IMG/VR virus record: IMGVR_UViG_3300025096_001146
Span: 1 to 23,290 of that record
Strand: one strand, 5' to 3'
Origin: a virus
Length of the DNA: 23,290 nucleotides
In this document: one piece after another, positions 1 to 23,290 of the stretch
Layout of the letters: each line of letters opens with the position of its first letter
How positions within the stretch are numbered: position 1 is the stretch's first letter
Program-made: the position numbers and the translations under genes
Notes under the pieces: model-generated
Databases searched by the model: none
What the model was told of the DNA's origin: nothing
Seen by the model: the letters and a program-made list of their open reading frames with translations, nothing else

Positions 1-1200
1 AGAGCAGCCACAGATACTGCAAACTTTACAGCCGATAATCAATTTAGATTAGAAGAACTAACAACTACGGCACGTATACTTTCAGAAAATACAGAATTAA
101 GAACTCGTGCTGAGTTGGCACAAATGAGTGCTTCAGAGAAAGTAGCTCTTGCTAACTTAACTGCTAAGAATCAAGCAGATTCAGAATCTATGAATGCTGA
201 AAATGTAGCAGAACTTGCAAGATACGATAAACAAATGAATGCTGCTCAGTTCAATGCTAACCTAGCAAAAGAAATGGGATTAGCACAATTAAGTAATGAT
301 CAACAATCGACTATGCTTAATGCTCAAATTAATGCAAATATAGATATGGCCAAGTTCAATACTGAAGAAAAAATAGAACTTGCCAATAGTAAGTTTATGC
401 AATCTGTAACAATGCAAAACATGAGTGAAAAACATCAAGGAGCAATGCAAAATGCTGCAGCAATGGCAAGTCTTGATTTAGCTACAGCAGATCAAAGAAC
501 AAAACTAGCGATAACTAATGCTCAAAGCTTTTTAGCATATGATATGTCTAATTTAAATAATGAACAACAGTCTGCGGTTATGGAAGCCCAGATGGCACAA
601 CAAGCTATGTTAAGCGATCAAAGTGCTACTAATGCTGCATCACAGTTTAATGCAACATCACAACAACAAGCAGATCAGTTTATGGCAAATTTATCAACTA
701 CTATAGAATTGAATAATGCAACACGAAACGATGCTATGTCTCAGTTTAATGCAACACAAAAGAATTTAGCAGAAGCTAGAGAAAAAGGAATAACAGCAGA
801 CATTAATAAATTTAATTCACAGTTAGTGACACAAACAAATCAGTTTAATACACAGATGGATTTCAACCGTGAACAATGGAATGCTGCAAATGCTCAAGCT
901 GTTGAACAATCTAATACACAATGGCGAAGACAAGCGAATCTTACGAATACTGCGGCACAGAACGCTATTAATCAACAAAATGCACAGAATGCTTTTGGGT
1001 TATCTTCACAAGCTATGGGTTTTATGTGGCAAGAATTACGTGATCAAGCACAGTTTGATTTCCAATGGGCAGATAACGAAGCAACTCGTAAGACTCAATT
1101 ACTTGCTACAGCAATTGCAAATGAAGGTGAAGCAGCAAGTAAATGGAGCGATAATTTAGAATCTGTAACAGACGTTATAGATACATTTTTTGGAGGATAA
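1..1200 (+). CDS. N/Q/A-rich phage structural protein, C-terminal part (5' truncated by window)
   Basis: The frame is open from base 1 to the stop at 1198-1200, so the gene starts upstream; 399 residues are visible. The TTG at 115 is not a convincing start because the same composition continues before it. The protein is rich in Asn, Gln and Ala with almost no Cys or Pro. The short motif Q/K-F-N-A/T/S recurs about every 10-50 residues (for example AAQFNAN, ASQFNAT, MSQFNAT, KFNT, NQFNTQ), which suggests a long helical or coiled-coil rod. The last 60 residues are richer in aromatics (MGFMWQELRDQAQFDFQW) and may be a separate foot domain. It sits immediately upstream of the internal-virion-like genes, so a virion component (tail or core) is likely by position. 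The exact role is not recognised. N/Q-rich filamentous proteins of this style are common in marine podovirus late regions (from memory). Confidence 0.75.
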   Translation, partial: RAATDTANFTADNQFRLEELTTTARILSENTELRTRAELAQMSASEKVALANLTAKNQADSESMNAENVAELARYDKQMNAAQFNANLAKEMGLAQLSNDQQSTMLNAQINANIDMAKFNTEEKIELANSKFMQSVTMQNMSEKHQGAMQNAAAMASLDLATADQRTKLAITNAQSFLAYDMSNLNNEQQSAVMEAQMAQQAMLSDQSATNAASQFNATSQQQADQFMANLSTTIELNNATRNDAMSQFNATQKNLAEAREKGITADINKFNSQLVTQTNQFNTQMDFNREQWNAANAQAVEQSNTQWRRQANLTNTAAQNAINQQNAQNAFGLSSQAMGFMWQELRDQAQFDFQWADNEATRKTQLLATAIANEGEAASKWSDNLESVTDVIDTFFGG

Positions 1201-1206
1201 AATATA

Positions 1207-2208
1207 ATGGGATTATTAAGTAAATTATTTAAAGGAATTAAAAAGGTTGTTAGAAAGATAGGCGGTGGTATAAAAAGAATCGTTAAAAAAGTTGGTGGTG
1301 TCTTTGGTAAGATGGGAATACTTGGTCATATTGGAATGATGTTTTTAATGCCTTATGCACAATCATTTTGGGGAAGTTTAGGAACATTTGGAACAAAGCT
1401 TGCTCAAGGTACAAGCCTTGCAGGTAAAGGTTTTGGTCATGTAATGAGAGGTATTTATCATGCAGGTAAGTCTGTAGGTACTGTATATCGTGGAGTAACT
1501 GAAGCCATTGAAGGATCTTTAAAGTGGTTAAGTAATAAAGCAGGATTAACCGATATTACTGATCCCTTTTCAGGTTTAAATAAAGTTGTTCAAGATGCTC
1601 AAAATTGGGGCAGAGCAGGCTGGACAGGAGACAGAATACACGAAATTTCTACGTATGCGCTACCCGATAAAATAGGAACAACTGGATCAGGTAGACCAGA
1701 AGGAATGCCTACGGAAGATTATATCGAGTCATTAGATAAGAAACAAAGAGAATTAATGGAAGGTCCTAAAAAACAAATAGATCCACAGACAACAGACACA
1801 ACAACAGTTGATGTAGATCTTGAAGGCCAAAGTCTTTTAAGTAGCTTAGGAGAAAACGCAAAAGAAAAATTTAGAGAGACCATTGTAGATGCTCCTAGTA
1901 TGCTTGTTAGAGATGTACTTAAAACAGGTGTTCAAAAAGCATTTATGGGTAAACCACAAGTAAGTTATGGTGGAAGTATTCAATTTAATATGGGTGGAAC
2001 CAATAAAGTTATAACAGATTCTCAGATTGGAGGAGATCCTAATAATCTATATTCTCAAGGCTATAGTTATGGTTCTCCTTTTATGCAAGCTTTTTCAGAT
2101 AGTGTATTTACAACAGGTGAAGATAAAGAATGGGCGCAGTGGCTTGATTTAGGTTATGCTCCTGAAGATAGTCTTTCTAAAGCATATTATTCACAAACAG
2201 CAGAGTAG
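1207..2208 (+). CDS. virion protein with cationic amphipathic N-terminus (ejection/core candidate)
   Basis: 333 aa. The start is set by GGAGG at 1192-1196, embedded in the end of the preceding gene. The first ~40 residues alternate Lys/Arg with Gly, Ile, Val and Leu (MGLLSKLFKGIKKVVRKIGG and onward), as in a membrane-active cationic helix. A hydrophobic stretch follows (about 44-60, GMMFLMPYAQSFWG), then a Gly-rich segment. The rest is soluble and moderately polar with no recognised catalytic motif. Being second in a late block of genes of 333, 209, 598 and 1338 aa, it may play the part of a small T7-type core protein (gp14-like) that inserts in the envelope during genome ejection. That role is inferred from order and the amphipathic N-terminus, not from recognised homology. 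Virion protein is fairly sure; precise function is open. Confidence 0.7.
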   Translation: MGLLSKLFKGIKKVVRKIGGGIKRIVKKVGGVFGKMGILGHIGMMFLMPYAQSFWGSLGTFGTKLAQGTSLAGKGFGHVMRGIYHAGKSVGTVYRGVTEAIEGSLKWLSNKAGLTDITDPFSGLNKVVQDAQNWGRAGWTGDRIHEISTYALPDKIGTTGSGRPEGMPTEDYIESLDKKQRELMEGPKKQIDPQTTDTTTVDVDLEGQSLLSSLGENAKEKFRETIVDAPSMLVRDVLKTGVQKAFMGKPQVSYGGSIQFNMGGTNKVITDSQIGGDPNNLYSQGYSYGSPFMQAFSDSVFTTGEDKEWAQWLDLGYAPEDSLSKAYYSQTAE

Positions 2209-2219
2209 GATAAGTAATT

Positions 2220-2849
2220 ATGGTAACAGAACAACAAAATATAGAATATGATCAAGAAGGATTAGCTATACTAGGAAACATGAATAGGGCTACTCCTGGT
2301 CAATCACTAACAACTAGTCCTGATGAACCGAAAGCTTGGGAACAATCTCCTGAATATGTTAATATACAAGAAGCTCTTGATTATGTAGTTGGTTTTCTAA
2401 TAGAAGAAAAAACTTATGTATCAATTGTAGGTGCGATTGGAAGAGGTATTCCTATTTCAGATGTAGTTCAACAGATTATTTATGGTGGTTTTCAAAATGG
2501 TAAGTGGAATCCAGACTTAATTCTAATGCTTGTCGAACCTTTAATGTATGTACTTATGGCGTTGTGCGAAAAAGCAGGTGTCGAATATACTTTATACAGG
2601 GGTGAAGAACAGGATGATGAAGAAGATGAGAAATTAAACGAAGACATATCTGAAAAATCAAAAGAACTTCAAACTCTTGCAGATCTGATAGAACAAAAAG
2701 CAGGTGAAGGTAATATCACGAGTGCAAGTGTTCCAAGAGAAATAGCACAAGAAATACAACAAGCAGAAGTTCCTGAGAGTTTAATGGCTAAACCACAAGA
2801 ACAACCACCACAAGAAGAAGAAGCACCTGCTAGTTTAATGGCAAGATAA
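2220..2849 (+). CDS. hypothetical virion-region protein with acidic linker and SLMA repeats
   Basis: 209 aa. The gene begins 11 bases after the previous stop, with a weak AGGA (2207-2210) before the ATG. Residues ~45-130 look like a compact, mostly helical domain with a hydrophobic patch (LILMLVEPLMYVLMAL) that could be a buried helix or a membrane segment. A very acidic stretch follows (EEQDDEEDEKLNED), then a helical linker. The C-terminus carries two copies of a short motif, PESLMAK and PASLMAR, separated by a Pro/Gln/Glu-rich spacer. Repeated C-terminal SLMA/SLLA motifs look familiar from marine phage structural regions (from memory). No enzymatic motif is visible. Position between virion genes suggests a virion or assembly protein, possibly a small internal-core or scaffold-like factor. 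Confidence 0.65.
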   Translation: MVTEQQNIEYDQEGLAILGNMNRATPGQSLTTSPDEPKAWEQSPEYVNIQEALDYVVGFLIEEKTYVSIVGAIGRGIPISDVVQQIIYGGFQNGKWNPDLILMLVEPLMYVLMALCEKAGVEYTLYRGEEQDDEEDEKLNEDISEKSKELQTLADLIEQKAGEGNITSASVPREIAQEIQQAEVPESLMAKPQEQPPQEEEAPASLMAR

Positions 2850-2868
2850 AAGACACGGAGAATAATAA

Positions 2869-4665
2869 ATGGCTAACGATATATTTGATTATGATGCACC
2901 TAAAGGAAGTTCTGTAGATTTCGGACAGGCTTTACTTAGTAATGTCCGATCTCGTAGAGACAAGAAAGCAAAAGATATGGACAGATTTTCTAAGAAAATA
3001 TTAGGTTTGGATATTCTTAGTAGAGGTGTTAAATGGGGATTAGAAAACAAAATACAAGAGTTTAACGAAAGAAATCAGCCTATGCTAAGTAATTTTAATT
3101 CTTTGTATAATTCATTAGGAGGATGGCAAGAGTTTAATAAAAAAGTAAAAGAGCAAGGCTTAACAGACGAAGAAGCATTAAAAAGATATATGTTTGATAC
3201 AACAGTTAATTCCTACTTGCCGGGAAAAACAGAATTTAAAGGTGCTAATTTTAGATCTCTTTATGATGGTATTGATGAGAAGATAGAGACTTATATAAAA
3301 GATAACCCAAGTTATGTTCAAAACTTCAATGCTTTAAGAAGACAAGCATCTCAAACTCAATCTTTTCAAAACGAAGAAGAATACATAAATAAAATACAAG
3401 ATCTAGCAGGTTTGAAAAAGACTCCAAGCGATGTTATTTTTGGAGGTATTTCAAAAATTTTTAGGAAAGATACTCCTGAATCTATGCAACAACAAGACTT
3501 AACAGCAAAAGAAAAACTGTTAAAATCTAAGTTAGGTAAAAATGTGGCTATTTTTGAGACTTTTTTAAATGAAAATAGAGATAGTTTTGCTTCTTTTCGT
3601 GGTATTATAGACGAGTTTACAGAACAAAATAAAGAAAATATAGTCTTTGAAATTAAAAATATTGAAAAAGGAAAAAAACAAGTAATAACAACAGATGGTC
3701 TTGTGGAAGTTTCAACAATAGAAACTCTTGTTACAACTCCTGATGCTCCTTTTGGGAAGCTTATAACAACTACTGATAAAGATTCAGCTACTCCTATAAA
3801 AATTGAGATAAACGAGCCGACTGATTCTGACAGAGAAAATGCAATATCAGAAATAGTTAATCAAATAAATACTTTTGATTTTAGTGCTGAAAAAAAAGCA
3901 GAAAGAAAATTTCTTAGAAAGCTGATTATAGATACCGATGACCCTATAAAAAGTAGTCAAAATAGAGTAATTGCTAATGCTTATTATTATACAAAAGAAA
4001 ATTTAAAAACTGATCCTAAATATCTAACTATTATAAATGCTATACCTGAAGAAGATATAGAACGTTTTGTACAAAACATTACTTTTAGACATATAGTAGA
4101 ACAAAGAAGATTAGAGGTAACTGCTATTTCTCCTAAGATTACTCAGAATCAATTACTAAAGTATATAGAACAAATAAATTTTGAATTTACTGATAATCAA
4201 GAAAGTATTAATTTAATAGCAAATGGAATTGAAAATAGTACTAGCGATAAAGAAGTTGTAGATGTTGTTATTTCTGAACAAAATAAAGCTATAATAAATG
4301 ATCTAGACGGAGATTCAAAAGAAGAATATTTAAGAGATACGCTTGTAAATGTAGAGTCAAAAGTAGCTTCTGAAGAGTATGTTGATTTAGTAAAAGGAGA
4401 ATTAGAAACCGTAATGTATGGCGGTAGAAAAATGACAATTGATCCTGACCAAACATACGGAACACCTTTGAGTCTTAGAAAATTATATCAAGATGCAAAA
4501 ACTAAAATGGCCATGACTAAAATTCAAAGACACGTTACAGGTAGAGCTAAAAGTTTTTCAGGATATAGAGATTCTTTAGCAATTCTTAGAAAAAATGTTC
4601 CTGATTTAGAAGATAAAACAGAAGAAGAAATACTGCTTTATGTAAATAATATTCTTGGTTCTTAA
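2869..4665 (+). CDS. large virion/internal core protein (gp15-like by position)
   Basis: 598 aa, starting at ATG 2869 after CGGAGAAT. It is predicted soluble, highly charged (Lys/Glu/Asp/Asn) and mainly helical, with no signal peptide, membrane helix or Cys cluster. It begins MANDIFDYDAPKGSS and has a basic segment near residues 25-45 (RSRRDKKAKDMDRFSKK). No catalytic motif was recognised. It lies directly upstream of a 1338-aa gene, in the same relative place as T7 gp15 before gp16, whose products form the ejectosome tube across the periplasm. It is somewhat shorter than T7 gp15 (about 747 aa, from memory). Virion protein is well supported by context; gp15 equivalence is only an inference. 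Codons are strongly AT-biased. Confidence 0.65.
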   Translation: MANDIFDYDAPKGSSVDFGQALLSNVRSRRDKKAKDMDRFSKKILGLDILSRGVKWGLENKIQEFNERNQPMLSNFNSLYNSLGGWQEFNKKVKEQGLTDEEALKRYMFDTTVNSYLPGKTEFKGANFRSLYDGIDEKIETYIKDNPSYVQNFNALRRQASQTQSFQNEEEYINKIQDLAGLKKTPSDVIFGGISKIFRKDTPESMQQQDLTAKEKLLKSKLGKNVAIFETFLNENRDSFASFRGIIDEFTEQNKENIVFEIKNIEKGKKQVITTDGLVEVSTIETLVTTPDAPFGKLITTTDKDSATPIKIEINEPTDSDRENAISEIVNQINTFDFSAEKKAERKFLRKLIIDTDDPIKSSQNRVIANAYYYTKENLKTDPKYLTIINAIPEEDIERFVQNITFRHIVEQRRLEVTAISPKITQNQLLKYIEQINFEFTDNQESINLIANGIENSTSDKEVVDVVISEQNKAIINDLDGDSKEEYLRDTLVNVESKVASEEYVDLVKGELETVMYGGRKMTIDPDQTYGTPLSLRKLYQDAKTKMAMTKIQRHVTGRAKSFSGYRDSLAILRKNVPDLEDKTEEEILLYVNNILGS

Positions 4666-4681
4666 TTTAGGAGATTAAATT

Positions 4682-7600
4682 ATGTTTAATTTTTTCAACT
4701 CTGAAGAAGAAAAAGAAAAAGAAAAAGAAAAACAAAAAAAGCAGAAACTTACTCTTAATCTTAATTTAGATCAAAAACCTAAAAGACAAAAGCTAACTTT
4801 ATCTTCAGGTGTTAAAATTAAAGGTTCTGAAACTCTAGATGATTTAGAAGGTGACGAAGAGTTTCAAGAAGTATCTGAAAGATTTTTAGAGTCTGTTGGA
4901 GAACAACCAGACGATGTTTTTGAATATCTTAGAGATTCTGATTTTAATATCTATTCTGCTTTTAAAAGAGTTTCAGAAACTGACAAATTCACAGACCAGC
5001 AAAAACAAGACTATGCTTATTTAAGATCAAGGTTCGATAATGCAGACCTTGGTAGTATGAAGCAATTCTTTGGTTTAATTAAAGATGCTGGTATCGATAT
5101 CGCTACAGATCCGTTAGCAATTTTATCAGCTATATTTACACCAGTAACAGGAGGTACATCTCTTGCAGCTCGTCAGGCTGTTTCGAGTGGTATATCTAAA
5201 GGAGCCAAAGCTGTTATAAAATCTACTGCTATTACAGGAGCAGAAGCAGGAGCTTGGACAGGTGTAGAAAATCATTTTAGACAAAACAAAGAAATAAATG
5301 TTGGTCTAAGAAAAATGTATTCTAATCCTGAATTAGCAAGTAGTACAGCCATAGGATTATTAACAGGTGGAGTTGTTGGTGGGTTAGTTCAGAAAAATGC
5401 ATTGTTTAATAGTAAAATGAATCGTTTATATTCCAACGATGAATATAGAAAAGACGCAGGAAGTGAGATACTTTTTCAAGCTAATAAAGCAAAAGATGAA
5501 GTTCTATCTAAAACAATTGGTTCTCCTTGGAGAGTTTTAAAAACTCTTTCTAAATATTCTTCAAAAGCCTCTGAACTAGGTACTAAAATTTCTGACCAAT
5601 TTTCAAAAGGAATAACAGAAAGAACTAGGAAAGTTGTTCCTTGGGCTTTCTATGAAAATCTTAAAGATCGACAAGGAGATTATATTGCTTTATTAGATAA
5701 TGCTATTGCTCCTATTAGAAAAACAGGGGATATATTACCTGAAGATGAGATAGCTGTAATTAGAATATTAAGAGGAGAAGACGGTTCTAAATATAGTCAA
5801 GAAGTTCAAGATGCTGCTAAAAATTTAAGATCTTTTTTTGATACTATTTTTGATGATGCTATAGAAGCAGGACTTATAAAAGAAGAGGCACGAGGAACAA
5901 ATTACTTTACTAGAAGTTGGAATAGAGAAGCAATAGAACAAAATAGACCTGCTTTTAGGCAAAGATTAATAGAAAGTGGTGGTTTATCTGAAAAAGAAAT
6001 AGCAAAAGTTGATAATATAATAGACGGAATGTTAAATAAACAAAATGAACTGTACTCATCTCATTCTATTTTATTAACACAAGCAAGAACATTTAGAAAT
6101 CTTAACGATTTAGATTTTGAAGATTTTCTTACAAATGATTTAATACCTGTATCTTTAAACTATGCGATGAATGCAGCTAAATCAATTCAACACGAGCGTA
6201 CTTTTTTAAAAGGTGCTTCAAGAATGAAAGTTGTTGTTAGAGAAACAGGAGAAGAAGTTTCAGAAGAACTTAGTGAAAAAGATAGATTACGATTTTATAA
6301 ACAAGACAACCTTCAAAGATTTAGAGCTAACTTTATTGATCCAATTAATAAAGAATTAAAAGAAGTTAGAGGTAAGGGTTTAAGCAATAGAGATCAAAAG
6401 AAGATAGAAAAACTATATGAGTCTGTTACAGGACAAGTTAATTACTATGATAGTGGTGTAGCTCAAGGAATATACGACTTTACAAAACTTTCAAATGCGA
6501 TAGCCTATCTTCCTTTAGCAACAGTAACATCTTTAACAGAAGGTTTTATACCTTTAACCAAAGCACCAACAAACTCAGCAGTAAAAGGTTATCAAGATGC
6601 AATTGCTAAAGGTCATAAAATATTTACGAAAGAAGCAAAGGATCTTTTAAAAGAAAAACATACTATATCTGATGACGAACTTATAAGAGAAATGAATAGT
6701 GTAATGATTGCTGTTGATGAGTCAATGGCAGATTTCACAAATCGATTATCAGGAGAAGGCTTACAAAATGAATTTTTAAAGAAAGTTGCTAGAGGTTTTT
6801 ATAGAGTTAATCTTTTGGTTCCTTGGACAAAAACAGTACAATTAGCTGCTTTTTCTACAGGTAAAGATATGATTAGAAACAACTTGGAAAAGTTGTCAAA
6901 ACTTTCAAAAGAAGGTGTTGACATTTTAGAGGTTGATGCTCCTATGAAAATACAAAGATTAAGAGGAGAGCTGTTTGATTTAGGTATTGACATTGAAGAT
7001 GGAATAAAATGGTTTGATAAGGGAAGAAATACAGAGGATGCTTATTATAGACAGATAATAAAAGGAGCGGGTCGCTTTACAAATTCTGTTATTCTTCCTA
7101 CAGGTAGAGAAGCAGGAAGAGTTCCTTTATATATGACTAATCCAAAATTTGATATATTAACTCAGTTCTTATCTTATCCTACAGTATTTACAAATACAAT
7201 TTTAAAAAACTATGCAAGAGCTGCAGTTCAGAATCCTGGTGTAAATGCTCCTAAAGCTGTAGCATTTGCTGCTATGGCTACAAGTGTTGCTAAAGCGACA
7301 AACTATTGGAGATCTTCAGAAGAGAAAAGAGAAGAGTATGATAATGAAGATGTTGATTGGAGAAATACAGTCGCTGCTATGCAAAGGGTTGGTTTACTAG
7401 GCCCTCTTGAATATGCTAAACGATATACTGAAGCAGTATCTTATGGACAAGGACCTTTAACAGGTATCTTAAATTTAGGAGGTCCTGTCTTAGGAGATGT
7501 TGTTGGTATGTTCCTTTATAATAGAGGACTGCTTGAAACTGCTGCCAGAAAAGCTCCTTTAATAGGTGTAAAAAATATATTTAACAGAAAAGTTGGCGAT

Positions 7601-8698
7601 GTAATGGAAGAATATACAGGTTTTAGAGATCCTTATACTCCTCTACAAAAAGCAGCTAAAGAAAGAGATAAAGAAAGAAGAAAAGCTTTACAGGATTTAT
7701 CTAGGAGATTATCTGGAACAACTACAGGTTCTTCTTTGTTTCGTACAGACCTTGCAAAAACTAGGCTTGCAAAATTTGAAGGTGGTGAAATCTCTGAAGA
7801 CTTCCCAGTACCTAACGTAAAGAAAGAACCTTCTGAAATGATTAACAAGGCCACAGGTTTGCCTTACGAAGCTGAGATGGAAAGGTTAGGTATGGAGGAT
7901 GGAGGATTACTTGTATCAATAGGTGTAGCACCTGTCTCAGAGAAACAAATAGGGAAACTTAAAAAAGGTTTAAAGAAGCGTAAAGCAAAAAGAGATGGTG
8001 GTGAGATTAGGCAACAATATGCTTTTGGAGATAGAATTAAAAAAGCTTTAAAAAGAAGAGGCGAAATTCAAGTACAAAATGCAGAATATATAAAGAAACC
8101 TAGAAAAGAACTGTTAATAGACGCTAAACATGCAATTGCAGATATTTTATTAGGTGCAGATAAAAGAGATATAGAAGATTTAGATCAGAGAACAATAGAT
8201 GCTTTGATTAATAATATAGATAAAATAGAAAATGAAAAAGAGAGAACTGCAGCTTTAAAAGATATAGATAGATACGAAGCTGGAACTCCTGTTGCAAATT
8301 TAAGTAGTCCTATTTTTAATGCACTAAGACACGCTAAGTTATCCTACGAGTACGGAGATAAACCTTTTGCAAGATCAGCTTTGATAGCAAAAGAACAAGC
8401 ACAAAGTAGAGGTATAGCTTATAAAGGTGATTTTAAAACAGATCTTACAGAAGCAGAATCAAGAGCAGAAAAAATAGATGCTTTAAACAATGTAGCAGCA
8501 TTTAGAATTAAAGATGAAAATCCTAATTTGGATGATCAACAGTTTAACGAAGAATTTATAAAACGTTTTAATGAATCTGCAAACACACCAACAGCACAAT
8601 TAAAACCAGGAAAACATTTTTATTTAAGAGAATCAAATGCTATAGGAGTTAAAATGCCTTCTATGTTTATACATCCTTCTGCTAAATTTACAAATTAA
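4682..8698 (+). CDS. very large internal virion protein (gp16-like by size and order)
   Basis: 1338 aa, preceded by TTAGGAG. The N-terminus is a low-complexity Glu/Lys run (about residues 8-22, from GAAAAA-type repeats near 4703-4740), followed by two similar Lys-rich copies (QKLTLNLNLD and QKLTLSSGVK). Several hydrophobic, Gly/Ala-rich segments occur near residues ~135-160, ~220-237 (STAIGLLTGGVVGGLV), ~605-625 and ~855-870, compatible with a protein that enters membranes. The C-terminal third has three Gly-Gly motifs (FEGGEIS, MEDGGLLVS, RDGGEIRQQYAFGD), with KATGLPYEAEMERLG between them, a pattern familiar from marine podovirus virion proteins (from memory). No lytic transglycosylase motif was recognised. 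Length close to T7 gp16 and last place in the virion block support an ejection role. It is the last virion gene before the consensus promoter at 8702. Confidence 0.75.
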   Translation: MFNFFNSEEEKEKEKEKQKKQKLTLNLNLDQKPKRQKLTLSSGVKIKGSETLDDLEGDEEFQEVSERFLESVGEQPDDVFEYLRDSDFNIYSAFKRVSETDKFTDQQKQDYAYLRSRFDNADLGSMKQFFGLIKDAGIDIATDPLAILSAIFTPVTGGTSLAARQAVSSGISKGAKAVIKSTAITGAEAGAWTGVENHFRQNKEINVGLRKMYSNPELASSTAIGLLTGGVVGGLVQKNALFNSKMNRLYSNDEYRKDAGSEILFQANKAKDEVLSKTIGSPWRVLKTLSKYSSKASELGTKISDQFSKGITERTRKVVPWAFYENLKDRQGDYIALLDNAIAPIRKTGDILPEDEIAVIRILRGEDGSKYSQEVQDAAKNLRSFFDTIFDDAIEAGLIKEEARGTNYFTRSWNREAIEQNRPAFRQRLIESGGLSEKEIAKVDNIIDGMLNKQNELYSSHSILLTQARTFRNLNDLDFEDFLTNDLIPVSLNYAMNAAKSIQHERTFLKGASRMKVVVRETGEEVSEELSEKDRLRFYKQDNLQRFRANFIDPINKELKEVRGKGLSNRDQKKIEKLYESVTGQVNYYDSGVAQGIYDFTKLSNAIAYLPLATVTSLTEGFIPLTKAPTNSAVKGYQDAIAKGHKIFTKEAKDLLKEKHTISDDELIREMNSVMIAVDESMADFTNRLSGEGLQNEFLKKVARGFYRVNLLVPWTKTVQLAAFSTGKDMIRNNLEKLSKLSKEGVDILEVDAPMKIQRLRGELFDLGIDIEDGIKWFDKGRNTEDAYYRQIIKGAGRFTNSVILPTGREAGRVPLYMTNPKFDILTQFLSYPTVFTNTILKNYARAAVQNPGVNAPKAVAFAAMATSVAKATNYWRSSEEKREEYDNEDVDWRNTVAAMQRVGLLGPLEYAKRYTEAVSYGQGPLTGILNLGGPVLGDVVGMFLYNRGLLETAARKAPLIGVKNIFNRKVGDVMEEYTGFRDPYTPLQKAAKERDKERRKALQDLSRRLSGTTTGSSLFRTDLAKTRLAKFEGGEISEDFPVPNVKKEPSEMINKATGLPYEAEMERLGMEDGGLLVSIGVAPVSEKQIGKLKKGLKKRKAKRDGGEIRQQYAFGDRIKKALKRRGEIQVQNAEYIKKPRKELLIDAKHAIADILLGADKRDIEDLDQRTIDALINNIDKIENEKERTAALKDIDRYEAGTPVANLSSPIFNALRHAKLSYEYGDKPFARSALIAKEQAQSRGIAYKGDFKTDLTEAESRAEKIDALNNVAAFRIKDENPNLDDQQFNEEFIKRFNESANTPTAQLKPGKHFYLRESNAIGVKMPSMFIHPSAKFTN

Positions 8699-8701
8699 AC
8701 C

Positions 8702-8730
8702 TTGACAAATTTTAAAATCCATACTATACT
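8702..8730 (+). promoter_or_regulatory. near-consensus sigma70 promoter
   Basis: TTGACA at 8702-8707, exactly 17 bases, then TATACT at 8725-8730 (11 of 12 consensus positions). Transcription would start about 8736-8738, on the ATG of the next ORF at 8737. It begins just after the stop of the 1338-aa gene, so it can drive the 8737-9630 unit independently of the virion block, using host RNA polymerase. Confidence 0.85.
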
Positions 8731-8736
8731 AAACAT

Positions 8737-8916
8737 ATGTTATTATACACCGAAGAACAACTAGAAAGTGCTTACGATATTTATCGTACTCATCAAGCCA
8801 GACAAGATTTAAGCTTTATGAGCTTAGAACATTTTAGATTATTCTATGAGCAGTTGGTTGAAGAAGCCTTAACAGGTGGTGACGTAGAGGAGAATTATGG
8901 TGGGCTTCCCATTTGA
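8737..8916 (+). CDS. small conserved-looking phage protein (59 aa), probably leaderless mRNA
   Basis: 59 aa beginning MLLYTEEQLESAYDIYRTHQ. It is acidic, helical and soluble, with aromatic residues spaced along a predicted helix (Y4, Y13, Y16, F27, F33, F36, Y37). There is no Shine-Dalgarno sequence before the ATG, and the -10 box at 8725-8730 places the transcription start at or next to the ATG, so translation is probably leaderless. Its last 20 bases overlap the next gene, whose ribosome-binding site (8886-8892) lies inside it. Very similar short proteins with the pattern LYTEEQL...IYR.HQ.RQ...M.LE.FR..FE occur in marine phages (from memory); their function is unknown to me. A consensus promoter and first place in the unit suggest early or high expression. 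Confidence 0.75.
   Translation: MLLYTEEQLESAYDIYRTHQARQDLSFMSLEHFRLFYEQLVEEALTGGDVEENYGGLPI
8886..8892 (+). promoter_or_regulatory. strong ribosome-binding site for the holin-like gene
   Basis: AGAGGAG lies 4 bases upstream of ATG 8897, inside the C-terminal codons of the 59-aa ORF. It fixes the start of the three-helix protein and implies translational coupling of the two overlapping genes. Confidence 0.75.
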
Positions 8917-9334
8917 GATAATTACGATGCTGGGTTCAACCTTGCTGAGTAGTTTGCTAAGTATTTGGTCGCAAAGCAGAAAAGCAAAAGCTGACGAACA
9001 ACAGCTTCTAATAACTAGAGGTGAGTTTCAACTGCAAGCCATAGAAGCTGCAAGAAATGTTAAAGACAAAGGCTTTACATTTACTAGAAGAGTGATTGCG
9101 TTGACTTCGATCTTTGCAATTATTGTGTTGCCTAAGTTGGTTGCTGTGTATGCACCAGAAGTTTCAGTGACTGTGGGTTATACTAATTGGATGCCCGGAT
9201 TTTGGTTCTTTAAAGAAGGAAGAGAAGTTTTTGAATGGATTACTTTTCAAGGTTTGGTCATAACTCAGTTAGATACCAATTTAGTATCGGCTATAATTGG
9301 TATGTACTTTGGTGGTAGTCTAGTTAAACGATAA
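8897..9334 (+). CDS. three-helix membrane protein, holin candidate
   Basis: 145 aa with three apparent hydrophobic segments: about residues 4-23 (FEIITMLGSTLLSSLLSIW), 66-86 (VIALTSIFAIIVLPKLVAVY) and 115-142 (WITFQGLVI...AIIGMYFGGSLV). Helices 1 and 2 are linked by a charged stretch (QSRKAKADEQQLL...ARNVKDKG). It ends in a basic SLVKR tail. Size and topology match the three-helix holin family described for gene-transfer-agent and related phages (Holin_3TMs, Pfam PF11351), which is my best match, though not proven. A holin would permeabilise the inner membrane at lysis. No endolysin is recognisable beside it. It belongs to the 8737-9518 transcription unit started by the consensus promoter. 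Confidence 0.65.
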   Translation: MVGFPFEIITMLGSTLLSSLLSIWSQSRKAKADEQQLLITRGEFQLQAIEAARNVKDKGFTFTRRVIALTSIFAIIVLPKLVAVYAPEVSVTVGYTNWMPGFWFFKEGREVFEWITFQGLVITQLDTNLVSAIIGMYFGGSLVKR

Positions 9335-9359
9335 TAAAAAAGAGAGGAAAACAATACAA

Positions 9360-9518
9360 ATGGAAATTATATTTAAATTAATTACGACAGTAACGTATAT
9401 CGTTACAGGTGCGTCAATTCTTGCTGCCATGACTCCATCTAAAAAAGATGATGAGTGGATCGGTAAAATATTGGGTTATATCGACATGATTGCCCTGAAT
9501 TTTAAAGGTAAAAAATAA
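9360..9518 (+). CDS. small membrane protein (52 aa) next to holin candidate
   Basis: 52 aa starting MEIIFKLITTVTYIVTGASI, preceded by AGAGAGGAAAA (strong Shine-Dalgarno GAGG at 9343-9346, long spacing). One membrane helix spans about residues 4-24, followed by TPSKKDDEWIGKILGYIDMI and a Lys-rich end. Small phage proteins with one N-terminal helix, then TP.P.DD, then I...ALN.G/K.K, are familiar from marine phages (from memory); no function is known to me. Position right after the holin candidate suggests a lysis accessory (second holin or antiholin), by location only. The stop is followed 10 bases later by the structured RNA region. Confidence 0.65.
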   Translation: MEIIFKLITTVTYIVTGASILAAMTPSKKDDEWIGKILGYIDMIALNFKGKK

Positions 9519-9528
9519 GACGTTTATT

Positions 9529-9630
9529 TAGCTGGTAAGGCATTGCCCTTATCGGCTACTTAAAGTCCTCTTAGAACGCTCATATGAGGCTCTGAGAGGC
9601 ATTAACGAAGCACACTTTATTGTGTGTTTT
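9529..9630 (+). ncRNA. three-hairpin structured RNA ending in a terminator (unknown class)
   Basis: This untranslated stretch folds on paper into three consecutive hairpins. Hairpin 1: 9529-9540 pairs with 9547-9558 (12 bp with two G-U pairs, six-base loop CATTGC). Hairpin 2: 9567-9575 pairs with 9591-9599 (9 bp, one G-U), with an inner CTC/GAG helix (9579-9581 with 9586-9588) closing an ATAT loop. Hairpin 3: 9608-9615 pairs with 9622-9629, followed by T at 9630, a terminator. Spacers are 8 bases each (9559-9566 and 9600-9607). No ORF with a start crosses it. It lies between the lysis-like unit and the curli cassette and could be a stable 3' UTR, a processed phage small RNA, or a barrier protecting mRNA. 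It does not match a tRNA, and I do not recognise it as a known RNA class. Confidence 0.6.
9608..9630 (+). terminator. rho-independent terminator
   Basis: The stem AAGCACAC / GTGTGTTT (8 bp, one G-U) surrounds loop TTTATT, and the 3' side runs into TTTT. It ends the 8737-9518 unit and the structured RNA, separating them from the Hsp20/curli cassette. Confidence 0.65.
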
Positions 9631-9636
9631 ATAAAC

Positions 9637-9642
9637 TATAAT
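9637..9642 (+). promoter_or_regulatory. candidate -10 box for the Hsp20/curli cassette
   Basis: There is a perfect TATAAT at 9637-9642, just after the terminator. Transcription would begin near 9649, leaving the ribosome-binding site AAGGAG (9655-9660) in the leader. No good -35 hexamer is found 16-18 bases upstream (9613-9620 reads CACTTTAT), so it would need an activator or could be a chance match in AT-rich DNA. A second TATAAT at 9649-9654 would start transcription downstream of the ribosome-binding site and is less likely to be used. Confidence 0.4.
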
Positions 9643-9654
9643 CTTGCTTATAAT

Positions 9655-9660
9655 AAGGAG
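9655..9660 (+). promoter_or_regulatory. ribosome-binding site fixing the Hsp20 start
   Basis: AAGGAG is followed by a 7-base spacer to ATG 9668. The in-frame TTG at 9644 lies upstream of this site and is not the start. Confidence 0.8.
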
Positions 9661-9667
9661 AGAAAAA

Positions 9668-10102
9668 ATGGTCAATAAATATGGCTTAGTGGATTTTAGA
9701 GATCCAATATTTTCATCGTTGTTTGTGGGCTTTGATGGTCTTTTTGAAAACATGACACAGATGTCACAAGGTTCAAAAAGTCTTCCGAGTTATCCACCTT
9801 ATAACGTGATACAAGACGGAGACGATTACGTAATTGAAATCGCTCTAGCAGGCATCAATAAAAAAGATATTGATATTACCCTGCAAGAAAATACTTTAAC
9901 AGTTTCTTATCAATCTTCAGAAGAAGAAGAGTCCGATAAAAAATTGTACAAAGGAATTGCACAAAGATCTTTTAAAAGACAATTCAATTTGTCTGAAGAT
10001 ATTGAGGTCGAAGGTGCGAACTTTGTTAATGGTATGTTGAATATCTTTTTACAAAGGATTATTCCTGAAGAAAAGAAACCAAAGACAATAAAGATTAAAT
10101 AA
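9668..10102 (+). CDS. hsp20: small heat-shock protein, Hsp20/alpha-crystallin family
   Basis: 144 aa from the ATG with the strong Shine-Dalgarno; the size is usual for an IbpA-type sHSP. The N-terminal arm is Phe-rich (FSSLFVGFDGLFENM, about residues 15-29). The alpha-crystallin domain spans ~44-134, opening with PPYNVIQDGDDYVIEIALAG and including the G-x-L strand (GMLNIFLQR, 122-130) typical of the family. The tail ends IKIK, giving the I-x-I motif (141-143) used for oligomer assembly. sHSPs hold unfolding proteins in the cytoplasm without ATP. Phage-encoded Hsp20 is known from cyanophages. Here it is the first gene of the operon that encodes the curli-like proteins, so it may buffer aggregation-prone substrates before export; that link is inference. 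The next gene begins one base after the stop. Confidence 0.93.
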   Translation: MVNKYGLVDFRDPIFSSLFVGFDGLFENMTQMSQGSKSLPSYPPYNVIQDGDDYVIEIALAGINKKDIDITLQENTLTVSYQSSEEEESDKKLYKGIAQRSFKRQFNLSEDIEVEGANFVNGMLNIFLQRIIPEEKKPKTIKIK

Positions 10103-10103
10103 A

Positions 10104-10256
10104 ATGGAATATGATTTTGAAAGAAAGTGGACAAGAGTAAATAAGGAATATCTTACGACCTTGGTGGATGATCACCAAAGGTATCGTTTTATGTTTCGTC
10201 TTCTCTTTGCTTACTTAATTCTTGATCTATTAATACATTTTGATTTATTGTCATAA
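10104..10256 (+). CDS. small membrane peptide (50 aa), unknown
   Basis: 50 aa, ATG 10104, one base after the Hsp20 stop; its TAA overlaps the next ATG (TAATG), a sign of translational coupling. The N-terminal 28 residues are charged and soluble (MEYDFERKWTRVNKEYL...), followed by one hydrophobic helix (about 29-48, FMFRLLFAYLILDLLIHFDL). The topology is probably N-in with a short C-terminus at the periplasmic face. The mRNA has an imperfect hairpin at 10159-10181 (TTGGTG/CACCAA core, loop GATGAT) inside the coding region. I do not recognise the family. Position before two other small membrane proteins and csgF/csgG suggests a membrane accessory of the cassette or a lysis factor. Confidence 0.6.
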   Translation: MEYDFERKWTRVNKEYLTTLVDDHQRYRFMFRLLFAYLILDLLIHFDLLS

Positions 10257-10552
10257 TGGCTGAAGCATTTAAGTTAATTGCAGAACTAGGATTACCGATA
10301 GCTGGTGGTTTAATAATGGCTTTCTTTATATTCCTAGTAATGAAACAATTAATGGAGAGCCTTGTAAACGAAATAAAAACAATACAAGGCATTTCTAAGA
10401 TGCTTATTACTAGAGCAGCTACCATGAATAATGATATTATTCGTATAGATACGAGTGTGTCTTCAGCACTTAACTTGCCTCCTGACTTAGACAGAATTGC
10501 AAGAGCAGAGAACTTTGTAGAGGATGGTAAGATTGATGCTCGAAGAGATTAA
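10256..10552 (+). CDS. small membrane/coiled-coil protein A (paralogue of next gene)
   Basis: 98 aa. ATG 10256 overlaps the previous stop. One membrane helix spans ~12-33 (PIAGGLIMAFFIFLVMKQLM), followed by a helical, probably coiled-coil stretch to ~73 with heptad-like Ile/Leu/Met spacing. The tail is polar and charged (FVEDGKIDARRD). It aligns without large gaps to the next protein: the hydrophobic N-terminus matches in register, and the coil ends in similar motifs (NNDIIRIDTSVSSALNL against DQDMIRLQQKVNTALSL). The pair therefore arose by tandem duplication. Possible roles are holin-like or a membrane adaptor to the CsgF/CsgG pore. No established function is known to me. Confidence 0.7.
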   Translation: MAEAFKLIAELGLPIAGGLIMAFFIFLVMKQLMESLVNEIKTIQGISKMLITRAATMNNDIIRIDTSVSSALNLPPDLDRIARAENFVEDGKIDARRD

Positions 10553-10554
10553 AT

Positions 10555-10809
10555 ATGGACATTGTACAGCTCGTATCGGAATTTGGTTTCACTACTGTCA
10601 TGGTAGTTGGTCTAGGTTATTTTGTTTATTTTGTATGGCACACAATTACTACGATTATCAAACCTGCTGTTAAAGACATGAGCAAAACAATCATTCGATT
10701 GACTGATCAACTGAGACTGCTTGATCAAGATATGATAAGATTACAACAAAAAGTAAATACTGCTCTGAGTTTAAAAGAGCAAGACGAACAAAGTGAGCAG
10801 AAAAATTAG
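10555..10809 (+). CDS. small membrane/coiled-coil protein B (paralogue of previous gene)
   Basis: 84 aa, starting two bases after the previous stop. The N-terminal membrane helix is about residues 12-33 (FTTVMVVGLGYFVYFVWHTI), followed by an amphipathic helix with regular hydrophobic spacing to ~72 and a Glu/Gln/Lys-rich tail. It is clearly related to the preceding 98-aa protein (shared D-I/M-I-R-I/L and A-L-N/S-L motifs at the coil end). The last 17 bases overlap the csgF start, so its translation may feed csgF. Two related membrane proteins could form a hetero-oligomer. The pair may be lysis proteins that were already there before the curli genes, or inner-membrane partners of the export system; the sequence does not decide. 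Confidence 0.7.
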   Translation: MDIVQLVSEFGFTTVMVVGLGYFVYFVWHTITTIIKPAVKDMSKTIIRLTDQLRLLDQDMIRLQQKVNTALSLKEQDEQSEQKN

Positions 10810-11287
10810 TATAAATTTAGCATCTTTTATTACAAGTATATTAATAATGTACTTGTGGAGTTCTGCAGTATTCGCAGATGAAATAGTTCATCAGTTTAAG
10901 AGTCCTAGTTTTAATGGTGTCGCAACTTCTTCACACTATTTAACCATTGATGAACAAGAAAAAACAAGAAGAGATGCAATCGCAGAAGATGTTGAGAATG
11001 CTCTTAAAGAAGCAGAGCGTGAGGCAGAGAATACAACACTTGCAAAATTTTTAAGAAACTTAGAATCAAGAATCTACTCTCAGCTTTCAAGAGACATTGC
11101 AGAATCTTTGTTTGATTCTGAAAAAGGTGGCACAGGCGGAGAGTTTGAATTAGAAGGTAGCACGATACGTTTTGTTAATGACGGAATTAATATAACGCTC
11201 ATTGTTATTGATGAAAACGGAACGATAACTGAGATTATTATTCCAGTAGGTATATTTGGTATATGTTCAGACGAGTGTGGAATATAA
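10793..11287 (+). CDS. csgF: curli assembly factor CsgF homologue
   Basis: 164 aa from GTG 10793. A signal peptide spans residues 1-28 (FITSILIMYLWSSAVFA, cleavage before DE). The mature protein opens DEIVHQFKSPSFNG, which aligns in register with the start of E. coli CsgF (Q-F-R-N-P-N-F-G-G), the part that plugs into the CsgG channel. The middle is helical (EQEKTRRDAIAEDVENAL...). The C-terminal part (about 117-151, FELEGSTIRFVNDGINITLI then ENGTITEIIIP) matches the CsgF beta-rich end. Identity is well supported (family PF10614). Oddities: mature position 17, Asn in E. coli where it forms the second channel constriction, is Thr here. An extra C-terminal GICSDECGI adds two Cys. The gene overlaps csgG by 25 bases. 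CsgF normally secretes through CsgG and couples it to fibre nucleation at the cell surface. Confidence 0.88.
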   Translation: MSRKISINLASFITSILIMYLWSSAVFADEIVHQFKSPSFNGVATSSHYLTIDEQEKTRRDAIAEDVENALKEAEREAENTTLAKFLRNLESRIYSQLSRDIAESLFDSEKGGTGGEFELEGSTIRFVNDGINITLIVIDENGTITEIIIPVGIFGICSDECGI

Positions 11288-12102
11288 AAACATTAATAGT
11301 ATTGTTGCCTTTTGTCTTACAAGGGTGCGCAAGTTTTGCACCTGTAGGACACACAGGATGTGATTCAATATTTGAGTGTGTTGAGAAACCAGCAATTGTA
11401 AGACCAACACAAGATAAATTAATTAACTTACCTGCTCCTAATCAGAAAGCTGTTGTAGCTGTTTACTCTTTTAAAGACTTAACAGGACAAAGAAAGAGTT
11501 CGCAGAAGATGGCACTGTTTAGTACAGCCGTAACTCAAGGAGCTGACAATTATCTTATTGACGCTTTAAGAAGTGCAGGCAAAGGCAGGTGGTTTGTTGT
11601 AGTAGAGCGATCTGGATTAGACGGCTTAACCAGAGAACGACAACTGATTAAGAATACTAGGCAAACTTACAACGGAGAAAAAGGAAATACTTTAAAACCT
11701 TTACTCTTTGCAGGGTTAATTATTGAAGGAGGGATCGTTCAATACGATACAAATATTGGAACAGGTGGAAATGGAGCAAGGTATTTAGGTATAGGATCTA
11801 ATAATCAATGGAGACAAGACGAGATTACAGTATCATTAAGAGCTGTTCTTGTTCAAACAGGTGAGGTTATGATCAATACAATGGTTAGTAAAACAATATT
11901 AAGCGCAGGAGTAAACCGTGATGTGTTCCGTTTTATTGAAATGGGAACTGAGTTGGTTGAGTTAGAAACAGGCTATAGTCAGAACGAAGCAATGGGTTAT
12001 GCGACAAGATCTGCAATTGAAGAAGCTGTTTATTCTTTGATACAACAAGGTTTAAAACAACAATTATGGGATTTTAATTATGAAGAAGAAATTATTAATT
12101 AG
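11263..12102 (+). CDS. csgG: curli secretion pore lipoprotein CsgG homologue
   Basis: 279 aa, close to E. coli CsgG (277 aa precursor). A lipoprotein signal ends with LQGC (lipid-anchored Cys22). A Cys-containing insert (GHTGCDSIFECV) follows, then the conserved body: LPAPNQKAVVAVYSFKDLTG (56-75), FSTAV (86-90), RWFVVVERSGLDGL, the transmembrane hairpin region with GGNGARYLGIGSNNQW, SKTILSAGV and VFRFIEM, ending LIQQGLKQQLWDF. These match PF03783. CsgG forms a nonameric outer-membrane channel that exports curlins. The loop lining the constriction reads KSSQKMALF (78-86), where E. coli has KPYPASNF: the final Phe is kept, but the Tyr and Asn are lost and the loop is one residue longer. GTG 11275 is an alternative start that would shorten only the signal peptide. 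It overlaps csgF and the following curlin gene. Confidence 0.95.
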   Translation: MFRRVWNIKTLIVLLPFVLQGCASFAPVGHTGCDSIFECVEKPAIVRPTQDKLINLPAPNQKAVVAVYSFKDLTGQRKSSQKMALFSTAVTQGADNYLIDALRSAGKGRWFVVVERSGLDGLTRERQLIKNTRQTYNGEKGNTLKPLLFAGLIIEGGIVQYDTNIGTGGNGARYLGIGSNNQWRQDEITVSLRAVLVQTGEVMINTMVSKTILSAGVNRDVFRFIEMGTELVELETGYSQNEAMGYATRSAIEEAVYSLIQQGLKQQLWDFNYEEEIIN

Positions 12103-12769
12103 CTTTATAGCAATGTTTGCTTTTTCTGTTGTCTATGCAGGAAACAACGACATTTATATAACACAATCAGGAACGGGTTTGACTATGAACATAGATCAAA
12201 TTGGTGACACAAACAAAGTCGGTACATCACAGACTAGAGCAACCTTTACTGGAACCTCTATGACTGTGGACATTGACCAAGTAGGAGACAGCAACACGAT
12301 GGCTGCTTCAGTAGCGCAAGGTAATAGCACCTCATTTACTGCATCAACGACAGGAGATAGTAATACTACTACATTGGCATTGGGTGCAAGCGGAGACGTT
12401 GCCAATACAGACTTTGATTATGCTGCTACTGGTGACTCAAACACAGTGACATTCACACAAGGTGCTGCTGCAACCGCAACTGCTGGTAATCAAGACATTG
12501 TGATTGCAGGCACATCAAATGATTTAAATGCCACTTGTGAGGTGGTTGGTTGTATCAACAATTGGGATGTGGACGGAGATTCAAATGACATCGACACCAC
12601 TCAAACAGGAAACTCAGATCATTCTATCACAGCCGACATAACAGGAAGCACAAACAACATAGACATAGATCAAACCAACAGCACTGGTAGTGTATCAGAT
12701 GTTGTGGTTCTAACAGCAACAACGAGCAACGGCACTATAGACATAGACCAATGCACAAGTGGCTGTTAA
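12080..12769 (+). CDS. secreted curlin-repeat (amyloid-type) protein 1
   Basis: 229 aa. The signal peptide is 1-20 (KKKLLISFIAMFAFSVVYA, cleaved before GN). The mature protein is Gly/Asn/Thr/Ser/Asp-rich with curlin-type Q-x-G-x-x-N units: ITQSGTG (27-33), IDQIGDTN (38-45), IDQVGDSN (65-72), degenerate TTGDSN and ATGDSN (90-95, 116-121), TQTGNSD (~174), IDQTNSTG (196-203) and IDQCTSGC (222-229). Curlin repeats stack as a beta-solenoid amyloid in CsgA/CsgB. Repeats are irregularly spaced and decay in the middle, so it could be a nucleator or minor subunit. Four Cys form two close pairs (153/158 and 225/229), unusual for curlins. There is no Trp except W162. It follows csgG with a 23-base overlap, so it is a likely CsgG substrate. 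DNA is noticeably richer in G+C than the virion genes. Confidence 0.85.
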   Translation: MKKKLLISFIAMFAFSVVYAGNNDIYITQSGTGLTMNIDQIGDTNKVGTSQTRATFTGTSMTVDIDQVGDSNTMAASVAQGNSTSFTASTTGDSNTTTLALGASGDVANTDFDYAATGDSNTVTFTQGAAATATAGNQDIVIAGTSNDLNATCEVVGCINNWDVDGDSNDIDTTQTGNSDHSITADITGSTNNIDIDQTNSTGSVSDVVVLTATTSNGTIDIDQCTSGC

Positions 12770-13848
12770 TATTATTTCTTTTTATACCTAACGTATATTC
12801 TGAAATAGGAGAGATCTCAGAGTTGCGTGGCAACGGAGAGATTCTAAGACAATCAGAAGGAGATAAGTTACTTGCAGAGCTGGCACTGGATATTCTTTCT
12901 TATGATGATATACGGACAGGCAATGGTCGTATTGCTGTCAGGTTTGTCGATGACTCTGTTATAAAGCTTACAGAACATTCAAAGATTGTCGTTGACGAAT
13001 ACATTTTTGATCCTGATCCATCTAAAAGTAAGCTTGCTCTTAACATGGCTAGTGGTACAGCACGTTTTATCACTGGTGCATTAGGAAAGATAGATAAAAA
13101 AAACATTAAGATACGTACTCCTAGTGCTACAGTAGCTGTCAGAGGAACAGACTTTACGACAACAGTAGATGAACTAGGCAGGTCTTTAGTAATTCTTTTG
13201 CCGAATCCTGACGGCACTTCTTCAGGAGAAATCACAGTAGAGACGATGGCAGGCATAGAGGTTTTAAATAAACCTTATCAAGCCACGATGGTTAGTATGT
13301 CTGAAAGTCCTCCGACTAAGCCAGTGACGTTGGTTAATATGTCATTAAACTTTATAGACAATCTTTTGATAGTCAACCCACCAGACGAAGTTCAGCAAGC
13401 AGTAGATGAACAAGCACAGAGTTCAAACAACGTGCTTGACGTAGACTTATTAGAAGAAAATGATTTAGATGACAACGACCTTGATAAAGATGAGCTAGAA
13501 GAAGAGACAACTAGACTAGACATTGACTTCTTAGCAGTAGACTTCTTACAAGATTTATTAGAAATAATGGAAACGACTGCTTCTGGTAAGAAAGAAAAAG
13601 GAACAGACGGAGAGTTAGACGGAGTACAACTAGAAGGGATCATCCCTAACTTTGATCAAAATGCACAAGTCTATAGTTTTGTAGACGGAGAAATTTTAAC
13701 ACTGGTTAGACAAGTAGAAAACACAATTGATTTAGAACTTGATAAAGGTGGAGCATATAACATACAAATACTTTCTGCTGGAAAGTTAATAAACATAACA
13801 GTAAACGGAGGCGGAGAAAATGAGATCGTTATTAATCAGTCTGATTAG
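12751..13848 (+). CDS. secreted FecR-domain protein with acidic region and curlin-like C-terminus
   Basis: 365 aa. The signal peptide is ~1-17 (KWLLILFLFIPNVYS, cleaved before EI). A FecR-type beta domain (PF04773) spans ~50-145: RTGNGRIAVRFVDDSVIKL, a SGTARFITG strand, then the hallmark RTPSATVAVRGTDF (122-135). Next come ~60 ordinary residues, a strongly acidic Asp/Glu/Leu stretch (~229-262), and a C-terminal beta segment ending EIVINQSD. It lacks the cytoplasmic anti-sigma part of classical FecR and has no membrane helix after the signal, so it is a periplasmic or secreted domain rather than a FecIR regulator. In bacteria, FecR-domain genes are often neighbours of CHASE2 cyclase genes (from memory). 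The INQSD end is shared with the second curlin protein and resembles a curlin half-repeat. It overlaps the curlin genes on both sides (19 and 29 bases). Confidence 0.85.
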   Translation: MHKWLLILFLFIPNVYSEIGEISELRGNGEILRQSEGDKLLAELALDILSYDDIRTGNGRIAVRFVDDSVIKLTEHSKIVVDEYIFDPDPSKSKLALNMASGTARFITGALGKIDKKNIKIRTPSATVAVRGTDFTTTVDELGRSLVILLPNPDGTSSGEITVETMAGIEVLNKPYQATMVSMSESPPTKPVTLVNMSLNFIDNLLIVNPPDEVQQAVDEQAQSSNNVLDVDLLEENDLDDNDLDKDELEEETTRLDIDFLAVDFLQDLLEIMETTASGKKEKGTDGELDGVQLEGIIPNFDQNAQVYSFVDGEILTLVRQVENTIDLELDKGGAYNIQILSAGKLINITVNGGGENEIVINQSD

Positions 13849-14533
13849 TCTGTCGTCTTTTATTATCTATGCTGGAGACAACAGCGTTGAAATAAGAACC
13901 AAAGGCAGCGGTTCTTTGATACACATTGACCAAGTAGGAACAAGCAATACTACTAGAGTTTGGTGTGGTTTATCTGAAGGCACTTACACAACACACAGTT
14001 GTAACAATGCAGAAATAGATATAGATCAGAACGGAACAAGCAACACAGCAAAAGCCTACAGCCAAGTTGCTACACACACAGGCAATGAATACAAGATTGA
14101 TCAAGACGGTAATGACAACATTGGTTACATAGATGCCGATGATGATGGCAGCGACATGGACATTGTGCAGGACGGCAACAACAACGATGCTGAAATCTAT
14201 ATGCAAGGCGACAACAACATATATGAAATCACACAGACGGGTGATGACAAGGAGGGAGAGATCAGAGCATTCGGTGATAACTCAAACTTCTCAATCAATC
14301 AATCAGGCAGTGGCGAACACTATGCCAAGATATATGCAAGCACAGCAGCCGACAACAATGATGCAAGCATAACTCAGACAGGTAGTGGCGACCATTATAT
14401 GAAGTTGAACTTCTATACCGATGATTACGATGTGACGGCAACACAATCAGGAGCAACCAACAAATCAATCACAGTCAACTACAACTGCACCACCAATTGC
14501 AATAAAACATTGACGATTAATCAAAGTGATTAG
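13820..14533 (+). CDS. secreted curlin-repeat (amyloid-type) protein 2
   Basis: 237 aa. The start is fixed by the strong GGAGGCGGAG at 13807-13816, inside the FecR-domain gene. The signal peptide is 1-18 (RSLLISLISLSSFIIYA, before GD). Curlin-type units are more numerous than in protein 1: IDQVGTSN (36-43), IDQNGTSN (68-75), IDQDGNDN (93-100), IVQDGNNN (115-122), a YMQGDNN variant (127-133), ITQTGDDK (137-144), INQSGSGE (159-166), ITQTGSGD (184-191), ATQSGATN (207-214) and terminal INQSD. Spacing is about 22-32 residues, near the curlin repeat length. It is strongly acidic with few Lys/Arg. Cys are paired (49/61 and 223/227); the terminal C-x3-C pair also occurs in protein 1. A major fibre subunit exported by the CsgG homologue is the likely role (inferred). 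Confidence 0.87.
   Translation: MRSLLISLISLSSFIIYAGDNSVEIRTKGSGSLIHIDQVGTSNTTRVWCGLSEGTYTTHSCNNAEIDIDQNGTSNTAKAYSQVATHTGNEYKIDQDGNDNIGYIDADDDGSDMDIVQDGNNNDAEIYMQGDNNIYEITQTGDDKEGEIRAFGDNSNFSINQSGSGEHYAKIYASTAADNNDASITQTGSGDHYMKLNFYTDDYDVTATQSGATNKSITVNYNCTTNCNKTLTINQSD
13831..13848 (+). repeat. C-terminal coding repeat, copy 1 (INQSD-stop)
   Basis: 18 bases at the end of the FecR-domain gene match 15 of 18 bases at 14516-14533, the end of curlin gene 2. Both encode I-N-Q-S-D and stop with TAG. The three differences lie together in the Gln-Ser codons, so the peptide is conserved while its DNA has drifted. Confidence 0.7.
14516..14533 (+). repeat. C-terminal coding repeat, copy 2 (INQSD-stop)
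   Basis: End of curlin gene 2, the partner of 13831-13848. The GTG start of the cyclase gene (14526) lies inside this repeat, giving GTGATTAG with the stop codon just downstream of the start. Confidence 0.7.
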
Positions 14534-16337
14534 AATTAAACAATTTCTTGTTCTGTTGGTTTTATTGGTAATGCCTTTGGTGTTCCAACCAACCTTTTAC
14601 CAAGTACTAAAACTTAAGACATTTGATGCACTTGTCGAAGAAAGACAACCTTCAAATTATTTTTCAATATTAAACATAACTGAGAAAGACGTTGAGACAG
14701 AAGGCGGTTATCCTTTTCCTAGAAAAAGATTGGCAGAAATACAAAATGAACTTATCGATCAAGGCGCGGTTGGTGTTGGTTGGGTTATATCCTTTCCTCA
14801 ACCAGATCGTTTTGATGGCGATATGGCATTCGCAGAAAGCCTTGCATCTGCTCCAAGCATCTTAGCAACCTTTGAAAATGAGAACGGAGTATATCCACTC
14901 ACTACAGGTACTGTTATATTGGGTGAAGATCACGGAGGTTTTCAAGCCAAAGGAGTAATAGAGAATGTTCCGCTACTAAGAGAAGCAGCCTATCAAGGAA
15001 TTGCTGTAGCACCCACAGACGTAGATCAATTGGTTAGGCGAATGCCTTTGTTACTGAGGACTCCTGATGGTTGGGTGTCTGCATACGGCACAGAGGTTCT
15101 AAAAGTATTAGCAGGTGCGGATACTTATGTCATTAAAACAAACGAGAATGGCATCCAAGAAGTCAGAGTCAAAGGAATACCTGCTGTACCTACAGATAGT
15201 CTAGGTCGTAAATGGATCAGTTGGGTAGATACTCCAGAGTTTTCTCTTGATGACATAAAACAAACAGACTTAATTAAAGATCGCTTTGTATTTGTAGGTG
15301 TCACAGCTTTAGGAGTGATGCCTCAGATTGCAACACCTGTAGGATTATTGGAACCTCACAAGATACAAGCAGCTTTATCTGAATCAATCTTAATTCAAGA
15401 CAGTCCTTCTATTCCTGACTTCGCAGTTTCAATAGAACTTCTGATGTTTATTGTCGGTGTTTCTTTTGTGTGGCTTGTTATAATAATGGCAGGTATAAAC
15501 ATAGGATTAGTGTTGGCTTCGATGATGCTTGCTTTTACAATAGCAATGGAGTTTCATTTTGTAAGAACACAAGGAATGTTGATAGACTTTACGTGGTCTT
15601 TCGTTGCTCAGTTTATTGCAGCAAGTGTTGCATTCTACATAAGATTCAGAGAACAATACAAACTACGACAACAAATTAAGAAACAATTTGAACACTATCT
15701 TGATCCTCGTCAAGTAAAACAACTACAAAAGAATCCAAACCTTTTAAAGTTAGGCGGAGAAAAAAGATATGCAACGTATCTGTTTACAGATGTTAGAGGA
15801 TTCACCTCAATGTCTGAGTCATTGCCACCAGAAGATGTTACATACATTATGAATAAAGCCTTAACTGCACAGCAAAAAGCAGTACAGAAACACGAAGGCA
15901 TGGTCGATAAATACATAGGCGATGCAATGATGGCTATATTCAATGCGCCTTTGGATCAAGAGGATCACGAAACAAAAGCAGTTAGCTGTGCCTTGGATAT
16001 AATAAAAAATATGGAAGAGTTAAACAAAGAGCTTGAGCAAAAAGAACTGCCATCAATTGCCATAGGTATCGGGATTAATAGTGGCGAAGCTGTGATAGGA
16101 AACATGGGAAGTGAGTCTCGTTTTGACTACACTGCTATAGGAGATGCCGTCAATACAGGAGCAAGACTAGAATCAGCCACAAAGGAAGCAGGTGTCGATC
16201 TTCTTATAGGAGAAACAACAGCTATGTTTAATAAGCACCAAGGCTTTGAGTTCGTAGATGAGATCTCAGTCAAAGGAAAAGAAGAACCTTTGAAAGTATT
16301 TACAGTTTTTAGAAATCAAATGCTTCCTAGTAGGTAG
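14526..16337 (+). CDS. CHASE2-domain class III adenylate cyclase, membrane-bound
   Basis: 603 aa from GTG 14526 (8-base overlap with the curlin gene). The N-terminal membrane helix is ~5-22. A CHASE2 extracytoplasmic sensor spans ~30-298 (YPFPRKRLAEIQNELIDQGA, DRFVFVGVTALG and PHKIQAAL are typical). Three helices follow (~299-320, 324-345, 355-372), then the standard linker HYLDPRQVKQLQKNPNLLKLG and the cyclase domain ~413-597. All expected catalytic residues are present: metal-binding D422 (FTDVRGFT) and D466 (IGDAMMAIF), adenine-selecting K462 and D534, and transition-state N543 and R547 (NTGARLES). ATP to cAMP is therefore predicted. The sensor faces the periplasm, where the FecR protein would be. 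An intact, full-length bacterial-type cyclase is unusual in a phage. It ends the cassette; 49 bases later the convergent minus-strand module ends. The partner sensing signal is unknown. Confidence 0.94.
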   Translation: MIRIKQFLVLLVLLVMPLVFQPTFYQVLKLKTFDALVEERQPSNYFSILNITEKDVETEGGYPFPRKRLAEIQNELIDQGAVGVGWVISFPQPDRFDGDMAFAESLASAPSILATFENENGVYPLTTGTVILGEDHGGFQAKGVIENVPLLREAAYQGIAVAPTDVDQLVRRMPLLLRTPDGWVSAYGTEVLKVLAGADTYVIKTNENGIQEVRVKGIPAVPTDSLGRKWISWVDTPEFSLDDIKQTDLIKDRFVFVGVTALGVMPQIATPVGLLEPHKIQAALSESILIQDSPSIPDFAVSIELLMFIVGVSFVWLVIIMAGINIGLVLASMMLAFTIAMEFHFVRTQGMLIDFTWSFVAQFIAASVAFYIRFREQYKLRQQIKKQFEHYLDPRQVKQLQKNPNLLKLGGEKRYATYLFTDVRGFTSMSESLPPEDVTYIMNKALTAQQKAVQKHEGMVDKYIGDAMMAIFNAPLDQEDHETKAVSCALDIIKNMEELNKELEQKELPSIAIGIGINSGEAVIGNMGSESRFDYTAIGDAVNTGARLESATKEAGVDLLIGETTAMFNKHQGFEFVDEISVKGKEEPLKVFTVFRNQMLPSR

Positions 16338-16353
16338 GTATTACTTAGAAATT

Positions 16354-16389
16354 TGAGTTCCGTAATAGAGCCAAATAGACTCTATCTCA
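16354..16389. terminator. possible bidirectional terminator between convergent modules
   Basis: ATAGAG (16365-16370) pairs with CTCTAT (16380-16385) around a 9-base loop; an outer TGAG/CTCA (16354-16357 with 16386-16389) can extend it across a 7-base bulge. It sits between the cyclase stop (16337) and the stop of the minus-strand module (16387). There is no clear T-run, so it is weak. Confidence 0.35.
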
Positions 16390-16638
16390 GACTTCAGGAT
16401 CATCTTTAAGTATACTCCTAGCCCTCTCATCCAAATCTTCTGGCTTTATTTGCCAATGATTTAATAATTCCATTGTTAAATAAGTAGCGTTATTATGATC
16501 ACCAACAGGTCTAACTTCATGTAAAGGACATACATTAATTGTACAGGCAGCTACCTGTTGTCTCCACGTACCTTTATCATACTCATCATAAGTACAATCT
16601 TTACACATTGCATCTATTGCTTTTCTTAAACTTTTCAT
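16387..16638 (-). CDS. small Cys-rich, probably zinc-binding protein (83 aa)
   Basis: 83 aa from ATG 16638. Cys12 and Cys15 (MCKDC), then Cys32 and Cys37 with His40 (ACTINVCPLH) form a plausible zinc site. The pattern C-x2-C ... C-x4-C-P-L resembles short phage proteins in which a similar Cys set is followed by CPL and an Arg-rich end (from memory); their function is unknown. The C-terminal half is helical and acidic (LDERARSILKDDPEV). It is the last gene of the minus-strand DNA metabolism operon, three bases after the preceding stop. No DNA-binding motif beyond the Cys cluster was seen. Confidence 0.65.
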   Translation of the reverse strand: MKSLRKAIDAMCKDCTYDEYDKGTWRQQVAACTINVCPLHEVRPVGDHNNATYLTMELLNHWQIKPEDLDERARSILKDDPEV

Positions 16639-16641
16639 ATT

Positions 16642-16860
16642 TTACTCCACATATTGAATAGCTGTGACTTCATCCTCAAGGTACTTATGTATGCCTTGTA
16701 ATTTTATCGTACCTTCACGAATAATCTTCTTAATAACGTAGGCATCGTCTTCGTTTCTAAAAACTCTGTCAACATCAGTGATGGGTAATCCACCAAGATC
16801 AGATACTATGTTTCCTTTAGAGTCCAATACAATTTTAAAAGTTAATAATGTCGCTTCCAT
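16642..16860 (-). CDS. hypothetical protein (72 aa)
   Basis: 72 aa, ATG 16860, one base after the ribonucleotide reductase stop. It is predicted small, soluble and mixed alpha/beta (LLTFKIVLDSKGNIV, then FRNEDDAYVIKKIIREG), with no Cys and no membrane helix. I do not recognise it. It lies between the reductase and the Cys-rich protein and is co-transcribed with both by spacing. A real gene is likely from the tight packing and from the lack of any better frame on either strand. Confidence 0.55.
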   Translation of the reverse strand: MEATLLTFKIVLDSKGNIVSDLGGLPITDVDRVFRNEDDAYVIKKIIREGTIKLQGIHKYLEDEVTAIQYVE

Positions 16861-16861
16861 G

Positions 16862-18781
16862 TTATACTATCTCACACGCACCTGCACTACAGGCTAGTTC
16901 TTTAGTGTTCTCAGTCATGTCTTCCTTTTCGTATTCAGTGATTAGATCCCAATTAATTTCGTGAACAGTCTTATTCATCCACTCTTTGTATTCATCTTCT
17001 GTGATCTCTTGGTAAGGTGCTTGTTGGTAGGAATGATCTGCAAAGGGCAGAAAAGAAACTCCTGAGATCTTATCAAAGTTATCCCATACCCATGCACCAA
17101 CCTTTAACCACTCAGCTTCTCTAACTGAGATGGTGGCTGATGGTTTGTGTTCACACCAATGATCTTGATACATCTTCCAGATTTCTAAATGTTCTATGGC
17201 TGATAGATCTATTCTTGTTAAAGATTTACTAGGAGACTTAATAGGAAAGTAAAACACTAAGGTATGTTCAGGCTTAGTAATATCGTCTTCGTGATACACT
17301 CCTTGATCAACCATGAGCTGTGCAATAGGATCTTTCTTATCAGCACGAACAGTTCTTATATAGTATTCGCTGTGTCTTGTATGAATACCTGATGCACTGT
17401 CCACTAACTGACTCACAGTACCGCTTGGTTTAACACAAGTAATAGCAACAGATTGTTTGATTCCTAAATTAGCTGCCCAACCTTCGTTCATTATAACGGC
17501 TGCATTTTTCAAAACTTCTAATCTTTTAGGTAAATTATTTCCTTCGATCAATCTTTTATTATCCATGATGCCTGTAAGAGACACACCCAAGAGTGCTTCT
17601 TCCTCTGTGTTGTCTTTCCAAGCTTTTGTCAAGTATCTAAAGTTAGTTAAGGTTGCTTGAAACGTACCAAGAATAGTAGCGAGTTCTACTTTTTCTTGGA
17701 GAGTTTTCCAGGTATCATCAGGCCTAACAACAACTTCTGTTAGGTTACAGAACTGTTTGTTGCGTAGTATGATTTCACTGCAAGGATTACAACCAAAGTC
17801 TTTGTACTCTTCTCGTCTTCCATTCTTAGCAGCTTGTTCTTCAGCAGCTTGACGATTAAAGATACCACGCTCACCACTTTTAGAATCATACAGCGATAAC
17901 CATTCGCGCATGAATGCTCCCATCTCTGCTGAGTCTGTATAGGCTACTGAGTTATTGGACAATGCTCGATGCTGGCTGTGTTCCCACCAAGAACCTGACT
18001 TAGCATTGCGCATACGCTCGTCTGAGAGGTTGCTGAGTGAGATTAAAGCGCTACGTCTAACACCACCCACTACAACAACTTCTGCGATCTTACACATCAA
18101 ATCATGACAATCAATTGATACGAGTTTCTTTTGGTTCTTACTGAGTGCATCTTTAAAAATGTTTATAGTAAAATGCATGAGATCATCCAAAGGTGCTGGA
18201 CCACTGGCACGACCACCAAAGGTTTTAAGTCTTGCGCCTTGAGGTCGAATGTTACTAAGATCCCACTGAGGAATGTGTCCTGCATAAAGCAAAGACATCA
18301 GTTCTTTGTATGCTTTTGCCCATCCAATCTTTGAGTCAGCTACTTTGATGATAGTATCTGTCTGATGTAGTTCTTCAGGTAGATCAGGAAGTTTATTAAC
18401 GTACTGTCGTTCTACGCTGAATCCAACACCTGTGCCACACATAAGTATGTAAAGTGTTTCATCAAATGAACGAACAGTATCAACAGCAACATAACTACAG
18501 TTGAATCCTGCTACGTTGTCTCGTTCTAAAGCTGTGCCTGCTGACATTAAGGCTCGCATACTTGGCATTATATCCAAGTTAAGCACAGCTTGTTCTAACT
18601 GTGGTCGCATGTCTGCTATATCTGTATCGTTATTCTTCTTTAAATGCTCTTGCATAAAGTCAAAGTATCTTGCGACTGTCTCTTGCCAAGTCTCTCGTCT
18701 TCCTGTATCTTCGTTCCATCTTGCGTACCTGCTAAGATGTATGAACTCTTGATAGGTTGTAGGTAGTTTAGTTTGTTCCAC
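16862..18781 (-). CDS. nrdJ: adenosylcobalamin-dependent ribonucleotide reductase (class II, monomeric)
   Basis: 639 aa from GTG 18781, which has AGGAG 10 bases upstream and a 14-base overlap with the previous gene. It makes deoxynucleotides for phage DNA synthesis by reducing ribonucleoside triphosphates with B12. Active-site residues are visible: Cys95 (GFNCSYV), Cys334 and Glu336 (CNPCSEI) and Cys345 (QFCNL); the 11-residue Cys334-Cys345 spacing equals Cys408-Cys419 of the Lactobacillus enzyme. VVGGVRRSALISLS and VKPSGTVSQLVDSASGIH are further family motifs. The C-terminal ACSAGACEIV supplies the Cys pair that shuttles electrons. No NrdB, NrdD or intein was seen. Class II enzymes are frequent in marine phages, and use of this one requires B12 in the infected cell. 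It lies in the same operon as polymerase and nucleases. Confidence 0.95.
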   Translation of the reverse strand: MEQTKLPTTYQEFIHLSRYARWNEDTGRRETWQETVARYFDFMQEHLKKNNDTDIADMRPQLEQAVLNLDIMPSMRALMSAGTALERDNVAGFNCSYVAVDTVRSFDETLYILMCGTGVGFSVERQYVNKLPDLPEELHQTDTIIKVADSKIGWAKAYKELMSLLYAGHIPQWDLSNIRPQGARLKTFGGRASGPAPLDDLMHFTINIFKDALSKNQKKLVSIDCHDLMCKIAEVVVVGGVRRSALISLSNLSDERMRNAKSGSWWEHSQHRALSNNSVAYTDSAEMGAFMREWLSLYDSKSGERGIFNRQAAEEQAAKNGRREEYKDFGCNPCSEIILRNKQFCNLTEVVVRPDDTWKTLQEKVELATILGTFQATLTNFRYLTKAWKDNTEEEALLGVSLTGIMDNKRLIEGNNLPKRLEVLKNAAVIMNEGWAANLGIKQSVAITCVKPSGTVSQLVDSASGIHTRHSEYYIRTVRADKKDPIAQLMVDQGVYHEDDITKPEHTLVFYFPIKSPSKSLTRIDLSAIEHLEIWKMYQDHWCEHKPSATISVREAEWLKVGAWVWDNFDKISGVSFLPFADHSYQQAPYQEITEDEYKEWMNKTVHEINWDLITEYEKEDMTENTKELACSAGACEIV

Positions 18782-19106
18782 TTTTTGTTCTCTCCTCTGT
18801 CCATAAGTGTATTGCTATTATAGCATAATGAATAATCTTTAATAAGTCTCCTTGATTCTTGTACTCTCCTGTGACAGGATCAGGTTTCTTACCATACCTC
18901 ATTGCATACTTCATTATGTTTCCTATACAAAAGGCTTCTCCGTATCCTGCATCTATTATCATATCCGTTGCTTGATACTTTCCGTAGCCGTAGTGTCTCT
19001 CATATGTACTGTCTACATATCTTTTTATTTGTTCGATTGTGTTGTGTTCATTGAACTTGTAATGTTCGTGCATTAGTTTATGTGCGTGTTCCATTAGTTC
19101 TTCCAT
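18768..19106 (-). CDS. DUF3310-like small protein
   Basis: 112 aa, ATG 19106 abutting the previous stop (TAAATG), with GAGGA upstream. Residues 54-100 match the pattern of DUF3310 phage proteins: a Gly/Phe turn, G-N-I-M-K-Y-A-M-R-Y-G-K-K (62-74), then a G-DLLK-IIHYAIIAIH helix (86-100). The family is usually annotated as a nucleotide-kinase-like or MazG-like helical protein of unknown activity. The His-rich N-terminus (HAHKLMHEHYKFNEH) is unusual and could bind metal. Context between the thioesterase and ribonucleotide reductase fits nucleotide metabolism (inference). Its end overlaps the reductase start by 14 bases. Confidence 0.7.
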   Translation of the reverse strand: MEELMEHAHKLMHEHYKFNEHNTIEQIKRYVDSTYERHYGYGKYQATDMIIDAGYGEAFCIGNIMKYAMRYGKKPDPVTGEYKNQGDLLKIIHYAIIAIHLWTEERTKSGTN

Positions 19107-19505
19107 TTATTTGTCCTCTTTTTTTGTGTATTTCTTTTTAACTCTTTCGCTAATAGGTACGGGATTTCCATATTCATCAATACGAACAAACTTCATATCG
19201 GTATTAACTACAATCTCTTGAGAGTCTGTTCTTACGTTGTGTCTTCTTGCTTCGATGTTGAGTGTAATACTAGACCTACCTACTTTCTTTACTTTTCCCC
19301 AAATCTCTATAAGTTGTCCTGATTTAACAGGTCTTCTGAACTCCATCTTAGCGACCAACACTGTAACAACTCTAGGAGAATTACAAATCCTAGAAGCCAT
19401 TGACGCGCCTGCTTCGTCTAGCCAAGACATCATGTGACCACCAAACAGATTATCGTGATAACCTAAGTCACCTTCTTTACACATCTTTGTACTAATCAGT
19501 TGCAT
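19107..19505 (-). CDS. acyl-CoA thioesterase, hotdog fold (YciA-like)
   Basis: 132 aa from ATG 19505, preceded by GGAAAG. A longer in-frame start at 19571 would overlap the endonuclease gene by 80 bases and add 22 residues not typical of the family. Signature: HDNLFGGHMMSWLDEAG (17-33 from this start), with Asn19 and Asp30 at the catalytic positions of YciA-type enzymes. Then come VTVLVAKMEFRRPVKSGQLI (47-66) and the strand VGRSSITLNIEARR. It should hydrolyse acyl-CoAs to free fatty acid and CoA in the cytoplasm; substrate length is unknown. A Lys-rich tail follows (VKKKYTKKEDK). A metabolic gene inside a replication operon is notable; it could alter host lipid or CoA pools. Fold assignment is strong, physiological role is not. 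Confidence 0.9.
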   Translation of the reverse strand: MQLISTKMCKEGDLGYHDNLFGGHMMSWLDEAGASMASRICNSPRVVTVLVAKMEFRRPVKSGQLIEIWGKVKKVGRSSITLNIEARRHNVRTDSQEIVVNTDMKFVRIDEYGNPVPISERVKKKYTKKEDK

Positions 19506-19926
19506 CTTTCCACTCTTTAGGTAAACTCTCTGCGCTGTACCATCTGAATCCATTCTTTGATGCCCACTCACCGTGGCTTCTTTTTGTGCCGTCTCTTCTC
19601 ATCTTTGCATTAGGCATGGGTGCTGATGGATTAGAAAATAGAAATACTAATTCACAATCGTCTGGCAGTATTTCTTTGATCCATTTGTATTTAGTGTATT
19701 CAGCATAATCCCAAAACCTTCCTTTTGCTTCTAAGTATATTACTTTATCTTCTAAGATACGAATGAAATCAGGATGATATTTGTGTGGTATCGAATACTC
19801 TATGATTCCTTTGTGGTGTTCCCAGTGTTGTAGTTCTTCTTGGTGAAGGTCGTACTCCCATTTAGAATCGTATCCTTTAGGTAATCCTTTTTCAGTAGGT
19901 CTTTTCTTTCTTGGTTTTCTTTTCAT
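19492..19926 (-). CDS. T7-type endonuclease I (Holliday junction resolvase)
   Basis: 144 aa from ATG 19926, which lies one base after the previous stop codon. A TTG at 19947 is also in frame, but the ATG gives active-site numbering almost equal to T7: Glu24, Asp53, Glu66 and Lys68 here against Glu20, Asp55, Glu65 and Lys67. Motifs: SKWEYDL, HKYHPDF and VIYLEAKGRFWDY, then LVFLFSNPSAP and HGEWASKNGFRWYSAESLPK. It resolves branched DNA before packaging and helps break down host DNA. The N-terminus is strongly basic (MKRKPRKKRP), for DNA contact. It overlaps the thioesterase start by 14 bases. Identification as family PF05367 is well supported. Confidence 0.92.
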   Translation of the reverse strand: MKRKPRKKRPTEKGLPKGYDSKWEYDLHQEELQHWEHHKGIIEYSIPHKYHPDFIRILEDKVIYLEAKGRFWDYAEYTKYKWIKEILPDDCELVFLFSNPSAPMPNAKMRRDGTKRSHGEWASKNGFRWYSAESLPKEWKDATD

Positions 19927-19927
19927 C

Positions 19928-20149
19928 TTAGTGTACTGTCTCGTCAACAGGCATATCCATACCTAATTCTCTCAGGTTTATTTCTGTTTCTAACAGGTCT
20001 ATAAGTTTCTCTAATAGTATTGTATCTATTTCCTGAAGTTCTGCACCAGAAAAAAGAACACCACCTATTGCAATAATTAATTCATCTAAAGGAATAGCAT
20101 TAACATCTATCTCTAAAGTATCTTGAGGTTTATCATTTGTCATGTTCAT
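19928..20149 (-). CDS. small acidic protein (73 aa), unknown
   Basis: 73 aa, ATG 20149, overlapping the previous stop in ATGA. It is acidic and Leu/Ile-rich (IPLDELIIAIGGVLFSGAELQE), predicted all helical with no Cys. No motif is recognised. It is embedded among DNA metabolism genes with 1-4-base spacing, which supports it being real. An inhibitor or small regulator is possible, but nothing visible shows it. Confidence 0.6.
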   Translation of the reverse strand: MNMTNDKPQDTLEIDVNAIPLDELIIAIGGVLFSGAELQEIDTILLEKLIDLLETEINLRELGMDMPVDETVH

Positions 20150-20445
20150 AAATCGTATAAGTTATTTTCTACTATCGTTCTTTGTTCTTGTTCTAAATCT
20201 TTTTGAAGCTGTTGGAAAGTTAAGTCAGGGTTTCTTTTAACTCTCTTGTAAATCCATTTAAGAGAATAAGCGCTGAGTAAAAACTTTCTGTTTGTGTATA
20301 TGTGTGTTTGATCAGAAAGATAAGACTCAAGATTATCAACTGTAATTTCTTTTTTATCTTCTTCAGTGGGTACAATAGAGTGCAACCAATCGACCAATAT
20401 CTCTTTGCCTTTCTTGCGTAGCCTCTTAACTTTTTTTCCATTCAT
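20146..20445 (-). CDS. small basic protein (99 aa), unknown
   Basis: 99 aa, ATG 20445; the first 20 bases overlap the upstream nuclease gene. The N-terminus is very basic (MNGKKVKRLRKKGKEI), followed by a helical region containing VDWLHSIVPTE and a YSLKWIYKRVKRNPDLTFQQ segment that could contact nucleic acid. The C-terminus is acidic/polar. Proteins of this length beginning MNGK.VK.LRK near exonuclease genes look familiar from marine phages (from memory), with unknown function. No known DNA-binding fold is evident. A role in recombination or replication is suggested only by position. Confidence 0.6.
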   Translation of the reverse strand: MNGKKVKRLRKKGKEILVDWLHSIVPTEEDKKEITVDNLESYLSDQTHIYTNRKFLLSAYSLKWIYKRVKRNPDLTFQQLQKDLEQEQRTIVENNLYDL

Positions 20446-21304
20446 CTGTAACCTCTGTAACTCTTGGAAGTTTTACAACATTTGTCAAGTATTCTAATTT
20501 CTTAGAGTATCTAAACACTCTCAAACCTTTGCCTTCGTTGGCATCTGAATGACAAACAAACTTATGTCTACACCAAGTACAACCTCTAGCAATTTTCATG
20601 TTGCCCGATTTACCATCAGGTATTGGATTATAACACAACTCAGGTGGAGTATCTTTCTTTATTTGAGCTTTAAGTGTTTTAATTCTTTGTTTGATATTAG
20701 GCTTGTCTAAATCTTCAGGTCTAAACAAAGCAAGTTCTCCGTTCTCTTTGTTAAGAGTTAAGAATCCACCGTGTGTTGTTCCTTCTGCTTCTTCGTAACC
20801 TGCTATTTGTGCCATGTAACCAAACGGATCATCGTCAGGTAGTGTACCTTCTTTGAATTTCTTAAAGGCAAAACCCGATGCAGTCTTAATATCTACAACT
20901 TCACCATCAATCTTACAATCCATGTGGCCTTTGATACCCGATACTTTAATTTCTTTTTGTTCGTCAGTTACTTCGTGTCCTGCTAAACGAGCCAAGAATA
21001 AAACAACTTCTTCCAGGATATGCCCATATAAAAACTTAATCTGTGTTGCAGCAGAGAAAGAATTTTTCTGATCTGTAGCTTTCATATCATACCAGAGCTG
21101 ACGGCTGGGCTTACCTACGTTTGACATTCTCAAGGTAGGTTTATTGACAGGATGTTCTGAAGACCAATGCAGTAAAGCATTCTTCATTGCTTCACCGAAA
21201 AGTGTTGCAGTTTCTTCTGAAACATTTAATGAATTGCCTTCTGTAAGGGTGTCAAGTTTGTCGTATATATCTTGTACGAGTGTATCTAATGTTTTCTTTT
21301 TCAT
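20426..21304 (-). CDS. PD-(D/E)XK exonuclease (RecB/Cas4-like)
   Basis: 292 aa, ATG 21304 overlapping the preceding stop (ATGA). The nuclease core is visible: GHILEE (94-99), GHMDCKIDGEVVDIKTAS with Asp129, Asp138 and Lys140, and the QxxxY motif QIAGY (166-170). A Cys set follows, C224 and C242-x2-C245-x5-C251 (GCTWCRHKFVC), comparable to the metal-binding region of Cas4/AddB-type nucleases. The first Cys lies after rather than before the nuclease core, so a 4Fe-4S cluster is plausible but zinc is possible. The protein probably resects DNA ends for recombination or host DNA breakdown, in the place of the T7 gene 6 exonuclease. It is followed by two small genes. Confidence 0.85.
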   Translation of the reverse strand: MKKKTLDTLVQDIYDKLDTLTEGNSLNVSEETATLFGEAMKNALLHWSSEHPVNKPTLRMSNVGKPSRQLWYDMKATDQKNSFSAATQIKFLYGHILEEVVLFLARLAGHEVTDEQKEIKVSGIKGHMDCKIDGEVVDIKTASGFAFKKFKEGTLPDDDPFGYMAQIAGYEEAEGTTHGGFLTLNKENGELALFRPEDLDKPNIKQRIKTLKAQIKKDTPPELCYNPIPDGKSGNMKIARGCTWCRHKFVCHSDANEGKGLRVFRYSKKLEYLTNVVKLPRVTEVTDEWKKS

Positions 21305-21711
21305 ATCTTATGCTCCACAAATCTAAGTTGTCTAGTATCAGGATTAAAAAGTAAAAATTGTACTCCTAACTTTATTTGTAGTTTTGTTCTTCCTGTTTTA
21401 AACTGAACTCTATTTCCTGTTTTACATCTATGATCAAGTTGTGCTGTTTTTACATCTATCAATTTAACGTCACCTTCTTTAGTCATAGCTATCATATCTA
21501 TTGGTCCAGTACAGCCTGAGTTTTGAAAAACTTCATAGCCATTATCCCATAACCAAGTGACTGCATAGTATTCAGCAAGGTCACCTTTTCTGCTTACGTC
21601 CTCTGACACATCTGTTTTTCCTGCCCACTCAGCTAAATCTTTTTCTGTGATTTTAAACTCTTCACCTAAAGCAAGTTGTTTAGAATTAACTTCATCTCTA
21701 ATGAGTTTCAC
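21301..21711 (-). CDS. PD-(D/E)XK endonuclease, small (Hjc-like)
   Basis: 136 aa from GTG 21711, with AGGAG about 9 bases upstream and a 14-base overlap with the polymerase. The fold signature is clear: RKGDLAEYYAVTWLWDNGYE (Glu47), GPIDMIA (Asp72), then LIDVKTAQ (Asp86-x-Lys88). The second acidic residue is Asp where many relatives have Glu. The layout resembles archaeal-type resolvases and the PF11645 family of small PD-(D/E)XK nucleases. Together with endonuclease I and the larger exonuclease it gives the phage three nucleases. The exact substrate is unknown; branched or damaged DNA is likely. Confidence 0.82.
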   Translation of the reverse strand: MKLIRDEVNSKQLALGEEFKITEKDLAEWAGKTDVSEDVSRKGDLAEYYAVTWLWDNGYEVFQNSGCTGPIDMIAMTKEGDVKLIDVKTAQLDHRCKTGNRVQFKTGRTKLQIKLGVQFLLFNPDTRQLRFVEHKI

Positions 21712-23290
21712 TCCAGTCTTCTCCTATCTTGTATTCACCATCCAAAGGACAGTTCATGTTAAAGTAATTGCCTGCATCTTTAAGTGCTTGTACTGCAAGC
21801 TTTCCAAAATCTTCTGCGTGTTCGTTCTTTACTTCGACTTGCCATTCGTCATGTATGTTAGCAACAAACTTATAATCTAAACCTTCGTCTTTAGCATTCA
21901 TGTCCAACAGAACCAATGCTTTCTTCATTACGATTGAGCCACCACCTTGAAGTAAACTATTCAAAGATGCATGTGCATTTCTAATATATATCTTACGACC
22001 ATCTAATCCTATAATGAATCCTTTCGCTGCTGCTCTTGTAACTTTCTCTCTAAGTCGTTTAAATGAAGGCTGATTAGCAAAGAAGCGTTCTTTAAGTCTA
22101 GCTCCATCTTTCTTGCTTCCTCCAACCACTTGTCCAATCTTTGCATCTCCTGCTCCGTATAAGAGTGCATAGATGAAAGTCTTTGCCTGATCTCTTGATT
22201 GAAGTCCTGCAGTTCTTTGATTCCTCGTGTGGATATCTCCGTTAATAATTTCATTTGTAAATTCCTCGTCTTTCATGTAGTGTGCAAGCATCCTTAACTC
22301 CAAGCCTGAAGCATCAATACCTACTAATTTATATCCTTTCTTTACAATCCAACAGGCTCGACACTCTTCACCGTAAGAACTCTTTAAAGATGGAACCTGT
22401 GCCATATTGGGCGCTCTGTGGCTCATCCTACCTGTGATTGTACCATTAGGTATCACAAAACCATGCACTCTGTTGTCTTCTTCAACAGCTTTGATCCAGG
22501 ATTCTATCTGTGCAATTCGTTTCTGTAGTAATAAGAACTCAGCGATGAGCTGTGCCTCTGGAATATCTTTGATACGACTGAGCATCTTCTCATCCACAAC
22601 AGGCTGTCCAGTAGGTGTAAACTTATAAGGCTTCCAACCAAAGTCTTGTAAGTATTCTCCTATCTGTTTGCGTGATCCTAAGTTAAAGGGTTCTTCGTGT
22701 GTACGAACGATCTTCCTTTCTCCTTGTATAAAAAGTTTCTGTTCTTCTAAAGAAAGGTGTACTCCTTTTCTTGTTTCAAGATTAAGACCTAGTTTAGATA
22801 CTGCGCCTTTCTGTGTATACTTACGTACAATTTCTTCACGTACTGTTTTAGGCTTGAATGTTTCATGTACTTCTTGTTCAACTTCACTCATTCGTTTATA
22901 AAGACTTGCTAAAAGTTTCTCAGCTTTGTCTTTATCAAATTCAAAACCGTTTACTTCTTGTTGTTTTATTATATCTCCAACCGCATGTTCTAAATCAATA
23001 GCTTCGTTAGAGAATCCTCTTGCTTCTTTTCTAAGTACATTAAGCACAAGTGTATTCACTTGCACATCTCTTATACAGTATTCCATCATTTTTTTCGAGT
23101 ACTTACTGTAGTCATCGAAGTCTATCTTAGGAAGATTAATGTCTGGATGATAGCCCCACATTCCTAGACTATGTCCACCTTCTCTGATTGGATTAAGCAA
23201 ACGAGAGAGTACTAAAGTATCTACAAGTTTCTTAGTTGTTAGATCAACATTGGCTAGTCTTTGAATAACAGGTACATCAAAGCCTATAAT
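21698..23290 (-). CDS. family A DNA polymerase, T7-like (5' end beyond window)
   Basis: The minus-strand frame stays open to base 23290, so the gene starts outside the window; 530 residues are visible. A TTG at 23200 is only internal: the 30 codons before it read as exonuclease-domain sequence (IIGFDVPVIQRLANVD). The visible order is 3'-5' exonuclease motif II, then motif III (YCIRDVQVN), then the polymerase domain: NMAQVPSLKS, motif A VGIDASGLELRMLAHYM, O-helix RDQAKTFIYALLYGAG, and motif C NIHDEWQVEV. All match T7 gp5 closely, and the C-terminal GEYKIGEDWSETH is the usual end. The O-helix residue equivalent to E. coli Phe762 is Tyr, as in T7, and the following Gly is Ala here. It replicates the phage genome and is the most upstream visible gene of the minus-strand module. 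Confidence 0.96.
   Translation of the reverse strand: MIGFDVPVIQRLANVDLTTKKLVDTLVLSRLLNPIREGGHSLGMWGYHPDINLPKIDFDDYSKYSKKMMEYCIRDVQVNTLVLNVLRKEARGFSNEAIDLEHAVGDIIKQQEVNGFEFDKDKAEKLLASLYKRMSEVEQEVHETFKPKTVREEIVRKYTQKGAVSKLGLNLETRKGVHLSLEEQKLFIQGERKIVRTHEEPFNLGSRKQIGEYLQDFGWKPYKFTPTGQPVVDEKMLSRIKDIPEAQLIAEFLLLQKRIAQIESWIKAVEEDNRVHGFVIPNGTITGRMSHRAPNMAQVPSLKSSYGEECRACWIVKKGYKLVGIDASGLELRMLAHYMKDEEFTNEIINGDIHTRNQRTAGLQSRDQAKTFIYALLYGAGDAKIGQVVGGSKKDGARLKERFFANQPSFKRLREKVTRAAAKGFIIGLDGRKIYIRNAHASLNSLLQGGGSIVMKKALVLLDMNAKDEGLDYKFVANIHDEWQVEVKNEHAEDFGKLAVQALKDAGNYFNMNCPLDGEYKIGEDWSETH

Follow-up and report, generated by a model that had tools for sequence, protein, structure and literature searches.

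A 23,290-base virus record (the window) carries an eight-gene cassette that combines a curli-type export system with its own fibre subunits, a FecR-domain protein, a predicted adenylate cyclase and two small putative membrane proteins, s1 and s2. The system is already known as a kind; what is new here is a further phage lineage that carries it. The explanation that accounts best for the operon as a whole, and which we consider reasonably probable, is that the infected cell would use it to assemble adhesive amyloid fibres on its surface.

The eight-gene unit and its phage surroundings

The window runs from a plus-strand phage module through an Hsp20 gene and the cassette to a convergent replication module, which contains a class II ribonucleotide reductase, an endonuclease, an exonuclease and DNA polymerase A (Table 1). 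In the upstream module, a long protein matches PHROG families annotated as endolysin and virion structural proteins. Four other contigs likewise have phage genes on either side of the cassette, with the ribonucleotide reductase flank retained in L002–L005 and the Hsp20 flank in L002–L004. The same cassette order is also found in two cultured phages, HTVC008M and Melnitz. The contig is thus a real phage, and the chimeric assembly that the sequence-only reading had feared is ruled out by the flanks in L002–L005.

Six genes had been assigned from the letters alone (CsgF, CsgG, two curlin-repeat proteins, a FecR-domain protein and a CHASE2 cyclase), and Pfam confirms all of them. They do occupy the span given for the cassette, 10793–16337; the unit itself, however, starts upstream at 10256, with s1 and s2 heading csgF. 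From 10256 to 16337 the gene junctions consist of one 2-nt gap and otherwise overlaps of 8–29 nt. A promoter and terminator scan revealed no signal exceeding that of shuffled sequences. CsgG is predicted to be the lipoprotein secretion pore of the outer membrane and CsgF its extracellular partner; as a single sequence, CsgF matches no solved structure. The presence of both in one operon with curlin-repeat proteins agrees with the earlier proposal of a curli exporter that brings its own substrates.

The six genes also stay together, a point that had been raised for checking. All 46 close viral loci retain the order of the full eight-gene set, within the limits of each contig. In a survey of 285 loci, collected via CsgG and with some contigs counted twice, the order csgF-csgG-curlin-fecR-(curlin)-cyclase is kept nearly throughout, far beyond chance, and s1 and/or s2 lie upstream of csgF in most loci. 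Wherever dS is measurable, dN/dS is 0.03–0.15 for all eight genes, suggesting that the cassette is under purifying selection and functional. These values speak against decay or passenger status.

Table 1. Genes of the cassette and its nearest phage flanks in the window, with profile and structure matches (E-values unless stated otherwise).
Feature	Length (aa)	Position	Strand	Matches and layout
Hsp20 chaperone	 	9644..10102	+	PF00011 1.5e-17; phrog_432; upstream phage flank, outside the cassette
s1	98	10256..10552	+	phrog_18771 7e-23; one transmembrane stretch at the N-terminus, followed by a long polar helical region; s2 paralogue
s2	84	10555..10809	+	phrog_18771 2e-25; layout as s1; 17-nt overlap with csgF
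CsgF	164	10793..11287	+	PF10614 4.2e-12; phrog_35372 8e-40; signal peptide-like start
CsgG	279	11263..12102	+	PF03783 7.4e-54; E. coli CsgG structures 1e-45
First curlin-repeat protein	229	12080..12769	+	PF07012 3.4e-4, 20.9 bits
FecR-domain exported protein	365	12751..13848	+	PF04773 2.4e-13
Second curlin-repeat protein	237	13820..14533	+	PF07012 1.3e-12; NCBIfam CsgA 8e-18
CHASE2-sensor class III adenylate cyclase	603	14526..16337	+	PF05226 3.7e-29; PF00211 1.4e-21; solved adenylate cyclases 2e-35
Class II (B12-dependent) ribonucleotide reductase	 	16862..18781	-	phrog_367 3e-188; PF21995 8e-10; downstream phage flank, outside the cassette

Known relatives and carrier lineages

Clusters of CsgF and CsgG were reported in pelagimyophages in 2020 (PMC7029224). 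The full module (CsgF, CsgG, CsgA/B, FecR, a second CsgA/B and the cyclase) was described in 2022 from SAR11 phages, both HTVC023P-type podophages and myophages, detected across 65 ocean stations and found to be expressed in metatranscriptomes (PMC9599517). The sequence-only reading had taken the set for an undescribed phage system, a view overturned by this publication and by the GenBank records of HTVC008M and Melnitz, which hold the module. In the published module the order CsgF-CsgG-curlin-FecR-second curlin-cyclase is the same and follows one or two small genes. The window differs in its carrier, which is related to HTVC103P/115P, and in that its genes before csgF encode 84–98 residues and no kinase domain. 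With HTVC008M and Melnitz (PMC7029224, PMC9004378) it shares the eight-gene order, including s1 and s2, and their CsgG proteins are ~45–48% identical to that of the window. The E. coli csgBAC/csgDEFG system has CsgF, CsgG and curlin repeats in common with the window; in contrast, no CsgC, CsgD or CsgE homologues are seen in the window operon, where FecR, the cyclase, s1 and s2 are extra.

The DNA polymerase of the window is 53% identical to that of HTVC115P over its full length and 27% identical, over 211 residues, to that of HTVC027P, which is of the HTVC023P type. This type is delimited in PMC9599517 by a DNA polymerase A similarity to HTVC023P/027P of at least 45%, and the window falls outside it. 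The other flanking genes of the window, together with those of L002–L005, match HTVC103P/115P. Most of the contigs L006–L047 with flanking matches resemble HTVC027P, and some of these are mosaic, since they have single genes in common with HTVC103P. No description of an HTVC103P/115P-related carrier group was found in the part of the pelagiphage curli literature that was surveyed.

In the cyclase tree, the window group is nested among HTVC027P-like cassettes, within a set of 20 rows that is well supported. The two carrier types are mixed in this tree and at least two changes are needed, indicating that the cassette has moved between these phage lineages.

FecR and the cyclase are stated to be absent from bacterial curli operons in the abstract of PMC9599517. 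This is contradicted by a Caulobacteraceae operon, csgF-csgG-curlin-curlin-fecR-cyclase, which occurs in two MAGs (L052 and L053; chromosomal surroundings read for L052) and contains the same six gene types. It differs from the window in that both curlins precede fecR and in the lack of s1 and s2; its FecR protein ends in a ...INVTQD strand. The variant appears to be rare in alphaproteobacteria, because no fecR or cyclase of the cassette kind adjoins csgF in 13 other alphaproteobacterial csgF neighbourhoods (L088–L100).

Curlin subunits and the FecR-domain protein

The search for curlin repeats recommended by the sequence-only reading finds PF07012 over its cut-off in both proteins, the first being borderline (20.9 against 20.7 bits). 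The Q, G and N repeat positions of the first curlin are invariant from phage through Caulobacteraceae. The family profile of the second curlin matches solved curlin fibres (8c50, 5e-22; 8enq, 2e-6), while that of the first gives a weaker match (8c50, E 0.0096). Structure prediction, also recommended, gives a model of the second curlin with a run of short paired strands and a pLDDT of 86, but a Foldseek search with it returned no significant match.

The second curlin of HTVC008M and relatives has a PA14 domain at its N-terminus (E 2.7e-6 and 2.6e-8), and another type of head, with no significant Pfam match, is present in L122 and L113. In contrast, the second curlin of the window has no extra head. 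Exchangeable N-terminal heads on a fibre subunit in related myophages suggest binding, and because of them we regard the second curlin as the subunit that would display the binding part of the fibre. The same heads bear on a reading suggested in PMC9599517, in which the fibres form a coat that blocks adsorption of other phages (superinfection exclusion) and do not act as an adhesin. The fibre machinery itself would also fit such a coat; heads resembling PA14 point instead to binding, and we consider exclusion as the main role rather unlikely.

The FecR-domain protein has an N-terminus that reads as a signal peptide. In the model, the FecR domain is followed by a low-confidence linker of ~75 residues (about 223–298) and a C-terminal beta segment, which in the window contains the terminal curlin-like strand NEIVINQSD. 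The C-terminal region has middling structural matches only, to a common arrangement. A curlin-strand pattern, written after the FecR tails had been inspected and applied to related sequences that are not independent, is found at the C-terminus of 161 of 162 distinct complete FecR proteins, against 2 of 753 background ORFs; it also occurs in 198 of 294 curlins and in 3 of 812 other cassette proteins. A profile of the FecR tail, run against all other ORFs, gave 30 matches at E<=1, all of them curlins. The tail would be at most a partial curlin repeat, since PF07012 matches only 1 of 30 FecR proteins (E 0.039).

The FecR domain itself matches the fold of PupR-type signalling domains (Z 15.4) and, more weakly, the cell-surface anchoring domain 5ix9 (Z 6.8). 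The former match, and the lack of csgE in the cassette, would fit an alternative put forward in PMC9599517, according to which the ungated pore imports cofactors or iron during infection and FecR is an iron regulator. FecR anti-sigma regulators combine a cytoplasmic anti-sigma domain with a partner sigma factor. Among the 30 FecR proteins, however, the FecR domain alone is consistent and an anti-sigma domain is not found consistently, and the operon holds no sigma factor. An import channel also leaves the curlins and the curlin-like FecR tail unexplained, and we consider it very improbable. A fibre-associated FecR protein, presumably acting as anchor or nucleator, fits these features better than an iron regulator.

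Cyclase, small membrane proteins and the proposed role

The last gene of the cassette encodes a predicted class III adenylate cyclase with a CHASE2 sensor. The catalytic residues D422, K462, D466, T536, N543 and R547 are present, and by their family assignment they would serve metal, adenine and transition-state roles. The presumed host is SAR11, as judged from the nearest cultured relatives. In a survey of 61 genomes placed closest to a Pelagibacter MAG, 59 are without a cNMP-binding domain; of the two that have one, G004 is a large bin with phage DNA in it as well. The only class III cyclases to exceed the cut-off are those of the phage-type cassettes in G003 and G004. Likewise, csgF is restricted to these two genomes, on contigs that carry the phage-type cassette with s1/s2, and host-encoded curli completed by the phage were rejected on this basis.

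These data bear on the label of signalling enzyme given to the cyclase by the sequence-only reading, which is upheld by the sequence and its catalytic residues and weakened by a presumed host group nearly devoid of cAMP-binding domains. In E. coli, csgD is under cAMP-CRP control (cited in PMC9599517), and the intact catalytic residues would allow the phage cyclase to drive the system in the same manner, with cAMP acting on a CRP-type regulator. With so few cNMP-binding domains in the Pelagibacter group and no regulator gene in the operon, such a circuit is the least credible of the readings considered here.

The two genes ahead of csgF are predicted to encode small, paralogous, cassette-specific membrane proteins. 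Neither contains a kinase domain by Pfam or NCBIfam, and s1 has no match in either database. Queried separately, s1 and s2 match only 6 of 50,697 phage records, which are HTVC008M and Melnitz records and all contain csgG. They were also considered as bacterial genes and rejected, with no match in 289 alphaproteobacterial genomes in a search that had no positive control. In PMC9599517 the genes preceding csgF are named as one or two histidine kinases. With 98 and 84 residues and no kinase domain, s1 and s2 are not histidine kinases, and neither are the published genes, provided that they are the same ones; the discrepancy is probably a matter of naming.

A lysis role was proposed for Melnitz (PMC9004378), and the sequence-only reading had listed one among its functional guesses. 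Here CsgG/CsgF would form a timed lysis pore or pinholin, the small membrane proteins s1 and s2 would resemble holins, and the curlins would be of secondary importance. In agreement with this, s2, though not s1, has weak holin/spanin-like PHROG matches (E 0.003–0.02), and the Melnitz study argues for a reconfigured pore, saw no clumping with this carrier of the set and states that csgA and csgB are missing. In contrast, the GenBank record of Melnitz annotates two curlin-repeat proteins, a FecR protein and a cyclase. A lysis pore leaves the two conserved curlins, the curlin-tailed FecR protein and the cyclase, all under apparent purifying selection, unexplained. Furthermore, some related phages lack the cassette, among them HTVC115P, for which two lysozymes are annotated, and 2 of 10 contigs with the cassette have an endolysin homologue (about E 1e-16). 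We regard a lysis pore as the less likely of the earlier guesses and, overall, as improbable.

In the favoured reading, that of adhesive surface fibres, the curlins would leave through the CsgG/CsgF pore and then polymerise. The FecR domain would stay at the cell while its tail joins the fibre, so that this protein could stand in for CsgB, which is missing, and perhaps for CsgE. The cyclase and s1/s2 would probably tune the system, by a route unlikely to be cAMP-CRP. The likely benefit would be adhesion, with sibling cells or surfaces kept close to the burst, or a coating against other phages. Among the guesses of the sequence-only reading, clumping and a block on superinfection by the fibres are still candidates. 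Counting against the fibre reading are the lack of clumping with Melnitz, the lack of a CsgE homologue in the operon, the borderline Pfam score of the first curlin, the poor PF07012 match of the FecR proteins, the headless second curlin of the window and the Foldseek search of its model. More speculatively, the FecR protein may be a dedicated amyloid anchor, with a periplasmic plug or retention domain and a tail that nucleates outside, replacing CsgB and CsgE; combined with the heads of the second curlin, this would make the cassette a swappable-tip adhesin that is passed among unrelated phages infecting SAR11 and OM43. We put this forward tentatively, as a possibility distinctly less secure than fibre assembly as such.

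The published picture is extended chiefly by the curlin-like tail of FecR, the heads of the second curlin, the recognition of eight genes as the unit, the counterpart operon in bacteria and the lack of a cAMP receptor. The presence of the cassette in a further phage lineage points to active trading. Since 2020 it has been asked, in rather vague terms, how curli genes benefit phages that infect the most abundant bacteria of the ocean; specific tests now follow from the FecR tail, from the heads and their exchange, and from the missing cAMP receptor in the host group.

Second curlin and its replacement

In pelagimyophages, the second curlin protein of the cassette consists of curlin repeats fused to differing N-terminal heads. 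The head is PA14 in the cultured phage HTVC008M; other heads gave no significant Pfam match. At four loci (L234, L238, L243 and L245), a secreted protein of 680-800 aa stands in place of the second curlin, between fecR and the cyclase gene; its C-terminus appears outer-membrane barrel-like in some of them, judging from sequence. For the cultured phage Melnitz, csgA and csgB were described as missing (PMC9004378). In contrast, the annotations of its deposited record (MZ577097) include two curlin-repeat proteins, FecR and the cyclase.

Coordinates of second curlins and of other phage genes
Feature	Location	Strand	Context
Second curlin with N-terminal head	L048:8552-9874		
Second curlin with N-terminal head	L150:9619-10947		
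Second curlin with N-terminal head	L122:9678-11168		
Second curlin with N-terminal head	L113:9643-11088		
Membrane protein	window:8897-9334		adjoins Hsp20
4HBT thioesterase-family protein	window:19107-19571	-	within phage replication module

Phage genes outside the cassette

The membrane protein beside Hsp20 is conserved at this position in the cultured relative HTVC103P. Its homologues occur in many pelagiphages, several times inside or adjoining a peptidase M15 annotation.

Records under bacterial and Salmonella phage labels

A CsgG with 41% identity to that of the window is encoded by OR851715, a 1.5 kb entry deposited under the name Salmonella phage S.Kent 1-2-1; this low-coverage fragment is of doubtful origin. 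The phage-type cassette, including the small membrane proteins s1/s2, is also present in MAGs labeled Synechococcus, Flavobacteriaceae and Candidatus Pelagibacter (loci L054, L055, L056, L057 and L063), where it probably represents phage contigs within the bins.

Follow-up and report, generated by a model that had tools for sequence, protein, structure and literature searches.

Curli cassettes are a known feature of ocean phages. A cassette that includes a cyclase gene was described in 2022 in HTVC023P-type podophages and pelagimyophages (PMC9599517), and the curli part has also been described in HTVC008M relatives and in Melnitz (PMC7029224, PMC9004378). Two cellular systems resemble the signalling part of this cassette: in Burkholderia, a biofilm operon places a periplasmic FecR protein beside a CHASE2 membrane sensor (PMC5192318), and in S. 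meliloti, cAMP rises when CHASE2 cyclases receive a signal by way of an outer-membrane barrel (PMC13001267). By analogy, both may be taken as precedents for parts of a route leading from FecR to CHASE2, with the difference that the Burkholderia operon has a histidine kinase as its output and contains no curli genes.

Here we analysed a stretch of 23,290 nucleotides from an IMG/VR virus record (the window). A preliminary description reported an intact membrane adenylate cyclase at 14526–16337 and treated it as a stand-alone gene; it is instead the last gene of the published curli/FecR cassette, a context which that description missed. The cyclase finding is therefore largely known, the cassette with its cyclase having been published for pelagiphages. 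What we add is that the operon also occurs in bacterial chromosomes and in other types of phage, and that the likely host seems to lack any cAMP receptor of a known kind. The cassette and its borders consist of the following features.

9644–10102, plus strand: Hsp20, a phage gene at the 5' border of the cassette
10256–10552, plus strand: small protein with a single transmembrane (TM) segment, matching phrog_18771
10555–10809, plus strand: small single-TM protein, matching phrog_18771
10793–11287, plus strand: CsgF (E=4.2e-12)
11263–12102, plus strand: CsgG, outer-membrane curli secretion channel with a lipoprotein signal (E=7.4e-54)
12080–12769, plus strand: first curlin-repeat protein, with signal peptide (Curlin_rpt at the Pfam cut-off, E=3.4e-4)
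12751–13848, plus strand: exported FecR-domain protein (FecR E=2.4e-13)
13820–14533, plus strand: second curlin-repeat protein (CsgA/B-like), with signal peptide (Curlin_rpt E=1.3e-12; NCBIfam CsgA-like E=7.9e-18)
14526–16337, plus strand, GTG start: predicted CHASE2-class III (IIIb-type) adenylate cyclase, 603 aa
16862–18781, minus strand: B12-dependent (class II) ribonucleotide reductase, the convergent 3' border of the cassette

Six of these genes overlap head to tail in the order csgF-csgG-curlin-fecR-curlin-cyclase, with the second curlin gene running 8 nt into the cyclase start. CsgG, CsgF and curlin-repeat subunits together mark the cassette as a type VIII secretion (curli) system. Pfam scans of the cassette ORFs returned no match to the CsgE gate or the CsgD regulator, both of which alphaproteobacterial curli operons generally lack as well (PMC3521004), and a scan for promoters and terminators gave no excess over shuffled sequences. 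Counting from the small TM gene, the order small TM-CsgF-CsgG-curlin-FecR-curlin-cyclase is that of the pelagiphage cassette, with which the window shares its genes, their order and the ocean phage setting, and in which the cyclase was already named (PMC9599517); the window differs in its backbone, which is HTVC115P-like and not of the HTVC023P type. At 80 IMG/VR loci, as far as each contig extends, the genes again follow the order CsgF-CsgG-curlin-FecR-(curlin)-cyclase. The complete genomes of the cultured phages HTVC008M and Melnitz share this order up to the cyclase, which is 34–36% identical to that of the window. The two small TM proteins are related to each other, and the gene at 10555–10809 is the positional counterpart of the 'histidine kinase' of PMC9599517. 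We find this label unsupported, as neither small protein (84 and 98 aa) matched the kinase domains HisKA or HATPase even at E<=1.

The cyclase has the architecture of a complete membrane sensor enzyme, in agreement with the preliminary description. Residues 12–312 match Pfam CHASE2 (PF05226, E=3.7e-29) and residues 416–588 match Guanylate_cyc (PF00211, E=1.4e-21), which places the protein in the class III nucleotidyl cyclase fold. The AlphaFold2 model (mean pLDDT 89.2) contains four membrane helices at residues 2–20, 300–322, 324–348 and 356–388, and gives a layout of TM 2–20, a periplasmic CHASE2 domain at about 22–298, three TM helices within 300–388 and a catalytic domain at 411–595. CHASE2 thus sits between one N-terminal TM helix and a TM bundle, the arrangement of a CHASE2 sensor. 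The modelled catalytic domain superposes on Spirulina CyaC (class IIIb, 1wc1) with an rmsd of 1.6–1.8 Å and a target TM-score of 0.86–0.89. CyaC shares the catalytic fold and the K/T purine pair, whereas it is soluble according to its PDB entry and its solved part lacks CHASE2, unlike the membrane-bound window cyclase.

Five of the six catalytic residues listed in the preliminary description stand. The metal aspartates D422 and D466, K462, and N543 and R547 are all found in the window cyclase, and each is conserved in all but at most one of 83 phage homologues; the two metal aspartates with the catalytic Asn and Arg are the class III signature. The sixth, D534, was misassigned: when aligned with CyaC and with CyaB of P. 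aeruginosa, the sequence has its purine-selecting position at T536, seven residues N-terminal of N543, and D534 is its conserved neighbour. Of the 83 homologues, 74 have T at position 536, 8 have S and one has D, Thr or Ser at this site being characteristic of class IIIb. Because of the K462/T536 pair, we assign the predicted adenylate cyclase to class IIIb, which also contains CyaC and mammalian sAC; in sAC-like enzymes, a threonine here is regarded as a likely predictor of bicarbonate regulation (PMC3383692). The corresponding residues in Cya2, a CHASE2-regulated guanylate cyclase (2w01) that E488K switches to ATP (PMC5995499), are E and G, and K462/T536 led us to reject a guanylate cyclase identity. 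Pairwise dN/dS values of 0.04–0.21 indicate purifying selection, so the ORF is neither a chance reading frame nor a decaying one; together with the conserved catalytic residues, these values also count against a dead enzyme. The gene probably encodes a real membrane enzyme that makes cAMP, and we predict it to be active. The cyclase of Melnitz, a phage of OM43 (L083:6929–8980), differs from those of HTVC008M and the window in carrying D536, which is class IIIa-like, and N543S; its activity is doubtful and may be impaired owing to N543S. In two other loci (L097:4843–6666 and L014), the cyclase frame is broken into two ORFs, through a frameshift or an assembly error.

The cyclase was described as phage-borne, and the flanks bear this out with structural and replication genes of phage type. 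The window DNA polymerase is 52% identical to that of pelagiphage HTVC115P, and the window also holds phage structural genes, an endonuclease I and a Cas4-type exonuclease; tblastn of two window structural proteins against the phage collection gave no match. In HTVC115P, an Hsp20 gene and ribonucleotide reductase genes face the same junction, with only small ORFs in the cassette's place. The HTVC115P-like polymerase and this shared junction suggest SAR11 as the probable host. The reductases themselves are of different classes, that of the window (16862–18781) being class II and B12-dependent, while the HTVC115P genes encode the alpha and beta subunits of a class I enzyme. A 4HBT-family thioesterase at 19107–19571 overlaps the endonuclease I gene.

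Curli cassettes occur widely among the phages of ocean viromes, and we found this one in at least four phage backbones: HTVC023P-type podophages (identified from the flanks), myophages, the HTVC115P-like window and siphovirus-like contigs. One siphovirus-like carrier (the contig of L079) encodes a portal, terminase, capsid, protease, tape measure, major tail protein and lambda gpJ-type tail fibre, and no earlier report of siphovirus-like cassette carriers was found in the literature searched. That the window might be a bacterial contig miscalled as viral gains some footing from the whole-cassette homologues that exist in bacteria. Against this stand the structural genes, polymerase, endonuclease and exonuclease named above, the presence of the cassette in complete cultured phage genomes, and the identities of the window FecR and cyclase, which are 37–43% to the bacterial versions and, to most viral versions, 61–78% for the cyclase and 46–89% for FecR. 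We regard the chance of a miscalled contig as negligible, and host contamination is rejected by the phage flanks and the cultured carriers. A cassette or cyclase of the phage type is also present on contigs (L092, L093, L094, L097, L098 and L099) assigned to Pelagibacter, Neomarinimicrobiota, Maricaulis and Flavobacteriaceae MAGs; these contigs probably come from phages and were grouped with bacterial genomes in binning.

The gene order of the cassette also occurs in three alphaproteobacterial chromosomal loci, in Hyphomonas sp. TMED17 (on a contig of 705 kb) and in two Caulobacteraceae MAGs, all three flanked by metabolic genes. FecR and the adenylate cyclase have been stated not to lie within bacterial type VIII secretion operons (PMC9599517), which these three loci contradict. 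The bacterial operon is cellular, lacks the two small TM genes and is 37–38% (cyclase) and 49–52% (CsgG) identical to the window. In six further genomes from the same order, where CsgG was found beside a CHASE2 cyclase, the CsgG-like gene is weak and lies in opposite orientation, and we do not count these as curli operons. In a tree of 84 sequences, the curli-linked cyclases (32 from phages and three from bacteria) separate from 49 other alphaproteobacterial CHASE2 cyclases with an SH-aLRT of 99; by this tree, phage and bacterial curli-linked cyclases share a common ancestry. The bacterial source operons also offer genetically tractable relatives in which to study the link between FecR, CHASE2 and curli.

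Within the window-type cassettes, the CsgG and FecR trees resolve two deep types with a support of 100, which the cyclase tree mixes. Keeping the types together on the cyclase data was rejected (p-AU 0.023, lnL difference 56.6), the p-AU being somewhat optimistic as the tested group was first noticed on trees. Identity to the window follows the same pattern, with the cyclase staying at 61–69% where CsgG and FecR drop to 45–55%. On these comparisons, the cyclase gene has recombined between cassettes independently of CsgG and FecR, which speaks against a close co-evolution of the cyclase with a single FecR. The small TM proteins (10256–10809) also fall into two sequence types within window-type cassettes, at about 55–95% versus 24–36% identity to the window; these do not track the CsgG/FecR types and appear to be another exchanged piece of the cassette.

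FecR was labelled an iron-dependent regulator in the published cassette (PMC9599517), and in the window it is an exported protein. Since it has a signal peptide and neither a membrane anchor nor an internal TM segment, it is not a classical sigma regulator of Fec systems, whose N-terminus is cytoplasmic and which is anchored in the membrane, and a Pfam scan of the cassette genes found no sigma factor or TonB receptor that could stand in for the fecI and fecA partners. Its C-terminal end carries a curlin-like motif (...NGGGENEIVINQSD). As defined post hoc, after inspection of the data, this motif occurs in 76 of 77 phage FecRs and two of three bacterial curli-linked FecRs, in none of 11 FecRs adjoining curli-free CHASE2 cyclases and in four of 1021 other ORFs. 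The Pfam curlin model has no match at the FecR C-terminus, and a local curlin-repeat HMM scores it weakly, so we keep the curlin-like end at motif level, as a lead. FecR-CHASE2 cyclase pairs without curli are frequent as well, which suggests that the two proteins are a functional pair.

Building on gene identities, operon layout, catalytic residues, purifying selection and common ancestry with the bacterial curli-linked cyclases, all established by sequence comparison, we tentatively favour, at a little short of an even chance, a phage-borne alphaproteobacterial curli operon with its own envelope sensor, in which FecR and CHASE2 would relay the state of curli export to cAMP. CsgG and CsgF would export the two curlin-repeat proteins; the secreted FecR, possibly by means of its curlin-like C-terminus, would sense in the periplasm how far curli are being exported or assembled, and would act on CHASE2 in the inner-membrane cyclase; CHASE2 would then switch the class IIIb catalytic domain, presumably a homodimer, and with it the presumed synthesis of cAMP in the infected cell. 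The contact between FecR and CHASE2 and the role of curli state as the signal are inferred, and the coupling of the cyclase to a periplasmic signal envisaged in the preliminary description is plausible. In a bolder form, which is possible if rather unlikely, the cassette would be a self-monitoring amyloid machine: nascent or surface curli would capture the curlin-like end of FecR, and CHASE2 would pass this on to cAMP. Such a machine would have evolved in Caulobacterales-type bacteria, been acquired by several unrelated ocean phage groups, and be read in SAR11 by a yet unrecognised cAMP receptor.

The preliminary description suggested that the phage deliberately changes host cAMP, which by the usual route would reprogramme host transcription through CRP-type regulators. 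In favour of this, the catalytic residues are complete and cAMP-CRP control is common in other bacteria. Among 117 SAR11-order genomes, however, a class III cyclase occurs in one, on a phage contig, and cNMP-binding domains occur in eight, near the cut-off; the proteins inspected were of ABC-transporter type or acyltransferase/GDSL proteins, with no CRP-like protein among them. No cNMP-binding domain was found in 17 phage records, including those of HTVC008M and Melnitz, so a phage-encoded receptor was rejected as well. The bacterial source genomes of the cassette do have such domains. As SAR11 lacks class III cyclases and CRP-type receptors, a change of host cAMP regulation has no known reader, and we consider the CRP route improbable; the observation made in the preliminary description holds with one residue corrected, and its interpretation is partly supported. 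The likely host is apparently without any known cAMP receptor, which leaves the downstream half of our own proposed circuit missing as well, and a selected cyclase in phages of such hosts poses a testable question on the role of cAMP in an infected SAR11-like cell. The lack of a CRP-like reader in host and phage would fit a working cyclase with a non-classical output, through export of cAMP, draining of ATP or a non-CRP target. A possible target of this last kind is a protein of 863 aa in one SAR11-order genome (L145:1998–4589), which combines a cNMP-binding domain with acyltransferase and GDSL domains; it is a candidate cyclic-nucleotide-responsive protein with matches in about seven of the 117 genomes. 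Its rarity in SAR11 and its lack of a link to infection weaken this explanation, which we hold to be unlikely.

The cyclase might be an ancestral leftover that travels with the curli genes and has ceased to matter, a reading favoured by some published cassettes that have no cyclase (PMC9599517) and by the N543S change in Melnitz; the near-invariant catalytic residues, the low dN/dS, the identity to the window that stays high where CsgG and FecR drop, and the retention of the gene after recombination between cassettes make this very unlikely. It is just as hard to credit that the enzyme makes another cyclic nucleotide (cGMP, cCMP or cUMP) or serves as a decoy against a host Pycsar-type defence. 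PADLOC PycC models do match the catalytic domain, with E-values down to 2.3e-28, as is expected of members of the same class III superfamily. No Pycsar effector was matched among the six proteins tested, so the pairing of a PycC-type cyclase with an adjacent effector is not seen, and the purine pair is that of the adenylate cyclase CyaC, not the E/G of the GTP-using Cya2.
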